From Nitrososphaerota archaeon (lineage in GTDB: Archaea > Thermoproteota > Nitrososphaeria > Conexivisphaerales > DTJL01), in the NCBI GenBank assembly GCA_021324115.1, contig JAJPJS010000025.1, positions 1 through 64,000 on the forward strand: 64,000 bases of DNA, read 5' to 3'. Below, piece after piece: positions 1 to 64,000 of this stretch. The stretch's first letter is position 1, and each line of letters starts with the position of its first letter. The notes below the pieces were generated by a model. The model worked only from the letters and a program-made list of their open reading frames with translations, had not been told where the DNA came from and searched no databases. The position numbers and the translations under genes were made by a program.

Positions 1-51
1 CTGGACGACGACCCCTTGCCGCTTACCCTGCGGGTGCATCTATAATTCCTT

Positions 52-813
52 TCAGGTAGTGCATGCTTCCTTCCAACTCTGTTCGGCAAGATTCAATATT
101 GACCTGAATTCCGGCTCCCCCGGATTCTTTCTGTATTCAGCCAAGGCCTCAAACATCTTTTTGTTCGTAGCACCTTCCGAAGTGGCGCACTGTCTTCTGC
201 GTATGCACAGGAATTGGAATAGGGATGCCACATTATGCCCCCTTGACCCATACGTCGAACTCCCGAAATCGATCAAAACTGGTCGGTCCTTTTTTACGAT
301 TATATGCTTCGAAGGATTGGAGAGTTCATTATGCCTTATTCCAATTCTGTCCAGAGTCCTGGCCTGCCTGAGAATTTCACACATGATATCCCTTCGATGC
401 AGACTTTCTCCATGATCCAGCCAGACCCCCAGCGGTTTACCTTCTACTTTTTCCATTATAAGCACCTCTTCGCTTGAGGCAAAGAGCTTCGGGCCCAGCA
501 GGCTACCGTTCGCTTCCATCATTACTTTCGCCTCAAAATCAAAATCGCGAACTGGAGAGTCAAGTCTCATAAGTTTAATCGCGGCCACGGTTTCCTTCCA
601 CAGGCACTCTAGCACCACTGAAGTTTTCCCCTTTCCCAATACGTTAACATTGCAAACTTGCGCATCACCGCTCAGTCTGATATGTGAAACGCCCATTTCC
701 GATATTAGTCTTGAACGCTCTTTAGCAGATTCGTAGTCTCCGGATGGGTATACAATCAACCTCCGAACCCTTTCCGCCAATGCATCATTAACAGGTATCC
801 AGTTCTCTTGCAT
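52..813 (-). CDS. COG2112-type predicted Ser/Thr protein kinase
   Basis: A 253-residue kinase-fold protein. A glycine-rich stretch GKGKTS (about residue 61) leads to an AAIKLMR lysine strand; the catalytic loop reads HNELSNPSKH (about 160) and the metal-binding motif is IDFGSS (about 181). This pattern matches the archaeal predicted Ser/Thr kinases of COG2112, a lineage near RIO and Bud32 kinases. The substrate is not known. Its start overlaps the end of the CCA-adding enzyme gene by 26 bp, so the two are probably translated from one message with thpR upstream. That company suggests a role connected to RNA metabolism, which is an inference only. Confidence 0.75.
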   Translation of the reverse strand: MQENWIPVNDALAERVRRLIVYPSGDYESAKERSRLISEMGVSHIRLSGDAQVCNVNVLGKGKTSVVLECLWKETVAAIKLMRLDSPVRDFDFEAKVMMEANGSLLGPKLFASSEEVLIMEKVEGKPLGVWLDHGESLHRRDIMCEILRQARTLDRIGIRHNELSNPSKHIIVKKDRPVLIDFGSSTYGSRGHNVASLFQFLCIRRRQCATSEGATNKKMFEALAEYRKNPGEPEFRSILNLAEQSWKEACTT

Positions 814-2149
814 AACCGAAGAGCCTCCTTATGACAGACCTCGCTACCATATCATCAGATTCTGCAACCCTCCTTCCATCGGCCATTTCCCAGCTTCGCT
901 TTGCCTCTTCAGCCAGTCCTCTTGCGAATCCCGCTCTTGCAACCGGGTCAGCCATGTAGTACTTTATGGCCTCTTTTACAGTTCCAAGCTGGCTTGCCTC
1001 TAACCTTCTTATCCTACCATCTTCCTCAAACCACCAGGATAGGTTTCTGGAACTCTCCAGGAAGCCAGAATGTCCATCTCTCATATAGTAGTATGGGCCT
1101 TCACGCACGGCAAACTTTGATTTCTCCACCCTATCGAGCAGGAAGCCGATATAACATCTTCCCGCGTCTGCTTCGATGCCATGATTCAGAACTCTGTATC
1201 CATCCACACCAAGATGTCTTGCAAGACCGGCCGCGCTCTTGGCAAGCTCTCCCCAGAGAATATCCTCCGCCCTTTCAGAGTACCTGAATGAAATCAACAC
1301 CACGTTTTCCATAAACTGTCTGCGAAGTCTTGAAGGCCTCAAGAGTTTTCTTTCGAATGGGTCGCACCTCGTGCCGCTAAGGACCACACCGGACAGTAAG
1401 ACGAACTCTGCAAGTTTCCGCGTGGATATGGCACGGGCAAGGTTTCTCGAAGTGTCCACTGGATCCAGTATCTGAAATTCCTTTTTTTGTTCACCCAACA
1501 CTTCCGGCTCTACAGAGATGCTTGTCCCGACGTTCCACGACGACGCACCTTTGAGAAGGTCAGGCAGCGTACCATATTTCAGGATCAAGACTTCGCATAC
1601 GTATCCGCTGAATCCCCTTACCTTGATTTCAGCCCCGTAAAGCCCCTGTGTTTTAAGGAATCTCTTGAGCAGTCTTATGTGGAAGCGCTTGCTATCGTCG
1701 AGCCTTTCTCTCATGTACCTTGTATGATATGGCGATCTATCGGCGGCACTCATCCACTGGCCTGCCTGAGTTGAGAGGCAGGGAACCACGTTGACCCTCA
1801 CGCCATTGATATAGCTTTCAAGGTATGGATGCTCCGCGTACCTCACGATTATTCCATAGCCTTTGAGTGCGAGCCTTGCAACCTTGAGGCCTACCGTTTC
1901 AAGGCTGCTCCTTCCGGCTTCTTTGGGGAATACGATGTAAGCATCCACATCCCCCTCGCCTGGCAGCCAGGTATCGTGTGCGTAAGAACCGCCCAGCACA
2001 ACAGAAGCCGTGCGACCCGAAGTTGCTATCGCCCGCTCACATGCGTTGATCAACTTTGATGCAACGTTGTCGACCTTCGTCCTTTCCGCCTCGGTCGGAA
2101 GTACATCCCTTTCGTGGCGCTTGATCCAGTCCTGCAGCGACCTATTCAA
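788..2149 (-). CDS. cca: Archaeal CCA-adding enzyme (tRNA nucleotidyltransferase, class I)
   Basis: A 453-residue class I CCA-adding enzyme, which adds or repairs the 3' CCA of tRNA using CTP and ATP. The nucleotidyltransferase signature GGSYAHDTWLPGEGDVDAYI (about residues 49-68) supplies the metal-binding DVD pair. Length and start (MNRSLQDWIKRHERDVLPT) match archaeal Cca. It lies 3 bp after thpR and overlaps the kinase gene downstream, an operon-like arrangement. The tRNA-Cys and tRNA-Arg genes in this window do not encode CCA, so this enzyme is needed; tRNA-Glu does encode it. Confidence 0.95.
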   Translation of the reverse strand: MNRSLQDWIKRHERDVLPTEAERTKVDNVASKLINACERAIATSGRTASVVLGGSYAHDTWLPGEGDVDAYIVFPKEAGRSSLETVGLKVARLALKGYGIIVRYAEHPYLESYINGVRVNVVPCLSTQAGQWMSAADRSPYHTRYMRERLDDSKRFHIRLLKRFLKTQGLYGAEIKVRGFSGYVCEVLILKYGTLPDLLKGASSWNVGTSISVEPEVLGEQKKEFQILDPVDTSRNLARAISTRKLAEFVLLSGVVLSGTRCDPFERKLLRPSRLRRQFMENVVLISFRYSERAEDILWGELAKSAAGLARHLGVDGYRVLNHGIEADAGRCYIGFLLDRVEKSKFAVREGPYYYMRDGHSGFLESSRNLSWWFEEDGRIRRLEASQLGTVKEAIKYYMADPVARAGFARGLAEEAKRSWEMADGRRVAESDDMVARSVIRRLFGYARELDTC

Positions 2150-2152
2150 TTT

Positions 2153-2707
2153 CTACACCAGGCTGTATGCCCTGACAGTTTCGTACACCGGACCGCTTGG
2201 TAGCAGAACGCTCTTCTTCAACTGGAATTCCCTGTACTGCACAGTTCCAAAATCATCATCTTTGTGCCTGTAAACGGCAGCACTGAGCCTTTCAAAAGCA
2301 TCTCGGCTTCCCCCTTTCACTCTCAATATAGTCAGGTGAGGCACGAACCCCCTTTCCGGCTTTCCCCACTTTGAGAGCACCGCTTCCACTCTCTTCTGCA
2401 AATCGATCGCGTACTCTCCCCCCTCGCTGCACCCCACCCATACTACGTTGATTCTGCGCACCGAGGGAAAAGCGCCAACACCGTAAAGGTGGAGGCTGAA
2501 CTCGTGTTCCTTAACTCCTTCAAGGCTATCGACTATCTCTTTCAAATTGCGCTCGGGCACCTCTCCAATGAATTTCAATGTCATGTGCAGTATGGAGGGA
2601 TCAACCGGTTTGATGTTGGCACCTGACTCTAACAGCTCGTGCTGCACATCCTTCACCCTTCTTTTCACCTCATCGTTTACAACGTCCAACGCTACGAACA
2701 GTCTCAT
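2153..2707 (-). CDS. thpR: RNA 2',3'-cyclic phosphodiesterase (ThpR/LigT family)
   Basis: A 184-residue member of the 2H phosphoesterase family. It opens MRLFVALDV and has both HxT/S motifs, HMTL (about residue 41) and HLTI (about 124), which supply the two catalytic histidines. Family members open 2',3'-cyclic phosphates on RNA and can ligate tRNA halves in vitro. It is the first gene of a thpR-cca-kinase unit on this strand, so a role in tRNA end or splicing metabolism is likely. Length is normal for the family. Confidence 0.93.
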   Translation of the reverse strand: MRLFVALDVVNDEVKRRVKDVQHELLESGANIKPVDPSILHMTLKFIGEVPERNLKEIVDSLEGVKEHEFSLHLYGVGAFPSVRRINVVWVGCSEGGEYAIDLQKRVEAVLSKWGKPERGFVPHLTILRVKGGSRDAFERLSAAVYRHKDDDFGTVQYREFQLKKSVLLPSGPVYETVRAYSLV

Positions 2708-2797
2708 TGGTCATGTTTGTCCCAAGAATCTTGAATAGATATACATGACGGTAGAGCAAGGATTATCACTCCTTAAAACGCACCCCGGCTGAAAGAC

Positions 2798-3385
2798 GTG
2801 CGGCGGGCGAGCGGATGTGAGCGTAAAACGTCGTCTGACAGATTGATAATTTGTGTCACTGGCATGCCGGGAGCAGGGAAGACAACCGCCTACGGCCACC
2901 TCGGAAGCCTAGGCTTTGTTCCTGTGAGCATGGGCGATGTAGTCAGAGAAGAGGCCAGAAGGAGAGGCTATTCACTCGATGCCGCCGGGCAAAGAACTGT
3001 CCAGAAGCTTCTCAGGGATGAAGGCGGTCCTGCCGCCATCGCGGAACTCTGTGCCCGTCAGATTAGGGAAAGAAATCTAAGGCTTGTGGTCGTGGATGGA
3101 GTGAGGTCTCTAAACGAAATATCCAGATTCGTGCAAGTAGGTAACGTGAAAATACTATGTGTTCATGCTTCACCCAGCAGGAGATTTGAATACCTGCGTA
3201 AGAGGGGAAGGAATGACGACCCTGTTTCAAGGGAGGAATTCGATACAAGGGATGCGACAGAACTGAAGCTTGGTGTAGGGGAAGTGATAGCCATGGCAGA
3301 CAGGATGGTTGAAAACGAAAATCTTACGATTGAAGAGCTTCAATCCGCGGTGGAAAGGATAGCCAGAAGCTGGATTGAAGGTTAG
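2798..3385 (+). CDS. UPF0200 family P-loop kinase (dephospho-CoA kinase-like)
   Basis: A 195-residue nucleotide kinase-like protein. The Walker A motif GMPGAGKTT (about residues 22-30) is followed by a lid-type region RKRGRNDDP. The pattern is that of the archaeal UPF0200 family, annotated as dephospho-CoA kinase-like or as an uncharacterised AAA family ATPase. A GTG start at 2798 lies about 25 bp after CTTAAAAC (2772-2779), fitting a leaderless message; a TTG at 2843 would give the shorter N-terminus more usual in the family. The UPF0201 gene follows 18 bp downstream. True substrate unknown. Confidence 0.8.
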   Translation: MRRASGCERKTSSDRLIICVTGMPGAGKTTAYGHLGSLGFVPVSMGDVVREEARRRGYSLDAAGQRTVQKLLRDEGGPAAIAELCARQIRERNLRLVVVDGVRSLNEISRFVQVGNVKILCVHASPSRRFEYLRKRGRNDDPVSREEFDTRDATELKLGVGEVIAMADRMVENENLTIEELQSAVERIARSWIEG

Positions 3386-3403
3386 TTTTCAGGTGAAGAG
3401 GTC

Positions 3404-3793
3404 TTGAAAGTGGATATTGTTGCCTGGGCGACGCTGAGCCCTTCCGAAGACCCTTCAAGAGTTCTCCTGGCTCTCCGGGGCATACTCTATCCCGGTGATA
3501 GAGCGGAGACTGCGACAGAGGAAAATCGTGTAGTACTGAGGGCGAGTGGTGTATCCAGCCTTCGAAAGATAAAGGAAGCTGCTGCATCCAGGCGGGTGAG
3601 AAGTGTGCTGAAGAGGCTTCTGTTATCACAGATGGGAAAGGCGCGTTTCGAACTCCTCCTCAACAGGCAGGCACTAACAAGGGGGATAATCTCGTTCTGT
3701 GAGACGGACTCGGAGTCGCCACTGGGAGCAGTACACCTGGAGATGATCACGGACGATCCACGAAGCCTCATAGGCTATCTGGCGCCGGTTTAG
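3404..3793 (+). CDS. UPF0201 family protein
   Basis: A 129-residue protein with the hallmarks of archaeal UPF0201: a start of the form (V)xAxLxPSEDPxRVxxAL, a central LLLNRQALTRGIISF and a C-terminal SPLGAVHLEM..DDPRSLIGYLAP. The family fold is related to ribosomal L5-like and exosome-associated RNA-binding proteins, but no function is established. It starts with TTG 18 bp after the UPF0200 gene. In some archaea the two families are annotated as one fused protein, so the adjacency supports a shared role. Confidence 0.8.
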   Translation: MKVDIVAWATLSPSEDPSRVLLALRGILYPGDRAETATEENRVVLRASGVSSLRKIKEAAASRRVRSVLKRLLLSQMGKARFELLLNRQALTRGIISFCETDSESPLGAVHLEMITDDPRSLIGYLAPV

Positions 3794-3831
3794 TCTGAAT
3801 CAAAATCGTTCTCCGGTCGTGATCCAAAGGA

Positions 3832-4743
3832 CTACCGTGGAAGTGGAACATCAAACTGCATGAGATCCTCTGCAACGACCGAATCCGGGTGTATCTTTTT
3901 TGCCTGTTCAAGAAGTATCGTTGCATCAGCGACCCTTTGACTTATGTGTGTCATCAAAAGTGTTTTCACACCCGCCCTTTCGGCCAGCATAGCGGATTCT
4001 GAGGCAGTCGAGTGCCCAAACTGCCTTGCCTCCGTTGCATATTCATCTGAAAATGTGGTGTCGAAAGCTAGAAGGTCCACCCCTTTGAAGAATGTGACCA
4101 GCCTTCGCGCTGGCCTCGTATCCCCCGAATATCCGAAGCTTCTTCCCCTACGAGGCGGACCCATCACCATTTCGGGGGTTATCCTACTCCCTCCCACTTC
4201 CACGGCCCTGCCATTCTGCAACTTTCTGAAAATCGGGCCGGGCGAAATACCAAGAGCGACCGCCCTGTCGGGGAAGAACTTCCCCGGCCTCCTGTCTTCA
4301 TCCAATCTGTAACCGTAACATTCACCCGGGTGCTCGGTTCTTATTGCTCTCACCCTGTATCCGGCTCCCCTGTGGACCAGGCCATCCTTGGCGTGTACGA
4401 ATTCCACCGTGAATGTCAGCTTTGTGCCCAGAATTCTGAAAACTTCCACGATCAGCTTCTTGAGCCTGTCGGGACCCACTATCCTGACCGGTGACCTCCT
4501 GTCATGCATGGACATGCTCATGAGAAGCCCGAACAGCCCGAGTGTATGGTCGCCATGAATGTGTGAGATGAATATAACATCAGGTTCGAACCTGGAAAGC
4601 CTGGCAACCGTCATTTGGCGCTGTGTTCCCTCTCCACAATCGAACAGGAGGAGTTCCCCTTCCCTTTCAAGTGCTATAGAGCTCACCCCCCTGCTACGTG
4701 TGGGAAGCGCCGCCGAGCTGCCCAGAACCGTTACACGGAACAC
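3832..4743 (-). CDS. rnz: Ribonuclease Z (tRNA 3' endonuclease)
   Basis: A 303-residue metallo-beta-lactamase-fold nuclease. The signature SHIHGDHTLGLFGLL (about residues 60-74) provides the zinc ligands, with further ligands in GYSGDT (about 203) and in THIS (about 269). RNase Z cuts tRNA precursors directly 3' of the discriminator base, before CCA addition. It is the last gene of an apparent prs-trmG10-rnz unit, 6 bp after trmG10. Length and the N-terminus MFRVTVLGSSAALPTRSRG are typical of the archaeal short form. Confidence 0.95.
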   Translation of the reverse strand: MFRVTVLGSSAALPTRSRGVSSIALEREGELLLFDCGEGTQRQMTVARLSRFEPDVIFISHIHGDHTLGLFGLLMSMSMHDRRSPVRIVGPDRLKKLIVEVFRILGTKLTFTVEFVHAKDGLVHRGAGYRVRAIRTEHPGECYGYRLDEDRRPGKFFPDRAVALGISPGPIFRKLQNGRAVEVGGSRITPEMVMGPPRRGRSFGYSGDTRPARRLVTFFKGVDLLAFDTTFSDEYATEARQFGHSTASESAMLAERAGVKTLLMTHISQRVADATILLEQAKKIHPDSVVAEDLMQFDVPLPR

Positions 4744-4749
4744 GTCTTT

Positions 4750-5751
4750 TCAGCGCCTCCTGTACACGGATAACCTTCTGGTCAGGGACCTGTGCACGTA
4801 TAAATCATATACGGAGATCTGCTCGAGTCCGCCCACTTCTCCTGGCCGGTCTTTTCCTGATGTCATGATGACTATGCAACCCCCCTTTTTCAGAAGGCTC
4901 AAAGCCTGCTCCAATACAGCCCTGGCCAAATACGGGGACCTCCCACCAACGAGAGCACTTGCCCTCCCATAAGGGATGTCCGTTGCCATTCCACTTACCT
5001 CCCTTAGAGGCATGTATCTTGCATCGCCAAGTATTTCGTGATGGTTTTCGGCGGCATAAGCTTTGAGATTGCGAGTGAATCCAAAAACCATCTTCTTTGA
5101 TACATCCATCCCTATCGTCTCGATACCCATATCAGCAGCTTCGAGCAGCAGACTGCCTGTCCCCGCGCAAGGGTCCAGGAATAATCCTCCCTTTCGAACC
5201 CTTGAAAGGTTGACCATCAGACGGGAAAATTTGGGAAATATAGCCACGGGATGGAAGAAGGGTCTTGCCCGGGGCCTCCTTTCCTTCCATCTGCCGCGGA
5301 ATCTGCGCTCCAATATGCCGCACAGAAAGGCCTCTCCATACCTTATGATTCTGAACACCTTTTCAGGATCATGCAGGCTCACGGAGCTTCCCTTAGCCAT
5401 CTTCAGTATATTTCTACCCATCTCAGCATCAATCTTCCTCTTATCGTCAGGCCTAAACCCCTCGGAATCCACCTTGAACCTCCTACCCGAAAACTCAGCG
5501 GCAATTTTTTCCTGGTCAAGTTCGGTAAACCCTGTCACAATATCCAAAACCCGTCCGGCCTCTGAAATGAAGGCGAGACGTGAAATGACCTCGTCGTAGC
5601 TGGCATAGGCGTCGAACAGCACTATCTTTCCTTCCACCTGAAGCTTCTGGTCGAAATCGCACGATTCAAGCACTGCACTCACCTCATCGATAGATAGACG
5701 AACATCGGGTCCGGAAACAACGGCGTAGCACCGCATGCGCGAGTAGCCCAT
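4750..5751 (-). CDS. tRNA (guanine(10)-N2)-methyltransferase, Trm-G10 type
   Basis: A 333-residue protein with an N-terminal THUMP-type RNA-binding region and a C-terminal Rossmann methyltransferase domain. The SAM-binding motif is FLDPCAGTGSLLLEAADMG (about 190-208), and the catalytic tetrapeptide region reads TDIPYGR (about 257), a variant of the usual DPPYG with Ile in place of the first Pro. A FFHPVAIFPKFSR segment precedes motif I as in archaeal TrmG10. The enzyme would methylate G10 of tRNA. It sits 17 bp after prs and 6 bp before rnz. Confidence 0.85.
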   Translation of the reverse strand: MGYSRMRCYAVVSGPDVRLSIDEVSAVLESCDFDQKLQVEGKIVLFDAYASYDEVISRLAFISEAGRVLDIVTGFTELDQEKIAAEFSGRRFKVDSEGFRPDDKRKIDAEMGRNILKMAKGSSVSLHDPEKVFRIIRYGEAFLCGILERRFRGRWKERRPRARPFFHPVAIFPKFSRLMVNLSRVRKGGLFLDPCAGTGSLLLEAADMGIETIGMDVSKKMVFGFTRNLKAYAAENHHEILGDARYMPLREVSGMATDIPYGRASALVGGRSPYLARAVLEQALSLLKKGGCIVIMTSGKDRPGEVGGLEQISVYDLYVHRSLTRRLSVYRRR

Positions 5752-5768
5752 GCGAATATTCAGCTCGT

Positions 5769-6656
5769 TCAGAGCCTCTTGATGAATTCACTCACAGTAC
5801 GTGCTACACTCACTGTGCTGTACTGGCTGGGGACAGTATCGGTCGCTATGAACTCCTGTACGCCTGCCGCCGTCATCCTTTCCATTGCACCATCAGCCAG
5901 CAGTGCGTGGGTGCACGCCACAATTACCTTCGACACTCCCCTGCTTTTGAGTATAGCCGACGCCTTCGCGATCGTTCCCCCCGTCGATACCAGGTCGTCC
6001 AGTATTATGGCGGTCCTTCCGTCCAGCCTCCCCTTATCCGCAAGGTCGGATATTACTTCACCGGTTGACCTGTCTCTGGATTTTTGAAGCACCAAATAAT
6101 CTGTTTCGAGCTGGGTTGCCAGTGTTTCGACCCTTATTCGGGCTCCCTCGTCGGGTGCCACGACGACGCAGCGGTTTCCTTCGAGCTTTTGCTTCAGGTG
6201 GTCGGCAAGCAGCGGTACAGCTGAAAGACTGTTTGCTGGAATCGTGAAGTACCCCAGCCCTTCGACATTGTGGATGTCGATTGTGACAAGTCTCACCACA
6301 CCCGCGGATTCGAGCATCTTCGCCACGAATCTTATGCTTACGCTTTCCCCGGGCATGTATTCCCTGTGCTGCCTTGCGTATGCCAGGTACGGTACAACCG
6401 CAACCACTTTGGAGCCCAGTTCCCTCAGCTTATCAGATATCAGGCAGAGCTGCATCAGATTTCTGTCCTGGGGCGGGCAGGTTGACTGCACCACGACCGA
6501 ATACTTGGGGACCCACTGTTCCGGAATTCTTATGTAACTTTCTCCATCCGGAAAGAGTTTTGATTCACACATGAGATGTCTGGCTCTCAACTCCTCGGAA
6601 ATCTTAAGTGAAAGGTCAGGTGACGATGGACCGCCCACGACCCAGAAATCGTCCAA
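5769..6656 (-). CDS. prs: Ribose-phosphate pyrophosphokinase (PRPP synthase)
   Basis: A 295-residue PRPP synthase, which transfers pyrophosphate from ATP to ribose 5-phosphate for nucleotide, histidine and tryptophan synthesis. Seen in it: an N-terminal LFPDGESYIRI, the flexible-loop and His region (YLAYARQHREYMPGES), the divalent-metal segment VTIDIHN and the PRPP-binding loop AIILDDLVSTGGTIAKA (about 216-232). Archaeal-type length. It is the first gene of a unit with trmG10 and rnz. The ATG at 6656 is followed by DDFWVVGGPSSPDLSLKI, a normal start. Confidence 0.95.
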   Translation of the reverse strand: MDDFWVVGGPSSPDLSLKISEELRARHLMCESKLFPDGESYIRIPEQWVPKYSVVVQSTCPPQDRNLMQLCLISDKLRELGSKVVAVVPYLAYARQHREYMPGESVSIRFVAKMLESAGVVRLVTIDIHNVEGLGYFTIPANSLSAVPLLADHLKQKLEGNRCVVVAPDEGARIRVETLATQLETDYLVLQKSRDRSTGEVISDLADKGRLDGRTAIILDDLVSTGGTIAKASAILKSRGVSKVIVACTHALLADGAMERMTAAGVQEFIATDTVPSQYSTVSVARTVSEFIKRL

Positions 6657-6825
6657 CTCTGACCGGGTCTGAGGTCTTTTTGGTAGCTATTTTAACTGAT
6701 TGCGACGTATGATATTCTGCATATGGGGTTCGAATAGGGTCCATGGACGAGTCTGCATTGTACGTTCATCGGACGAATTCTGCGATGATTGAAGCACAGT
6801 CTTTAAAAGGACATCAAAGAAAGGC

Positions 6826-7044
6826 TTGGTTATGTCATCGCAAACTTGCCCCGAATGCGGCGGCGCGATGTCATATGACCTGTCCACTAAGCATTTCACC
6901 TGCAAGAAGTGCGGATTGTACGTCACTAGAGAGCAGCTTTACGATATCAAGATGAAGGTCAGAGAAAGGACTCCAGACGACAAAAGAAAGCGTAGGCAGA
7001 TGCAGGACGACTACCTCGAGTGGTGGCTGTCCTCCAAGCACTGA
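6826..7044 (+). CDS. Small zinc-ribbon protein
   Basis: A 72-residue protein, or 70 from the ATG at 6832. One zinc ribbon, CPECGGAMSYDLSTKHFTCKKC (spread over residues 8-29), is followed by a basic, charged C-terminal half. The ribbon resembles those of transcription-related proteins but nothing more can be assigned. A TTTAAAAG element (about 6801-6808) lies about 25 bp upstream, fitting a leaderless transcript. Its 3' end overlaps the convergent CinA-like gene by 34 bp. Confidence 0.7.
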   Translation: MVMSSQTCPECGGAMSYDLSTKHFTCKKCGLYVTREQLYDIKMKVRERTPDDKRKRRQMQDDYLEWWLSSKH

Positions 7045-7880
7045 TCGGCAGGTGTGCCGGTCTTTGTGGACCGGATTAGCCTGAAGCTTGCCCCCTGATT
7101 TTTGAGCCAATCTGTGATCACCTTTGCAGCATTTTCAGTCTTCGAGATGGCACCCTTCCCCCTTCCGGTTACCTGAACTACCACTCTGCTTATTCTCTTC
7201 GTGCTGGCGGGATGTGACTTGATGTAAAAGTCAGGGAAGCCTCGCGCAGTGGATTCCAGCAGGGGAGCCATGGCCGCCTCGGGTACACCTTTTACTACAA
7301 TATCAACCGTGTACGCGCCCGCAGGTGTGCCCGTCATCATGGGGGCGACGCTCTGATTGAATATGGCCTTCATCTCTGCGGGCACTCCGGGCAGGCAAAC
7401 CACATTCGTTTTATCGACGAGGGCCAGGACGCCGGGGGCGGTGCCAACCGGGTTTGGCAGCGGTTCGGAGCCTGCGGGTATGGTAGCCATTTTTTCACGT
7501 GCCTTCAGGACCTCCTTCGTTGCGGGATACTTCGAACGTGTAAGATGAGCGCGTCTACGGACAGATTCTTTTACGTAACTCAGCGCCTTGTCTGAAAGGG
7601 ACAGCCGAGCACCCATTGCTTCTGCCAGCCCCTGCAGTGTCTTGTCGTCATAGGTTGGCCCAAGACCTCCCGTGACTATCAGCCAGTCGGCCCTTCTTGC
7701 CAGGGTTTCTTTTATGGCCCTGCTTATCTCGTTCACATCGTCGCCCACCACCGTGATTCTCTTTGTGGTGCCCCCAAGTTCGTAAACCCGTTTGCAGACG
7801 AAGTTCGAATTCGAATCCAGTGTCCTGCCAAACAATAGCTCATTTCCGACACACAGGACCTCCACCGAGAACGAGTTCAA
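7011..7880 (-). CDS. CinA/MoaB-like molybdopterin-binding domain protein (COG1058)
   Basis: A 289-residue protein with an N-terminal MoaB/Mog-type fold: the start VEVLCVGNELLFGRTLDSNS and the TGGLGPTYDDKT loop (about 71-82) are the classic signature of COG1058, often annotated as nicotinamide mononucleotide deamidase-related or competence-damage-like. The mid-section has LPGVPAEMKAIF (about 164), also typical. The C-terminal NMN amidase domain of bacterial CinA is absent, as in other archaeal members. It appears to start at TTG 7880. Whether it works on a molybdopterin or NMN-type substrate is unknown. Confidence 0.8.
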   Translation of the reverse strand: MNSFSVEVLCVGNELLFGRTLDSNSNFVCKRVYELGGTTKRITVVGDDVNEISRAIKETLARRADWLIVTGGLGPTYDDKTLQGLAEAMGARLSLSDKALSYVKESVRRRAHLTRSKYPATKEVLKAREKMATIPAGSEPLPNPVGTAPGVLALVDKTNVVCLPGVPAEMKAIFNQSVAPMMTGTPAGAYTVDIVVKGVPEAAMAPLLESTARGFPDFYIKSHPASTKRISRVVVQVTGRGKGAISKTENAAKVITDWLKNQGASFRLIRSTKTGTPADQCLEDSHHSR

Positions 7881-8135
7881 TAGGATGACACCTCAGTGCC
7901 CCGGTCTTCAGCTGGTCCCAGGCCGATCGTAACTTTTTGATGGAAGGCTGCGAATCCCTTAAGCCCTTTTTCGAAGCACGGCCATTGGTACGATGTTGTC
8001 GTGGATTCATTCTGGTTCAAACAGGTCATTCTCTACAGCCCGTTACTTGGGAGTCAAATATACTTTGGCAATTGCACGAAGGAAACAAAGGCTGCGACGA
8101 CGTGTTTGTATATACGTCAGACAGGTAGGTTGCTC

Positions 8136-8894
8136 GTGTACAGTATATTTATCGTCGGTACCGCGGGCTGTGGCAAGAGTCTTCTGACCCACACGATGAA
8201 GGACTGGTTTATTTCGAAGTCTTCCAGCGTGATTACGGTAAATCTCGACCCGGGCGCGGAATCGCTGCCCTACCAGCCGGACGTCGATATCAGACTCTAT
8301 GTCGATATACATCAGCTCATGGAGAAGTATCAGCTAGGACCGAACGGCGCCCTTGTACTGGCCGCCGATATGATCGCCACCAGGGTAGAAGAACTTCAGA
8401 ACGACATAGATTCTTATTCACCAGATTATGTGATATTTGACACGCCAGGCCAGATTGAACTTTTCGCCTACAGGCCGAGTGGTGAATTTCTCACCAGGCA
8501 GCTTGAATCTGAAGAAAAGGCGATGTTGTATGTCTACGACGCATGGTTGTGCACGAACCCCCAGAACTTCCTTTCGCTGAGCCTCCTTGCTTCTTCCGTA
8601 AAGCTGCGACTGAAGTTGCCATTCCTTCCCGTGATGAATAAAGTGGACCTGGCCCCAGGCGAAGCGAAAAATGTGATCAGATGGTCGAAGGAGCCTGAAA
8701 CTCTCGTGGATGATATTTCAGAAACGGCAAGGGGGGAAGATCACACGCTCTATTCATCACTGGCGCAGGCACTTGTCGAAAACGAATTCATCGAAGGTCT
8801 GATACCGGTTTCCGCCTCCACCGCGGAAGGGATGGAGGACCTCTCTGGTGCACTCACCATGTTGTTCAGGGGAGGGGAGGAGTCCGATGAATGA
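8136..8894 (+). CDS. GPN-loop GTPase
   Basis: A GPN-loop GTPase of about 252 residues. The P-loop GTAGCGKS, the NLDPGAE switch, the diagnostic GPNGA insertion, the DTPGQIEL Walker B region and the NKVD base-recognition motif appear in order. The family dimerises through the GPN loop; eukaryotic relatives help RNA polymerase II assembly. The open frame extends to 8001, but the extra N-terminus lacks family sequence. A TATA-like TTTGTATATA (about 8104-8113) lies 25 bp before TTG 8130 / GTG 8136, so a leaderless start at 8130 or 8136 is preferred. Confidence 0.9.
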   Translation: MYSIFIVGTAGCGKSLLTHTMKDWFISKSSSVITVNLDPGAESLPYQPDVDIRLYVDIHQLMEKYQLGPNGALVLAADMIATRVEELQNDIDSYSPDYVIFDTPGQIELFAYRPSGEFLTRQLESEEKAMLYVYDAWLCTNPQNFLSLSLLASSVKLRLKLPFLPVMNKVDLAPGEAKNVIRWSKEPETLVDDISETARGEDHTLYSSLAQALVENEFIEGLIPVSASTAEGMEDLSGALTMLFRGGEESDE

Positions 8895-8937
8895 CCCCTA
8901 GTATTATACTTAAAACTGTCTCCGTCCTCGGTGGTTG

Positions 8938-9252
8938 ATGCGGTTGAATAACTATTCCTCTGGTAGAAATGCAGAATACATGATAAAAAAGATCCTGCTT
9001 TCAAGGGGGTACGTGCACATCGTGCGCAGCGCAGGTTCTCATACGCCGATTGATCTCATGGCAAGTAACGGCAGAAGGCTTCTTGCCATACAGGTAAAAA
9101 AAGGAAGGTACATTTCTGCCGAGGAAAAGGGTCTACTAATACAGTGGGCAAGGGCATTCAAGGCCAGCCCCGTCCTGGCAAGAAAGGAGGATGGAAGGTG
9201 GGTCTTTCACCAGCTCATGGGTCGCACAGCCCACAAACAGATACAGATATGA
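8938..9252 (+). CDS. Hjc-like Holliday junction resolvase
   Basis: A 104-residue PD-(D/E)XK nuclease of the archaeal Hjc type. GRNAEYMIKKIL supplies the N-terminal Glu, RSAGSHTPIDLMA the central Asp, and LLAIQVKKG the (E/Q)xK motif; the position usually held by Glu reads Gln here. Hjc resolves four-way DNA junctions as a dimer. A TTATACTTAAA promoter element (about 8905-8915) lies upstream. The gene follows the GPN GTPase. Length is slightly below the usual 120-140, with a shortened C-terminus. Confidence 0.8.
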   Translation: MRLNNYSSGRNAEYMIKKILLSRGYVHIVRSAGSHTPIDLMASNGRRLLAIQVKKGRYISAEEKGLLIQWARAFKASPVLARKEDGRWVFHQLMGRTAHKQIQI

Positions 9253-9270
9253 CGGTGTACCCGGTTCATT

Positions 9271-10485
9271 TCAGGTTACCCAGGGTACAATTATCAGCGC
9301 AAGGACCATGACAGTCATCAAAGCCGTTACTATATTGCTTGCACGGGCCACCGTCCTGTCGTTCCAGTCGGCGTGGGAAATAGCCCTGAGAAGATGCCTG
9401 AAGGCAACACCGCCGTCAAACGGTCCAAGAGGCAGGGCGTTGAAAAGTGCGACGTTGAAGTTAACGAACCACACCCAGAAAAAGAGATTTGCAAGCACGT
9501 CAGCCGCAGGACCAAGTGGACTGGAGTAGAACACCGACATCTGGCTCGTGAACGGTACCTGTGCAGGCGAAATAGATGGAAATATAAAATATCTCGAAAG
9601 CGAAAGTGGCGACACCGTAAGGAAATCCTTCAGTACGATGGAGGGGTCGTCTGAAGCTGTTATGCCAAGAAATCCGATGCCTGGATCGCTAGGGTTTTGA
9701 ACAAGCACAGAAGAGCCCGATTTAAGTATACCGCCGTCATAATAGTAAAAGGTTTCAGTCATGCCTTTTGTCGTGTTTTGCATGTAAGCAGTTAGCTGGC
9801 TAACGGTGGTGAACTGCGTACCATTCAGTGAGACAAGTATATCTCCAGACTTCAGCCCAGCCAGGTAAGCTGGGGAGCCGGGCTCAACACTTAGTACGCC
9901 CAGACCATGGCCGGGGACTGGAGTCATCGACGCTACAAGTGCCAGCATGAGGATGAGGGATATCATCGCCGTAAGTATATTGCTGCCCGCACCTGCAGCA
10001 AGGATTCTTCCCGCCACGCCGGGTTTTGCGACCTTCAGTTCTTCTTCATCGAGTTCAACAAAAGCACCAATGGGAACAAACAGGAAGAAGATAAGCCCCG
10101 AGTCTTTGACCGTGAACCCGTTTGCCCTTGCAACGATCCCGTGTGAAGCCTCATGGACAATCAGCCCCGTAAAGAGTGCTATCCAGCCGTAGACTATTGG
10201 AAGGTACGGATTCAGCCCAGGAATCAGAAGGTTGGCCGTTACCCCCAATCCCCTGACGACCGAACCCAGCTGCGGATTGTACAGATAACGCGTGATCGCA
10301 AACAGCGCAATGAAGATCATCACCGCAGCTATGATGGGCATGATGTAAAGGTAGAAATTTGAAAGTGGCCGGGTGAGCCGACTCTTTGATGCTCTGTCCA
10401 TTGCATTCAGTCCCCTCTTGGTCTTGATCAGAATGAGAGGAAAATGCACTTCTACATGTTTGAATTCCTCGGGCTCCTCTGTCAT
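9271..10485 (-). CDS. Site-2 protease (M50) family membrane metalloprotease with PDZ domain
   Basis: A 404-residue intramembrane protease candidate. Several hydrophobic helices are visible; the zinc motif HEASH (about residue 110) lies in one and the second ligand motif NALPLGPFDGG (about 347-357) in a C-terminal helix. A PDZ domain (GLGVLSVEPGSPAYLAGLKSGDILVSLNG) occupies about 195-225. Family members cut transmembrane substrates in regulated proteolysis. It follows vat on the same strand with a gap of about 155 bp. No substrate gene is evident nearby. Confidence 0.88.
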   Translation of the reverse strand: MTEEPEEFKHVEVHFPLILIKTKRGLNAMDRASKSRLTRPLSNFYLYIMPIIAAVMIFIALFAITRYLYNPQLGSVVRGLGVTANLLIPGLNPYLPIVYGWIALFTGLIVHEASHGIVARANGFTVKDSGLIFFLFVPIGAFVELDEEELKVAKPGVAGRILAAGAGSNILTAMISLILMLALVASMTPVPGHGLGVLSVEPGSPAYLAGLKSGDILVSLNGTQFTTVSQLTAYMQNTTKGMTETFYYYDGGILKSGSSVLVQNPSDPGIGFLGITASDDPSIVLKDFLTVSPLSLSRYFIFPSISPAQVPFTSQMSVFYSSPLGPAADVLANLFFWVWFVNFNVALFNALPLGPFDGGVAFRHLLRAISHADWNDRTVARASNIVTALMTVMVLALIIVPWVT

Positions 10486-10641
10486 CCGCGTGCTCAGCCA
10501 GCGTCAACAGGGTCCCCTTATCAACCTATTCAACAATCAATAACAATCCCGGAATGCGGACAGACCCACCTTCCGGTAAGAAAGGTTTGGATCAAAAACA
10601 AGGTCTATGATAAGAAATACTGCGACCGAGTAGGTTCTTGT

Positions 10642-12810
10642 CTACCTGTAGTAGGGCACTGGCGCCTTCTCTATCAGCTTGCCTTCCCTTGACGCCCTGA
10701 CCTTCTTGACTGCATCGTCCAGGTATTGCATGGAAATCGCCGATTCGGCCACATGCTTCTTTGCGTCTTCTGGGTCCGGATACTTGCTCAGGAAGTCCTG
10801 CAGCACGAGCGACACTGCCGTGTTGATCACCGACGCCAGGTCCGCTCCGCTGAATCCATCCGTTGCATCCGCGATCTTGTCGAAGTTGACATCGGCTGCC
10901 AGTGGCTTCCCGGCAGAGTGAATCTTCAGTATCAGCAGTCTTGCGGCGCGGTCCGGCAGCGGTACATAGATCAGTTTGTCAAACCGTCCAGCTCTCAGAA
11001 GGGCAGGGTCCACCATGTCTATTCTGTTCGTGGCTGCAAGTACCACAACCCCTGTTAATGGCTGTATCCCATCAAGCTCCGTAAGAAGCTGGCTTACCAC
11101 CCTCTCGGTTACCATGCTGTCGGAGCTCACGCCCCTGACAGGTGCCAGGGCATCTATCTCATCGAAGAATATAATGCATGGGGATGCCTGCCTTGCCTTC
11201 CTGAACACCTCTCTTACCGCCTTCTCAGACTCTCCAACCCACTTGCTCAGAAGCTCTGGACCACGGACGCTTATGAAATTGGCTGAGCTCTCGGTTGCGA
11301 CAGCCTTAGCCAGCATTGTCTTGCCCGTCCCTGAAGGACCGTAGAGAAGTACCCCCTTGGGAATGTTGTATCCGAGCCTCTTGTACGCTTCCGGATACTT
11401 CATCGGCCATTCGACCGCTTCCTGGAGTTCCTTCTTCACCTGATCCAGCCCTCCTATCTCTGTCCATCTCACCTCTGGGGTTTCGAGGTAAACCTCCCTC
11501 ATCGCGGATGGTGTAATCTCCCTGAGCGCCTCTTCAAAGTCTGACATGGATACCTGAAGCTTGTTCAAAGTCTCTGGCGGAATCTTCTCTTCATCCAACT
11601 TTATTTCAGGGAGGTTTCTCCGTAGCGTCTTCATGGCTGCCTCCTTGCAGAGGTACTCGAGGTCCGCCCCGACATACCCGTGAGTCACCGTGGAGAGCCT
11701 CTCTACGTCGACATCGCTTGTAAGGGGCATGTGTCTGGTGTGGATCTGAAGGATTTCGAGTCTTCCCCTCTTGTCCGGAACCTTGATTTCAATCTCCCTG
11801 TCGAACCTGCCCGGTCTCCTGAGTGCGGGGTCTATCGCATTGGGTCTGTTGGTTGCTGCAATCACCACCACCTTCCCTCTTCCCTCGAGTCCGTCCATTA
11901 AGGAAAGCAGCTGAGAGACGACCCTCCGTTCCACTTCACCCGTCACTTCCTCCCGTTTGGGAGCAATGGAGTCTATTTCATCTATGAAGATGATAGTTGG
12001 AGATTTCTCCTTGGCCTCCTTGAATATCTCCCTCAACCTTGCCTCGGATTCACCATAGAATTTGCTCATTATTTCGGGTCCGCTTATGCTTATGAAATGT
12101 GCATTCGTCTCATTGGCGACGGCTTTGGCGAGCAGAGTCTTGCCTGTGCCAGGTGGGCCGTACAGGAGCACACCCTTCGGTGCTTCTATTCCCAGCCTTT
12201 CGAACAGCTCTGGGTGTCGAAGCGGCAGCTCCACCATTTCTCTTATCTTCTGGATTTCGTCCTTCAGACCACCTATGTCTTCATAGGTGACCTGCGGTAC
12301 ACCACGCAGAAGCTCGCCTTTTTCGGATAGCTGAAAAACGGTACGCTGACTTATTATGGCCGCTTCAGAACTCGGTGTAAGTCCAACGACCTGAAAAGTC
12401 AGCCTGCCCCCGAAGTAGGGAACCATTATGTTGTCCCCCCTTGTTACGGGAACCCCTTCGAGCGCATCAGTAATGTACCTCTCATCTATAGGTGGTATAT
12501 TTTCAAGAGGAGCGACAACCACCTTCTCGGCGGGGACGGCCTTGATCTTCCTCACAGCCACGGTGTCCCCTATTGCCACACCCGAATTGTTTCTCGTCAA
12601 TCCATCAATCCTGATTATGCCTCTTCCTTCGTCGGATGGATAAAGCGGCAGGCACTTGGCCACCGTCTTTCTCTTCCCTCTGACTTCGAGCACATCTCCT
12701 GTCGATGCGCCGAGGGAATCCATGACATCATAGTCAACACGGGCTACGCCCCTGCCGACATCTCTAGTGTAAGCTTCCAGCACCTTAAGGTTCACGCTTT
12801 CTGCACTCAT
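10642..12810 (-). CDS. VAT/Cdc48-type AAA+ ATPase
   Basis: A 722-residue double-ring unfoldase with an N-terminal substrate domain (about 1-185) and two AAA+ modules. D1 has GPPGTGKT and [11 protein letters not shown]2 has GPSGTGKT and [10 protein letters not shown], both intact. The C-terminus ends in Tyr-Tyr-Arg, a hydrophobic-Tyr-X tail of the kind that docks on the 20S proteasome, so a proteasome partner role is a fair inference. It begins 11 bp after hsp20 on the same strand, giving an hsp20-vat unit that is probably heat-induced. Confidence 0.97.
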
Positions 12811-12821
12811 TTGGGATTCAC

Positions 12822-13322
12822 CTACTCAACCGGTATTCCCTTATAGCCTTTATTGCCCTTCCCCTTCAATTTTGCACGCACCTCGAGTATTCCGTTGAGG
12901 TACCTGGCCTTGCAAGTGTCCGGGTCAATCGGCTCCTTGAGTGGAATCGTTGTCTTATATACCCTGTCTCCGGCCTGCGCCTTCAGAGACATTTCCTCAT
13001 CATTGGCTTCGATGTTTATCGATTCTTTCGAAACTCCTGGCATCTCTGCTATCACAACGAGGTAGTCATCCTTTACTGACTGCTCTACGAGCGGTTCTCT
13101 GTCCTTTCTTTTGATGTCCAGGTCTCCGAATGTCCTGAAAACCGGTCTTCCGCCCTGCATGTCAAGGGTAAATCCCTTGACAAAGGGCCTGTTCATCATG
13201 GCTTCCCTATCCTTTCTGAAGCTGGCCATTATCCGTTCGATCTCCTTTTCAACCTCCTCTAGGAGGTCATCAATACCTTCGAACATGTCACGTTCTTCGA
13301 AGTCATCATCATCATCAACCAT
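12822..13322 (-). CDS. hsp20: Small heat-shock protein (Hsp20/alpha-crystallin)
   Basis: A 166-residue small heat-shock chaperone. The alpha-crystallin domain (about 80-160) includes the strand [19 protein letters not shown] and the A-x-x-x-n-G-I/L-x-V-type end [12 protein letters not shown]; an IPVE tail resembles the IXI/V oligomerisation motif. The N-terminal arm is acidic ([14 protein letters not shown]). It starts at ATG 13322 and is followed after 11 bp by vat. The region upstream holds a TATA box and an imperfect palindrome shared with a divergent ArsR-like regulator. Confidence 0.93.
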
Positions 13323-13324
13323 TT

Positions 13325-13347
13325 GTTATCAACCAATGGTTACTAAC
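13325..13347. promoter_or_regulatory. Imperfect palindrome between hsp20 and its divergent regulator
   Basis: Half-sites GTTATCAACC (13325-13334) and GGTTACTAAC (13338-13347) form a 10-bp inverted repeat with two mismatches around a 3-bp spacer. A shared TATA-like TTTATTTAAA lies at 13354-13363. For hsp20 the palindrome falls between TATA and start codon, over the expected transcription start; for the regulator it lies just upstream of TATA. This placement fits repression by the divergent HTH protein. Confidence 0.6.
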
Positions 13348-13383
13348 CTAAGGTTTATTTAAACGTTTTTCCAGAATCAGGGC

Positions 13384-13803
13384 ATGGACGAACTTCTGGA
13401 AATTGTAGGTTCAGATTCCAGATGGAAAATACTGAAGTCGTTGATCGAGGGACCTAAGGATCTCAGGGAGCTTTCCACGGAACTCGGCATGAGTGTTCAG
13501 GGTACTATGAAACATATTGCGCTCCTTGAAAAGTCAGGACTCGTCAAAGTTTCGGCGGGGAAGGACAGGAGACAAAAGTATGCATTAGTGGGTGGTGTGT
13601 GGATTCAGCGGGAATCGGATGAGCAGCATGAGCTGATATTCTTCTTTTCTTCGAATCGGGTTAACCAGGAATCGATTTCATCGACACCCGTTAGCTTCAG
13701 GGTTCATCGACTTCTGAAAAGGTGTACGAACTATCTTCTCAAAAAGGGGGCTGCTGATTTCCCACAGCACCGGTCTGCGCGGCCGAGCCCTGCGGGGAGT
13801 TGA
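13384..13803 (+). CDS. ArsR-like winged-helix regulator, Phr-like candidate
   Basis: A 139-residue protein with an N-terminal winged helix (SDSRWKILKSLIEGPKDLRELSTEL..SVQGTMKHIALLEKSGLVKV, residues about 9-58) and a C-terminal half of unknown role. It is divergent from the hsp20-vat unit with 61 bp between. The arrangement recalls Phr of Pyrococcus, which represses hsp20 and an AAA+ ATPase gene; equivalence here is inferred from position and fold. TATA at 13354-13363 would place transcription start at the ATG. The 3' end overlaps the convergent MIP18 gene by 65 bp. Confidence 0.75.
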   Translation: MDELLEIVGSDSRWKILKSLIEGPKDLRELSTELGMSVQGTMKHIALLEKSGLVKVSAGKDRRQKYALVGGVWIQRESDEQHELIFFFSSNRVNQESISSTPVSFRVHRLLKRCTNYLLKKGAADFPQHRSARPSPAGS

Positions 13804-14092
13804 TATTCTGGTTGATTATGTCAGCCATGTAGTGGTCCTTTATCTTCACCTGAACCTCCTTGACCCCTTCGACCTCCATTATCGACCTCTTGACATCCTC
13901 TGCAATCTGATACGCGAACATGGCGGGGCATACAGGGGTGGTCATCCTGACCTCAGTGTACACCCTGCCATCGTCACTTATGTCAAGCTTTTCCACAAGA
14001 TTAAGTTCAACTATGGGCACGCCGATCTCGGGGTCCACAACATAGTTGAGCTTTGTCCAGATCTCGTCCGTCATCTTTTCCTTGTCGAGCAT
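13739..14092 (-). CDS. MIP18/DUF59 family Fe-S assembly protein (SufT-like)
   Basis: A protein of about 117 residues from ATG 14092. The DUF59 core is clear: LNYVVDPEIGVPIVELNLV, then MTTPVCPAMFAYQIAEDV with the family cysteine, and VEGVKEVQVKI. Relatives take part in Fe-S cluster assembly or delivery. The frame is open to 14224, but a TTATTTATG element about 25 bp before 14092 argues for the internal start. The C-terminal tail is Gln/Ala/Pro-rich (NSPQGSAAQTGAVGNQQPPF). It converges with the ArsR-like gene and is divergent from alaX. Confidence 0.85.
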   Translation of the reverse strand: MLDKEKMTDEIWTKLNYVVDPEIGVPIVELNLVEKLDISDDGRVYTEVRMTTPVCPAMFAYQIAEDVKRSIMEVEGVKEVQVKIKDHYMADIINQNINSPQGSAAQTGAVGNQQPPF

Positions 14093-14201
14093 CACGAATT
14101 TGCCACGGTGGTACATAAATAATCTTTCCCTAAATACCCAACGGAGTCGAGTGAAATAAGGACATGAGGAGATCAACTGGTGAATCGGAGGGGTTGTCAG
14201 A

Positions 14202-14927
14202 ATGACCGAACTCCTTTTTCTCAAGGATAGCTACCTGAAAAAGTTCGATGCCAAGGTAGTAAAGGTACAAGGAAGCATCGCCTACCTCGACAAAACAGCA
14301 TTTTATCCAAGGGGTGGCGGGCAACCCTGTGATACAGGTGAACTGATTCAGAACGGAAGGAGCAACAGGGTACTGGAAGTATTCTGGGAGGAAGGGGATG
14401 TTGCGCACAGACTGGAGCAGCCCATTTCGGACGGAGCAGAGATATCGGGCCAAATAGACTGGGGCCTGAGGTATGCACACATGCGACACCATACCGCCGT
14501 TCACATACTTTCAGGCGTCATGTTCAGGGATTATTCCGCTCCAATTACAGGAGGTCAGATTTATCCCGACAGGGCAAGAGTTGACTTCGATGTCGATGAG
14601 GTGGGGGACGAACGGGTCAGGGAAATAGAATCAAAATGTAACCAGATAGTGGATGAGGGAAGAGCCGTCACGGCGAGGATGGTTCCAAGGAGCGTGGCTC
14701 TCGAAATGCCTGAACTCGTGAGAACGAAAACGGGCAGGAAACTTATAGAGCAGCTTCCTCAGGTCAGGCTGGTCGAAATAGAGGGTTTCGACGTACAAAC
14801 GGATGGAGGAACGCATGTGGTCAACACTAGAGAGGTGGGCCATATCAAAATCAAAGGAGTGGAAAACAAGGGAAAGCACAACAAAAGATTCGAACTAGTT
14901 CTTCCCCCATCAGGAGAAAGTGTCTGA
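14202..14927 (+). CDS. alaX: AlaX-type alanyl-tRNA editing protein
   Basis: A 241-residue free-standing editing domain that would hydrolyse Ser- or Gly-tRNA(Ala). The N-terminal FYPRGGGQPCDTG and the zinc motif HHTAVHIL (about residues 96-103) are intact. The second zinc motif reads DGGTHVVNTREVG, with Asp where the common form has Cys (CGGTH), so one usual metal ligand differs. Length fits the AlaX-M class. It is divergently placed from the MIP18 gene across about 110 bp. Confidence 0.88.
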   Translation: MTELLFLKDSYLKKFDAKVVKVQGSIAYLDKTAFYPRGGGQPCDTGELIQNGRSNRVLEVFWEEGDVAHRLEQPISDGAEISGQIDWGLRYAHMRHHTAVHILSGVMFRDYSAPITGGQIYPDRARVDFDVDEVGDERVREIESKCNQIVDEGRAVTARMVPRSVALEMPELVRTKTGRKLIEQLPQVRLVEIEGFDVQTDGGTHVVNTREVGHIKIKGVENKGKHNKRFELVLPPSGESV

Positions 14928-14999
14928 AATCCTAGATTATCTCTGTCAGAGGGTATATAATATACGGGGAACCGAATCAACGGAAAGGAGTAACTCGAG

Positions 15000-16910
15000 T
15001 TGTCCGGAATGAAGGCTTCCGAGGTGGACCTTGGGATAATGTGCGACAGGATAAACTCGATAATTTTATTTCTGGATGGTGAATTCAGGATCATCCGTTC
15101 GAATACTTACGCCCTGCAGTTGCTTGGAAGGAGCTCGGAGGGCCTCCTGGGCAACTCCCTGCTCGACCTCCTTCCGGATCGCGACAAGATGAGGGCAAAG
15201 GATATTTTCACACGGGCGCTGGGCGGTGAATCGTTCAGCTCAGTGCTCCTCTCGGTGAGGACCAACAAGGGAGCCGAGAGGCTGATAAGCTGGCAGGTCG
15301 AACTGCTTCCAACTCCGAGTACATCACTCTTTTGCTTCGGGCAGGACATAACTGAGAACGAAACACTCGAACGTGACCTTATGGCCGCGAACGACAAACT
15401 CGCCTCAGTTCTGGATAACAGTACATTCGCTATTCTTACGATCGACCAGGACCTGTCGATCGACTATGTTAACAGGAGGGGACTTCAGGCAACCGAATAC
15501 ACGAAGGAGGAACTGACCGGCAAGCACATCTCCGAGGTGTTCATAGGCCTCAATACGAGTGAACTTGGTGGCTTCATGTCAACGATATACAGAGGTGCAA
15601 CCTTCGGGCCGGCCGAAGCGAAACTCAAAACCAAGAGCGGAGTTCTCATTCCGTATGAGTTGACGGTGGACCCGATAAGCGTTCAGGGTACGATCGTTGG
15701 CGCCGTGGTGACAGCCAGCGACATATCTCAAAGAAAGAGGGCTGAAGAAAGAATCAGGTTTCAGGCTGCCATGCTGGATCAGGTCGAAAGTGCAGTCGTA
15801 GCAGAGTCACTCCTCGGCGAAGTCATCTACTGGAACATCGCAGCCGAGAAACTGTTCGGCTGGAAATCCACGGAGGTTCTGGGAAGAAACCTCATAGAAG
15901 TGATAAGGCCTTCTCCTCTGGGAGGCACTCCGGTTCCATCGCTGGAAGCGATAAAGCAGATGGGGGCATGGAACGGCGATGTGGATCTTGAGCGGAGGGA
16001 TGGGATCAGGTTTCCTGCCCGAATTTCAATGGCCGAAATAATGGGAAGGGAGGACAGACCCATAGCAGTTGCGATGGTGGTGGTCGACCTTACGGAAAGG
16101 CTTCACCTTGAAGAGCAGCTGAGAAGCTTCAACGAGCAGCTCACCAAACTCGTCGACCAGCGGACGAGGCAACTCGAAATCTCTCAGGAAAGACTAGTCA
16201 AGGCGGAAAGGCTTGCGGCCATAGGAGAACTTTCCGCCCAGGTGGGGCATGACCTCAGGAATCCGCTCACCAGCATAAATACAGCCCTATACCTTCTCGA
16301 CAAGACCCTCAACGGCGAATCCCCGGAGGAGGCACGCATGGCCATCCAAACGATGAAGAGATCTGTGGACCATGCAAACAGGATAATAGAGGAGCTCCTC
16401 GAGTATTCAAGGGGAGGGATAGCCGAAACAAAGGCGGAGCACCTGAGGGCACTCATTCAGGCTTCCATAGAAAGGCTGAAGGTGCCAAAGAACATACAGA
16501 TCGAGAACGAGGTGCCGAAGGACCTTCTTGCAGACGTCGACGGCTCAAGGATGCAGAGGGTTTTTGAAAACCTGATCAAGAACTCAATCGATGCGATGCC
16601 CAAGGGAGGAAGCATCGTCATTAAGGGAGGGGCTGGGGAATCCACTGCCTGGCTTTCATTTTCTGATACCGGACAGGGAATCAAGAAGAAGGACGCCATC
16701 AATCTTTTCAAGCCTCTTTTTACCACAAAACCACAGGGGATGGGACTGGGACTGCCTATATGCAAGAGAATCGTTGAGGCGCATGGCGGATCGATATCAA
16801 TAAACAGCAAGTACGGCAGGGGAACGATAGTTACGATAGAGCTTCCTGCAATCAGGGTCAAGAAGCCCAAGGGTGAGCTTCTGGATGTCGGTCTTAACAG
16901 TCAGGGCTGA
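15000..16910 (+). CDS. Cytosolic PAS-domain sensor histidine kinase
   Basis: A 636-residue kinase with no membrane segment or signal peptide. Three PAS-like domains follow each other (about 14-115, 131-245, 255-375), then a short coiled coil, a HisKA domain with the H-box ELSAQVGHDLRNPLTS (His about residue 416), and an HATPase with N-box ENLIKNSIDAMP, FSDTGQGI and GMGLGLPI. It should autophosphorylate in response to an intracellular cue. No response regulator is adjacent, so it is an orphan here. The start is TTG 15000 or ATG 15009. TldD follows on the same strand after 73 bp. Confidence 0.93.
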   Translation: MSGMKASEVDLGIMCDRINSIILFLDGEFRIIRSNTYALQLLGRSSEGLLGNSLLDLLPDRDKMRAKDIFTRALGGESFSSVLLSVRTNKGAERLISWQVELLPTPSTSLFCFGQDITENETLERDLMAANDKLASVLDNSTFAILTIDQDLSIDYVNRRGLQATEYTKEELTGKHISEVFIGLNTSELGGFMSTIYRGATFGPAEAKLKTKSGVLIPYELTVDPISVQGTIVGAVVTASDISQRKRAEERIRFQAAMLDQVESAVVAESLLGEVIYWNIAAEKLFGWKSTEVLGRNLIEVIRPSPLGGTPVPSLEAIKQMGAWNGDVDLERRDGIRFPARISMAEIMGREDRPIAVAMVVVDLTERLHLEEQLRSFNEQLTKLVDQRTRQLEISQERLVKAERLAAIGELSAQVGHDLRNPLTSINTALYLLDKTLNGESPEEARMAIQTMKRSVDHANRIIEELLEYSRGGIAETKAEHLRALIQASIERLKVPKNIQIENEVPKDLLADVDGSRMQRVFENLIKNSIDAMPKGGSIVIKGGAGESTAWLSFSDTGQGIKKKDAINLFKPLFTTKPQGMGLGLPICKRIVEAHGGSISINSKYGRGTIVTIELPAIRVKKPKGELLDVGLNSQG

Positions 16911-16983
16911 CATGATATCTTCTCCTTTCAACCTCCACTTTTTTCAGAATAGGATATAATCCCCCACAGCAACAGCTTGACCC

Positions 16984-18420
16984 ATGCCGACACTGGATAA
17001 GGATATGGCGGATTACGCAGTGGCCGAGGCCATCAGGGCCGGGGCTGACTACGCAGAGGCGCGGCTCCAGTGGAACATGGAGCAGAATGCGTCCACGAAG
17101 AATGGTGAATTCGAGCCGCCTGGTTATGAGGAGACATTCGGGATCGGCGTAAGAGTCATGCATAGGGGGGCCATGGGGTTTGGCGCCACAAATATCCTGA
17201 CACGTGACAGCGTCAAGGAGCTGGCCACGAATCTGGCAAAGAAGGTTATATCAGCCGGACCCGGATTCAGAAACAAAATCAGGATGAGTGACGAAGATAC
17301 ACATATCGCGAAATGGGGAGCTGCGGAGAAAAGGAAGCTGGAGGATGTTGAACTCTCCACACTTGTGACCACTCTGAAGGAGATTGATTCCGACATGGTT
17401 TCCAGACACTCTCCGGACGTTCTGAAGTTCAGGCTTTTCGGACTGGGGTTATCACTGGAAGAGAAATACTTTACAAATTCAAACGGCTCAAAGATTGAAA
17501 GCCGTGTTCCCAGGGTGGGAATAATGGGGGTGCTGACCGCCGCAGATTCGGGCTCCGTCGTCCAGAGGTTCATCCAGTCGGCCGGAACAGGCGGCTGGGA
17601 GGTTTTTGAAACTGCAAAAATGAAGGAGAGAATGAGAGATGAGGCAGATACCGTGGTGAAGATAGCCGGAAAGGCGGAGAAGTTTACAGGTGGGAGCATG
17701 GATGTCATTGTCGGTCCCGAGGTCACGGGCATAATGACGCACGAATCTGTGGGTCATCCCCAGGAAGCCGACAGGATACTGGGAAGGGAAGGCGCTCAGG
17801 CAGGCGAGTCTTACCTGACCTCATCCGACATTGGGATGCAGGTGGGGAGCCCACTCGCAACTGTGATCGACGACCCCACGATTCCGGGAACGGACGGCTA
17901 TTACCTGTACGATGATGAAGGGGTTCCGGCAAGAAAAAGGATTCTGATCAAGGAGGGGAGGATAAACGAATTTCTGCAGAACAGGGAAACTGCAGACGTC
18001 TTCGGTGTGAAGAGCAATTCCGCTGCCAGAGCCGCCTATTACAACGTGGAGCCTATAATAAGAATGTCAAACACCTACGTGGAACCCGGCGATCACTCAC
18101 TGGATGAGATGATAAAAGAAGTAAAGGATGGGGTGTTGATCAAGAATTTTATGGAATGGAACATTGACGACAAGAGGTACAATTCAAGGTTCGTGGGCCA
18201 TGAAGCCTATCGCATTCAGGGTGGAGAAATAAAGGGTCTGGTGAGGAATCCGGTCCTGGAGTTGACCACCCCGAAGCTGTGGGGCAGCGTCGCGGCCAAG
18301 ACGAAGGATCTGATATTCGACGCAGCAACCTGCGGAAAGGGGGACCCGAGTCAGGGGATACCTGTGGGGCACGGAGGACCATATATGCTGCTCAAGGGAG
18401 TGAGCCTCAGCGGAAGGTGA
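16984..18420 (+). CDS. tldD: TldD-type metalloprotease subunit
   Basis: A 478-residue TldD homologue. The zinc-binding HESVGHPQEADRI (about 255) is the catalytic HExxxH helix, and the C-terminal DAATCGKGDPSQGIPVGHGGP is the conserved metal-ligand loop. TldD pairs with TldE/PmbA in a heterodimer that trims unfolded or modified peptides. A TATA-like GGATATAATC (about 16950-16959) lies about 25 bp before the ATG. The tldE gene begins 6 bp after this stop. Confidence 0.95.
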   Translation: MPTLDKDMADYAVAEAIRAGADYAEARLQWNMEQNASTKNGEFEPPGYEETFGIGVRVMHRGAMGFGATNILTRDSVKELATNLAKKVISAGPGFRNKIRMSDEDTHIAKWGAAEKRKLEDVELSTLVTTLKEIDSDMVSRHSPDVLKFRLFGLGLSLEEKYFTNSNGSKIESRVPRVGIMGVLTAADSGSVVQRFIQSAGTGGWEVFETAKMKERMRDEADTVVKIAGKAEKFTGGSMDVIVGPEVTGIMTHESVGHPQEADRILGREGAQAGESYLTSSDIGMQVGSPLATVIDDPTIPGTDGYYLYDDEGVPARKRILIKEGRINEFLQNRETADVFGVKSNSAARAAYYNVEPIIRMSNTYVEPGDHSLDEMIKEVKDGVLIKNFMEWNIDDKRYNSRFVGHEAYRIQGGEIKGLVRNPVLELTTPKLWGSVAAKTKDLIFDAATCGKGDPSQGIPVGHGGPYMLLKGVSLSGR

Positions 18421-18426
18421 TCATGG

Positions 18427-19761
18427 TTGAGCTTGGTTGAACCGGCTGAATTGGTGTCCTGGGTGGCGGCTGCTGCAGACAGGCTGGGAGCCGACAGCTA
18501 TGATGCCGTAGCAGTCAGACTGCACGAAGGTCAGGCCAGGTTCAGCAACAACAGTCTGACGATAATCAACGAACTGAAGACAGAGAATGTGGCGGTCTAT
18601 CTTACCAAGGGAAAGAAGAGGATACTCGGCGTCGTATCTAGCACCAACAAGGATGTGGTGGATAGCCTTGTCGGCAGGCTGTATGCTTCCATGAACAGCG
18701 GTGCGTCTGAGGCAGAATTCGCACCTTTGCCGAAGGGACCCTTCTCCTATACCATTAGAGTTCCTCACGACAGGGACCACGACCAATTCGACCACGCATC
18801 TTATGCCCAAAGGGCAATAGATGCTGCGGTTTCAGCAGGCGCCTCCAGGGTTGCGGGTTCACTCATCTCACAGCACTACAGGCTTTTCCTGAGAACAAGC
18901 TCCGGTGTTGAAGGAAGTGACGAGAGGACATCCTACTCCCTAAACATAAGGGCTTTCACGGACAGGGATGCCAGTGGGCACGGGATAGCCGTGTCCACAA
19001 AAGGAAAGGCACTTGATGTGGAAGGCGCAGGAAGGTTGGCCGGCGAAAGGGCAGCCGCCTGCAGGTCACCGAAGCAGGTGGAGCCAGGGGTCTACACGGT
19101 ACTTTTCGGCAGGACCGTATTTGCCAATCTGGTCGAAGCGGTTGGGTATTCCGCCTCCGCCTACAGTGTGGAAAGCGGCCTTTCATTTCTTCCACCAAAG
19201 CCCGGCGAACAGGTGGCCTCCCAGAATTTCAGCCTTGTAGACCACGGACAGGTCGAAGGAGGTGCAGACTCAAGAAGCTTTGATGACGAGGGTGTTCCTA
19301 CAACGTCCACCACCTTGGTAATGGGGGGCGTGCTTCAAAGTCTTCTGCATAACTCCACAACGGCGGTGAGGTTCGGGACGAAAACCACTGGAAATGCGGG
19401 TTTGATTCAGCCACACCCATGGAACCTGGAGGTTTCGGCCGGCGATTCTACAATTGAAGAAATGATAAGAGAGACCAAGCATGGCATCTATGTTACAAAT
19501 AACTGGTACACCAGGTTCCAGAGCTACAAGACAGGCGAGTACAGCACCCTGCCCAGGGATTATGCATTCCTTATAGAGAACGGGCAACTGTCTCATCCCG
19601 TGGCAGGCTTCCGGATAAGTGATTCGATCCCAAGGCAGCTCAAGTCCATAAGGCTGATCGGCAAGGATAGGAGCTGGATCAAGTGGTGGGAGGTTCACAC
19701 ACCTACGCTTGCACCTGATGTCCTGGTCGATGGTGTCACCGTCACTAGGGCAGTCTCATAA
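18427..19761 (+). CDS. tldE: TldE/PmbA family protein
   Basis: A 444-residue partner of TldD. It shares the fold but lacks the HExxxH helix, as expected for TldE, the non-catalytic half of the heterodimer. Conserved stretches include SFDDEGVPTTSTTLVMGGVL and VTNNWYTRFQSYKTGEYSTL. It begins with TTG 18427 (or TTG 18433), 6 bp after tldD, so both are one operon. The ATG at 18423 is in another frame and stops after five codons. Confidence 0.92.
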   Translation: MSLVEPAELVSWVAAAADRLGADSYDAVAVRLHEGQARFSNNSLTIINELKTENVAVYLTKGKKRILGVVSSTNKDVVDSLVGRLYASMNSGASEAEFAPLPKGPFSYTIRVPHDRDHDQFDHASYAQRAIDAAVSAGASRVAGSLISQHYRLFLRTSSGVEGSDERTSYSLNIRAFTDRDASGHGIAVSTKGKALDVEGAGRLAGERAAACRSPKQVEPGVYTVLFGRTVFANLVEAVGYSASAYSVESGLSFLPPKPGEQVASQNFSLVDHGQVEGGADSRSFDDEGVPTTSTTLVMGGVLQSLLHNSTTAVRFGTKTTGNAGLIQPHPWNLEVSAGDSTIEEMIRETKHGIYVTNNWYTRFQSYKTGEYSTLPRDYAFLIENGQLSHPVAGFRISDSIPRQLKSIRLIGKDRSWIKWWEVHTPTLAPDVLVDGVTVTRAVS

Positions 19762-19880
19762 GGACTATTTGCTATACATAACCTCACCTCACCTCAGGGT
19801 TACACCAATCTCCCAGTCGAACCTGTTCACGCTAAATTCACATTGATTCTCAGATTCCAGCTATGAAAAAGCTCGGAAAA

Positions 19881-19889
19881 TTTATAAAT
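19881..19889 (+). promoter_or_regulatory. TATA box of the thermosome gene
   Basis: TTTATAAAT preceded by purine-rich GGAAAA, a BRE/TATA pair. It lies 58 bp before the ATG at 19947, so the transcript should carry a leader of about 30-35 nt containing TAGGAGT, a possible ribosome-binding site. Confidence 0.65.
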
Positions 19890-19946
19890 GGTAATCAGGG
19901 GAACAGTGCTTACACAAGATTTACTCGACTAGGAGTAGTGATACAT

Positions 19947-21617
19947 ATGTCAACAACCGCAATTCCTGCTGTTACTTCCTCGGGTCAACCTGTTCTCATC
20001 CTGAAAGAGGGCAGTTCGGAGACCAAAGGGAGGGAGGCGCAGCGGAACAATATAACTGCAGCCGCCCTAGTGGCGGAAATAGTTCGCACCAGCCTTGGAC
20101 CAAGAGGAATGGACAAGATGCTGGTGGATTCACTTGGTGACGTTACCATAACAAACGATGGCGCGACAATCCTCAAGGAGATCGACGTACAGCATCCTGC
20201 AGCCAAGATGATGGTTGAGATAAGCAAGGCAACCGACAGCGAAGTAGGAGACGGCACCACAAGCACCGTCGTGCTTGCTGGAGGCCTTCTCGAGAGAGCA
20301 CGCTCACTCATAGACAAGGATGTGCATCCGACCATAATCGTCGATGGGTACAGAAAGGCGTCTCAGGAAGCAATCAGGATACTCAACGAGATAGGAATCA
20401 AAGCCGACCTGAGCAACAAGGAGGACCTCCTCAAGGTGGCGAGGACATCTCTGTCCACCAAGCTGGTCTCAAGAGATTCGGAGCATCTGTCGAAACTGAT
20501 TGTGGATGCTCTACTCCAGGTCAGTGAAAAGGGTTCAGATGGCAAGTACACTGTAGACATAGACAACGTAAAGGTCGAGAAGAAGCCCGGAGGCTCCGTA
20601 CTCGACACACAGCTAGTCAAGGGCATCGTGGTCGACAAGGAAGTGGTGCATGCGGGAATGCCTAAACGTGTGGAGAAGGCCAAGATCGCCCTGATCAATT
20701 CGGCCCTTGAAATCGAGAAGACCGAGTTCGACGCAAAGATCAACATAAGCGATCCGACCCAGATGAAGGCGTTTCTGGACGAAGAAGCAAACATGCTGAA
20801 GGAAATGGTGGAGAAGGTGAAGAAGGCCGGTGCAAACGTCGTTGTTTGCCAAAAGGGCATCGACGATATCGCCCAGCACTACCTCGCAAAGTCTGGCGTG
20901 CTTGCAGTGAGGAGGGTCAAGATGTCGGACATGGAAAAGCTTGCCAAGGCAACTGGGGGACGTGTGGTAACCTCCCTTGACGAGATGACGGAATCAGACC
21001 TGGGTTACGCAGGGCTTGTAGAAGAGAGGAAGATCGAAGAGGACAAGTGGGTGTTCATCGAGGGGTGCAAGAATCCCAAGGCTGTAACAATTCTGGTCAG
21101 AGGTGGAGGACAGAGGATCGTCGACGAAGCCGAAAGGAGCGTTCACGATGCCGTGATGACGGTGAAGGACGTGCTGGAGAAGCCGGTGATCGTGGCCGGA
21201 GGTGGCGCCCCTGAGGCGGAGCTCGCTGCAAGACTGAGAGACTTTGCGGCCAGCCTGCCAGGAAGGGAGCAGCTCGCTGTTCAGAAGTTCGCGGAGGCGC
21301 TCGAGACAATACCCTTAACCATAGCGGAAAACGCCGGAATGTCTCCACTCGACGTTCAGGTTGAGCTCGCCGCTGCTCACGGACAGGGTAAGAAATGGCA
21401 CGGAGTGGATGCGCTGGGCAACAAGGTTGCAGATATGCTTTCCAAAGAAGTGATCGAGCCGCTCGCGGTCAAGGAGCAGGTTATAAAATCGGCTACCGAG
21501 GCCGCTTCGATGATACTTAGAATCGACGATATTGTCAGCGCTGGCAAGAGCAAGGCTCCGCCGACACCGCCCGGAGGAAAGGGTGGTGGCGAAGGCGGAG
21601 GAATGGGCGAGGACTAG
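19947..21617 (+). CDS. thsA: Thermosome (group II chaperonin) subunit
   Basis: A subunit of about 556 residues of the ATP-driven double-ring chaperonin. The apical and equatorial landmarks are present: [14 protein letters not shown], the ATP-binding [23 protein letters not shown] and a [17 protein letters not shown] region. The C-terminal tail is Gly-rich ([14 protein letters not shown]), as usual for tails facing the ring cavity. The frame is open to 19863, but [22 protein letters not shown] at 19947 is the family start and lies downstream of TATA. The stop codon is the first of a GACTA tandem repeat. Confidence 0.97.
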
Positions 21618-21641
21618 ACTAGACTAGACTAGACTATACTA
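21612..21641. repeat. GACTA pentanucleotide tandem repeat over the thermosome stop codon
   Basis: Five perfect GACTA units (21612-21636) and one TACTA unit. Because the period is five, the array puts TAG in all three forward frames within 15 bp. The first TAG is the thermosome stop. Confidence 0.9.
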
Positions 21642-21928
21642 GACCAGAAGGATAGTCGGTCGTCGGATTTTATCGAGGAACTGTTCCGCGCCTCTTTCTT
21701 TTTTGCCCTTCATATTTATTTCATGTAATACCATTTTATCGTTATATTTGGTTTCAGTACTCTGTAGCCATTATTCAACTTACACCCACCTGTATCCTTT
21801 TTTATCTCCCTTGGGCCTCATTTATCCAGCGAGAACTGTTATATCTGAAAACGGTTTTTCCAGTAAAGCCTGGCACACCCGACAAAATCAGGAATCCTTT
21901 TATCGGGAACCTGTTGAATTGATTCAGA
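21642..21928. other. Intergenic region after the thermosome
   Basis: No convincing gene. T-rich runs at about 21695-21704 (TTTCTTTTTT) and 21797-21806 (CCTTTTTTAT) are candidate archaeal terminators for the thermosome transcript. The later part should hold the promoter of the ACT-domain regulator. Confidence 0.5.
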
Positions 21929-22435
21929 TTGTGGTCCACCGTAAGCAGATCATTTCAGAACAGAAAGGCCGGCCTGGCCGTTGCCAGAGTAATGATAGAA
22001 AGTGGGATAAGGCTTGATGAGAAGGGAAGGCTTTACGTCGGTAATGTGAGAATATCCGACACTGCGCTGGCCAGAGCCGCGGGAGTGGATAGGAGGGTTG
22101 TGAGAGAAACCGCCCATTTTATACTTTCAGAAAAGGCCCTGGCGTCTCTTTTTTCAAAGTTGCGTCCGTTCGGCTCGAGTCTGGCAGACATAGCAAAGGA
22201 CCTAGGCTACTCCGTTCTCAAGATCGAGTCAGACCCTCATAACTGGGGGGTGATTTCTGACGTGACCTCTGTGCTCGCGAGGCATAGGATAGTGGTCCGA
22301 CAGGCACTCGCGGACGACCCCGACCTTATACTGGAACCCAGGCTGACACTTGTGGTTGAAGGTCGGTTGCCGTCCTCTGCCGTCGAGCAGATACGTTCAC
22401 TTAAATGCGTGAAATCACTCATTCTGCCAAATTAA
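21929..22435 (+). CDS. ACT-domain regulator of amino acid metabolism (COG2150-like)
   Basis: A 168-residue protein matching archaeal predicted regulators of amino acid metabolism. The N-terminal part has an HTH-like segment with ISDTALARAAGVDRRVVRET; the C-terminal part (about 95-168) is an ACT-like domain including GVISDVTSVLARHRIVVRQALADDP. ACT domains usually bind amino acids. The start is TTG 21929, where the family motif (W..V...F.N...AVARVMIESGI) begins. The convergent coiled-coil gene ends 5 bp away. Target genes are unknown. Confidence 0.75.
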   Translation: MWSTVSRSFQNRKAGLAVARVMIESGIRLDEKGRLYVGNVRISDTALARAAGVDRRVVRETAHFILSEKALASLFSKLRPFGSSLADIAKDLGYSVLKIESDPHNWGVISDVTSVLARHRIVVRQALADDPDLILEPRLTLVVEGRLPSSAVEQIRSLKCVKSLILPN

Positions 22436-22440
22436 CCCAT

Positions 22441-23013
22441 TCAGGCCTGCTTCTCCAGCATCTTTGTGAATGTCCAGGTAGCGGTGCTGAGGATTTCATT
22501 CAGACGTACCCTGTCCCGGTACCCTCTTATCTTGATTCCCCGCAGCCTTCCGCCAGTTTCGTCTACCTCATACTCTAAAGCATTCTCCTTTGAGAGCTTC
22601 CCCTCCGCCACAAGTTTCTCGTCATCGGACTTCATACCGCCGAGAACTTTACCAAGGAAGTATGACTTGAATGGGCTGGTCGAGGACCTGAGCACAACGT
22701 CGGGCGCCACGGTTATCTGCAAAAAGTCAGCACCAATGGAAGCATTGCCCAGGAGGTAGCCATCACTGAGCCTTTTCAGCTGCCTTTCTTCCCTCGCCTC
22801 AATGACAGGCTTTGTGGCTACTTCAGCAACCTTTGTCTCTGGTTTCACACTTGCCGCCTTCACGAAGCTCCGTTCTCCAAGCTGCTTGTCCACGATGGAA
22901 AGCAGTTTTTTGCTTCTGTCCAGTTCCTCGGTGAGGGAAGCTATCTTTTCCTCAAGCCATGCACGAATATCCGCCAGCTCCTTTAGCTCCTCGTCCTGGC
23001 TCATACGGATCAT
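22441..23013 (-). CDS. Conserved-looking coiled-coil protein of unknown function
   Basis: A 190-residue protein I cannot assign to a family. Residues about 5-50 form a coiled coil (DEELKELADIRAWLEEKIASL and on), followed by a variable linker and a C-terminal domain of about 105 residues with GADFLQITVAPDVVLRSSTSPF and GGRLRGIKIRGYRDRVRLNEI. No transmembrane segment. It follows TBP on the same strand after 41 bp, so co-transcription with tbp is likely and a role in transcription or chromatin is possible, but this is a guess from position. Confidence 0.65.
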   Translation of the reverse strand: MIRMSQDEELKELADIRAWLEEKIASLTEELDRSKKLLSIVDKQLGERSFVKAASVKPETKVAEVATKPVIEAREERQLKRLSDGYLLGNASIGADFLQITVAPDVVLRSSTSPFKSYFLGKVLGGMKSDDEKLVAEGKLSKENALEYEVDETGGRLRGIKIRGYRDRVRLNEILSTATWTFTKMLEKQA

Positions 23014-23054
23014 GCCATCCTGCTTGTGTTATAACTTTTCCACTACATTTCGGC

Positions 23055-23621
23055 TCAATAAATCATCAGCTTGTCGTTCTCTAGGATCACGTGCAGGTTG
23101 TTTACCGCCTTGTAAACCTCTTCTTCCTTCTTAGCGCCTGTGCAGACAAGCTTTCCTGACGCGAAAAGCAGTATTACCGTCTTTGGTTCGAGCATTCTGT
23201 GGATAAGACCCGGGAACTGTTCCGGCTCGTACATCGACCTTGGAAGCGTGAGAGCCGCTTCTTCAAGCTTAACCCTCCCACCTAGGCTGGCCGAAGCTAC
23301 GATGTTCTGGATTTCTATGACAGCTTCATTCTTCACATCAATGTTTCCTTTCCTGAGCTTCTGAACAACTAGGTTAACGGCCTTGAAAGCCTGTGCTTCC
23401 GATTTCGCGCCGGTGCAGACCATCTTCCCCGAGCTGAATATCAACGTGGCTGTCTTGGGCGCCTTCAGCCTGAACACCAGTCCGGGAAACTGTTCAGGGT
23501 GGTACTCCACATCAGGAAAAACCCTCTGGATTTCCAGAAGGTCGATATTCTGGTTAACGCTCGCAGAAGCAACAACATTTTCTATAGATATAACGGGAGT
23601 TGTCTGGGGCATATTTGACAC
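23055..23621 (-). CDS. tbp: TATA-box binding protein
   Basis: A 188-residue TBP made of two direct repeats of about 90 residues. Each repeat has the FPGLVFR/FPGLIHR and SGKMVCTGAK/SGKLVCTGAK segments that form the saddle, and the pseudo-symmetric IENVVASAS/IQNIVASAS strands. It recognises promoters together with TFB. The start is GTG 23621 or ATG 23612; a TTTATATA box 25-32 bp before 23621 fits a leaderless GTG start. Confidence 0.97.
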   Translation of the reverse strand: MSNMPQTTPVISIENVVASASVNQNIDLLEIQRVFPDVEYHPEQFPGLVFRLKAPKTATLIFSSGKMVCTGAKSEAQAFKAVNLVVQKLRKGNIDVKNEAVIEIQNIVASASLGGRVKLEEAALTLPRSMYEPEQFPGLIHRMLEPKTVILLFASGKLVCTGAKKEEEVYKAVNNLHVILENDKLMIY

Positions 23622-23645
23622 TATTTAAAGTGCTTATAAAAGGTG

Positions 23646-23653
23646 TATATAAA
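23646..23653 (-). promoter_or_regulatory. TATA box of the tbp gene
   Basis: TTTATATA read on the minus strand, 25-32 bp upstream of the GTG at 23621. Further AT-rich segments (TTTATAAG, TTTAAATAG) lie between it and the start. Confidence 0.6.
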
Positions 23654-23923
23654 CGTTGAAAGACTCGGTTCTGTAGAGAATTCGAAACCGTATCTCCCTT
23701 GTCAACTTTCTGCTCGTGTTTTAAATAATCATTTGCCATCCTTTTCACCCTCTGAGGCCACATCTGCCTCGATGTGGTTTCGGTGAATTCACATTACTTT
23801 CAGGACTGGTGTATCATCGAACTTAAGTGAACACTTGGCCTTTTCACCGATTCTCCACCCATATTGAACCTTCTACACACTCATTCTTGGATTTGATCTT
23901 ACATCCGGGTTTCACGCATCTTC
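23654..23923. other. Intergenic region upstream of tbp
   Basis: I see no gene, tRNA or strong repeat here. It includes the upstream part of the tbp promoter and the 3' flank of the signal peptidase gene, which is on the same strand. Confidence 0.4.
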
Positions 23924-24565
23924 TTAGGTTGGCTTCCTCACTGGAACCAGATCCTTTCTAGAGCTGAAATCTCCTCGGTATCTGGTCAGGGGCCGCGACC
24001 TTCCGGTCAGCCTGTGCACTCTCTGCAAGTATGGTTTTGACATCCCCGGCCCTTTGAATTCCGGTGAACCTTCACTCGAAGTTCGTGCACCCCTGACTTT
24101 TTCATGGCCCTCTCCAAGCAGATAATCCATTACAATAAGAAACAGGAGGGTTAGCGCGAAGCCTATCTTTGCTGCTTCACTAGTGACCACTCCAAACCCG
24201 TAAACAAGGGCATCAACCTTCCCCACGAGTACGGACTGGGTGACTTCTGCGGGGTCTGGAAACGGGTTGTTGTCTCCTTTAACTGTGACGTACGGGACGG
24301 GGGCATTGAAGTGGGTCGAGACCACCCTGTGGATTATCATCTCAGTTCCGTACCTGTATACCACTATGTCACCAACGTGCAATGATTGGAGATTCGTGGG
24401 CAGCACGAGAGCCAGGTCCCCGGTATGGATTGTAGGCAACATGCTTATCCCTTCGACCGGCAAAGCCACATCAAAATCGTTGAGCAGACTGACAGTCACG
24501 AGGATGATCGCCACGATTATTGCAACGTCCAGCAATACCGTCACGACCCGCCTTGAGGTCATCAT
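23924..24565 (-). CDS. Signal peptidase I, archaeal/ER (Sec11) type
   Basis: A 213-residue membrane protease. An N-terminal helix (about 8-30) leads to GISMLPTIHTGDLALVL, whose Ser is the nucleophile; IIHRVV carries the His that replaces bacterial Lys in archaeal and ER enzymes; VKGDNNPFPDPAEV carries the acidic residues. A second helix (about 130-150) follows. The last 60 or so residues are a basic cytosolic tail, longer than usual. A TTTAAA element (24592-24597) lies about 28 bp before the ATG. Confidence 0.92.
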   Translation of the reverse strand: MMTSRRVVTVLLDVAIIVAIILVTVSLLNDFDVALPVEGISMLPTIHTGDLALVLPTNLQSLHVGDIVVYRYGTEMIIHRVVSTHFNAPVPYVTVKGDNNPFPDPAEVTQSVLVGKVDALVYGFGVVTSEAAKIGFALTLLFLIVMDYLLGEGHEKVRGARTSSEGSPEFKGPGMSKPYLQRVHRLTGRSRPLTRYRGDFSSRKDLVPVRKPT

Positions 24566-24670
24566 GGATGCGTGTCCACCTGAGCATGGGGTTTAAATCT
24601 TGCTGATTGTGGGACAACAGGTCACACACTCAAATAGTGGTATTTCCTTCCCACAAGAAGCTGAAGAAAA

Positions 24671-25006
24671 TTGCACTTCCAAGCCTCACTCGTTGCCTTG
24701 ACGTTAACAGTGGCCGGCGTAATGATAATACTATTCGCCCTGGACCCAAGACAGTTCTCATTCCCGGTTGTGCTGGGTGTGGTCCTTGCCGTGGATGGCC
24801 TCTATGTCACAATAGGAGGATTTGCTGCAAGCAGAGAATCAGGGCAGAGGAGATACTTCTTTCTCTGGGGTCTGATCACATTGATTGCGGGATTGACATT
24901 GCTTGCCGCGACAACTGTCAGCATATCCACACTGACACCCTTTGTAATTGGGGCCCTCTTGATCCTTCTCGGGATAGTCGCTCTCTGGAATGCAAGCAAC
25001 AGGTAA
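24671..25006 (+). CDS. Small integral membrane protein, four predicted helices
   Basis: A 111-residue very hydrophobic protein with four membrane helices (about 5-25, 31-52, 64-82, 88-107) and short polar loops. The shape resembles small DUF308/HdeD-like membrane proteins, but there is no motif to confirm this. It starts with TTG 24671. It lies between the divergent signal peptidase and a Cas4-like nuclease gene. Function unknown. Confidence 0.55.
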   Translation: MHFQASLVALTLTVAGVMIILFALDPRQFSFPVVLGVVLAVDGLYVTIGGFAASRESGQRRYFFLWGLITLIAGLTLLAATTVSISTLTPFVIGALLILLGIVALWNASNR

Positions 25007-25080
25007 AGCCCGTTGTGTCTTCAACTCAAAAGGGCAGGTGAATTCTCGGACTGTCTGAAGATGAGCTGCTGAAACAGGCC

Positions 25081-26112
25081 GTGAGAGACGGACTGGCAAA
25101 GTCCTGGAAGCGTGAAAGTCTCGACCACTGGAGAAAGGTTGGACAGTATTATCCAAGTGGAATAGGTTCCTGCCTGAGGAAGCAGTTCTATGACTTTGTT
25201 TCTCCGAAACCACCCACTCCCGAAGAACTTGCGCTATTCGCCACAGGTAAGGGAATCCACGAGACAGTGGCTGAGGCTCTACGCAAGTCTGGACTGGTGA
25301 AGGTCGACCAGGTGGAAATGCCTGTGACGCTTAACCTATCATCCGAGGTTTCCCTGTCTGGCAGGGTCGACATAATACTGGCAGAGATGAGCGGAAAAAG
25401 GGTGATTGTTGAGGTGAAGTCGTCAAGCCGTCTGCCAGATCAGCCACATGAGAACCACACGATGCAGCTTCAGACCTACCTGCATGCCTTAAACCTGGAG
25501 CTTGGTCTCCTGCTATACTGGGATAAGAGGACGGGACAGCTTGCAAGTTTCCGGGTGGAGCGAGACGCCTCCTGGCTGAAGAGGATAGGCGAAAGAACCT
25601 TCATGCTCGATGCACATCTGAGGGTGAAGAAAGCACCATTCAGGGAAGCATTCTTCACCGGTAAATACTGGGAGTGTGATTATTGTCCTTACCTTGCGGA
25701 GTGCGACCCCTTCGCAGTCCAGGGTGTGACTCGGGGAAGCAAACTGGCACTTGTTGGGATCTCTGCCCAGGGTGGTGAAGCTTCGCCGAACCCGGTGTAT
25801 CAGCCGGATATCAATTCAATAAAAAGGCTGGTATATGGGCTGAAAGCCGAGGGCGATGTCGTTATCCTTCTGGCGGATTTTCTTCCCGGACTCGAGCCCA
25901 AGATAGTTGAGAACTTGAAATCCTCCGGTGTGCCTTATGATGCTTTCCTTTCAAAGCCAATGGAGTTGGATTCCGTACGCCTTTGGAAGGTGGAGCTTGG
26001 AAGGAGGTTATCCACGAATTACCAGATCGCATCATTTCTGGACTCTGATGAAGCGGTTCTCGACATGGCAGCAAAATTTGCAAGGAGGGTCCAGAAGCTG
26101 GCACCTTCCTAA
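25081..26112 (+). CDS. Cas4/RecB-like PD-(D/E)XK nuclease with Fe-S-type cysteines
   Basis: A 343-residue protein with a Cas4/Dna2-like nuclease domain. In order: a first cysteine in GSCLRKQFYDF (about 25), GKGIHETV, the catalytic GRVDII and VIVEVKSSS, the QLQTYLHAL motif, then three cysteines in CDYCPYLAEC (about 200-210). The four Cys are placed as in the 4Fe-4S cluster of Cas4/AddB proteins. The last 130 residues are a separate domain of unknown type. No CRISPR array or cas gene lies in the window, so it is a stand-alone nuclease, probably in repair. Confidence 0.8.
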   Translation: MRDGLAKSWKRESLDHWRKVGQYYPSGIGSCLRKQFYDFVSPKPPTPEELALFATGKGIHETVAEALRKSGLVKVDQVEMPVTLNLSSEVSLSGRVDIILAEMSGKRVIVEVKSSSRLPDQPHENHTMQLQTYLHALNLELGLLLYWDKRTGQLASFRVERDASWLKRIGERTFMLDAHLRVKKAPFREAFFTGKYWECDYCPYLAECDPFAVQGVTRGSKLALVGISAQGGEASPNPVYQPDINSIKRLVYGLKAEGDVVILLADFLPGLEPKIVENLKSSGVPYDAFLSKPMELDSVRLWKVELGRRLSTNYQIASFLDSDEAVLDMAAKFARRVQKLAPS

Positions 26113-26290
26113 CTCCATCACAGACACTTCACAGAACTTTTTCGAGGAAACCGTCACGTATGGATGTTAGGCCCAGTGCCTTCATGGTTTTGCGGCAGAT
26201 TCGGGAAGGTTGGTCTCCGAACCCCGATCTACTGTCAATCTCTGATATTTGGATTAGAATTATAGCAGGGTTACAGGGAGGGGAACTGGG

Positions 26291-27172
26291 TTGCAGACTC
26301 TGTCAGACGGTATCCACTATCTCGGCACGGTGGGAATACCTCCGACCACGGCAATTTACCTTGTCATGGACCAGGGGGATTCTGCGATAATCGAACCCGG
26401 TCCGAACTCCGGTTCGGTATCGGTCATAAGAATGATCAGGGAAGCCAGCGTGCCGGATGGCTCCATAACGAAGCTGGTTGCAACGCACATACATCTGGAC
26501 CATGCCGGGGCCTCCCAGGCCCTACTGAACCATTTTCCAGGGAGCCGTCTCTATGTCTATCAGGGGGCGGCAAAATATCTCACCGACAATACACAATTGG
26601 TCGAATCTGCTTCAAAAATTCTCGGGCCTCTGTTTTCAAGGTGGGGTGGGATGCCGGCGGTGGATGGAGATAGGATCACAGAAATTAACGAAGCTTTCAC
26701 TGTAAAGGTAGGGAGGATCCAATTAAAACCTGTCTATACACCTGGCCATGCCCCGTTTCACATGAGCTTGTGGGATGAAAAATCCAGGACATTGTTCACC
26801 GGCGATGCGGTAGGGATGTACGTCAGCAAAAAGGAAACTCTTTGGCCGGCCAGTCCTCTTCCATCCTTCAGGTTTGATATGGAGATGCAGTCGCTCAGCA
26901 GGATCATCTCCTTGGAACCGAAAACTCTCTGCATACCACACTTCGAGCCGGTAACACATGCGAAGGACTTCCTCAATTTGAACCTCGATATATATGGCAG
27001 GTGGCACGACGTGCTGGGCTCTCTGAAAGACAAGAGTGACGTGGAGGGCGCAGCTAGGAAGCTTGTTTCTGTAATCGACTCGTATCGGTGGCTCCCTGGT
27101 GACCCTAATGCATGGTTCACTCTGAAGATGCATGTCTCTGGCTTTCTTCAGTATGAGGCTACCAAGAGATGA
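26291..27172 (+). CDS. Metallo-beta-lactamase fold hydrolase
   Basis: A 293-residue MBL-fold enzyme. The zinc signature THIHLDHAG (about residues 61-69) is followed by TPGHAPFHMSL (about 154), LFTGDAV (about 172) and IPHFEP (about 216), giving a full binuclear site of glyoxalase II-type arrangement. Substrate unknown. It starts with TTG 26291. Its stop overlaps the start of the HAD gene (ATGA), so the two are translationally coupled. Confidence 0.85.
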   Translation: MQTLSDGIHYLGTVGIPPTTAIYLVMDQGDSAIIEPGPNSGSVSVIRMIREASVPDGSITKLVATHIHLDHAGASQALLNHFPGSRLYVYQGAAKYLTDNTQLVESASKILGPLFSRWGGMPAVDGDRITEINEAFTVKVGRIQLKPVYTPGHAPFHMSLWDEKSRTLFTGDAVGMYVSKKETLWPASPLPSFRFDMEMQSLSRIISLEPKTLCIPHFEPVTHAKDFLNLNLDIYGRWHDVLGSLKDKSDVEGAARKLVSVIDSYRWLPGDPNAWFTLKMHVSGFLQYEATKR

Positions 27173-27858
27173 AGGATGTAGTTTCTCTGGATTTCAATGG
27201 TACACTGGCCCGCATCGAAGGACTGGACTGGTTCTGGAGGGAAGAAATACCCAGGCTCTATTCTGAAAGGTCTGGAATCACTCTTGAAAGGGCAAGAAAG
27301 GAGGTACTGGAGGAGTATGATGTCATCGGACCCAAGAGTGCCCAATGGTACGACCCAACATTCTGGTTCAACAAATATGGAATCGTAGACATGCTTCCTG
27401 AAGCGACCAAACGGCTCGCAGCCCGGACAGAGATATTCCCGGATGTCCGCGGGCTGTCTTTGCCGGAGGGTGCGGTATTAATAATATGCTCTCGCAGCTG
27501 GCCCGAGCTGATAAATACCGTACTGGACAGTGTGGGGCTCCACCCCTACGCAATATACTCTCCGAGCATGTTCGGGTTTGCTACGAAGGAAAAGAAATTC
27601 TACTCTGAGGTCATGAAAAGGATCGGAAACGGCAGAAACATTTTCCTGCATGTTGGAGACTCAATTGAATATGACTTTTTTGAGCCTCGAAAGGCAGGTT
27701 GGCATTCTGTGCTTGTGGACAGGCAAAACAGATTCCCGCGCCTAAGAAGCAAAGTCAAAGAGCTCGGCGAGTTGGACCGCTTCCTGAATCAGTTCGATGT
27801 TCGTAACCTCGACGGTCGCGTTCCTGATCGAACCTTCTCAAACCCCAACGGGTCGTAA
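27169..27858 (+). CDS. HAD-superfamily hydrolase
   Basis: A 229-residue HAD-fold phosphatase candidate. The nucleophile motif is VSLDFNGTLA (about residues 5-14), motif II lies in LIICSRSWPE and the acidic motif IV in HVGDSIEYDFFEPRKAG. The +2 residue after the nucleophile Asp is Asn rather than Asp, a difference from classical HAD phosphatases that use it as general acid; it may change or weaken activity. The gene overlaps the MBL hydrolase gene. Its stop is 2 bp before the left repeat of the integrated element. Confidence 0.75.
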   Translation: MKDVVSLDFNGTLARIEGLDWFWREEIPRLYSERSGITLERARKEVLEEYDVIGPKSAQWYDPTFWFNKYGIVDMLPEATKRLAARTEIFPDVRGLSLPEGAVLIICSRSWPELINTVLDSVGLHPYAIYSPSMFGFATKEKKFYSEVMKRIGNGRNIFLHVGDSIEYDFFEPRKAGWHSVLVDRQNRFPRLRSKVKELGELDRFLNQFDVRNLDGRVPDRTFSNPNGS

Positions 27859-27860
27859 AT

Positions 27861-27873
27861 GGAGGAGGGGATG
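27861..27873. other. Left attachment-site repeat of the element
   Basis: GGAGGAGGGGATG, identical to the 3' end of tRNA-Cys at 35060-35072 and in the same orientation. It lies 2 bp after the HAD gene stop. The flanking sequence differs from the tRNA beyond these 13 bp. Confidence 0.75.
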
Positions 27874-28136
27874 ACTTAAACGCATTGGTGTTGTGATGAG
27901 TTACGCCTTTTCAGTCCGCGTTTAGCTTTGACCGGCCGGAATCTGGTGGCAACACCGAGCGGTGTACCATTACCCCCCATGCTCGGGGAATATAGTTTGT
28001 ACCATGCCTGTTAACATTAAAATTAGGAGAACCCTGGACAGGCTGGATAGGACGGACAGAATTTATGATCAGAAAAACAGCCGGCGCCCCTGTCTTACCG
28101 TTCACTTTTAGCCCGAAACTTACATGGTTGATGAAA

Positions 28137-28295
28137 TTAACGGCGAAGTTTGGTTCCATTCAGAGTTTGAGAGCCGAGTGTCCATCCAAACCTCTTGTAG
28201 ACTGCCTTGACATGCTTCAAAAGCTCTTCATAAGACATGACGTCTGACCCCTTCGAGTCGTTTCTCTCTTTCCTCTTTGCGTGCCTTGGCGACAT
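28137..28295 (-). CDS. Small basic hypothetical protein of the element
   Basis: A 52-residue protein from ATG 28295 (MSPRHAKRKERNDSKGSDVM and on), with a very basic N-terminus and a helical segment YEELLKHVKAVYKRFGW. A TATA-like CTATATAAGT on this strand (about 28318-28328) would start transcription close to the ATG. The divergent excisionase-like gene starts only 18 bp away, so the promoters overlap. It may be a DNA-binding regulator; no family recognised. Confidence 0.45.
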   Translation of the reverse strand: MSPRHAKRKERNDSKGSDVMSYEELLKHVKAVYKRFGWTLGSQTLNGTKLRR

Positions 28296-28312
28296 ATTGC
28301 TTTTAGTTATCA

Positions 28313-28486
28313 ATGAGTGACTTATATAGGTTATTGACAGTAAAACAGGCCGCACAGTGGCTTCAGGTCAACGAGGAGACCGTATGGAGATGGATCCGCA
28401 AGGGCAAGATGAAGGCTGTGAGGCTCCCCTCAGGGAGACTGAGAATCGAGGAGAGTGAAATAAGGAGGATGATTCCAAACGAATAA
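28313..28486 (+). CDS. Excisionase/MerR-type helix-turn-helix protein
   Basis: A 57-residue protein: LLTVKQAAQWLQVNEETVWR, then WIRKGKMKAVRLPSGRLRI and a short end. This is the compact HTH_17/excisionase fold, with the AAxxLxVxxxTVxRWIRxGxxxAxRxxxGxxRI pattern. In integrated elements such proteins bind attachment sites or the integrase promoter. It is divergent from a small basic gene 18 bp away and sits near the left end, opposite the integrase at the right end. It probably helps excision or controls the element's promoters. Confidence 0.8.
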   Translation: MSDLYRLLTVKQAAQWLQVNEETVWRWIRKGKMKAVRLPSGRLRIEESEIRRMIPNE

Positions 28487-28558
28487 AGTAATCATCGAAG
28501 CCATCATCTGGTCTGGGGTTCTGGTGCTTCTTCTGTTTCTTCTTCTGGTGGTCTTGGG

Positions 28559-28753
28559 TTGAAGTTCTATCAGGCGGCCGAGAAGGAGCTCAGGCCAGGC
28601 AGGCAGGTCCACCTGGTCACAAGGGCAGCAACGTACAGGGGAAAGGTTGAGCGCGTTGAAGAGGACTTCATCGTGATCAACAAGAGGGGGGCCAGGCTGT
28701 TTCTGAGTGATCAGATTGAGCTCATCGGATTCATCCTGGAGCCAGAAAAGTGA
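28559..28753 (+). CDS. Sm-like (LSm) fold candidate, 64 residues
   Basis: A 64-residue protein starting at TTG 28559. The pattern GRQVHLVTRAATYRGKVERV, then EEDFIVINKRGARLFLSDQI and ELIGFIL resembles the five-strand Sm1/Sm2 barrel of LSm proteins (V.L..R....G.V..V..DFI.I...G...FL.D.IELI). Homology is inferred from pattern only. A preceding open frame with a hydrophobic stretch ends at TGA 28560-28562, overlapping this start. A poly-T run (28763-28768) follows the gene. Confidence 0.5.
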   Translation: MKFYQAAEKELRPGRQVHLVTRAATYRGKVERVEEDFIVINKRGARLFLSDQIELIGFILEPEK

Positions 28754-28773
28754 ATTTCCCGCTTTTTTCTCAT

Positions 28774-28920
28774 GTGAAGTGCCTTTGCAGGCAGTGTTTT
28801 TCCGAGTTTGAAGAGTGGGTATGCATTCATGGGAGCCTACAAATTTGGTATTGTCGGGAATGTCTATATCAGGATTCCCAGACATGCATACTGAAGAGCG
28901 CTCTCGCTGAAACGAATTAA
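28774..28920 (+). CDS. 48-residue zinc-finger miniprotein
   Basis: From GTG 28774: MKCLCRQCFSEFEEW, VCIHGSLQIWYCRECLYQD and a short tail, 48 residues. Cys at 3, 5, 8, 17, 27, 30 and 38 plus His 19 can make one or two zinc sites; the CRQC and CREC pairs look like a zinc ribbon. The T-rich TTTCCCGCTTTTTTC just upstream may be the terminator of the previous gene. No family recognised; a nucleic-acid or protein-binding role is likely for such an element-borne finger. Confidence 0.6.
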   Translation: MKCLCRQCFSEFEEWVCIHGSLQIWYCRECLYQDSQTCILKSALAETN

Positions 28921-28950
28921 ATGATGTACCGTCAAGGTGTTCCTGTCTGT

Positions 28951-29451
28951 CTATTCTCTGCCGCCACCGCCCCAGCCAATCAGGATTACGATGACCAGGC
29001 CAAGGATTGCCAGAAGAGGAACCAGAATCAACAGTCCAAACAGACTATTGATCTGAGTGAAGAATGAATTGAGTTGCTGAGCAACCTGTGGACTTGAATT
29101 CGTAAGTGACTGATTCAGTCCACCCGATGTGTTGTACACACCGACGAAGTAGCCCCAGGCAAGGAATACAGTGATGATGACCATGATCACTACGAAGGCG
29201 CCAACGACGGCAGGTACAATCGCCACCGCACGTCGTTTCTGTCCCTTTGTCCACAGTGAGCTGATCAGAGTCATTCTTTCAGCATTCTTCGCCTGGAATT
29301 CCTCGATGAAGAGAGCGAAGGCCGAATAGGCTCGGCTCACTTCGTTGACTGACTTGATGAACATTGAAGCAAGGACAGCCATGACTACCTTGGCATTCGT
29401 CATCCCGATGACCGAGAAAATGGCGGGATTGATGCTTCTTTGGGAATACAT
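28951..29451 (-). CDS. Membrane protein of the element, 166 residues
   Basis: A protein with two strong membrane helices (about 76-104 and 138-160), a shorter hydrophobic segment near 20-32, and a Ser/Asn/Gln-rich loop NTSGGLNQSLTNSSPQVAQQ between the strong helices that is probably extracellular. The C-terminus is Gly-rich (GWGGGGRE). A TATA-like CTTTTATCC (about 29457-29465) is so close to 29451 that the true start may be the internal Met at 29403. It may be an envelope or conjugation-type component, or an exclusion protein; not recognised. Confidence 0.6.
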   Translation of the reverse strand: MYSQRSINPAIFSVIGMTNAKVVMAVLASMFIKSVNEVSRAYSAFALFIEEFQAKNAERMTLISSLWTKGQKRRAVAIVPAVVGAFVVIMVIITVFLAWGYFVGVYNTSGGLNQSLTNSSPQVAQQLNSFFTQINSLFGLLILVPLLAILGLVIVILIGWGGGGRE

Positions 29452-29549
29452 CGAAGGATAAAAGCGGGGAGTATCAGCGTCAGAACAAATTCCTCGATTC
29501 GTAGGGCCAACAAGGCGCCAGTCAAGAAACCTTAATTTTATGTCAATTC

Positions 29550-29738
29550 ATGTCACGTGTTGTGAATATAGACCTTTCTGTGGCCTCTTTAAGCATAGGG
29601 CTCGTCATGGTTATGTGGGGGTTCGATAAAATGCATATCTTCGACAAACATCCGCGTTGGGGAAAATGTATTGGGCTAATTTATCTTCTTGTGGGGGTAT
29701 TTTGGATATTTATCACTGTCCTCATATTGCTCATTTAG
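29550..29738 (+). CDS. Two-helix membrane miniprotein
   Basis: A 62-residue protein with two membrane helices (about 11-26 and 39-61) joined by a basic hinge FDKMHIFDKHPRWGK. It is divergent from the 166-residue membrane protein. Archaeal viruses and plasmids often carry such proteins, but there is no specific match. Confidence 0.5.
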   Translation: MSRVVNIDLSVASLSIGLVMVMWGFDKMHIFDKHPRWGKCIGLIYLLVGVFWIFITVLILLI

Positions 29739-29849
29739 AACATCGACCAAAAAGTTAGTAGAACCTGAACGTCGTCTCAACGGTTCTAACGCATTAAATA
29801 TCATGCAGGGCCCTCCTCCCTTCTCTTTTGCTTATCGCTTTTTATTCTC

Positions 29850-30218
29850 GTGAAGTGCCCTGTTTGCGGCGTCGAATACGAAGCATTTCAGGATGCTGTC
29901 CTTGAGCGGTGCTTTGTGTGCGGGCATGACATCTATGAGGATATGAAACCACCAAGGTGCAAGATTGAGGACTTTATCGAAAAGATGATCTCCACCGGGT
30001 ACAAACGGATCAATTCAAAGCTCGTGAAGCGGTACATCCTCCTCGAATCAAGGAAAACCCATGCGTGCCACATCAAGAAATGGGGCAAAGTCCCCTGGCT
30101 GATCGGACAGACGCTTCAACGCCTTGCCAGTGAAGCAAGGTTAGTCCTGCTCGAAGAGGATTATTCAGTTTCGCACAGGAACGTCTATGTCATCCCTTCG
30201 ATCAGCCGGGAATTATAG
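29850..30218 (+). CDS. Zinc-ribbon protein of the element, 122 residues
   Basis: From GTG 29850. An N-terminal zinc ribbon (CPVCGVEYEAF, then CFVCGHDIY; Cys pairs at about 3/6 and 21/24) is followed by a helical domain with PPRCKIEDFIEKMISTGYKRINSKLVKRYILLESR and a C-terminal basic part. The second half resembles a winged helix but is not a confident match. It is followed by a 420-bp non-coding stretch and then the large AAA+ gene. Confidence 0.6.
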   Translation: MKCPVCGVEYEAFQDAVLERCFVCGHDIYEDMKPPRCKIEDFIEKMISTGYKRINSKLVKRYILLESRKTHACHIKKWGKVPWLIGQTLQRLASEARLVLLEEDYSVSHRNVYVIPSISREL

Positions 30219-30638
30219 CTGCCCACTATAAAAACGGGCCCCGAAGGTCCACGCCGCCCCCTCCACTTTTCCCGCTCTTTGACGTGTTTCATTGTTTCAT
30301 CTTGCTAATCGACTACTGAATAAATGACAGAACGAAAACACCGACCGTACCACAAACTGTCATCAAAAAGAGCCATGAGGATGCTACACTTCTGCGTTTA
30401 AACGGAACACCGAGACGCATGAATCAGAACCATGAAACGAAAGATGTAACGGTGAAACAGCAGGGGCACTGAAAATAAAATGCATTTTCAGAAGCCTGAA
30501 ATGAAAAACATCAGTTTGTTCTTGCATACTTCAAAAATCGTTGAGGAGTATGCCGGTTTTGGTCGTTAAATCTCTTGGTTAATGTAGAAATCCCCAACCG
30601 GCTCCTCTTTTAGGTATGAAAATAAAAACGAACAACAC
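30219..30638. other. Non-coding stretch upstream of the element's AAA+ gene; possible origin region
   Basis: No gene seen. Structures present: GTTTCATTGTTTCAT (30286-30300); a perfect 8-bp inverted repeat CTGAAAAT/ATTTTCAG (30469-30476 and 30484-30491); an imperfect inverted repeat with arms GAGGAG..CCGGTT..GG (30543-30562) and CCAACCGGCTCCTC (30594-30607), loop of about 31 nt, ending 31 bp before the AAA+ start; and A-rich runs between. This is what a replication origin or strong operator region would look like, without proof of either. Confidence 0.45.
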
Positions 30639-32486
30639 ATGGAGGTCGTCGCCCTGACCTCGGAAAGTAAAAGCGGGATTGTCGGGCAACCGCTGACAGA
30701 GCTTCTCGATTTCGACGAACTAACTGTCAAGGCAGATCGAGACCTTCTCGCTCAGCTAAACATTGTAGCCTTCTCTGCATATACCCTTTCACCATTAAAC
30801 GCAAGACTGGTAGATCTGCCGGGAACCGGCAAAACCTACGCAATCGTAGAGGCATTGAAAAAATTTCCGGATGGTGATGTAATCTACATGTCATATGCTT
30901 CGCCCACTGCATTTTTCCATGAAGTAGGCGAAGCCCTCGCACCAGATGGGAGCCCTCTTGCAGATGCTATTGAGGAACTTTACGAGGAATTGAACGAAGC
31001 AAAAAGAAGTAAAAACCTCACAAGAGCAAGGGAAATCAAAGAACAAATTAAGGAAATGAAAAGAAATAGTTACATCCTGCTCGACCTGTCTAACAAAATT
31101 CTGGTATTTCTTGATGTGAAGGGGTTTCAGTTATTTGAGAATTTGAAGGATAAGCTTAGTCATGATAAGTGGGAAACCGAGGTAAGGATCACAGACAAAG
31201 AATTGAACGTCCCTCACCTGAGGATTCGGGGGTGGCCATGCGTAATTGTCGCCTCAGCAGCCACTGACCTGGAGATGAGGAGGCAATTTGAGGAGCTCAC
31301 GCAACGATTTTTGGACTTAAACGTTACAGTCGGGAAGGACAAATATCTGCAAGCGAACAAAGTCTCCGCCGACAGGCGAGGATTGCCGCCGGAAATCTTT
31401 GATGACCTGTACAATCAGAAGCAACTCAACTATGTCAAGGGCCTCGTTGAAGAAATAAAAGCTGACATCCTTAGGATAAGGCAGAACCTTCTGTGGAAAG
31501 GATACAAGCCAGACGGCGGAAGAAGCCTTGTTTACAACCCCTACCGTCAAGAACTGGCCACCTTATTCACACTGGATACCCCGGAGACTATGCGGTATTT
31601 CAATCAATTTTTGGAATTTGCTTCGGTCATTACCCTGGTAAATCAAAATGAGAGGGAATTTGTACAGGTCGGCCCGGACCCCTATGCGAGATATCCGGTT
31701 GTCAGCATAGAGGACCTGGAACTCGCATCAAAGCTCTTGCAATCACACCTCACGGTAAAACTCACTAAACGGGCGAGGGCCTGCTTTCAGCAGGTGGTCA
31801 TTCCAGCGTGGAAAATTATGAAGGAGGCGACACCAAAACAATCAAAGATACAGGATGGGAACGAAAAAGGAACTATTTCCGAGCCCGAGTTAACACCGAC
31901 GGATTGCTTAAAATATTTCAAGGAACACAGGGAGAAAATAACAGACCTACCGTCTCTTTCAAAATCTCATCTGACTGAGTATCTTCAAGCGATGGAAGCA
32001 AGGGGTCTAATCACGCTTTCGAGCTCTCAGATTGACAGACGACAGACAGTGATCACGGTTATAACGGATAAGATAGAGGAATTAGTTCCAAAGGATATCA
32101 TCGGAACTAAACGGGAACAAATTTTGGAGGCTGCACGAAACGACCAGGCCAATTTGGCAAAATTAGTTCCAGTTTTGCCGGTTTTTACAGATAGAAATGC
32201 AGCTCACAATAGTGATAATAGTGTAAAAGGGGGTAAAACTGGAACTAATTTCCAACTAAATGAAACAAATAGTTCCGAAATAGTTCCGAAAAGTTCCATT
32301 GGAACTAACAGGCAAACAGGCCAGGAGACTAAGCATACTGATGACAGGTCAGGGCCCAAGTCCGAGGATGAAGAACCTCTTCCATATCGCTGCGAAGAGC
32401 ACCACCTTGAAACCGATTCCTTTGCTGTCTTCAATCTGCACCTGAACCAATTCCACAGACAGGCCGGAATAGAGAAGGAGGCATAG
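30639..32486 (+). CDS. AAA+ ATPase with winged helix and C-terminal zinc finger; putative replication protein
   Basis: A 615-residue protein, the largest of the element. The Walker A motif is DLPGTGKTYAI (about residues 59-69), a Walker B-like strand KILVFLD follows a charged helical insertion at about 147-153, and VIVASAATD (about 200) looks like sensor 1. A winged-helix-like region (about 425-475, SKSHLTEYLQAMEARGLITL) precedes a low-complexity linker and a C2H2-type finger CEEHHL..FAVFNLHLNQFH near the end. ATPase plus winged helix suggests a replication initiator or helicase; family not identified. DNA coding the linker holds repeated TAGTTCC motifs. Confidence 0.7.
   Translation: MEVVALTSESKSGIVGQPLTELLDFDELTVKADRDLLAQLNIVAFSAYTLSPLNARLVDLPGTGKTYAIVEALKKFPDGDVIYMSYASPTAFFHEVGEALAPDGSPLADAIEELYEELNEAKRSKNLTRAREIKEQIKEMKRNSYILLDLSNKILVFLDVKGFQLFENLKDKLSHDKWETEVRITDKELNVPHLRIRGWPCVIVASAATDLEMRRQFEELTQRFLDLNVTVGKDKYLQANKVSADRRGLPPEIFDDLYNQKQLNYVKGLVEEIKADILRIRQNLLWKGYKPDGGRSLVYNPYRQELATLFTLDTPETMRYFNQFLEFASVITLVNQNEREFVQVGPDPYARYPVVSIEDLELASKLLQSHLTVKLTKRARACFQQVVIPAWKIMKEATPKQSKIQDGNEKGTISEPELTPTDCLKYFKEHREKITDLPSLSKSHLTEYLQAMEARGLITLSSSQIDRRQTVITVITDKIEELVPKDIIGTKREQILEAARNDQANLAKLVPVLPVFTDRNAAHNSDNSVKGGKTGTNFQLNETNSSEIVPKSSIGTNRQTGQETKHTDDRSGPKSEDEEPLPYRCEEHHLETDSFAVFNLHLNQFHRQAGIEKEA
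31869..32308. repeat. Iteron-like TAGTTCC/GGAACTA cluster inside the AAA+ gene
   Basis: Forward TAGTTCC at 32083, 32164, 32270 and 32281 with a variant AAGTTCC at 32291; reverse GGAACTA at 31869, 32103, 32241 and 32301. The last part is tightly spaced: starts at 32270, 32281 and 32291 are 11 and 10 bp apart (one helical turn), and AGTTCC-ATT-GGAACT is a perfect palindrome. The protein segment encoded here is low-complexity, so the DNA is free to carry a second signal. Confidence 0.65.
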
Positions 32487-32488
32487 CG

Positions 32489-32575
32489 TTGATCGTAGAG
32501 ATCCATGCCGAAGATCAGCTGGAGGATGGAATGCAGCATTTCCTGTGCGACGACTGCTGGGGGACAAAAATATGA
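32489..32575 (+). CDS. 28-residue miniprotein coupled between two element genes
   Basis: TTG 32489 starts 2 bp after the AAA+ stop; the frame encodes MIVEIHAEDQLEDGMQHFLC and then DDCWGTKI, and its TGA overlaps the next ATG (ATGA at 32572-32575). An LCDDCW pair could bind metal together with a partner. The exact fit between two coupled genes argues for translation, though a short leader that only passes ribosomes on is possible. Confidence 0.45.
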   Translation: MIVEIHAEDQLEDGMQHFLCDDCWGTKI

Positions 32576-32793
32576 CTCTTCAACTGACTTGGTGGGGTAA
32601 GGATCCCCCAGGTGTCAAAGTCGCCAAGTGCGATGTATGCGGTGCCCCGTCAGCACACTGCCAGCCTCTTGTCTTTGTTCAGACCAGGAACACCATCGTG
32701 ATCTACTGGTTGTGCTGGCGATGTCTTAGGGCGCAGTCGGAAGCATTGCTCGAAGCCGAGAGACGGCGGTCATTTGGGGAGGACCTAAAATGA
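32572..32793 (+). CDS. Zinc-binding protein of the element, 73 residues
   Basis: From ATG 32572: MTLQLTWWGKDPPGVKV, then CDVCGAPSAHC, an aromatic strand and LCWRCLRAQ, then a charged helix. Cys pairs at about 20/23 and 53/56 make a zinc ribbon-type site. It overlaps its upstream miniprotein and its downstream neighbour by ATGA, so it belongs to a coupled operon following the AAA+ gene. Function unknown. Confidence 0.6.
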   Translation: MTLQLTWWGKDPPGVKVAKCDVCGAPSAHCQPLVFVQTRNTIVIYWLCWRCLRAQSEALLEAERRRSFGEDLK

Positions 32794-33497
32794 CAGCAGA
32801 GACCCTTTTGACGCCGGAGAACCATGGTTCCCCAGCAACAAAATATCCCCGTCTGGCAGGCCGGACCCAGGGCGCAGTGTTCAGGTGGATCTACCACCAT
32901 CCGGATTCGACGCTTAAGGAGGCAGCAAAGGCCCTCGGAATCACTCATAACTCTGCGAAGCTGGCAATATCCAGACTCCGCCGGAGACCAGAGTTTCAGC
33001 ACCTCTGTCCTGAATGTCTGCATTTCTCTTTGTTTGAGTGCTGCCATAACTGCGGCTTTGAGCCCGGTTTCGATTCGCTTGGAATGGAGGGTCCTTCATT
33101 CATCTTCTCAACCATCGCAGAAGCCCGTTATCGGCTTCAATCAAATGGCGGACTTGGCAGTGATGTTGATTATTCCAGTCTGAGGCCGAAGTATGGAGCC
33201 AGAAACCTGCAGCATCTTGTGGACCATGGCCCTGAAGCCGACCGGACACTTGAGGACCTGAAGAGTTCTTTGTGGGAAGAATTGAAAGGTGAAATGTTAT
33301 CTGACAACTTGACAGACCTCGCCGCCCGAATACTTGAGGCTGAGCTCAACCGCATCCGGTTCTATTATCCTGAAGTTTTGAGGATGAAAGACTTCAAGCA
33401 CATGATGATCCGTGCCGTCCGGCAGCGAATGAGACAGCTGGCCGGTGTCAGAGTGTCCTTGTCTCCACCACAAACTTCAAAGGAGGTGATAACATAA
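32790..33497 (+). CDS. HTH plus zinc-ribbon protein of the element, 235 residues
   Basis: An N-terminal helix-turn-helix (STLKEAAKALGITHNSAKLAISRL, about residues 39-63) is followed at once by a zinc ribbon LCPECLHFSLFECCHNCGFE (about 71-91), then a linker and an all-helical C-terminal region (about 145-225). The order of DNA-binding and zinc-ribbon units recalls archaeal general factors, but the helical part lacks clear cyclin repeats, so it is not called a TFB. It probably regulates or helps replicate the element. Coupled by ATGA to the gene before it; the Hfq-like gene starts directly after its stop. Confidence 0.6.
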   Translation: MTAETLLTPENHGSPATKYPRLAGRTQGAVFRWIYHHPDSTLKEAAKALGITHNSAKLAISRLRRRPEFQHLCPECLHFSLFECCHNCGFEPGFDSLGMEGPSFIFSTIAEARYRLQSNGGLGSDVDYSSLRPKYGARNLQHLVDHGPEADRTLEDLKSSLWEELKGEMLSDNLTDLAARILEAELNRIRFYYPEVLRMKDFKHMMIRAVRQRMRQLAGVRVSLSPPQTSKEVIT

Positions 33498-33767
33498 ATG
33501 AAGAATGACCCGTTAAACCGTGACTTCAATTCGCTGAAGGCAGCGCTGGAGGGTAAGCAGCCAGTTAAACAGCAGCAGAAGCAGCCAAGGGAGCTCCTCC
33601 CTTCATGGACCGGCAGACAGGTCCAGCTGAAGATGCGGGATGGAACCTTGATAACAGGGCTGCTTCAATCAGTTTCAAACTATGAGGCACTTATCCAGAC
33701 GAATGAGGGGCACGCCCTTGTGATGAAGCATGCGATTGACGAAATCAAGGAGGTGGGCGGTGAATGA
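33498..33767 (+). CDS. Hfq/LSm-like protein of the element
   Basis: An 89-residue protein. After a Gln/Lys-rich N-terminal arm (KQQQKQPREL) the core reads WTGRQVQLKMRDGTLITGLL, then QSVSNYEALIQTNEGHALVM and KHAIDEIKEV. The spacing of the dG.l.G.l..vs.yE strand and the C-terminal v.KHAI..I strand is that of Sm1 and Sm2; KHAI is a hallmark of bacterial Hfq Sm2. Sm proteins form RNA-binding rings. It starts immediately after the HTH-zinc protein and overlaps the next small gene by ATGA. Homology is pattern-based. Confidence 0.6.
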   Translation: MKNDPLNRDFNSLKAALEGKQPVKQQQKQPRELLPSWTGRQVQLKMRDGTLITGLLQSVSNYEALIQTNEGHALVMKHAIDEIKEVGGE

Positions 33768-33913
33768 AAGGAAAGGAAACAAACGACGGGACTATCGAAG
33801 TCCGCAGGAGCGAGCTCGAGCAGCTTCTCGAGGAAGTCAGGGCTCTGATGAAGGCGTATTCTGTGAGAGAAGCCTCTCCAAGGTCGCTTCAATCTTCTCA
33901 AGCCTCTGCCTGA
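33764..33913 (+). CDS. 49-residue coiled-coil miniprotein overlapping the integrase 3' end
   Basis: ATG 33764 overlaps the stop of the Hfq-like gene (ATGA). The product, MKGKETNDGTIEVRRSELEQ and on for 49 residues, has a short heptad-like helix SELEQLLEEVRALMKAYSV and a Ser-rich tail. Its last 77 bp are antisense to the end of the integrase gene. Translational coupling supports that it is real. Function unknown; a partner or oligomerisation peptide is possible. Confidence 0.5.
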   Translation: MKGKETNDGTIEVRRSELEQLLEEVRALMKAYSVREASPRSLQSSQASA

Positions 33914-35021
33914 TTTCATCTTCTACCTGAATCGCCACCTGCCTGTCAAGTATGAGACCGCATTTTTCGCACCTTGGTGAAGCGGGACCATTTCTGAAAC
34001 CACACCTCGGACATTCACGCAGCCGCATGGTCTTTGTTTCGGGCTCTTCGTCCGACTTTGCCAGCCCGTGTATCTGGAGGATGTTCTGATCAAGGTCCCG
34101 TCCTGACCAGTGAACGTATCTGCGGGACATCCGAGAGCCAAGGGTCCAGCCAGCAAACAGCTCCAGCTTCGATTCTGTCAGTTTGTCAGCCATGTTTGTC
34201 AATTGAGAGTGACGAAACAGGTAAGGCCATGCGTCCTTCGACAGCCCTGCGGACTTGGCGATATTCTTGATCAGCAGCCTGAAATGATTGTATGAGAGAA
34301 GTCGTCCTCTGTGTCCTGTATCCAGGGCACACCAAAGGGGCGCGTTCATGTCTGACTTCATTGGATGTTCATTCAGCCACCTGAGCAGCGGCCGGTATGA
34401 AGCAACGAGGGGAATCCGCTTCTGCCCCGTTTTGCCTCTCGTGGAGATCACGCAGTAGTTATCCAGGAATTGGACAGATCCAACGGTCATGTTCAGCATT
34501 TCGCCGGGCCGGAATCCGCCTTCATACAGAACAGAAATCAGGGCTTCGTCTCTCGGCGTCCTTGCGGACTTTAACATTTTGATAACATCTTCTGCATTCA
34601 GAAGCCTGTCAGAGGTCACCCTGGCCTCTTTCGATGCCTTCGACTCGGAGAAGTTGATTCTTATCCACGCAACCTCAGGAGGGAAGGGTGTATCACGTGA
34701 AGTATTCCCATATTTGAGAAACTGAAACAGCTTCCTGGTCACAAGGCGGTAGGCGGCCTTCGTCGGTTCTCTCAAAGGTGACGAATTTATCGAAGCAATG
34801 AATGAGACGATATCCTCTTTCGTGGCCTTTGAAACGTCAAGGCTGGAAAGAATCTTCGGAAGGCAGTTTGCGTACTTGATCACCCCAAGGTTCGACAATC
34901 CTTTGGCCTGCAGGTGTTCCAGGAATCTGACACCCAGGTCTCCGTTGGGATACCCCAGCAGTCTGTTCCTATGCCAGGCAAGCGTCCTGTCCGTGTTGTA
35001 TATGTCCCTGAACGACGTCAT
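33837..35021 (-). CDS. int: Tyrosine recombinase (integrase) with C-terminal zinc ribbon
   Basis: A 394-residue site-specific recombinase. A SAM-like core-binding domain (about 25-120) precedes a catalytic domain with Arg in GGFRPGEML, Lys in TRGKTGQKRI, YLFRHSQLT with the second Arg and His, and the Tyr nucleophile in SRRYVHWSG. The position of the usual first His of the HxxR box is Tyr. The C-terminal extension has a zinc ribbon CPRCGFRNGP..CEKCGLIL and a coiled coil. The gene is unsplit and reads away from tRNA-Cys 41 bp away, whose 3' end is the target site. Confidence 0.92.
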   Translation of the reverse strand: MTSFRDIYNTDRTLAWHRNRLLGYPNGDLGVRFLEHLQAKGLSNLGVIKYANCLPKILSSLDVSKATKEDIVSFIASINSSPLREPTKAAYRLVTRKLFQFLKYGNTSRDTPFPPEVAWIRINFSESKASKEARVTSDRLLNAEDVIKMLKSARTPRDEALISVLYEGGFRPGEMLNMTVGSVQFLDNYCVISTRGKTGQKRIPLVASYRPLLRWLNEHPMKSDMNAPLWCALDTGHRGRLLSYNHFRLLIKNIAKSAGLSKDAWPYLFRHSQLTNMADKLTESKLELFAGWTLGSRMSRRYVHWSGRDLDQNILQIHGLAKSDEEPETKTMRLRECPRCGFRNGPASPRCEKCGLILDRQVAIQVEDEIRQRLEKIEATLERLLSQNTPSSEP

Positions 35022-35059
35022 TCTGTCTTTTAAAAGCAGAGTTTAGCACCCGAACATTA

Positions 35060-35072
35060 GGAGGAGGGGATG
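35060..35072. other. Right attachment-site repeat in the tRNA-Cys 3' end
   Basis: GGAGGAGGGGATG, the partner of 27861-27873. On the tRNA strand it covers the last three bases of the T-stem, the acceptor 3' strand, the discriminator and two flanking bases, so integration rebuilt an intact tRNA. Confidence 0.75.
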
Positions 35073-35133
35073 GGATTTGAACCCATGTATACTCGCTCTG
35101 CAGGCGAGCTCGTAACCGCTCCGACACCCCTCC
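35062..35133 (-). tRNA. tRNA-Cys (GCA)
   Basis: On the minus strand a full cloverleaf folds: acceptor GGAGGGG/CCCCTCC, anticodon stem CTCGC/GCGAG around loop CTGCAGA with anticodon GCA, T-arm ATGGG-TTCAAAT-CCCAT. The discriminator is U73, the identity base of tRNA-Cys. CCA is not encoded and there is no intron. No clear TATA box lies upstream, and the dehydrogenase gene on the same strand ends 12 bp before it, so it may be co-transcribed. Its 3' end is the integration site of the element. Confidence 0.93.
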
Positions 35134-35144
35134 AAGCCCTTATC

Positions 35145-36020
35145 TCAGCTCTGCTTGTTCAGCTCATCAAGCATCTTCAGTATGGCCGTGTAATCCTTGT
35201 CTTCGAGTTCGAGGTTTGAAGCGGCAAGATAGCTTATTCTCGCCTGTGTGGTCAGTGGCATAAAGATCTTGTTTTCCTTGGCTGTCTCATCAATGAGGTT
35301 CAGGTCCTTAAACATATGTTTCAGGAAGAATGTCGGATGGAAATCACCTTTAACCATAGACGGCCCCTTCTCTTCGCTTAGGGTGGTCTTGTAACCGGTC
35401 GAATTCAGAATCTGTACAAAAAGGGATGGGTCCACACCAGTCTTTCGTGCTAGGATCATAGATTCGGCGAGGGCCTGGCCGTGGACTGCAACTATCAGGT
35501 TCAGCCCCAATTTAACCGAAAGCGCTGTACCCACACGGCCGGTGTAAAACACCTTCGACGAGAAGGTCCGTATAACATCGAGAACCTCTTCATACTTCTC
35601 TCTTTCGCCCGCGGCCATGACTATCAGCTCCCCACGGGCTGCCATCTGGGGGCCGCCAAATACAGGCGCCTCTATATAGCCAACATTTTTTCGCTTCAAT
35701 CGGTCCGCGATCTTCTTAGAAGCCGATGGGAGGATCGTGCTGCAATTTATAATCGTCTTCCCGGAAGCCATCCTCTCATACATGCCCTGTGATGAAAACA
35801 AAACATCCTCGACTGCCTGAGTATCCGTCAGCATCAGGACGATTGGGTCCGCCTTTTCAGCAACTTCCCTCTGGGTCGAGGTGATTTCTGCACGGCCACG
35901 AAGCGGTTCAGTCTTTACACGCGTTCGGTTATACGCTACGAGCTGGTATCCGGACTGTACCAGCCTTCCAGCCATCGGTGCGCCCATACTGCCCAATCCT
36001 ACGAAGCCTACTTTTTTCAT
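35145..36020 (-). CDS. Beta-hydroxyacid dehydrogenase (3-hydroxyisobutyrate dehydrogenase family)
   Basis: About 291 residues from Met at 36020 (the frame is open to 36032). The NAD(P)-binding GFVGLGSMGAPMAGRL and YNRT, the substrate-binding region EAPVFGGPQMAARGEL and the catalytic-lysine helix VKLGLNLIVAVHGQAL are present in order. Such enzymes oxidise 3-hydroxyisobutyrate, tartronate semialdehyde-type compounds or succinic semialdehyde; the exact substrate is open. Arg in YNRT suggests NADP preference. The tRNA-Cys gene follows on the same strand. Confidence 0.88.
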   Translation of the reverse strand: MKKVGFVGLGSMGAPMAGRLVQSGYQLVAYNRTRVKTEPLRGRAEITSTQREVAEKADPIVLMLTDTQAVEDVLFSSQGMYERMASGKTIINCSTILPSASKKIADRLKRKNVGYIEAPVFGGPQMAARGELIVMAAGEREKYEEVLDVIRTFSSKVFYTGRVGTALSVKLGLNLIVAVHGQALAESMILARKTGVDPSLFVQILNSTGYKTTLSEEKGPSMVKGDFHPTFFLKHMFKDLNLIDETAKENKIFMPLTTQARISYLAASNLELEDKDYTAILKMLDELNKQS

Positions 36021-36106
36021 TAACAACAACACTCTTGTCTGATATATAGTCCGATTCTGTGAAGCGTTTAAATACTTTTTTAAGGGCTGAAAGGGTTCTG
36101 TAACCT

Positions 36107-36526
36107 TTACTGCTGGACTGCGTAGTAGATTTTGCTCAGAGATGGCTCCACTTTAGCCAGCTTTTCCCTGAGTGATTCAGGATCGGCCTGGGACGCATGC
36201 ACCGGGTAACCGTTCCTGGTCTCGTTCAGGACCTCCACTACAGATTCCTTGAGGTATGCAAGTCTTCCTAGCTGAAACTCGGTCACAGGAGATTCCGCAT
36301 ACCCCGTAGCTTCCAGAGAAACCGTAAACGGGTTCGGGCCCATCCTGTGCTCGACCTTCAGGTTGGTGAAACCGACCTTCTTCAGATAACGCTTTATTAT
36401 GTGTCTCATTCTTGTGGGTATTATGCCGTTTGTTTGCACCTCGATCAGTTTCAGTCTTCCCTTGCTTCCCTTGGCAGGGCGCTCCACGTTCGCCTTGTCA
36501 TTTAGCATAAGTTCCTGGTTCACCAA
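36107..36526 (-). CDS. Conserved-looking protein of unknown function, 139 residues
   Basis: Not recognised. A soluble alpha/beta protein with a basic first half (KGSKGRLKLIEVQTNG, then IIKRYLKKVGFTNLKVEHRMG) and a C-terminal helical part ending SKIYYAVQQ. No cysteines, signal or membrane segment. The start may be TTG 36526 or GTG 36523. A TTTTAAATAG element (about 36560-36569) lies about 35-45 bp upstream with two ATAACACC repeats between it and the start, so expression seems controlled. It could bind RNA judging by charge, but this is speculative. Confidence 0.6.
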   Translation of the reverse strand: MVNQELMLNDKANVERPAKGSKGRLKLIEVQTNGIIPTRMRHIIKRYLKKVGFTNLKVEHRMGPNPFTVSLEATGYAESPVTEFQLGRLAYLKESVVEVLNETRNGYPVHASQADPESLREKLAKVEPSLSKIYYAVQQ

Positions 36527-36529
36527 TTT

Positions 36530-36555
36530 ATAACACCGTTATATTAGATAACACC
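36530..36555. promoter_or_regulatory. Direct repeat ATAACACC upstream of the 139-residue gene
   Basis: ATAACACC at 36530-36537 and again at 36548-36555, 18 bp apart, located between the probable TATA element and the start codon, a typical place for a repressor site. Confidence 0.45.
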
Positions 36556-36735
36556 ATACCTATTTAAAAGTTACGACCACGAGCGGGTCTCCCACAAACC
36601 CCCATCCCATCCGGCGTCCAATTAAGCTTGATTTAATCCAAATGTTAAGGGGCATCTTTCGACTGAACCTACCTTCCCCCAGATTCCCGGTATTGGTTTC
36701 TCGTTCAATAACCAGTCCTTGCACGGAGCAACATG

Positions 36736-36743
36736 TTATATAA
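36736..36743 (+). promoter_or_regulatory. TATA box of the first branched-chain aminotransferase gene
   Basis: TTATATAA lies 32-39 bp before TTG 36775 but directly after the ATG at 36733, which argues that the upstream ATG is not used. Confidence 0.55.
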
Positions 36744-36774
36744 CATATTGCCCCATGCTTATGACAGAACGGAT

Positions 36775-37746
36775 TTGTCCACTTTCAAAGCCAAGTACGT
36801 TTGGTTCAAGGGAGATATGGTCCCCTGGGAAGAAGCGAAGATTCATGTGCTCACCCACGCATTCAACTATGGCTCGGCCGCATTCGAAGGAATACGAGCA
36901 TACGCAAGTGGGGATGAGATGCTGATCTTCAGACTCAGGGACCATCTATCGAGGCTCTTCAAGAGTTGCAAACTATACGGTATCGAGATTCCCTTCTCAT
37001 TTGAAGAAATCCACACTGCTTGCGTCAGGATTGTAGGTGTGAATGAATTTCATGAACCCGTCTACATACGACCCATCGTCTATGTTGCCGGTGTAGGAAT
37101 CGGCATAGGTTTCCTTGGTCATCCTGTAGAGGTAACGATAGCCGCAGTGCCCTTTTCAGGTTATTTCGGCGGAGCCCGGGGTATAGATGCGATGGTTTCC
37201 AGCTGGAGAAAGCCACCCGAACAATCGCTCCCTCCCATGGCGAAGATAACAGGTCACTACTCAAATTCTGTACTCGCAAAGATGGAGGCATTGAAAAATG
37301 GCTACGGAGAGGCCATTTTGCTGGACATCAATGGCAGGGTGAGCGAAGGCACTGCTGAGAACATCTTTCTGGTCAGGAACGGCGTACTGTCGACTCCGCC
37401 GGTCTCGAACGGGATTCTGGAGGGAATAACCCGCGACACGGTGATAAAGATCGCACGCGACGAGGGGATTGAGGTTCAGGAAAGAGAGATCGCCAGGTCT
37501 GAACTGTACACCTGTGATGAAGCATTCTTCGTAGGCACCGCCGCGGAGGTCACCTACCTGAAAAGCGTGGACAGAAAGATGATTGGAGATGGCAATCAGG
37601 GGCAGATAACAAAGCGGATCGCCACACTTTACCAGAGAGCAGTCATGGGAAAGCTTTCGGGTCATGAAGATTGGGTGACACCTGTCTACTCCACAGATTC
37701 CAGGCGAACGAAGAAAGAAAAGCTGGAAGAAGTATCACGTGGATGA
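36775..37746 (+). CDS. ilvE: Branched-chain amino acid aminotransferase (class IV PLP), copy 1
   Basis: About 323 residues if translation starts at TTG 36775. Fold-type IV aminotransferase motifs: HVLTHAFNYGSAAFEGIRAY, the PLP lysine in PPMAKITGHYSNSVLAKMEA, EAILLDINGRVSEGTAENIF and the C-terminal FVGTAAEVTYLKSVD. It would make or degrade Val, Leu and Ile. An in-frame ATG at 36733 exists, but TATA at 36736-36743 would put transcription start near 36770. A second copy lies at 38386-39300 with thymidine kinase between; the two differ clearly in sequence. Confidence 0.9.
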   Translation: MSTFKAKYVWFKGDMVPWEEAKIHVLTHAFNYGSAAFEGIRAYASGDEMLIFRLRDHLSRLFKSCKLYGIEIPFSFEEIHTACVRIVGVNEFHEPVYIRPIVYVAGVGIGIGFLGHPVEVTIAAVPFSGYFGGARGIDAMVSSWRKPPEQSLPPMAKITGHYSNSVLAKMEALKNGYGEAILLDINGRVSEGTAENIFLVRNGVLSTPPVSNGILEGITRDTVIKIARDEGIEVQEREIARSELYTCDEAFFVGTAAEVTYLKSVDRKMIGDGNQGQITKRIATLYQRAVMGKLSGHEDWVTPVYSTDSRRTKKEKLEEVSRG

Positions 37747-37763
37747 ATCATGCCTTCCCGGGT

Positions 37764-38345
37764 TCAGGTTGGTCGTACGAAGCAATTTCTACACCTGGGT
37801 TCATAAAGCTCCTTTCCCCCCACCTGGACCTGCTCGCCAAACACTTCCCTTCCCCCTAGTACCCTCTGGGTGAAATAGGCATCATCTCCGCACCTGGCGC
37901 AGACGGCTGTAAGACTCTCGACATCGTCCGCCCTCGCCAGCAATTCCATCGCGCTTCCGAAAGGCTCCCCTCTGTGGTCCCTGTTGAGCACAGACACGTA
38001 GACGGTTTTGCCCAAGAAAGCGATCTCTTCAAGAATTCTGGGGAGATTCGTGTCTGTGGGCCAGAACTGGGCTTCATCAACCCCCACCGCATCAGATACA
38101 GTAACCTCCGCTCTGAGCTTCTGAACACCATTCTCACTTGTGTCAAGCACGGTGGCGGGCAACCTTATTCCCTTATGGGTCACAACTTCGGTTTCTGAAT
38201 ATCGTGAATCAACCTTTGGCTTGTAAAGAGATATCCGCCTTCCCGCTATCATCTCACGTTCCAGGAATTCAATTAGGCGCGAGGTTTTTCCTGAGAACAT
38301 CGGGCCCATTATCAGCACGAGCTTACCCTTTCTGAGTGAATTCAT
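37764..38345 (-). CDS. tdk: Thymidine kinase
   Basis: A 193-residue type II thymidine kinase. P-loop GPMFSGKTSRL (about 14-24), GVDEAQFW region (about 99) with the catalytic acidic residue, and the structural zinc site CARCGDDAYF and later CRNC. It salvages thymidine to dTMP. It converges with aminotransferase copy 1, whose stop is 18 bp away, and is followed by copy 2 on the far side. Confidence 0.94.
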   Translation of the reverse strand: MNSLRKGKLVLIMGPMFSGKTSRLIEFLEREMIAGRRISLYKPKVDSRYSETEVVTHKGIRLPATVLDTSENGVQKLRAEVTVSDAVGVDEAQFWPTDTNLPRILEEIAFLGKTVYVSVLNRDHRGEPFGSAMELLARADDVESLTAVCARCGDDAYFTQRVLGGREVFGEQVQVGGKELYEPRCRNCFVRPT

Positions 38346-38385
38346 GCGTCAGAAGTGGAGAATGTGGTATATTACATTGACTGTG

Positions 38386-39300
38386 TCACACAAATGTGAC
38401 CCACTCAATGTAGGGCTCGGATTCCCCCCTGACAACTGATTCATACATATTCCGAAGCTTTGCTGTCAGTTCGCCTTCTATACCTCCGCCAATGGTGCGC
38501 CCGTCGTATTCTGTAATCGGAACCACCCCCGCCGCGGTTCCGGTAAAGAACATCTCGTCAGCCCTGTACGCCTCTCCCCTGGTAACATCCCTTTCGAGCA
38601 CCTGGATTCCCAGGCTCTCACAGAATCGAATTACGGTATCCCTAGTGATTCCGTTAAGTATCGGTGATGAAAGAGATGGCGTAAGGAGTTTACCCCCGCT
38701 TGCAACGAAGAGATTTTCGCCCGTCCCTTCACACAGGTTGTCATCCTGATCCAGGAAGATCGCCTCATCGTAACCATTTCTGGATGCTTCAGCTTTTGCG
38801 AGGCAGGCGTTAAGGTAGTTGCCAGATGCTTTGGCCAGAGGAAGTGAACTGCCACGGCTTATCTTCCTCCATGATGAAGTGCATACTTTCAGGCCCTTTG
38901 CCGTGCCGCCAAAGTAGTCTTCGAACTTGAATCCCCCCACTGCCACATCGACACCGAACCTTGTCAGGTCCAGATTAATGCCTCCAAATCCAACATAGGC
39001 AATCGGTCTGATGTACAAGTCAGATGCAACATGATTTTCTTTGACCACCTGTAGCACTGCCGAAGTCATCTCATCCACTGAATACTGCATCTTCAGTCCC
39101 AGCATTCTGCAGGATTCAACAAAACGTGTCATGTGGTCTTTGTTTCTAAAGACAGATATCCTTCCGTCCTTGGTCTTGTAGCCTCTTATTCCCTCAAATA
39201 CTCCCGTTCCATAATTCAGACCATGTGTGAGGACGGATGTAACTGCACTCTCAAACGCAACTATCCTTCCATTGAACCAGAGTTTGCTAAATGGCTCCAA
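38386..39300 (-). CDS. ilvE: Branched-chain amino acid aminotransferase (class IV PLP), copy 2
   Basis: About 304 residues from TTG 39300, which is directly preceded by GGAGGAGAGGT, a strong Shine-Dalgarno sequence; the frame is open to 39390 but the extra part lacks family sequence. Motifs: SVLTHGLNYGTGVFEGIRGY, PLP lysine in SLPLAKASGNYLNACLAKAEA, EAIFLDQDDNLCEGTGENLF, and FFTGTAAGVVPITEYDGR. The paralogue at 36775-37746 is similar throughout. Different substrate range or direction is possible. Confidence 0.9.
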   Translation of the reverse strand: MEPFSKLWFNGRIVAFESAVTSVLTHGLNYGTGVFEGIRGYKTKDGRISVFRNKDHMTRFVESCRMLGLKMQYSVDEMTSAVLQVVKENHVASDLYIRPIAYVGFGGINLDLTRFGVDVAVGGFKFEDYFGGTAKGLKVCTSSWRKISRGSSLPLAKASGNYLNACLAKAEASRNGYDEAIFLDQDDNLCEGTGENLFVASGGKLLTPSLSSPILNGITRDTVIRFCESLGIQVLERDVTRGEAYRADEMFFTGTAAGVVPITEYDGRTIGGGIEGELTAKLRNMYESVVRGESEPYIEWVTFV

Positions 39301-39611
39301 ACCTCTCCTCCATGAATGATTTTCTGGGGCCTGCCTAAACGCCGGAATATAAGCTTTTGAAGCGCGATCCGTGTGTCGCTGGTCAAACATTCTGGAAGCT
39401 GGCTAGTTTGGGCGTTGCACCAGACATTTTTATTCTACGGCTCCTTATAAATGATCGACACTGCAATCAGGCGCTTCGGGTTGTTTCGAAAGCTGGCCAG
39501 GAATCGACCTACCGAAAAACACAAATTTTGTGTTCAAATCGGTCAGACATAACAAACTAAAGACTTATTACCTGATATTTCGGAGCCTTTGCATTCATCG
39601 TGGTTACTATT

Positions 39612-40013
39612 ATGTCTGACGCGGTCGGGGCTCGGGCACCCGCCGTTTCCAGGTCTCGTACTGCTGGTAAAGGCGGTGCAAAGGGGAAGCGAACGAAGGC
39701 TGCAGAGGGACGTCCAGTTAGGCCAGCACGTACGACCAAGAGTACTCCTGCGAGGAAGCTCAAGCTGGAGGAGGTTAAGCAGGGAAGAATCGGCCCAGAT
39801 CACCTCACTCGTTTTGAAAGAGCAAGGATTCTTGGCGCAAGAGCGCTACAACTCAGTTATGGGGCGCCTCCTCTCATCCCTGTCGGGGAAGGCACTAGAG
39901 ACCCGATAGCTATTGCCCGGCTGGAACTGGAGAAAAAGGCTCTGCCAATCTCCATAAGAAGAGTTCTTCCAACAGGAGAATACCAGAATATTCCTGTAGC
40001 GGATCTCGTCTGA
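39612..40013 (+). CDS. rpoK: DNA-directed RNA polymerase subunit K (Rpo6/RPB6)
   Basis: About 133 residues from ATG 39612 (a GTG at 39600 is also in frame). The C-terminal Rpb6 domain is clear: [25 protein letters not shown], then [19 protein letters not shown]. The N-terminal 65 or so residues are an Ala/Lys/Arg/Pro-rich tail ([20 protein letters not shown]), longer than in many archaeal RpoK proteins and likely disordered. It is a core subunit that clamps the polymerase. The tailed Alba gene follows on the same strand. Confidence 0.93.
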
Positions 40014-40141
40014 TATTCAATTATTGCCTGCATCCGAGAACCCGCGTACGGAATCTTTCAATCGGAAACAAGAAGGTTTGTCGCTTTCCTCTCGCAAAGC
40101 TTAAAGAGATGGCTATTTTGAACGCGAAATCAGATACAACC

Positions 40142-40606
40142 ATGCCAAGGAAACAGACAAAGAAAAAAGATTCTGCAAAGGCAAAAGATCCGGTTAAAAA
40201 AGACACAGAAACGGCCCCGTCACATCCATCGCCAGAAACGGAGAAAGAGGAGACTCCGGCACAACCTGTCAGTGCTATAACGGAAACAGAGGGACATGAA
40301 GAGGCAGAGGAATCAACAGCGCCTCAGGGCAGAAATGTTCCACCTAACCATATTTTCATAGGGAAGAAACCCGTCATGGGATACGCGCTCTCTGCCGTGA
40401 TGCAGCTAACACAGTATCCTACAGTCGTGCTGAGGGCTAGAGGCAGGGCAATATCCACGGCCGTCGATGTAGCTCAGGTGGCAACAAAGAGATTGGGAAA
40501 CGGTCAATTCGATGTCAAGGATGTGAAGATAGATACCGAAATAATCGGAGAGGGCCAGGAAGCACGCAACGTGTCGACCATCGAGATCACACTCGGGAAA
40601 AAGTAG
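40142..40606 (+). CDS. albA: Alba chromatin protein with long N-terminal tail
   Basis: About 154 residues from ATG 40142 (ATG 40109 is also in frame). The C-terminal 90 residues are Alba: NHIFIGKKPVMGYALSAVMQ with the DNA-contacting lysines and RARGRAISTAVDVAQVATKR. The N-terminal 60 or so residues are a low-complexity charged tail (QTKKKDSAKAKDPVKKDTET, then Pro/Glu-rich) absent from common Alba, which is about 90 residues. Alba dimers coat DNA and RNA. With the histone at 51 kb the cell has two chromatin protein types. Confidence 0.9.
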   Translation: MPRKQTKKKDSAKAKDPVKKDTETAPSHPSPETEKEETPAQPVSAITETEGHEEAEESTAPQGRNVPPNHIFIGKKPVMGYALSAVMQLTQYPTVVLRARGRAISTAVDVAQVATKRLGNGQFDVKDVKIDTEIIGEGQEARNVSTIEITLGKK

Positions 40607-40779
40607 AGACTTAAGGTAATTCACTCAGGATAAGTTTAGTTTTTACCATCTGATCGGCGTAGCGGAGGCCCTGTGGCACGGCACCATACAGAATATTATC
40701 GCCAACTGGTTGCACGTCCTCTCTTTCAGTCATTAATGAATAAAACATATAAGAGGTAATTCTTAAATTCCTCAGTCTG

Positions 40780-41343
40780 GTGGCTTCCGGTGTGTACCAG
40801 CTTCAGGAGATAAGGCACATAAGGCGCAAGCTCGGTATTACTCAGGCAAGATTGGCGGAAATTTCAGGCGTCAGTCAGTCGCTGATTGCAAAGATAGAAT
40901 CAGGCAAGGTCGACCCTGCATACACGCGTGCTATCAAGATATTTGATTCGCTCGACCAGTATACGACCGGAGGAGGAAAAAAGGCGAGCGACATAATGGT
41001 GGAAGAACTGGTAACAGTCTCCGAAAGAGAAACTGTGGCCGAGGCGGTCAGATTGATGAACGAAAAATCAATAAGCCAGCTCCCGGTTGTCAGGGGCAAC
41101 GAAATAGTTGGCAGCATCTCAGATGGGCTTCTTGTAGGAAAAGTGGCCGCAGGCACAGACGTCAACGGCATTCTGGGAAAGAGAGTTTCAGAAATAATGG
41201 ACGAACCCTTTCCAACCGTTAGCGCAACTGCGCCCCTCGAGCTGGTGGCCAAGATTCTCAGTTATTACAACGCCGTTCTTGTGTACAGACAGGGAGGAAG
41301 GCCCGGGATAATCACCCGGTCAGACCTGCTGAGGAAATCATAG
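40780..41343 (+). CDS. HTH-CBS transcription regulator (COG3620-like)
   Basis: A 187-residue protein with an N-terminal XRE-type HTH (IRRKLGITQARLAEISGVSQSLIAKIESGKVDP, about 13-45) and a pair of CBS domains (about 68-185; KKASDIMVEELVTVSERETVAEAVRLM, then VSEIMDEPFPTVSATAPLELVA). CBS pairs bind adenine nucleotides, so the regulator probably senses energy or SAM-type ligands. Start GTG 40780. Targets unknown. Confidence 0.88.
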   Translation: MASGVYQLQEIRHIRRKLGITQARLAEISGVSQSLIAKIESGKVDPAYTRAIKIFDSLDQYTTGGGKKASDIMVEELVTVSERETVAEAVRLMNEKSISQLPVVRGNEIVGSISDGLLVGKVAAGTDVNGILGKRVSEIMDEPFPTVSATAPLELVAKILSYYNAVLVYRQGGRPGIITRSDLLRKS

Positions 41344-41404
41344 GATCAATATACCCGATTCATCCTCTTGGTTAAATATCTGGTGTGCTGGTACGTATGG
41401 CGAA

Positions 41405-41788
41405 ATGAAATACAGGCTGATGGACCTGCTTGCCTGCCCCATCGACAAGACATTTCCACTTAGACTGACAGTTCTTGAAGAAGAAAAGGGCCCTGCATCA
41501 GATGTTGAAAAGGTGCCATGTGAGGTGTACTGCTCATGGAAGTCGACCAACCTCAAGGACCCCCCTGCAGATTGGATTCTGAACTGCAGGACCTGCATGG
41601 GAATCAATATTCAGTCCGCCGTGCTCCTTTGCCCAAATTGTGGCCGGTGGTACCCTGTTCTGAACAAGATACCCAGGATGCTTCCGGATGAACTCAGGTC
41701 AGCCAGTGAGGATACCGATTTCCTGAAAATATTCGGGGAAAGGCTACCGAAAGATGTGGTCGCCAGAGGGACTGTCGGAAAAGCTTAG
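41405..41788 (+). CDS. Trm112-like zinc protein
   Basis: A 127-residue protein of the Trm112 family, small zinc-binding activators of methyltransferases. It begins MKYRLMDLLACPIDKTFPL, as family members do, and later has CRTCMG and LLCPNCGRWYPVLNKIPRMLP. Archaeal Trm112 partners include tRNA, rRNA and release-factor methyltransferases; none is adjacent here. The gene converges with an IMPase-type phosphatase, 7 bp away. Confidence 0.82.
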   Translation: MKYRLMDLLACPIDKTFPLRLTVLEEEKGPASDVEKVPCEVYCSWKSTNLKDPPADWILNCRTCMGINIQSAVLLCPNCGRWYPVLNKIPRMLPDELRSASEDTDFLKIFGERLPKDVVARGTVGKA

Positions 41789-41795
41789 AACAAGG

Positions 41796-42656
41796 TCACC
41801 CGAGAGACCTTTTGATTTCTTCGAGAAGGAAAGGATTGCATGCCGCTATGTAGTTCATTCTTTCTTTCGAATCCAGGGGGATTCTATCCAGTTTTTCCTG
41901 GGGAATCGTAATTGGGCATCCCGCTGTCTTCAGGAGGAAAAGGGATGGCATGCAGTCGAACGTTCTCAATCCCCCCTCAAGGGAAACATACGCATCCACC
42001 CTTCCAGTGGCAACGTACGCGGTTTCGAGGGCCGCGGTGCTAAAGATCCTGGGATACTTCGTACTCGCCATCAATTTCGTTATCTTCGAAAGTCCCTTGT
42101 CACTCATCATATAAAACTTCGAATCCACCGAAATGAGTGCGCTCCGGAGGTTCCGCTCAGTCGATGGTACGGCGATTGACCAATTCTCATATACACTTCG
42201 TGAGTCCCCCCAGACCAGTCTTCCACAGGTATGGTCTATCACACCGGCAGCGACAATGGACCCGAACTTGTTCTTCGTTCCCACACAAATCGCCGTGGAA
42301 TAGAGACCGGTGTCTCTCTTTGCATTTGAGCTTCCGTCTATTGGATCCAAAAGTATCCAATGTTTTCCCTTACCGTGCACCACTCCCCTTTCTTCTGAAA
42401 TGACCGTCGGACTCTCAAAGTATTTTTCCGAAACGGACAGCACGGCATCCTCGGCGTCTTTGTCCACTCTGTAAGTGAGGTCGCCGGATGCGCCTCTGCC
42501 CATCGGTGCGGCTGCATTTCCATCCTTTCTTCCCCTAACGACGCTTGCATGTGCGGCCATCAGCGCTTCCATTACAAACTCCAGGCACGGAGCCAATGGT
42601 GCATCGGCTGAACCGGCTTGGCCCTCTAAATCGCTTTTCCTGCTCCTTCGATTCAT
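41796..42656 (-). CDS. Inositol monophosphatase / archaeal fructose-1,6-bisphosphatase family enzyme
   Basis: A 286-residue phosphatase of the IMPase superfamily. Metal sites: VISEERG (about 80) and the signature WILLDPIDGSSNAKRDTGLY (about 93-112); the C-terminal motif reads RTFDCMPSLFLLKTAG, a variant of the usual WDxAAG segment. Archaeal members often act on both inositol phosphates and fructose 1,6-bisphosphate; here the substrate cannot be fixed, and the altered C-terminal motif makes it less certain. The MCM-like AAA gene lies 13 bp upstream on the same strand. Confidence 0.8.
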   Translation of the reverse strand: MNRRSRKSDLEGQAGSADAPLAPCLEFVMEALMAAHASVVRGRKDGNAAAPMGRGASGDLTYRVDKDAEDAVLSVSEKYFESPTVISEERGVVHGKGKHWILLDPIDGSSNAKRDTGLYSTAICVGTKNKFGSIVAAGVIDHTCGRLVWGDSRSVYENWSIAVPSTERNLRSALISVDSKFYMMSDKGLSKITKLMASTKYPRIFSTAALETAYVATGRVDAYVSLEGGLRTFDCMPSLFLLKTAGCPITIPQEKLDRIPLDSKERMNYIAACNPFLLEEIKRSLG

Positions 42657-42669
42657 GGGTTCAACATAC

Positions 42670-43965
42670 CTACCTGGACGCCACCGACCTCAAACATTCC
42701 TGCATAAGTGAGTTTGCCTCCTTGAAATCCTCCGGTTCGATCTTCTCCTTATACTTCGACCTTGCGATCCCCTCTGCAAGACGTTCCAATCCTGCAGGGA
42801 GAGACGCTCCAAGTCCGGGAAGAAATTCGGAGGCCTTGAAGATTGGTGCGACGGGTCGCTTTATGGATTGGTCCGGGGCAGGAAGTGGCCGGTTAAGTAT
42901 GTCTACGGTAAGCCGGAACAACCCATCGGAATCGCTTTCTGAAACCTTTTCCACGAACCCTACCCAGCTCGCGCCCGAACCGGACTTCGGCATCTTGATT
43001 GGCACGTTGATAAGACCAAGAACATCTGGGTCCAGTATCTCTGCTTCTTTTCTGTACCACACATTGATCATGACGTTGGACTCGATTTCCACGGCAGACT
43101 CTCCAGGAGCGGGATAGAATTTCCTGGCGGCCAGTATATCAAGCATAGCCTGCCGTTCGAAGGGATCTGCCCTCTCCACTTCGTCCAGAAAAAGAATGCT
43201 GCCACGCTTCAAGTGTTTTGCAGCTTCCACCCACTTCTCCGGCCTGTTTCCTCCCATTGTGATATGCACCAGATGCGGCGAGAGTTTTGACAGCATGTGC
43301 CTTACCGTGGTCCTGTTCGCCGAATCTTCTCCCCATATCACAAGAGTGTTGAGCCTTTCGCAAAGGAGGGACTTTACGAACACCCTGAAAAGGAGCTGAA
43401 CATCCTTCCTTTCCTTCAAGGCATCGAGCAGTTCGGATTCAAAGTCCCTAAAATTCCTCCACTTCGCCCTTCTCAGGTCAGCAACCTGTGGGCGACCCTG
43501 CTCCTTTGACTGACTCCTGGAAGCGAACAGGGAGGCATTCGCTCTGTATTCATTCCACTGAGCCGAGCCAACAAATTCGGACTTGGGCGATATCGATATC
43601 GTATACCCGGAGGGTCCTTCAACAACCGAAACATCCACATAGATATAATACACTCCGAGCCTTCCCATCACCGCCTTTACGCTGACATCCTGGTCATAAT
43701 TCCTGAGAACACCCACCCTGATTTCTGCACTATTGACATCTATTCCCTTGATTATCTCGTCCGCCAGCGCACTTCTGGCGTACAGCACCCACCGTGGAAA
43801 ACCCTCTCCCAGCTTTGTGAATCTTTCGTCGTATGGATCAAGTCTTGCGAGATCAAGAAGGTTCTTTACACCATAATCTGCGAACGTCCTGGCTGCTATG
43901 CTTCCAAGTCCCGGTACTGCGCTCAATGGCTTGGACCCTGTTGGATTTCGTTGGGATACATTCAT
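42670..43965 (-). CDS. HhH domain plus MCM/Mg-chelatase-like AAA protein with lost Walker A
   Basis: A 431-residue protein. The N-terminus (about 13-50) has a helix-hairpin-helix (VPGLGSIAARTFADYGVKNL). A middle domain of beta character follows, then a AAA-like module (about 195-345): the P-loop position reads VIWGEDSANRTTVRHML, without GKS/T, while Walker B SILFLDEVERADPFERQAML is intact and resembles MCM and Mg-chelatase proteins. A C-terminal helical domain includes RPVAPIFKASEFLPGL. It may be a pseudo-ATPase that binds DNA in replication or repair. Not a known gene to me; co-directional with the IMPase gene. Confidence 0.6.
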   Translation of the reverse strand: MNVSQRNPTGSKPLSAVPGLGSIAARTFADYGVKNLLDLARLDPYDERFTKLGEGFPRWVLYARSALADEIIKGIDVNSAEIRVGVLRNYDQDVSVKAVMGRLGVYYIYVDVSVVEGPSGYTISISPKSEFVGSAQWNEYRANASLFASRSQSKEQGRPQVADLRRAKWRNFRDFESELLDALKERKDVQLLFRVFVKSLLCERLNTLVIWGEDSANRTTVRHMLSKLSPHLVHITMGGNRPEKWVEAAKHLKRGSILFLDEVERADPFERQAMLDILAARKFYPAPGESAVEIESNVMINVWYRKEAEILDPDVLGLINVPIKMPKSGSGASWVGFVEKVSESDSDGLFRLTVDILNRPLPAPDQSIKRPVAPIFKASEFLPGLGASLPAGLERLAEGIARSKYKEKIEPEDFKEANSLMQECLRSVASR

Positions 43966-44127
43966 GGCATATCTCAGCTTCTTTTGAAGAGGAGACTGCT
44001 ATCACAAACAAAATGACGCAGACATGGCTTGTGGCGAGGAAAGGGACATGCGAGCAAGATGCAATTCAAAATACTGGCCGGTTAATTAGCCGTTCGGTTT
44101 TCTAAGGAGCAGAGGCGACACAGCCCG

Positions 44128-47100
44128 CTAAATATACAGGTAAATAGTCTTGGCATCAAGGTCGGATTCGAACCAGCCTGAATCCTTGGGTTTCTCATCA
44201 AGTATCTCCAGCTCCTTCGCTCTTATAAGGAACAGCACCTGTTTTCTTCTGGATTTCAGCATTTCCGCGTACTCATGGTCAAGTCCTGCTACCCCTGCCA
44301 TGTCAACAACCTTGGTGGGCAGGTAGCCCTTTTCTTTTCTCAGAGCCTGGAATCTCCTGGCCAGGTCCCTCACAAATCCTTCCGCGACAAGGTCTGCATC
44401 CCTGGAGACGTCTATCGTGACGATGAAATTCCCGTTCCATGCTGCTTGGTAACCTTCCTTGCCCGATACCTCGAATTCCAGGTCGCCCCTTTCGAGCGTT
44501 AGGTTCGTCTCACCAACAGATATTTTGGCTACTCCTTTGTCCAGTACCTGCGCAAGGAGATCGGACGGGGAGTCGGATATGACCGCAATTGTTTCCCGGA
44601 ACAGCCTTCCTGCCTTCTTCGCGCCATCCTTTGTAAGCTTGACCTTCACCATCAATGGAAGTCGATTCAATTCTCTGGCGCGAGTCAGTGTTTTCACATT
44701 CGAAAGTTCCATGACTATCCTTGATGATTCCTCTCCCAGCTTTGCTCCATAATACAGCATTGAACGAAGCGGCCATCTTCTTTTGACGCCGGCTTTCATT
44801 CTGGCCGAGTTCGCGAGCGATACTATTTCCATCGAATCATCCACTTCCTTCTCCAGCTTCCGGTCTGTGAGACCAGGCGCAGCCGTTGGGTATGTTCCCA
44901 GCATGAGGGGAAGTTTTGACCCGAACACGGCCTTGTGCAGGTATTCGGTCAGGAACGGGACGATGGGGTGAAGCAGCCTGTCCAGGGTCTCGAGGCAGGT
45001 AGCCATCGTTGTATACACTGCCACCCTCTTGGGCCTTCCTTCATCCGTATCGTCCCAGAGTGCTGTCCTGGTCATCTGGACGTACTGTTGACTAAGCACA
45101 CCTATGAGGAAGGCTTCAGCACTTCTCGCTGCTTCCTGAAACCTGCATCTTTCAAGGTGCTCATTAATCTCGGCCACTACGCCGTTCAGTTTCGAAAGCA
45201 GCCACTTTTCCTCCAGGCGCGCTTCCCGAAGCCCCTCGTCAATCTTCATTTCGTTCAATTCCCTTGGCTTGAACTCAAATGAATCATACTGGGAGTTTAT
45301 GGAGTAGTAAAGATGCATATGGTAGAGCGTGTTAAGGACCTGAAATGGCCTTGCCATCATTTCCTTATAACTGAAGCTCAGTGAGTCGGCCGGGCCTGCC
45401 TTCCAGAGCAGATAAAACCTTACAAGGTCCACAGAACTCTTGGTCAGCAGCTCGAGTGCTTCAATTGAATTCCCCCTGCTCTTGCTCATCTTCTCCCCCT
45501 TCTCGTCGAGCACGTGGCCCTGAAACAGGAAAGCCCTGTAGGGCGCCTGGGGTCTGGCTGTCAGCAGTACGTTTTCGACAAGTAGAGAATAGGCCCAGCC
45601 CCTTGTCTGGTCTATCCCTTCTGTAAGAAATGGAACCGGAAACCACTTTGGGTATTCATTTTCGCCGAATGATGCATAGGGGGAGGCGCCACTGTTGTGC
45701 CACGTATCAAGCACAAACGGTTCCCGTTCCGACGCCGCTCCACATTTTGAGCACCGAACCTTGATACGATCTATCCATGGGCGGTGAAGTTCAAAGTTAG
45801 GACCATCCGGTAGCTCCAGCGCTGACTCGACGATGCTTTTTCGGCTGAACAGAAAATCTTTGTTTCCGCAGCTGCGGCACACCCATACGGGAAGTGGAGT
45901 GCCCCAGACCCTTTCCCTGGTTATATTCCAGGGTCTGCCTTCGCGAACAATGTTGAGAAACCTATTCCTCGGGGATTCGTAGAAGTACTCCACGGCCTCC
46001 GCCGCCTGGGCAACGCGGTCAACGATTTTATCTATCCAGTAAAAGTAGGCCCTTCTCGCTACGTACACCAGCCTGTGGCCAGACCTCCAGCATAGGGGAT
46101 ATTCGTGACTAATCCTGCCTGAATGCACAAGGAGCTTCTTTGAACGAAGCTCCTCGACAACCATCGAGTCCACATCCCTTGCGTACCTTCCCGCAAATTT
46201 TCCGGCATCTGGAGTAAATGTCGCGGAGTCGTCGAACGGGGAAAATACGGGTATGTTTCTCCTCGCCGCAACATCAAAGTCATCCTCTCCGTTGGCCGGG
46301 GAAAGGTGTACGAGCCCGGAACCTGTATTTACGTCAACAAACTCTTCTGCAACTATGTGATGAGCCTTTCCTTGCTGATACAGCTTTTGTTGTCCCGGAA
46401 CTTCATCGTACAGCGGAGGGTAGTAGCGCAATCCTTCTAGTTCTGACCCCCTGCCGAAGAGCTCGGGTTTCCCGGCCGTCTCTTTCAGATGAAGCTCCTT
46501 GGAAAGCTGCTCCCATCTGGTTGCTCCGACAACCCAATTCTCACCATCCACCCTAACCAGCAGGTAGCTTTCCTCCGGACGGACCCCCACCAGTTCATCT
46601 GTTATTACGGTGAATGGCATGGTGGTCCATATGACGAGGAACGCGTCTCTGTCAACCAGTTTTACCTTGTAGTAAAGGGACGGGTCTTCGACGGTGTCGT
46701 AACCCAGCCCCACCTCCTCGTGCGATAGGGAGGTCTGGCAGCTGGGACAGTATGGTACCACACGGAAGCCCTCCCCAAGAAGACCCTGCTCGTGGGCGGC
46801 CCTGAGATAGGTCCATTCCCTTTCGATATATTCATCCTTGTAGGTCCAGTACGCTCCTTCTTCGTCCATCTGAAGGCCTATGAGCCTGTTGGTTTTCAAC
46901 CAGGGTTCATGATACTTCTTGATCAGGGATTTGCATGTGGCCACCAGCTTTTCCTCCCCCACGATTCGGAGGTTTTCACTCTTTGAGCCCTTGAGGCCGA
47001 GTTCCTTCTCCGCCTCCAGCTCCACCGGAAGCCCCTGCGTGTCCCACCCACCGTTGAACAGGACCTTGACCCCCTTCATCGTGAGGTGCCTGTGCCAGAG

Positions 47101-47316
47101 GTCTTTCATCATCCTGCCTCGCATATGACCTATGTGAGGGAGACCATTCAGAGTGGGGGGACCTTCGACGTACCCGATCATCTCCTTTGACTGTCTCTCC
47201 TTGAGCAGTTTCAGAAGTCCCACTCCCTCCCAGTACTGGCGAATCTTTTCTTCGAGAACCAGAGGTTCGTATGACTTTTCCAGTTGAAAACTCCAGTTCT
47301 CTTCGGGAGTGGGCAT
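44128..47316 (-). CDS. ileS: Isoleucyl-tRNA synthetase
   Basis: A 1062-residue class I synthetase. HIGH motif GLPHIGH (residues 58-64), a large CP1 editing domain with GSGLVHLSPANGEDDF, and KMSKSRGNSIE (about 610); zinc-type Cys pairs in WVCRSCGNKDF and KVRCSKCGAASE mark archaeal/eukaryotic-type IleRS. The end includes the anticodon-binding and C-terminal junction domains. Length is as expected for the archaeal type. It is a single gene with its own promoter region. Confidence 0.97.
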   Translation of the reverse strand: MPTPEENWSFQLEKSYEPLVLEEKIRQYWEGVGLLKLLKERQSKEMIGYVEGPPTLNGLPHIGHMRGRMMKDLWHRHLTMKGVKVLFNGGWDTQGLPVELEAEKELGLKGSKSENLRIVGEEKLVATCKSLIKKYHEPWLKTNRLIGLQMDEEGAYWTYKDEYIEREWTYLRAAHEQGLLGEGFRVVPYCPSCQTSLSHEEVGLGYDTVEDPSLYYKVKLVDRDAFLVIWTTMPFTVITDELVGVRPEESYLLVRVDGENWVVGATRWEQLSKELHLKETAGKPELFGRGSELEGLRYYPPLYDEVPGQQKLYQQGKAHHIVAEEFVDVNTGSGLVHLSPANGEDDFDVAARRNIPVFSPFDDSATFTPDAGKFAGRYARDVDSMVVEELRSKKLLVHSGRISHEYPLCWRSGHRLVYVARRAYFYWIDKIVDRVAQAAEAVEYFYESPRNRFLNIVREGRPWNITRERVWGTPLPVWVCRSCGNKDFLFSRKSIVESALELPDGPNFELHRPWIDRIKVRCSKCGAASEREPFVLDTWHNSGASPYASFGENEYPKWFPVPFLTEGIDQTRGWAYSLLVENVLLTARPQAPYRAFLFQGHVLDEKGEKMSKSRGNSIEALELLTKSSVDLVRFYLLWKAGPADSLSFSYKEMMARPFQVLNTLYHMHLYYSINSQYDSFEFKPRELNEMKIDEGLREARLEEKWLLSKLNGVVAEINEHLERCRFQEAARSAEAFLIGVLSQQYVQMTRTALWDDTDEGRPKRVAVYTTMATCLETLDRLLHPIVPFLTEYLHKAVFGSKLPLMLGTYPTAAPGLTDRKLEKEVDDSMEIVSLANSARMKAGVKRRWPLRSMLYYGAKLGEESSRIVMELSNVKTLTRARELNRLPLMVKVKLTKDGAKKAGRLFRETIAVISDSPSDLLAQVLDKGVAKISVGETNLTLERGDLEFEVSGKEGYQAAWNGNFIVTIDVSRDADLVAEGFVRDLARRFQALRKEKGYLPTKVVDMAGVAGLDHEYAEMLKSRRKQVLFLIRAKELEILDEKPKDSGWFESDLDAKTIYLYI

Positions 47317-47546
47317 TCCTTTACTCTGGGCACTCCCAAAGTACCGGCGTTTTAACCATTTTTCTTTCAGAATTGTCGGAAGAAAAGATTCAGAGTTGCT
47401 GATTATACCCAGTCAGGTTCTACCAGCAGGATAGGGGAATTGCACAACCAGTCGTTCTGGTGTTATACATATAACAGCGGCGGGTAAGGTGTCTGAATCG
47501 AACTCGTTAAGAGAGCGGAAAACATAGCCTAGTGTGAGGGCGACAA

Positions 47547-48236
47547 TTGAGCGAATATGCCTTCATATCCGACCTCCATTCCAATCTGGAAGCTCTTCAG
47601 GCCGTCGAGCCCCATCTGATGGGGATGAAGGTCATAGCGCTCGGTGACATAGTGGGATATGGTGCGGACCCTGCGGCGGTCGTCAGCTGGGTCAGAAAAA
47701 ACACTTTTCGGGTCGTTCAGGGAAACCATGACTACGCGGTGGCCATGGATGACTATGGCTGGCTTAACTCAGGCGCTGCCGAGGCTGCCCGATGGACCAG
47801 AAAAAGTCTCCATGACGAAGACCTTATGTTCCTCCGCAACCTACAACCTACACAGAGGATAGAACTGGATGGGTACAGGGTGCTGATCGTACACGGGAGC
47901 CCGGAGGACCCCTTGCATGAATACGTATTCCCACAAACTCACGAGTCTCTGTTTGATTATTACCTTGAAAAGTATGATTGTGACATAATCGCAATGGGGC
48001 ACACCCATTTCCCCTTTTCATTTAAATCAAAGAAAGGACTTCTATTCAATCCGGGAAGCGTGGGTCAGCCCAGGGATGGCGATCCGAGGTCCAGCATCGC
48101 TGTGCTGGAGTTGGGCGGTACCACGCCCACCGTAAAAAATATCCGAATTGAATACGAAGTCGAAGTCGCAGCCAAAAAGATCATCACGGCGGGCCTGCCG
48201 GTGACCTTCGGCAACAGACTCTTCGTGGGCCACTGA
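47547..48236 (+). CDS. Calcineurin-like metallophosphoesterase (YfcE/MJ0936 type)
   Basis: A 229-residue binuclear metallophosphoesterase. Motifs in order: FISDLHSNLEAL (D-x-H), ALGDIVGYG (GDxxG), VQGNHDYAV (GNHD), LIVHGSP (VHG) and AMGHTHFPF (GHTH). Relatives hydrolyse phosphodiesters such as cyclic nucleotides or nucleotide ends. It starts at TTG 47547, downstream of TATACATATAAC (47463-47474), and converges with Cgi121. Confidence 0.9.
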   Translation: MSEYAFISDLHSNLEALQAVEPHLMGMKVIALGDIVGYGADPAAVVSWVRKNTFRVVQGNHDYAVAMDDYGWLNSGAAEAARWTRKSLHDEDLMFLRNLQPTQRIELDGYRVLIVHGSPEDPLHEYVFPQTHESLFDYYLEKYDCDIIAMGHTHFPFSFKSKKGLLFNPGSVGQPRDGDPRSSIAVLELGGTTPTVKNIRIEYEVEVAAKKIITAGLPVTFGNRLFVGH

Positions 48237-48247
48237 GGCCCTCTGGA

Positions 48248-48724
48248 TCAACCCGGAGCACGCCTACGCAGTTTTCGAAGCCCGAGGAGCGCAGATACCT
48301 CGACTTTACTGGCCCCCTGACCAGAATCAGTTATTTGACTCATGTTAAAAATTTTTGCATTTCGAAGCACCGAAAGAGCTTTCCTGGTATCAACGCTTAC
48401 CTCCCTCGAGCCACCGTAGAAAACCATCATCGAGGGTTTCCCAGGCTTGGCCCCGACAAGTTCCATGGCTTTCCTAATCTGATCTGAACCAGCTAGCCTC
48501 AAGAGGAAGTCCACTTCCTTCGACCTTGCAAGCAGCTGACCACGAATAGACGCTTCTTCGGTTTGATAGAGCAGAATTTTCAATGTATTTCCGTCCGGAA
48601 GCGCAGCCGCGTCAAATGACTGCACGAAGCTTGACGAATGTCTTCTGACTTTCACCAGCTCATCCTTCGGGTTCTCCGATGCCAGGTACGAAAGGACTGA
48701 AATTTTCCTATTTGACACTTCCAT
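48248..48724 (-). CDS. cgi121: Cgi121-like KEOPS subunit
   Basis: About 158 residues from ATG 48724. The core RSKEVDFLLRLAGSDQIRKAMELVGAKPGKPSMMVF matches archaeal Cgi121/TPRKB, the KEOPS subunit that binds tRNA 3' ends during t6A synthesis. The frame is open to 48781, but the ATG at 48724 has a perfect Shine-Dalgarno GGAGG 4-5 nt upstream and gives the family length. The start lies inside the end of the MoaD-like gene. Other KEOPS genes (kae1, bud32, pcc1) are not in the window. Confidence 0.82.
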   Translation of the reverse strand: MEVSNRKISVLSYLASENPKDELVKVRRHSSSFVQSFDAAALPDGNTLKILLYQTEEASIRGQLLARSKEVDFLLRLAGSDQIRKAMELVGAKPGKPSMMVFYGGSREVSVDTRKALSVLRNAKIFNMSQITDSGQGASKVEVSALLGLRKLRRRAPG

Positions 48725-48974
48725 AAGCCTCCTGCCCCCCATGGACGACGGGAAGAAGAACCAGCTCATCCTCACTTCCAAGTTTCAGATTTTCTGGTTG
48801 TAAAGAGCCAGACTCGGAACCATTAACAAGGACCAGTACGTCTCCGTTTTTTATGAGCCGCACCACGTCGGAGGGCAGGCTTACCATTACCGATTCAAGA
48901 TCATCCGCCTCCATATTCTTCTCCTCCCAGCCACAAACGCTCTTCACGAGCCCGAGAGCACGAATCTTCACCAT
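48708..48974 (-). CDS. MoaD/ThiS-like ubiquitin-fold protein with residues beyond Gly-Gly
   Basis: An 88-residue beta-grasp protein. The end of the fold, LKLGSEDELVLLPVVHGG, is the MoaD/ThiS/SAMP signature in which a terminal Gly-Gly is adenylated. Here eight residues (QEAYGSVK) follow the Gly-Gly. The DNA coding them holds the Shine-Dalgarno and start codon of Cgi121, so the genes overlap by 17 bp. The tail must be cut for classical sulfur transfer or protein tagging, or the protein acts otherwise. A sulfur-carrier or SAMP-like role is inferred from the fold. Confidence 0.75.
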   Translation of the reverse strand: MVKIRALGLVKSVCGWEEKNMEADDLESVMVSLPSDVVRLIKNGDVLVLVNGSESGSLQPENLKLGSEDELVLLPVVHGGQEAYGSVK

Positions 48975-49016
48975 TTCAGGCCGTCAACTCTTCCAGAAGG
49001 GAGCCACCGAGGATAG

Positions 49017-49865
49017 TCAAGCCCCGTATACATAAATTGTCTCTTCATATTTCCGTCCCAAATAGGTTGAGCCGGGCCCCAATCGAGTGGGTTTTGAATT
49101 GCCTATTATCCTGTCCAGCTCTGCGTTTGCCTGTTCCTGCGCCATGAGTGACTGGTTTCTCAGAGAGTCCAAGGGAATCCCCAAACCGAGTGGCCTGGCG
49201 GGTATCAGATGTCTTGTGCTCTTTGGAGGGAAGAGTCTTTTCAGGGTTGCCGCCTTCACCACATCGTCCTTGTCTGGCAAGGGAACATACAGTGTTGCGT
49301 GACTTTCATCGGGTGGAAATCCTTCATCATCCGTTTGAATGGAAACAGGAATATTCGACCTCTTACAGTACTCGTCAAACGACCTTACAACGGAAAATGA
49401 GTCAAAAGGTCCGCCCGCGGTCAAGGAAGCAAGAGCCTTGCGTCCTCGAACAAGAGCCGCAACAGAGGCTCGTGAGTCCACCAGCCTGATTGCTTCATCT
49501 CTGCTCATTGATATCCGGAGCCCAGTTGTTTTTGAGAGTTCGGATACTCTCTTGTCATCGAATTTCGCCGATCTGAGCCATCTTTTTACCTTAACCCTCG
49601 AATCCGAGTAGTCGACCCTGCATACGACTCCCAGTTTGGCAGACAGCTCCGTCAGGGCACGATGCCTGTGCATTCCGTCAAGAATGGTAAGTGTCCGGCT
49701 ATCGATTATTATCGGGTCGCGCTGAACTCCGTCTTCAATAAGATTCTGCTTTAATTTTAAGACAGACTCCGGTATTGTTTCCTCATGAGGGAGTAGTTCT
49801 TCAAGACGGAGTATAGACAGCTCTAACCTGAAGCCGGCATGGCTGACAACGCGTCCAGAATTCAA
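49017..49865 (-). CDS. ParB-like / free serine kinase (SerK)-like protein
   Basis: A 282-residue protein of the ParB/Srx superfamily. The N-terminal part has LLPHEETIPESVLKLKQNLI, DGVQRDPIIIDSRTLTILDG and MHRHRALTELS, the pattern shared by ParB N-domains and archaeal ADP-dependent serine kinase SerK of Thermococcus. SerK is about 240 residues; this protein has an extra C-terminal part. No HTH or centromere-type repeats are seen, so serine kinase-like or another small-molecule kinase is preferred over partitioning. It overlaps rps17e by 4 bp (ATGA). Confidence 0.65.
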   Translation of the reverse strand: MNSGRVVSHAGFRLELSILRLEELLPHEETIPESVLKLKQNLIEDGVQRDPIIIDSRTLTILDGMHRHRALTELSAKLGVVCRVDYSDSRVKVKRWLRSAKFDDKRVSELSKTTGLRISMSRDEAIRLVDSRASVAALVRGRKALASLTAGGPFDSFSVVRSFDEYCKRSNIPVSIQTDDEGFPPDESHATLYVPLPDKDDVVKAATLKRLFPPKSTRHLIPARPLGLGIPLDSLRNQSLMAQEQANAELDRIIGNSKPTRLGPGSTYLGRKYEETIYVYGA

Positions 49866-50125
49866 CTGGTTGAAGCAACCCCCTTCTGTTCGGCCGACGC
49901 ACCGGCCGGTTCGGGGGACTCCTTCGCCTCTTCGGTTTGTTCCTCGGCTTCCTCTTCGAGCAGTTTAAAGTGTCTTGTTATGTAGCCGGCGACTTCGTTT
50001 CTCAACAGCTTTGACCTGAAGATCGCATGCTCCGAGAGGAATTTTTTATTTGCTTCATAATCCGAGGAAAATTTCCCTGGAAACTGCTGCATCAACTGTG
50101 ATGCAAGTCTTCTGATTCTGTTCAC
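49862..50125 (-). CDS. rps17e: Ribosomal protein eS17
   Basis: An 87-residue protein. IRRLASQLMQQFPGKFSSDY, EANKKFLSEHAIFRSKLLRN and EVAGYITRHFKLL match eS17, a small-subunit protein of archaea and eukaryotes. The C-terminal 30 residues are an acidic Glu/Ala/Pro tail, an addition to the usual 60-70 residue archaeal form. Start GTG 50125. Its stop overlaps the SerK-like start. Confidence 0.9.
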   Translation of the reverse strand: MNRIRRLASQLMQQFPGKFSSDYEANKKFLSEHAIFRSKLLRNEVAGYITRHFKLLEEEAEEQTEEAKESPEPAGASAEQKGVASTS

Positions 50126-50202
50126 GCCCGTAATCTCGTCAGGCCTTCAATCTGCCCTTTTAAAACCATTTACGGAGCGAATTTGGGTTAGGCCGGTCCC
50201 CT

Positions 50203-50955
50203 TTAATCCAAAGTTCTATCCTTAAGAGGGTCGTATCCAAGAAACCTTTTAAAATTTTCATAAACCACATCCTCAAGTTCCTCTACCTTGATCCGTCTCT
50301 CCTGTGCAATTGAGAACAGTACACTGCAGACGAGTCTGGGGTCGGCCGGTTTGCCACCGTAAAAAGCTCCGTAGACGACCGGACTGTCAGTTTCTACGAG
50401 AAGTTGATCCGAAGGCGTCAAACTTACCAGTCTCTTCAGCCGTTTTGAATAGGTGGCGGCGGGCCCGAAGGAGAAATAGTAGCCTCTGGAGGCGGCGACA
50501 CTCAAATTTCTCTCGTCCGAGTCGAACCAGTGAAGCAAGACGCTTCCAGGTTCGTACCTGGACAGCTCCTCCAGCACCCTTCCTACCATGCCTCTCGAGT
50601 GGACGCTTACCGGCTTGCGAAGCCGCTCCGCCAGTTCCAGCTGGTGCCTGAAGGAATCCAGCCGGTCCGCGGTATCAAATCGCGAATCAAGACCGATTTC
50701 GCCGATCCCGGATATCCATGGCAGATTCTTGAGTATCACGTTTGCAATTTCTGGGGTTTCGACCTGCGATTTGGCTGGGTGCACCCCGGCGAAGAAGCTC
50801 ACACATTTGGGGAAGGGCCTTACAAAATCAAGCGTGGTATGGAAATCAGTTAGATCGGTTGTATTGAGGATGATACAGAGGCTTCCGTCCTGGAGCATGT
50901 ATTTTATTCCGTCCAGATAATCCCCGAAGTGTGCATGTGAGTCGCAGAGTGTCAA
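50203..50955 (-). CDS. tatD: TatD-family metal-dependent hydrolase (DNase)
   Basis: A 250-residue TIM-barrel hydrolase. Metal and catalytic motifs: CDSHAHFGD (HxH), GIGEIGLDSRF, PVSVHSRG, VLLHWFD and LLVETDSPV. TatD proteins are 3'-5' exonucleases or amidohydrolases in DNA repair and turnover. It is first in a run with rps17e, the SerK-like gene, the MoaD-like gene and Cgi121 on this strand. The divergent histone gene begins 61 bp away. Confidence 0.9.
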   Translation of the reverse strand: MTLCDSHAHFGDYLDGIKYMLQDGSLCIILNTTDLTDFHTTLDFVRPFPKCVSFFAGVHPAKSQVETPEIANVILKNLPWISGIGEIGLDSRFDTADRLDSFRHQLELAERLRKPVSVHSRGMVGRVLEELSRYEPGSVLLHWFDSDERNLSVAASRGYYFSFGPAATYSKRLKRLVSLTPSDQLLVETDSPVVYGAFYGGKPADPRLVCSVLFSIAQERRIKVEELEDVVYENFKRFLGYDPLKDRTLD

Positions 50956-50985
50956 TCTTCAGCAACAGCACTGGTTATAAAGGAT

Positions 50986-50994
50986 ATTATATAC
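50986..50994 (+). promoter_or_regulatory. TATA box of the histone gene
   Basis: ATTATATAC about 25-30 bp before the histone ATG at 51017, so the transcript is probably leaderless. Confidence 0.6.
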
Positions 50995-51016
50995 CTGAAG
51001 CGACAGCGACCACGAC

Positions 51017-51238
51017 ATGTCTGAAAGCGAGTTTGGTTCAGCCGGCGTGTTCAGAATTCTGAAAAAGGCTGGCGCAGAAAGGGTGGGTGACGACGCGGTA
51101 GTCGAATTCAAGTTCGTTCTTGAAGAGTTGGGATTAAAGATAGGACAGAAGGCCGTAGAATTGGCCTCACATGCGGGAAGGCGCACCGTCAAGGCAGCGG
51201 ACATAAAACTGGCGGCCAAGACAATCCTTGAAAAGTAG
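51017..51238 (+). CDS. Archaeal histone
   Basis: A 73-residue histone-fold protein. FRILKKAGAERVGDDAVVEF, KFVLEELGLKIGQKAVELAS and HAGRRTVKAADIKLAAKTIL give the three helices, with the RT loop (RRTVKAADI) that pairs with the neighbouring chain. HMf-like proteins wrap DNA as dimers and longer chains. It has its own promoter and is followed by tRNA-Glu. Present beside an Alba protein. Confidence 0.95.
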   Translation: MSESEFGSAGVFRILKKAGAERVGDDAVVEFKFVLEELGLKIGQKAVELASHAGRRTVKAADIKLAAKTILEK

Positions 51239-51277
51239 ATCTTCAGGCAGGCTGGCGAAGTGCGCCCCAAACTAAAC

Positions 51278-51287
51278 TTTAAAGATA
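51278..51287 (+). promoter_or_regulatory. TATA box of tRNA-Glu
   Basis: TTTAAAGATA centred about 27 bp upstream of the mature 5' end at 51310. Confidence 0.6.
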
Positions 51288-51309
51288 GCACGAAAGGGGT
51301 TTGTGTGGA

Positions 51310-51420
51310 GCTCCGGTAGTATACCCTTCAGGGTAGATTCCCTCAGGGGGCTGAAAGTCCGGTCAAGTATCTCGGCCTCTCGAGCCGATAACCCGGGTTC
51401 AAATCCCGGCCGGAGCACCA
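51310..51420 (+). tRNA. tRNA-Glu (CTC) with D-loop intron
   Basis: Acceptor GCTCCGG/CCGGAGC, anticodon stem TCGGC/GCCGA around loop CTCTCGA (anticodon CTC), T-arm CCGGG-TTCAAAT-CCCGG, discriminator A and encoded CCA. The D-arm is split: removing 33 nt (51323-51355) restores the normal archaeal tRNA-Glu D-arm GTATAGTCCGGTCAAGTAT and a standard length of 78 including CCA. There is no intron at 37/38. The gene lies at the left border of the accessory island. Confidence 0.92.
51323..51355 (+). other. Intron in the D-loop of tRNA-Glu (non-canonical position)
   Basis: Proposed 33-nt intron between tRNA positions 13 and 14. A relaxed bulge-helix-bulge can form: bulge AT^A (51321-51323), 4-bp helix 51317-51320 with 51350-51353 (two G.U pairs), bulge AA^A (51354-51356), and an intron helix CCCTT/AGGGG (51324-51328 with 51345-51349). 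A one-base shift of both sites gives the same mature tRNA. Confidence 0.75.
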
Positions 51421-51602
51421 TAACCCACAGTCAAATTCTCCTCCTGTTCCTTTGAAGATGTTACGAGCAAATGATAATAATCATGCGATATAAACGCCAG
51501 TATCACGCGTTCTCAAGAAAGGTGGTTCCGATGTCGCATTTGAATTGAACAGTTTTGGGGTTCGAGCCCGATGGGTAGTGGGTCAATCTCCTCAGATCGC
51601 TT

Positions 51603-51842
51603 GTGCCCTTGGATACGCAACTGAAAGGGAGGTCAATTTATGTCGATTCCGACTTCGATGGTAAGTTTTGGTATGGCCCCACAATGGGGCATACGCTTGA
51701 ACTTTGGAGGTTTCGTTTGATGACTTCGTACAGAAAACGAAGAGCAGCAAGGGGGATGAGAGGTAATGGAAGGTTTGACGAATCCATTTCAAGATTTGAC
51801 GAACATGACGCACACATCTTACGAGACTTAGAAGAGGAATGA
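51603..51842 (+). CDS. Possible small hypothetical protein
   Basis: A 79-residue open frame from GTG 51603 with a basic stretch SYRKRRAARGMRGNGRFDES and an acidic end. No family, no clear ribosome-binding site. The rest of 51421-51914 has nothing else I can support, apart from a T-arm-like TTGGGGTTCGAGCCCGA at about 51554-51570 that could be a tRNA scrap. Confidence 0.25.
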   Translation: MPLDTQLKGRSIYVDSDFDGKFWYGPTMGHTLELWRFRLMTSYRKRRAARGMRGNGRFDESISRFDEHDAHILRDLEEE

Positions 51843-51914
51843 GCTATCTGCGTCGACAGATGAAGAAACCAAATTACTCGAAGGGGTATTTGAAACGAAT
51901 TCATCCTCATTTCG

Positions 51915-52190
51915 CTAATCGCGTATTTCTACTAGGTGACTAACAAATATTCGCCCCTTTTCTGTTAAGGTATATGTTGTCTGAACTGGCTGCGTCTGTT
52001 TTACTTCGCGTTCGATTAGCCCATATATTTGCAGTTGGCTTAGCGGGTTAGTCAGTGTGCTTCTTGATTTGACGACGCCGGACAGGAGTTCGCTATATCG
52101 TGCGTTGTCCTTTTCTGCTAGCCGTAAGAGGATTCTAACGTCGCTTAGCTCAAGAAGAGTGCGCTTCGACCTAAACCAGTGAGCAAGCAT
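51915..52190 (-). CDS. Winged-helix regulator next to the ATPase-PIN pair
   Basis: A 91-residue winged helix: ELSDVRILLRLAEKDNARYS, ELLSGVVKSRSTLTNPLSQL, QIYGLIEREV and TYTLTEKGRIFV, the usual helix-turn-helix followed by a wing. It is divergent from the ATPase-PIN operon with 40 bp between, so it probably represses that operon and itself. Confidence 0.7.
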   Translation of the reverse strand: MLAHWFRSKRTLLELSDVRILLRLAEKDNARYSELLSGVVKSRSTLTNPLSQLQIYGLIEREVKQTQPVQTTYTLTEKGRIFVSHLVEIRD

Positions 52191-52230
52191 TTAAATCCTA
52201 GCCAATTTTCATTGTTTCCGGTTCCTATCC

Positions 52231-53484
52231 GTGATTGATTCAATAAGGATAACGAACTACAAAAGCATTGAGGAGGCGACAATAGAAACACCTCTAATCA
52301 CTCTCCTCGTTGGACCAAACGGCTCTGGAAAGTCATCAGCCATTCAGGCTCTCGGCATACTCAAGAACTTCTTCTTAAATTCGAATAGGAGTCTTGATGA
52401 CATACTAAATCTTGGCTACCTCAGACTTGGCAATCACTCCGACGTTGTATTCAGACACGACAATACTCGTGTAATCGAATTTGAGGCCAGACTCTCCGAC
52501 GGGGAATCACATTTGGCATACACTTTAGGTTTTGGTCCGAGTAACAAAGGCACTTCCAAGATACAATTGTTAGTGCAAGGTAGTCAGGCGTTTGAGGTCA
52601 GCTTCACGATTCCCTATGCACAAAATACTTTTGATAAGAAGCCAATGCTCATACGTCAAAAACAAGGTGATACGATCACTGAAAGGCAATGTACGTTGAT
52701 TTGGAATGGTATAACGATGTCAGTGGAGCCAGCCGAGCTTTCTAACGTGCCGTATGTTCAAACCATGATGCGAACGCATCTGGATTCATTCCTTGGCATT
52801 TACATTGTGCCTCCAACCACGGCCTTCGTGAACAGTCTTTATTCAGTTGTGGGCGTTCCGGACAAGAAAACTCTGCTCAGCATTCCTGACAGCACTCTCG
52901 TAACAATGCTTATGCAGGACAGTGACTTGGAGGAAGCTGCCTCGAGCTACATGGAAGCAACCTTTGGGGTCAGGAATGTCGCACCAAGATATTCAACGTA
53001 CCCGAATATCTCAGTGGAAGTCGGTCGGAAAAGGTTCAAAGTCAATGTCGTCAATGAAGGATTTGGTCTGAACCGAAGCCTTTTCCTGCTTGCCACGTTG
53101 CTTACTGTTCCAAAGCGCTCAACTATCGCTGTCGAGGAGCCAGAAAATCACCTCCACCCTAGGGCCCAGGGGGAGTTAGCCCGCCAGCTCGTAGTAATTG
53201 CTCAGGAACAGGCAAAGCAACTTGTCATCACGACTCATAGTGAACATATGTTGCTCGGATTCCTGAGCGCTGTCTCAAAAGGTAACTTGAAACCTTCCCA
53301 AATAGCAGTATATTTCTGCGAACTAGAGCCTTCTCAAATGCGAAGTCGTTTCGCAAGGGCAGAGATTAATGAACTAGGTCAAGTAAAAGGCGGTTTGAAG
53401 GATTTCTTCGAGGTAGACGTTGAAGCTCTTTCAGACATCTTCAAAAGCTTGGAGGAAACAAAACTTGCAGATAACAGTGGATGA
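52231..53484 (+). CDS. ABC/OLD-like AAA ATPase (AAA_21 type)
   Basis: A 417-residue protein starting at GTG 52231: IDSIRITNYKSIEEATIETP, then Walker A LVGPNGSGKSSAI (about 28-40). The second half has TIAVEEPENHLHPRAQGELA (Walker B with the D-loop) and QLVITTHSEHMLL (switch His). This is the SMC/RecF/OLD-type ATPase common in phage defence and toxin systems. No TOPRIM domain is attached. The PIN-type gene begins inside its 3' end, so the two are co-translated and probably one system. Confidence 0.8.
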   Translation: MIDSIRITNYKSIEEATIETPLITLLVGPNGSGKSSAIQALGILKNFFLNSNRSLDDILNLGYLRLGNHSDVVFRHDNTRVIEFEARLSDGESHLAYTLGFGPSNKGTSKIQLLVQGSQAFEVSFTIPYAQNTFDKKPMLIRQKQGDTITERQCTLIWNGITMSVEPAELSNVPYVQTMMRTHLDSFLGIYIVPPTTAFVNSLYSVVGVPDKKTLLSIPDSTLVTMLMQDSDLEEAASSYMEATFGVRNVAPRYSTYPNISVEVGRKRFKVNVVNEGFGLNRSLFLLATLLTVPKRSTIAVEEPENHLHPRAQGELARQLVVIAQEQAKQLVITTHSEHMLLGFLSAVSKGNLKPSQIAVYFCELEPSQMRSRFARAEINELGQVKGGLKDFFEVDVEALSDIFKSLEETKLADNSG

Positions 53485-53914
53485 ATGGTTGGTAGAATAC
53501 CTTTCTCCAGCCTCTGAAGCTTCCAAGGTGGAACAAGCTCATGCTTTTACGGAAAGAGTGAAGAGAAAGTGTGACAAGATGGTCTTTACTTCTGAGCATT
53601 TGAGGAGATTCCGGTCCAGGTCTGAGCGCTTTAGACGTGAGGTTAATGATGCCTACTACTTCCCACTTGTGCTGAGGCCGCTTACTCTATTGCTATATAA
53701 TTCAGATAAGGTTCAATTGTGTGCGGCAGCTAAATTGCCAGACAATGCTCAGATTCCTGAAGATGATGTTCCTATCGTTCAATCTCTGATGCTGTGCGAG
53801 TCAAAGACTTTGATTACTACTGACGAGAGACTGGTTCAAGCCATAAAGCGTGAACTGGCGCAGCACGAGGTTAAGTGCGTTACCCCCAAAGAGTATATTG
53901 ACGATGCTCGATAA
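53465..53914 (+). CDS. PIN-like nuclease partner of the ATPase
   Basis: About 149 residues from TTG 53465 or 145 from GTG 53477; the frame is open to 53420. Acidic residues are placed as in PIN domains: ITVDEWLVEYLS near the start, PEDDVPIVQSLMLCESK in the middle, LITTDERLVQAIKREL near the end. PIN domains are Mg-dependent RNases. The start overlaps the ATPase gene by about 20 bp. An ATPase-controlled RNase is a plausible abortive-infection module. Assignment as PIN is by motif spacing only. Confidence 0.6.
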   Translation: MQITVDEWLVEYLSPASEASKVEQAHAFTERVKRKCDKMVFTSEHLRRFRSRSERFRREVNDAYYFPLVLRPLTLLLYNSDKVQLCAAAKLPDNAQIPEDDVPIVQSLMLCESKTLITTDERLVQAIKRELAQHEVKCVTPKEYIDDAR

Positions 53915-54257
53915 TCAGATGTATGAAACTGCTGTTCGGAAAACCCACCATTTATAACCTATCTGGGGGCCAATCCCACAGGATTTGGACTCGGGTAGAC
54001 GACAACCACACATGGCGAGCTTTTTTTCCTCAATTGATGAATTAATCATAAACCCTGATGAATGACCAAAAATCAAGAGTCATGGTCTTTTGGTTCCGTT
54101 TTAAAGGGATACCTCCCAGATTGACATGATCAGAAAAGATGAAGATGTCACTATTAGAGAGTCCGACTTATTCTGAAAGGCCTGATCGATGCCGCCCTGG
54201 AAGAGATCAGGCGGGTCAAGAGGCAGACGGCTATAAGGTGAAATGCTCTTTCTGGGT
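53915..54257. other. Stretch without a gene between the PIN gene and the integrase relic
   Basis: No open frame worth naming. TTTTAAAG at about 54099-54106 could be a promoter or chance. The 3' flank of the decayed integrase lies at the right end. Confidence 0.35.
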
Positions 54258-55500
54258 TCAGTAGCTCTCTTCGGCCAGATTCTTTGTGAGTCTGTCGAGC
54301 ACATCCTGAACGTGCAGGAGGTTCCTCTCATGGTTCTCCCTCCTCACCCTCTGCTCTTCTAACATTATGGACGTCGTGGCTGGCTCCCGAAGGTTGGTCG
54401 CACAGCTTCCGAAGAACTTCTGGGATGGGTGGTTCGCTGCTCCGAACCTGGGGCAATTCAAGAGCTGTGGGGCTGGCTTCTCCACATCGCCACCCGCATA
54501 TGCCTCCGTCGTTTTTTCCTGAGGACGATTCCGGATTGGTGAAGGTAGACCCTTGGTACCTTCGACCCGATCTACCACCCGAACTTCGGGCAGAGCCGAG
54601 ATTCGGTGAAACCGAGCCCGGCGTCCCTCGTCGTGGCAGTACGCATGAACAGGTAGGGAGTTAGCTTCTCCTTGCCTCTTATCTTCGCCTTCACAGCGTT
54701 CTCTCGAAGGGACTTGATCAGGGCTCCATATATCCAGGGCCTGTGCATGAAGTTCGTGGTGAAGGAGAGCTACAGCGCGGAATGAGGATCATCACTGAAG
54801 GGCTAGATGTCTATCTACTTCGACACCAGAGGGACAGGCTCTACCAGGGACACGAGCCTCTCTCCCGTCTTCCCTCCTGCATGCCCGAGCATCGACACCA
54901 CATCTTCACCGTCGAAGATTACGTTGCCAACCATCATCTGGAGCAGCTCTCCAGGCCTAGGCTCAACTTCGTCCATCAGTGCTATGCATGCCTTGAACAT
55001 TAGGTGGGTGTCCCGCTGGATGAGCAGGTTCACCTCCGATTCCGACAAGAGGTCGCTAGGCAGGAAATTCGCGTTTGGCTTGACAGTAGTTGACAAGTCT
55101 TCGACTTATAAGGGGGTATTGCTTTCTCTTCCTCCATCTGACGTATTCGTCGGGAGGAGCACTTGCTCACCGAAGGAACCTCTTCAGGATTATTACTAAG
55201 TCCCTTCTGGTGTTCGGGGTGTAGCTGCTCCTCTCAGTCAGCCAGATGGAGAAGGAGTCTATTCCATGTTTCGTGACTCCGTAGAGAGATTCTCAGCTCA
55301 GTTCCTCCAACCTAAGCGAAACTACTTTCAGGTGGTAGACATACTTGGCCACGCGCCCCAGGCTCAGCTGCTGGCTTCTCAGCAGGTTGCTGAGCCCAAG
55401 TATGAGCCCCTTGTCACGAACGTCAATGTCGGAGTCCCGCACGAGTCGAAGAGCCAGCAGTAGCCTCTTCGCATACCCATGTATGTCTATCCTCTCCACA
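54258..55500 (-). pseudogene. Decayed tyrosine integrase
   Basis: Pieces of one integrase in order on the minus strand: a core-binding part (about 55293-55500, RIDIHGYAKRLLLALRLVRD), its continuation past a TGA near 55278 (GIDSFSIWLTERSSYTPNTR), a shifted frame (54815-55096) with EVEPRPGELLQMMVGNVIFD carrying the first Arg, then PYLFMRTATTRDAGLGFTES, where the RH pair has become MR, and KVPRVYLHQSG in another frame; finally a zinc-ribbon-like scrap and coiled coil (54258-54480). Several stops and frameshifts make it inactive. The architecture resembles the intact integrase at 33837-35021. Confidence 0.8.
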
Positions 55501-55756
55501 TTTGGAGAGGTCTTCTCGCCCTTGTAACGTGCAAGAGAACCGATCCCTGGGTAGGCGTTCCCGGCAGGAGCACCAGTATCTTGTCGTTTTGCCTCGATAA
55601 AGATAAAATTGTGTCTGCTAATATCTTCGTCAAAGCGCCAAACCTGAAAAACCATTCCTATAATCTTACAATCAACTACTACGCTTGGTCTCTCCAATTT
55701 GTGACAGACGAAGAGACCGACTTTTTTCTGTAGTTATCCAACCGTCTCACTCTTGG

Positions 55757-55945
55757 CTAGTGTGTTCTCTTCGCAAATTCGGATTTTTCCAACCTGGTAC
55801 CCGAGACATATTCCAACACTAGGTATGCCATCGTCAATACGGTCGGTGTTCTAGCTGCGCCAACGGGTCCAGAGAGTTCAAACGCACTTTTTTCTTCTCT
55901 ATCAGATTCATACAAATGAATCAACGTTATGACCCCGGCTTCCAA
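55757..55945 (-). CDS. Possible small hypothetical protein
   Basis: A 62-residue frame, MEAGVITLIHLYESDREEKS and on, with a helical pattern but no family match. It lies in decayed surroundings and could be a fragment of a lost winged-helix gene. Weak support. Confidence 0.2.
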   Translation of the reverse strand: MEAGVITLIHLYESDREEKSAFELSGPVGAARTPTVLTMAYLVLEYVSGTRLEKSEFAKRTH

Positions 55946-55995
55946 TCCTATATCATATTATCAAATATCATTGGTTGGTAAATCAATCGTGGTTC

Positions 55996-56196
55996 TCAGA
56001 GTAAACAGGTATTCAATATAGAACTGAAAATAAGGTTCTGTCTCGGGTCAGGCGGATTCTTCTGACCGTCATCGTAATTAGTTCCTGTCTGCTTTTGTCG
56101 AGAGAACATCCCGAAACGGAATACGTATGCTAGGACGATTATGATGGCTGTAACAACAAGGATCAAAGCAATTTTTTCTGTAGTAAAGATCACCAA
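55996..56196 (-). CDS. Possible small membrane protein
   Basis: A 66-residue frame with one N-terminal membrane helix (about 8-28, KIALILVVTAIIIVLAYVF) followed by a polar tail. No family or neighbours to support it. Nothing else is seen between 56197 and 56476 except the toxin promoter region. Confidence 0.3.
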   Translation of the reverse strand: MVIFTTEKIALILVVTAIIIVLAYVFRFGMFSRQKQTGTNYDDGQKNPPDPRQNLIFSSILNTCLL

Positions 56197-56476
56197 CTAT
56201 TGCAGTCAGCTCAATTGCTGGTCTTTCATAGAACGATATTAAAGAGTTACGTCGCACTTGCGGATGGTGAACCTGCACATCAATATGAAGAATGCTCGCC
56301 TGTGGGATTGTAGAAAACTGCAAACGATCGAAGATAATAGACGAGTGGAAAAATCAATAACTCTGTTGCCTAAAACGAGATCGAAAGATATTCTTTATTT
56401 GATTTCCGTGTTTGATTCCAATATTACCTTTTCTTAAATCTAATGTTCAAACGTGCATCAATCCATTTGCAGCAAT

Positions 56477-56983
56477 GTGCCAGTAAGCAATGCAAGCCCT
56501 TTGATCCATTTAGCTAGGCTAGGAAAACTTGCCTATACCAGAGAGGCATATGATTCTTTAATTATACCTCCTGCCGTAAGGACCGAGACCATAGAGAGAG
56601 GAATGGCAGAAGGATACACCGATGCCTCGCTCTTGGAAAATCTTGAATCTGAAGGTTGGCTGAGAACTAGAAATCTATCGAATGAATCAAGAAAGCCTGC
56701 CCACGACCTGGCCGAGGTTGTGGGAAGGGGTGAGGCCGAGGCCATATCTACGGCTGTCGAACTGAAGGAAAGGCTGTCCATGGATGACCATAAAGGAAGA
56801 AGGATTGCCAACTTCCACACGGTCCGGACCTCAAAAACGTTGGGAATTATGCTCGAATTGCTCGTAAACAGAACCATCACAATATTTGAGTACAAAAGGA
56901 ATGTCAAGATTTACTCGTCTCACGGTTGGATAAGCGCAGAAGTAATGCAGGAGTATTTAGAAAGGGGGGAAAGATTTGAGTGA
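56477..56983 (+). CDS. PIN-domain toxin, DUF3368 type
   Basis: About 168 residues from GTG 56477; the frame is open to 56453. VSNASPLIHLARLGKL, VVGRGEAEAISTAVEL and MDDHKGRRIA are the DUF3368 landmarks of VapC-like PIN toxins with an N/D-x-SPLI start. Such proteins cleave RNA. The cognate UPF0175-type antitoxin frame begins inside its last codons (8-bp overlap) but has an in-frame stop, so the toxin may be unchecked, inactive or controlled in another way. Confidence 0.78.
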   Translation: MPVSNASPLIHLARLGKLAYTREAYDSLIIPPAVRTETIERGMAEGYTDASLLENLESEGWLRTRNLSNESRKPAHDLAEVVGRGEAEAISTAVELKERLSMDDHKGRRIANFHTVRTSKTLGIMLELLVNRTITIFEYKRNVKIYSSHGWISAEVMQEYLERGERFE

Positions 56984-57296
56984 AAGAATATCGTTCGTAA
57001 TACCCAAGCGCCTCAGAAAGTCTTTTCTAGAACTGCAGGAACTTACGGGATAAGATCAATCAACCCTGTTGAGGAAGTTGTTGGCCAAGGGGATTGCTGA
57101 TATAAAGTTAGAAATTGCAATTGAACGGTATACCGACGATAAAGCATCGCTGGAACAGGGATCCGACTTGGCAGGGGTTTCATTGTGGAGATTTCTGGAC
57201 GAGCTACGCGAAAGGAATGTTCGACTAAAGTACACTTTGCAAGATGCCGAAGCTGAAGTCGAAAATTTGCCCTTAAAAAAGAGAGGTGACAGCTAG
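56976..57296 (+). pseudogene. UPF0175-type antitoxin interrupted by an in-frame TAA
   Basis: One frame from TTG 56976 to the TAG at 57294-57296 with a TAA at 57051-57053. The first 25 codons (SERISFVIPKRLRKSFLELQ) look like a ribbon-helix-helix DNA-binding start; after the stop DQSTLLRKLLAKGIADIKLE and LAGVSLWRFLDELRERNVRLKYT complete the UPF0175 fold. A single change (for example AAA or GAA to TAA) explains it. An internal TTG at 57069 could restart a 75-residue C-terminal fragment. Confidence 0.75.
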
Positions 57297-57405
57297 CCGT
57301 ACAACAGATAACTCGAGTATCGAATCGCTGGAAGGGTAAGTTTCTTGACAATTGTGGAGGCCATATTTTAAACCATTAGAAATTTAATGAAACTTCATTT
57401 GGAGC

Positions 57406-57459
57406 TTGCAATACGGTTGCAAATGAATATATATATCTATTTGCAGTATAGCTGCAATT
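57406..57459. promoter_or_regulatory. TTGCA inverted-repeat array around a TATA box
   Basis: Left arm TTGCAATACGGTTGCAAAT (57406-57424) and right arm ATTTGCAGTATAGCTGCAAT (57439-57458) are imperfect inverted copies, each with two TTGCA/TGCAA units. Between them lies AATATATATAT. It immediately precedes the broken ATPase frame and looks like its promoter with a repressor site. Confidence 0.5.
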
Positions 57460-58714
57460 AGAAACCTTCAATCCATGGTGGAGGAATGAACCAGATAATA
57501 CTGTAGAAGCGTGGGAAAGTGCTGCAGTAAGATGGTTCCCTGAGGAGATACTGAACCTTTCGCTGAAACCATTTTCACTGAATTTCCTGTCGGGACCAAG
57601 ACAGGTGGGTAAGACAACTGCTCTCAAGCTTCTTATAGACAGGATAGTTAGAAGAGGGAGGAAAGAATCTGTATTCTACTACTCCTGCGATGAACTGGTA
57701 GACTACAGGGAGCTAGGAGAAGTGCTTGATACATATCTGAATAGTGCTCTGGGACGATCCACAAAGCAAAGGATGATATTTCTTGACGAAATAACGTTTG
57801 TAGAAGAATGGTGGAGAGCGCTTAAGGTGAGGATAGACAACGGCAAACTCAGGAATGATGTGGTCACTGTCACTGGCTCTGCAAGCCTGTAGCTTCTTGA
57901 GGAGAGAGAAAGGTTTCCAGGAAGAAGAGGTAACGGTAGAAATGTTGTTATATGCCCAAGGTCTTTTTCACAATACATCGAAATACTGAGCAACATAAAG
58001 CCTTCGAGGGGTGATTCGCTCGACGAAGCAGAAAGGAGAATGGAAGCCAATGCAGTTTACGCGGAAACACTGTCAACACTCATGGAGAGCTACATTAAAA
58101 CAGGAGGCTTTCCACGGGGTATAATAGACGTAAAGGAAAGGGGCAAAGCGAGCGAATCAACCATAAGGTCCTTCTTGGACTCGGTTAGAAGTGACTGGAC
58201 CAAGGCAGGGAGAAGTGACAGGTACATGAAGGAGTTACTTGCCTACATTCTGCAAGCTAGGTCTACTCCCATCAGTTGGCTCAGCATATCAAAGGAAACG
58301 TCGCTTGCCTCTCCGCATACAGCACAAGTCTATGTTGAGACTCTAGAGAAATTGCTTGTTGCACTGACTTTAGAATTCATTTCACCAGGGGGAAGAGTAA
58401 TGCCCAGAAAGAACAGGAAGATACACTTTTCAGACCCTCTTGCCTATCTTGCATTAGCATCCTTCGCAAGAGTGAGCATAGATAAACCTGCCATGGGCGA
58501 AGGCATAGTTGCCTCACATCTATCGAGAAACTGGGAAGTCTATTACTGGAAAAACGGCTCTGAAGTTGATGCAATAGTTAAGCAGCAAGGAAGATTGATC
58601 GGTATAGAGACGAAGTGGGGATTCAAGAAAGGAAGCAGACCCAGGCATCTGAGCAAGTATGTCGTACTTGACAAGAAAAAGGTACCGCTATTTCTCGCTT
58701 CTCTTCCACCTTGA
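57452..58714 (+). pseudogene. DUF4143/AAA_14-type ATPase interrupted by an in-frame TAG
   Basis: A single frame of about 420 codons. FNPWWRNEPDNTVEAWESAA, Walker A SGPRQVGKTTALKLL, Walker B RMIFLDEITFVEEWWRAL and TVTGSASL lead to a TAG at 57890-57892; the frame then continues without a break through LLEERERFPGRRGNGRNVVI and a C-terminal nuclease-like DUF4143 part with EVDAIVKQQGRLIGIETKWG. No ATG, GTG or TTG precedes the domain (only CTG 57452 after an upstream stop). One nonsense change plus a lost start suggest a recent pseudogene. These ATPases are common in archaeal accessory DNA; role unclear. Confidence 0.78.
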
Positions 58715-58960
58715 CTTCTGGCATGTTTATGCTGGCGCAGCTGACATCCTCCGCCATCTTTGGATGTGCGATTCCCGATACGTAGGCGCTCTTCGGGCTG
58801 CTTCATCCAATGATATTGTGTGCTTTGTCCGCGAAGGCACGCTCTGCGGCCTGTCTTTAGAGATCCCTGCCCGCTGGAATCGGGGGATTTTGAGCAGGTC
58901 AGAGATGACTGTCTGGCTTACATGAAAGCGTGGTAGGACCGCACTAGAGTCGAAAGGATC

Positions 58961-60388
58961 TTACCCACTCTTGATGACCCTTCTATTCATTACTTCCTTC
59001 GCTAAGAACGAGACGAGAGTGGACGCCGTGAAGATGACTGTCACCACCCAGAATACGTCGCCGAATGCCTGCGCCGTAGGAAGGGAGACCACCTTGTCTC
59101 CAAGCACCACGGTCGTCGCGTACGTTGACAATATCGAGGCAGAAATTGCGGGGGCAATGCTCTGCCCGACATTGAAGAACACTTGGTTGATAGATGTTAT
59201 GGCGCCCATCTCCGCAGGCTTCGCAGACAGGACAAGGAGGACCTGGCGAGGGACGAGTATCATGACAAAACCGAGGGCGACTATCGATACATATTCTGGT
59301 ATCTGGATGGCGCTCGACTCGGTCGTCAGCAGGACAGACCCGATGACTCCTATCCCACCGCCGAGGAACAGGAATGGTTTGACGCCGAACCTAGAGTTCA
59401 GCATCCCAAGAGGATAGGAGACTGCCAGAACGACGACGGCAAAGGGTAGGACGTAGAGTCCTGTGGCGACGATGTCAAAACCGTAGCCTGAAGGAGGGAC
59501 GTCCTCCAACTTGTAGACCAGCGATGCAAAGCTCAGCACGATGGCCGCCCCCGCGTTGAACGCCAGAACATTCGAGACCCAGACGTTACGGGCCCTGAGT
59601 TGGTGGAAATCCAGAAGTGGTTGCCCAACCTTCTTTTCGACGATGGCCAGAGGAAGGATGAGGAAGAGTCCCAACGAAAGTAAGGTGATGATGGGTGTCG
59701 ACTTCCACCCCCAGCTTGCCCCCTGTGAAAGACCTAAAACGATCATGGCGAGGGACGAGCCAAGGAAGATCGATCCAAGGTAGTCCAGCTTGGCTCCCGC
59801 ATTCCGGTAGGGGGATTCCCTCACCTGAAGAAAGGTAAGGATCGTCAGGGCAATTATAATCGGAGTCGCAATGTGATAGTTCGCCTGCCACCCCCAATAG
59901 TTGGAAACAAAAGCGCCGACGGATAAACCCAATCCGATCCCGGCGAATGTCATCCCCGCGATGAGCGCCTGCGCCTTCGGTATCATCTCCCTCGGGTACT
60001 CCTCCCTTGCGAGGCTGAAGGCGAGTGGGCTGATGGCTATGCCAACCCCCTGAAACGTCCTTGAAATGAGAAGTGTCGTAAAGTTTGGAACGAAAGAAGT
60101 CGAGACCACCATGACAGAATATGCTGACAACACGTAGAGCAGCACCTTCCTCTTACCGTAGATGTCCCCCAGCTTGCCGACGACCGGGGTGAGTGCCACC
60201 CCGAATACGGTGTAGAGCGAGAGTATCAGCGACACATGACCCAGGGGGACTCCATACTGGAGCAGAATCTTTGGGGTCGAGGGGGTCATCATCAGCTCTA
60301 TGTAGAAGACTATCAGGACTGTTGCCCCGAACAGGAGGAGCGTTCTATTGGCGTATTCCGGATCAAACCTCTGTTCTTTGGTATCCAT
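58961..60388 (-). CDS. MFS multidrug exporter, DHA2 (EmrB/QacA) type
   Basis: A 475-residue permease with about 14 membrane helices. The motif A-type loop GKLGDIYGKRKVLLY lies between helices 2 and 3, and motif C-like GLGLSVGAFVSNYWGWQANY at helix 5 marks a drug/H+ antiporter. It is divergent from an HxlR regulator across 54 bp with a perfect palindrome between, the classic arrangement of an inducible efflux pump. Substrate unknown. Confidence 0.9.
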   Translation of the reverse strand: MDTKEQRFDPEYANRTLLLFGATVLIVFYIELMMTPSTPKILLQYGVPLGHVSLILSLYTVFGVALTPVVGKLGDIYGKRKVLLYVLSAYSVMVVSTSFVPNFTTLLISRTFQGVGIAISPLAFSLAREEYPREMIPKAQALIAGMTFAGIGLGLSVGAFVSNYWGWQANYHIATPIIIALTILTFLQVRESPYRNAGAKLDYLGSIFLGSSLAMIVLGLSQGASWGWKSTPIITLLSLGLFLILPLAIVEKKVGQPLLDFHQLRARNVWVSNVLAFNAGAAIVLSFASLVYKLEDVPPSGYGFDIVATGLYVLPFAVVVLAVSYPLGMLNSRFGVKPFLFLGGGIGVIGSVLLTTESSAIQIPEYVSIVALGFVMILVPRQVLLVLSAKPAEMGAITSINQVFFNVGQSIAPAISASILSTYATTVVLGDKVVSLPTAQAFGDVFWVVTVIFTASTLVSFLAKEVMNRRVIKSG

Positions 60389-60394
60389 GTCGTC

Positions 60395-60413
60395 AACTAT
60401 ACTTAGTATAGTT
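60395..60413. promoter_or_regulatory. Perfect palindromic operator between pump and HxlR genes
   Basis: AACTATAC-TTA-GTATAGTT, 8-bp perfect arms with a 3-bp spacer. It lies 7 bp upstream of the pump start codon and overlaps TTTATAAG (60412-60419), the probable TATA box of the regulator gene, so one bound dimer could shut both promoters. Confidence 0.75.
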
Positions 60414-60442
60414 TATAAGGAAGTAAGGGTCAAAAGGGATAG

Positions 60443-60913
60443 TTGACTGGTACCACAGAAGCAAACAGGGGATGGCCGGGGGATTCCACTCAGCCGCTGA
60501 TATTCAGGAAGGGGGTCAAGTTCGAAAAATGCCCCATAGCTGCATCTTTGGGAGTTCTAGGAAAGAAATGGACTCTGTTGATACTCCGGGACATAGGTCT
60601 TCGCGGGATAGACCGCTTTAATCGGCTGCTCGAATCGATATCTGGAATCACACCGAGGATGCTGTCGAGGCGCCTCGATGAACTGGAGCGGAGCGGATTC
60701 ATTGAACGAATTGAAGAAAGAAGAACGCCAAGAGTCGTTCGCTGGGCCGTTACGGCAATGGGCAGGGACGTATTCCCTGTGCTTTTGCAGCTAGTTGTAT
60801 TTGGGTCGAAGTGGTATGCAGGGGAAGTATTCAGCGATAAGCGGGCGCGCACATGGTCAGAGCTCTTTGAGCCCGACATCCCTTTCTTAACCGAATCGAC
60901 AAATTATCATTAG
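60443..60913 (+). CDS. HxlR-family winged-helix regulator
   Basis: A 156-residue HxlR protein: CPIAASLGVLGKKWTLLILR, DIGLRGIDRFNRLLESISGI and TPRMLSRRLDELERSGFIER form the winged helix with the conserved first Cys, followed by a longer C-terminal dimerisation helix. Starts at TTG 60443. HxlR proteins often sense electrophiles or dyes through the Cys and regulate the neighbouring gene; the target here should be the divergent MFS pump. Confidence 0.88.
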   Translation: MTGTTEANRGWPGDSTQPLIFRKGVKFEKCPIAASLGVLGKKWTLLILRDIGLRGIDRFNRLLESISGITPRMLSRRLDELERSGFIERIEERRTPRVVRWAVTAMGRDVFPVLLQLVVFGSKWYAGEVFSDKRARTWSELFEPDIPFLTESTNYH

Positions 60914-61567
60914 GTCGTGATGGCTGAATTCGTGGCTTCTTGTCCTATCGATCTCGGATCCCGTCAAACTGATACTGCAGTTAGACCGAAGGCGCGCTTT
61001 TTGAGACCACAGTTAGTCTGAGTCTCTGGATACTACCGCCAGCGTGGGTACTGATGCCGGACCCAGCGGATTCGTTTGTGGGTTACATGCCATTCGGTAT
61101 CATACTCCTGTTGTATCGTCACCACCGACAGCAGCAAATCAAAGAACCCTGTTGGGAACTCCACTTGACGTTTCCATCGGAACTTACGACCCCAACATCC
61201 TGGTAGAAGGGGCTGACCGGAAATGTCGAAGCCTCTCGTATTGGGTCGTACGGTAGGTGTTCTCTGCGGCCGACGCCCAGGTCATCACCGTCTCGGTCCT
61301 CCGGGCCACGGTGTGCTTCCTGAGTCGTCAAAGTACAGAGTCGACATAGAGGTACTGCTTTCCTAGCTTCAATGCGATCTCTCTCCCAATCAGATCGGGG
61401 CTCTCCTTCACGTCCTTAGCTATCTCCGCGTCCAAAGTGGGACGGGTGAAGGCTCCCGGGCGACCGCTTAGGGTGGGTAGACCGCCGCTAACGTAGTGGC
61501 TGCGCGGAACCCTCAATTTATGACCCCAATAATCTACATTTGAGCCCCGAACATAACAGATGATTAA
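60914..61567. other. Stretch without an intact gene between HxlR and tRNA-Arg
   Basis: No full gene. On the minus strand, 61200-61516 holds what looks like a decayed HTH domain: EIAKDVKESPDLIGREIALK, a stop at 61328-61330, then in the same frame RLRKHTVARRTETVMTWASA, which recalls the C-terminal helix-turn-helix found in some archaeal accessory ATPases and regulators. Weak. Nothing else seen. Confidence 0.35.
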
Positions 61568-61663
61568 CGGGCCCGGTGGGATTTGAACCCACGACCTAAC
61601 GCTTAGGAGGCGTTCGCGCTATCCATAATGCGCACTACGGCTGTAGTTCTGCGCTACGGGCCC
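61568..61663 (-). tRNA. tRNA-Arg (CCT) with D-loop intron
   Basis: Minus strand. Acceptor GGGCCCG/CGGGCCC, anticodon stem AACGC/GCGTT around loop CTCCTAA (anticodon CCT), T-arm GTGGG-TTCAAAT-CCCAC, discriminator G, CCA not encoded. The D-arm is interrupted by 21 nt (61628-61648); without them it reads TAGCGCAGTATGGATAGCGC, a normal D-arm, and the tRNA is 75 nt. It forms the right border of the accessory island. Confidence 0.93.
61628..61648 (-). other. Intron in the D-loop of tRNA-Arg with textbook bulge-helix-bulge
   Basis: Read on the minus strand: exon GCGC (61654-61651), bulge AG^A, intron hairpin ACTAC-AGCC-GTAGT, intron GCGC (61633-61630) pairing with exon GCGC as the 4-bp central helix, bulge AT^T, then exon 2. 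Two 3-nt bulges on opposite strands separated by 4 bp are exactly the splicing endonuclease substrate. The intron follows G15. Confidence 0.88.
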
Positions 61664-61687
61664 GGGCGAATGCGATACTTTGGTCAA

Positions 61688-61697
61688 TTTTAAGTAT
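61688..61697 (-). promoter_or_regulatory. TATA box of tRNA-Arg
   Basis: ATACTTAAAA on the minus strand, centred about 29 bp upstream of the mature 5' end at 61663. Confidence 0.55.
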
Positions 61698-61749
61698 TAG
61701 GTGCGGCGGCGGTATTGTTTGTTAGTTTGAAAATAAGCGGTGTGAGTCA

Positions 61750-62205
61750 ATGAGCGTGGAAAAGGCGCAGAAGGACAAGGTGGTTTCTGCGATCTATGCC
61801 CACTTCGAAGCAGGAAAAAACAAGGACTTGACCGCGCTGGAAGGATTTCACGCGGACGAAACCATTTTTTCAAAATTTGATGAATTTCCACCCTACTCCA
61901 AGCAGGACCTGAAGCAGGCTATTCTATTCGAACAGGCAGCCTTCGCAAACATGTCCGATTATCAATACAAGTTGCACGACCTGAAGGTGGATTTTGTCTA
62001 CCCAGTTGCAGTTGCAACCTTTTATCTGGAATACTCTGCGGTGTTCGTGAACAATTATTCGTTCGAGGGGAGACAGATTAAGTCGAAATCGCGTGTAACC
62101 ATGGTCTTCGCGAAAAGGGAGGATGACTGGAAGATCATTCACGAACATTTCAGCACATTCTCAGACTGGCCAACACACCATCAGCATCAGAATGTTGGTC
62201 CCTGA
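61750..62205 (+). CDS. NTF2-like (SnoaL/DUF4440-type) protein
   Basis: A 151-residue cone-fold protein: an N-terminal helix pair (VEKAQKDKVVSAIYAHFEAG), a strand with DETIFSKFDEFPPYSK, then beta strands ending RVTMVFAKREDDWKIIHEHF, which is the typical last-strand pattern of the family. Members are enzymes, binding proteins or decoys; this one cannot be narrowed. The tail has several His (WPTHHQHQN). Its 3' end overlaps the convergent CBS gene by 19 bp. Confidence 0.8.
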   Translation: MSVEKAQKDKVVSAIYAHFEAGKNKDLTALEGFHADETIFSKFDEFPPYSKQDLKQAILFEQAAFANMSDYQYKLHDLKVDFVYPVAVATFYLEYSAVFVNNYSFEGRQIKSKSRVTMVFAKREDDWKIIHEHFSTFSDWPTHHQHQNVGP

Positions 62206-62618
62206 AGCCTGGCGACTTGCGAAGAAACTTTATCGACGTACTCCTTCAAATTTCCCAACATGCTTCGTGCTGTGATCACTCCAATCACCTTTCCCTTGTC
62301 CACAACCAGCACCCTCCTGATCATGCTTTTACTCATCAATTGCGCCACGTTATCTATTCCCTCCAAAGCGTCGACTTCGACCAGCTCGGTTGTCATTATC
62401 TCCTCGAGCTTTGTGGTCGCAGGGTCCTTCCCTTCGGCAACAAGCCGGCTCACATAATCCCATTCCGTGACTATCCCTTCAGGAGTGCCGTCGCTTCCGG
62501 CTATTATCACATAACCATGTTTTCTTTCTTTCATCACTTTTGCGGCTTCGAGTGCCGTGGCAGTTCTCGGCATCTTTACAAAGTCCGAATCAAGTATGTC
62601 CTTTGCGTATAGGACCAA
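62187..62618 (-). CDS. CBS-domain pair protein
   Basis: A 143-residue protein composed of two CBS domains: KDILDSDFVKMPRTATALEA..HGYVIIAGSDGTPEGIVTEWD and LEEIMTTELVEVDALEGIDN..IRRVLVVDKGKVIGVITARS. Stand-alone CBS pairs bind AMP, ATP or SAM and modulate partners. It starts with TTG 62618; GGATTATATC (about 62643-62652) lies about 30 bp upstream. Partner unknown. Confidence 0.88.
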   Translation of the reverse strand: MVLYAKDILDSDFVKMPRTATALEAAKVMKERKHGYVIIAGSDGTPEGIVTEWDYVSRLVAEGKDPATTKLEEIMTTELVEVDALEGIDNVAQLMSKSMIRRVLVVDKGKVIGVITARSMLGNLKEYVDKVSSQVARLQGPTF

Positions 62619-62652
62619 CGCATCTTAAAATTTCTAGGTTTGATATAATCCT

Positions 62653-63009
62653 TTTCTAGCATATTCAGATTGCGGCTGGTCTGCCAGACCCAAGCAAGGG
62701 GTATCAGCAAGTGCCCGACACATAATCGATCAACCAATGTACGTTGTACGAGCTCAGCATGCGCGTAGGCGTTAACGTTGCACAGCTGCATTTGTGAAGC
62801 CCTGCTCTTCAAGCGAGAAAACACGAATACTGAATTCATCGCACTCCGCTGCTCGGTATGAAAGGAAACTTTCTGGTTCAAAGAAACCTGCAGCGGAGTT
62901 CACGGGGCAGTGACGAAAGAGAGGAACCAGGGTCAGAATCATACGGATCGGTTCCATATGTCCAAATGATGCGGTATCTCATTTGCACCACAGGTCCGTT
63001 TACAGTGCT
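62653..63009. other. Intergenic stretch before the MFS gene end
   Basis: I see no gene, RNA or repeat that can be supported here beyond the promoter of the CBS gene at its left edge. Confidence 0.35.
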
Positions 63010-64000
63010 CTAGGCGGTCAGCGTTCTCTTACCTCTCATAAGAGAAGGTACCACAGCTGCAAGACATATTATGGCGGTAATTGAAAAAATTGTGTGCCAG
63101 GAATTCATGAAAATGGACAGATTCAGTGCGCCTGAAGCTACTGGGGTTCCTGAAAATATGTCGTCAAGCACGTATGTTGGAATCGAAGCTGCCATGATCA
63201 CAAACGAGAGGCTGAGAGAAAGCAAGAAGCCCGTGTTGACAACCGTGGACGAAGTTCCGGCTGCAACCCCTCTCCTGGTAACTGGTACCGAACTCATTAT
63301 GGAGCTGGAGTTCGGGGAGGCGAACATCCCACCGCCAACACCGGCCATCAGCATAGGAATCAGGAATACCGAGTACGGTACAGATGCGGGAATTCTTGAA
63401 AACCAAACGTAGGACAGTGCCGAGAGTATAAGCCCCCCCGAGGCAAGTCCTCTGGAGCCGTATCTATCCGAAAGGTAACCGCTGAGGGGACCAGCGCTCA
63501 CGAACGCCAGGGCGAACGGTAGCATTTTCATCCCTGCAGAGAGGGCATCAAGAAGGAGTGCACCTTGAAAGTAGAATACGAACAGCAGGCTAACGGTGCC
63601 TCGTGCAAGCGAGGACAGGAAGTTGGCAAGGATTCCAGCTCCGAACATCCTAATTCTGAAAAGACTGAGGTCTATCATGGGACTGGATACCCTTCTTTCC
63701 ACAGCCAAAAACGCGACAAGCATCAAAAGCCCGGCGGTTATTGCCATGTCATCCGTAAGTGTCCAACCAGTGATCGCTCCAAGTGTAAGGCCAAGAAGCA
63801 GAACCGATAGCCCCAGTGCAAATAGCAAGTTGCCTATCGGGTCGAGTCTCTCCCCCTTTGGCACTCCGACCAGCTCTTTCAGATGGGTATGTGCCCTCAA
63901 CGTTGCGTAAATCCCAATCGGTATGTTTATCCAGAATATCGACCTCCATCCGAGAAGTCCCGTGAGGATTCCTCCAAGAACCAGGCCCGATACAGAGCCG
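63010..64000 (-). CDS. MFS transporter, DHA2-like, 5' end outside the window
   Basis: The frame runs off the right edge: from the boundary it reads GSVSGLVLGGILTGLLGWRS, IFWINIPIGIYATLRAHTHL and continues for 330 codons to the stop. GxxxGGxLTGLLGWRSIFWINIPIG is the motif C/helix 5 region of EmrB/QacA-type 14-helix drug exporters, so about the last two thirds are present, with eight or nine helices. The 63900 TTG is an internal Leu, not the start. Compared with the pump at 58961-60388 it is the same superfamily but clearly a different protein. Confidence 0.88.
   Translation of the reverse strand, partial: GSVSGLVLGGILTGLLGWRSIFWINIPIGIYATLRAHTHLKELVGVPKGERLDPIGNLLFALGLSVLLLGLTLGAITGWTLTDDMAITAGLLMLVAFLAVERRVSSPMIDLSLFRIRMFGAGILANFLSSLARGTVSLLFVFYFQGALLLDALSAGMKMLPFALAFVSAGPLSGYLSDRYGSRGLASGGLILSALSYVWFSRIPASVPYSVFLIPMLMAGVGGGMFASPNSSSIMSSVPVTRRGVAAGTSSTVVNTGFLLSLSLSFVIMAASIPTYVLDDIFSGTPVASGALNLSIFMNSWHTIFSITAIICLAAVVPSLMRGKRTLTA

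Follow-up and report, generated by a model that had tools for sequence, protein, structure and literature searches.

The 7.2 kb of DNA adjoining a tRNA-Cys gene in the 64-kb stretch analysed here (the window) raises the question of whether it is a mobile element and, if so, of what kind it is and how it would replicate. The original prediction had described an integrated element delimited by a 13-bp repeat of the tRNA 3' end, GGAGGAGGGGATG. A repeat search placed two copies of this sequence in the window, both where they had been claimed, and no third: a distal attachment site at 27861–27873 and a proximal one at 35060–35072 (neither assigned a strand), the latter lying within the 3' end of the predicted tRNA-Cys(GCA) gene (35060–35133, minus strand; 35062–35133 according to Rfam), which is the target and stays intact. 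In the tRNA, the repeat corresponds to the 3' side of the acceptor stem together with the discriminator and the bases next to it. Whole-window shuffles gave an expectation of 0.02 chance copies. With the 3' half of the tRNA and a few flanking bases as the query and the adjoining 8 kb as the target, a match of at least 13 bp beside the tRNA arose in 3 of 2,000 second-order Markov shuffles (0.15 %), which agrees with the earlier judgement that such a match is unlikely by chance. The longest matches of the same query to other 8-kb pieces of the window were 9–10 bp; a piece holding another tRNA-like gene gave a match of 15 bp.

Between these repeats, the recombination genes occupy opposite ends, as had been predicted. 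The tyrosine integrase (33837–35021, minus strand; 394 aa), recognized by profile scan and an R..K..YxxR..W..Y pattern, starts 38 bp from the tRNA-Cys gene, and its unsplit ORF retains the catalytic residues R171, Y267-x-x-R270 and Y302. This is the R...YxxR...Y signature of the pNOB8-type archaeal integrases, whose gene is likewise left intact on integration (PMC8371274), although the present protein adds a C-terminal zinc ribbon and coiled coil, and the likeness is one of signature rather than of network clustering. In thirteen related integrases, the start codon points towards a tRNA gene whose 3' end is no more than 140 bp away. At the far end, a 57-aa protein (28313–28486, plus strand) matched Pfam HTH_17 (1e-12), a PHROG excisionase family (8e-11) and TIGR01764 (4.5e-10, over the cut-off), and is a candidate recombination directionality factor. 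A second integrase in the window, at 54.2–55.7 kb, is decayed, unlike that of the element.

The strongest support for integration is an empty site. Genome G001, of the same family but another genus, carries an unoccupied tRNA-Cys site with the same flanking genes, and the possibility that the element genes belong to the core genome was therefore rejected. Consistent with this, none of the family's three other genomes contained the Rep gene (described below), the gene for a helix-turn-helix (HTH) and zinc-ribbon protein, or the Hfq-like and zinc-ribbon genes. The prediction of an integrated element is thus borne out by the repeats, the intact integrase, the excisionase-like HTH and the empty site. 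The host is a member of the class that includes ammonia-oxidizing archaea, a placement made because AmoA was found in same-class genomes; none was found in the host lineage genomes G000, G001 and G004. Searches of an assembled-contig collection and IMG/VR with the integrase, Rep and HTH-zinc-ribbon protein returned no matches, nor did tblastn of Rep against phages and plasmids, and relatives of the element proteins were found through whole-genome searches only. Attachment-repeat searches at these related loci gave only weak candidates, apart from one 13-bp pair at L038.

The remaining gene content is mostly of small proteins. Downstream of the excisionase-like gene are a 64-aa protein with a TTG start (28559–28753, plus), perhaps SH3/LSm-like on a very weak DUF2642 match below the cut-off (E 0.018), and, overlapping it by 4 bp, an uncertain Cys-rich ORF of 56 aa (28750–28920, plus). 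These are followed by a 166-aa membrane protein (28951–29451, minus), which displays two strong hydrophobic segments and a weaker third by profile and hydrophobicity and has no significant relative within the order, an uncertain 62-aa gene with two hydrophobic segments (29550–29738, plus) and a 122-aa zinc-ribbon protein identified by profile scan (29850–30218, plus), for which a search of 199 other class genomes returned nothing. Beyond rep are a Cys-rich, zinc-ribbon-like protein of 82 aa (32545–32793, plus) and, convergent with the integrase gene, the 235-aa HTH-zinc-ribbon protein (32790–33497, plus), which homologue comparison showed to accompany this integrase as a conserved partner in four further elements. 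Assignment of the latter as a TFB-type factor was rejected: one homologue alone had a weak TFIIB zinc-ribbon match and the fold model had no significant match. Adjoining the integrase gene is an 89-aa Hfq/LSm-like protein (33498–33767, plus), whose nearest solved relative is the archaeal Hfq-like MJ1435 (E 2e-7). A defence island was also considered and dismissed, the sole PADLOC match being to a generic HTH (mad1) with no system. Pfam, PHROGs and NCBIfam scans of ten proteins detected no capsid, conjugation (conjugation ATPase, VirB-type), casposase or transposase genes.

This anatomy corresponds to the cryptic integrated elements (CIEs) of Thaumarchaeota, catalogued in 2019 by Krupovic et al. 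(PMC6563490). Such elements combine a tyrosine integrase, a tRNA 3' end target, small size and a replication gene with no conjugation or capsid genes; attachment sites are mostly below 26 bp (shortest 8, median 17) and 39 of 68 targets are tRNA genes, which 13 bp at tRNA-Cys fits. Held against the definition of a CIE, the locus showed tyrosine-recombinase integration with direct repeats, absence from the orthologous site in G001, and none of the gene classes scanned for above. It differs from the catalogued elements in belonging to a host lineage without AmoA and in its gene set, which the available text of that paper does not describe; nor does that text discuss origins or iterons. The earlier suggestion of an undescribed group therefore holds for the gene set as a whole, which has no match in phage or plasmid records, and not for the kind of element, which is already known.

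The original prediction recognized no family beyond the integrase and the small HTH; this has been superseded by the Hfq/LSm assignment and by the largest gene (30639–32486, plus), which encodes a 615-aa protein, Rep. From an AF2 model and homologues, Rep comprises an MCM-like AAA+ ATPase, a winged HTH, an unstructured linker and a C-terminal zinc-finger-like end. Foldseek searches with the model, which is of moderate confidence (pLDDT 69.6), gave MCM helicases as best matches (E about 5e-8, probability 1.00, TM about 0.3–0.4), with further matches to DUF927, DUF3987 and prim-pol phage proteins and to an SSV-type ATPase (SSVK1 A460). Because none of 19 Rep family members matched the MCM Pfam family in sequence, the predicted resemblance is one of fold and Rep is not a member of the MCM family. 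A Prim-Pol domain is fused to the N terminus of some homologues, and the product is therefore a replication protein. Homologues were sporadic (30 of 400 genomes in the class, 28 of 398 in the phylum), and an integrase was often close by. PrimPol-helicase replication proteins of mobile elements include MCM-like, DUF927 and DUF3987 ATPases (PMC5862659); these and ORF904 of pRN1 (PMC4234260) share with the Rep family an ATPase, a winged HTH and, in some members, an N-terminal Prim-Pol fusion, whereas Rep of the window lacks Prim-Pol and ends in a zinc finger.

What is new here is that the replication gene contains eight repeats of TAGTTCC/GGAACTA, in both orientations (31869–32307, no strand assigned), which we interpret as putative iterons of a replication origin. 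Seven of the eight fall within 32083–32307, in the part of the gene that encodes the unstructured linker preceding the zinc finger. The window holds nine copies in all, eight of them in rep, and in a count of repeated 7-mers no other cluster in the 64 kb was as dense as this array. Its inverted-repeat score of 25 was reached in 0 of 100 ORF-wide and 0 of 300 local codon shuffles; both 7-mer clustering and codon shuffling thus place the array above coding expectation. Nine of 37 rep ORFs passed both inverted-repeat codon-shuffle tests, always with the array at 0.82–0.91 of the ORF, compared with 8 of 185 control ORFs under a nearly identical test, three of these eight being large ORFs of integrase-bearing elements with arrays at 0.82–0.87. 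Comparable arrays, at 82–91 % of the replication ORF, occur in other Thermoproteota elements, including in helicases of other families. Amino-acid repeats as the sole cause of arrays with inverted copies were discounted, as local codon shuffling fails to reproduce them; the array of locus L036 consists of direct repeats only, and a protein-level cause is possible there. A strong in-gene array was present in only about a quarter of rep ORFs, and in the others the iterons may have diverged or the origin may lie outside the gene.

The element therefore appears to hold its replication start within its own replication-helicase gene, but the repeats could instead be partition, copy control or autoregulation sites. 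An unlikely though still credible alternative is an integrated element whose in-rep repeats form a partition, incompatibility or autoregulatory operator site, with replication starting from the 420-bp gap before rep (30219–30638, no strand assigned), or downstream of rep. By composition this gap is long, non-coding and AT-rich and would serve as a promoter region, many Rep homologues have no detectable in-gene array, and the origin of pRN1 is a stem-loop outside and downstream of its rep gene (PMC4234260), whereas the putative origin here lies inside. The gap itself, however, yielded no repeat array, in contrast to the dense one inside rep, and the recurring position of arrays across rep genes of different families points to a feature associated with initiator and origin.

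Less probable still is that a provirus of the pleomorphic or spindle-shaped type has become reduced or defective here, in which case the ATPase would be viral and the hydrophobic protein what is left of a structural protein. The nearest integrases among phage records are those of the pleomorphic viruses GacPV1 (33 %) and ThalV2 (31 %), the Rep model matches SSVK1 A460, and the 166-aa membrane protein has a weak, sub-threshold match to a virion-protein PHROG (0.0019). Yet 7.2 kb is small, tblastn found no phage relative of the membrane protein, and the element has neither a VP4-like fusion protein nor a rolling-circle Rep, both of which GacPV1 possesses; on the latter two grounds a pleomorphic provirus was rejected. 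Slightly more doubtful again is a stranded, immobile genomic island with genes taken over by the host. Most genes except rep are host-like in GC and GC3, suggesting long residence or a similar donor, but the integrase, excisionase-like gene, both attachment sites and rep are all intact, unlike the decayed integrase noted above, and rep and other element genes are missing from same-family genomes. We consider it probable that the locus is a small integrative plasmid-like element, integrated at tRNA-Cys, replicated by Rep and carrying iterons in rep. The best reading is an integrative plasmid whose own rep gene encloses a putative iteron origin, an arrangement known from the phage lambda O gene, where initiator-binding iterons lie within the coding sequence of the initiator (PMC7466680). 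The likeness has limits, as the initiator here is archaeal and of helicase type, and its repeats lie near the end of the ORF, not in the middle, and in both orientations.

The anatomy of the locus and the empty site in a relative demonstrate integration: the tyrosine integrase of the element joined a circular form to the 3' end of tRNA-Cys by recombination across the 13-bp identity, without disrupting the tRNA. Excision would be favoured by the HTH_17 protein encoded at the opposite end. We infer from the fold, domain fusions and distribution of Rep that the excised circle may be replicated by this MCM-like protein, whose winged HTH and/or zinc finger would bind the inverted TAGTTCC iterons in the 3' part of rep, so that initiator gene and origin would move as a single unit, as in lambda O. 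More speculatively, the HTH-zinc-ribbon and Hfq-like proteins might regulate transcription or RNA of the element. Spread would need transformation, vesicles or a helper, as no transfer apparatus or capsid gene was recognized.

To our knowledge, origins have been identified in few archaeal plasmids or integrated elements. That of pRN1 was missed by repeat-based searches and located by deletion (PMC4234260). We regard as evenly balanced the broader proposal that integrating plasmids of Thermoproteota share an origin in the Rep linker between the winged HTH and C-terminal zinc finger, recurring in helicases without detectable mutual sequence similarity (MCM-like, D5/DUF5906-type and at least two further groups), with the iteron sequence changing in each element along with its own Rep. 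If the in-rep array is an origin, a simple sequence criterion would locate origins in many elements of uncultured archaea, this class, where genetic tools are scarce, would gain candidate minimal replicons on which to build vectors, and one stretch of DNA would be selected both as binding sites and as a protein linker. With this element, the mobilome of Thaumarchaeota comes to include a lineage that is not among the ammonia oxidizers.

The 64-kb window contains two copies of the 13-mer GGAGGAGGGGATG and no more, one at 27861 and one at 35060; the latter forms the 3' end of tRNA-Cys(GCA) (35060-35133, minus strand). When the 8 kb beside the tRNA was shuffled 2,000 times (second order), a match of at least 13 bp to the tRNA 3' end arose three times. 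The original prediction, an element integrated at tRNA-Cys (27861-35072) with an integrase (33837-35021, minus strand) and an excisionase-like HTH gene (28313-28486, plus strand) at opposite ends, is real: integration at the tRNA end is established, and the integrase is intact. An unoccupied site was found in G001, a genome of the same family. There the element's two flanking host genes adjoin each other within a longer stretch of conserved order (HAD-like gene, approximately 150 bp, tRNA-Cys at L032:10214-10285 minus, 6PGDH-like gene). Family members G002 and G003 carry unrelated other genes between the same tRNA-Cys and a metallo-hydrolase-fold gene, indicating a variable spot. The tRNA-Cys 3' flank differs in two same-family genomes (L033 11709-14243; L034 1680-3100), with genes for an 844-aa surface-type protein and small genes of 226 and 115 aa. 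The Rep, zinc-ribbon, HTH-zinc-ribbon and Hfq-like proteins had no match in G001-G003. AmoA was present in same-class genomes and absent from the host, one family-mate and one order-mate, placing the host in a lineage that lacks this trait, within the class of the ammonia oxidisers. Elsewhere in the window, ARAGORN reported a tRNA-like gene (61567-61664, minus strand) with an odd four-base anticodon and a 15-bp T-arm stretch in common with tRNA-Cys; it is possibly an intron-containing tRNA.

The catalytic set of the 394-aa integrase is R171, K197, Y267xxR270, W292 and Y302, and its C-terminus bears a CxxC...CxxC zinc ribbon; only Y267 varies among 14 relatives. YxxR is the pNOB8-type integrase signature (PMC8371274). 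Related integrases were present in 31 of 61 genomes searched, comprising the host and relatives. Among fetched comparison loci, 13 lay within 140 bp of a tRNA gene 3' end, start codon toward the tRNA, and several others had no tRNA nearby. The nearest integrases in the phage collection (31-33 %) belong to pleomorphic viruses of Geoglobus and Archaeoglobus; the element lacks the other hallmark genes of these viruses. A 235-aa HTH-zinc-ribbon gene (32790-33497, plus strand) is convergent with the integrase gene and reappears beside related integrases in loci L037, L038, L039 and L041, so the two genes form a module that recurs in such elements. The Hfq/LSm-like gene beside the integrase (33498-33767) is closest to archaeal MJ1435 (E 2e-7); 199 other genomes of the class contained no relative. 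A second tyrosine integrase (54258-55697, minus strand), decayed into fragments with several stops, is with its neighbours (ATPase gene, 52231-53484; further gene, 53420-53914) a remnant of another island. Locus L038 (1-18144) holds two integrase-bearing elements separated by approximately 10 kb, one at tRNA-Gly and the other at tRNA-Ser. The tRNA-Ser element has a candidate att copy of 13 bp (8016-8028) and encodes a replication protein of Prim-Pol/D5 type.

The 615-aa Rep (30639-32486, plus strand) showed no clear Pfam domain. Its AlphaFold2 model (pLDDT 69.6; residues 480-615 mostly <50) best matched MCM helicases (E ~5e-8, probability 1.00, TM only 0.3-0.4) and, among viral models, archaeal SSV-type ATPase and DUF927/DUF3987/prim-pol replication proteins. 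No family member matched the MCM Pfam model, so Rep is MCM-like by fold only. Homologues were sporadic (30/400 class and 28/398 phylum genomes), and three of them carry Prim-Pol at the N-terminus (best E 8e-9). Many of the 10-20-kb stretches bearing homologues also held integrase genes. The same swapping is described for mobile-element primases, behind which MCM-like, DUF927 and DUF3987 ATPases are interchanged (PMC5862659).

The repeats within rep exceed coding expectation. Eight of the window's nine TAGTTCC copies, counted on either strand, fall within the Rep ORF (31869-32307) in both orientations, and seven (32083-32307) encode residues ~482-556, an unconserved linker, modelled as unstructured, between winged HTH and zinc finger. 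The best 300-bp window held 25 inverted pairs of shared 8-mers, a score reached in 0/100 ORF-wide and 0/300 local codon shuffles. Both tests were passed without exception by nine of 37 rep ORFs (window, L038, L039, L078, L089, L092, L102, L103, L111), all with arrays centred at 0.82-0.91 of the ORF. Of 185 control ORFs of 380-900 aa, which received 60 global shuffles versus 100 for rep ORFs, 8 passed. Three passing controls were large ORFs that belong to integrase-bearing elements and share this anatomy: L041 (AGGACACTA nine times, four in tandem at 9-bp spacing), L047 (GTGATAA) and L049 (CGGGCACAA). These were recognised post hoc, the pattern having first been noticed in the window, L039 and L038; a more independent subset of 15 rep ORFs from other genomes, fetched later (L102-L120), gave three strict passes (L102, L103, L111), with L106 and L107 close and the L106 array positioned differently, at 0.59. 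The ORFs of L041 and L049 show distant likeness, those of L036 and L047 share 69 % identity and have repeats that diverged, the L038 ORF is D5/DUF5906-type and that of L039 stands apart; the MCM-like profile found no meaningful match among these (top score 4 bits at E 0.004, within the linker). An L049 ORF (6066-7145), encoding a tandem-repeat protein beside an integrase, had 105 direct and no inverted 8-mer repeat pairs.

Rep probably acts as a replicative helicase-initiator, with the in-gene repeats as its putative binding sites and replication origin. This putative origin inside rep differs from that of archaeal plasmid pRN1, a stem-loop downstream of rep; no iterons were found in pRN1 (PMC4234260). 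Within the open-access collection searched in full text, no paper combined 'iterons' and 'Thaumarchaeota'. The suggestion of an undescribed group is only partly right: as an integrated element this belongs to a kind that has already been described (PMC6563490). The in-gene arrays, found at one and the same position in replication genes from different families, make the element a variant that merits testing.
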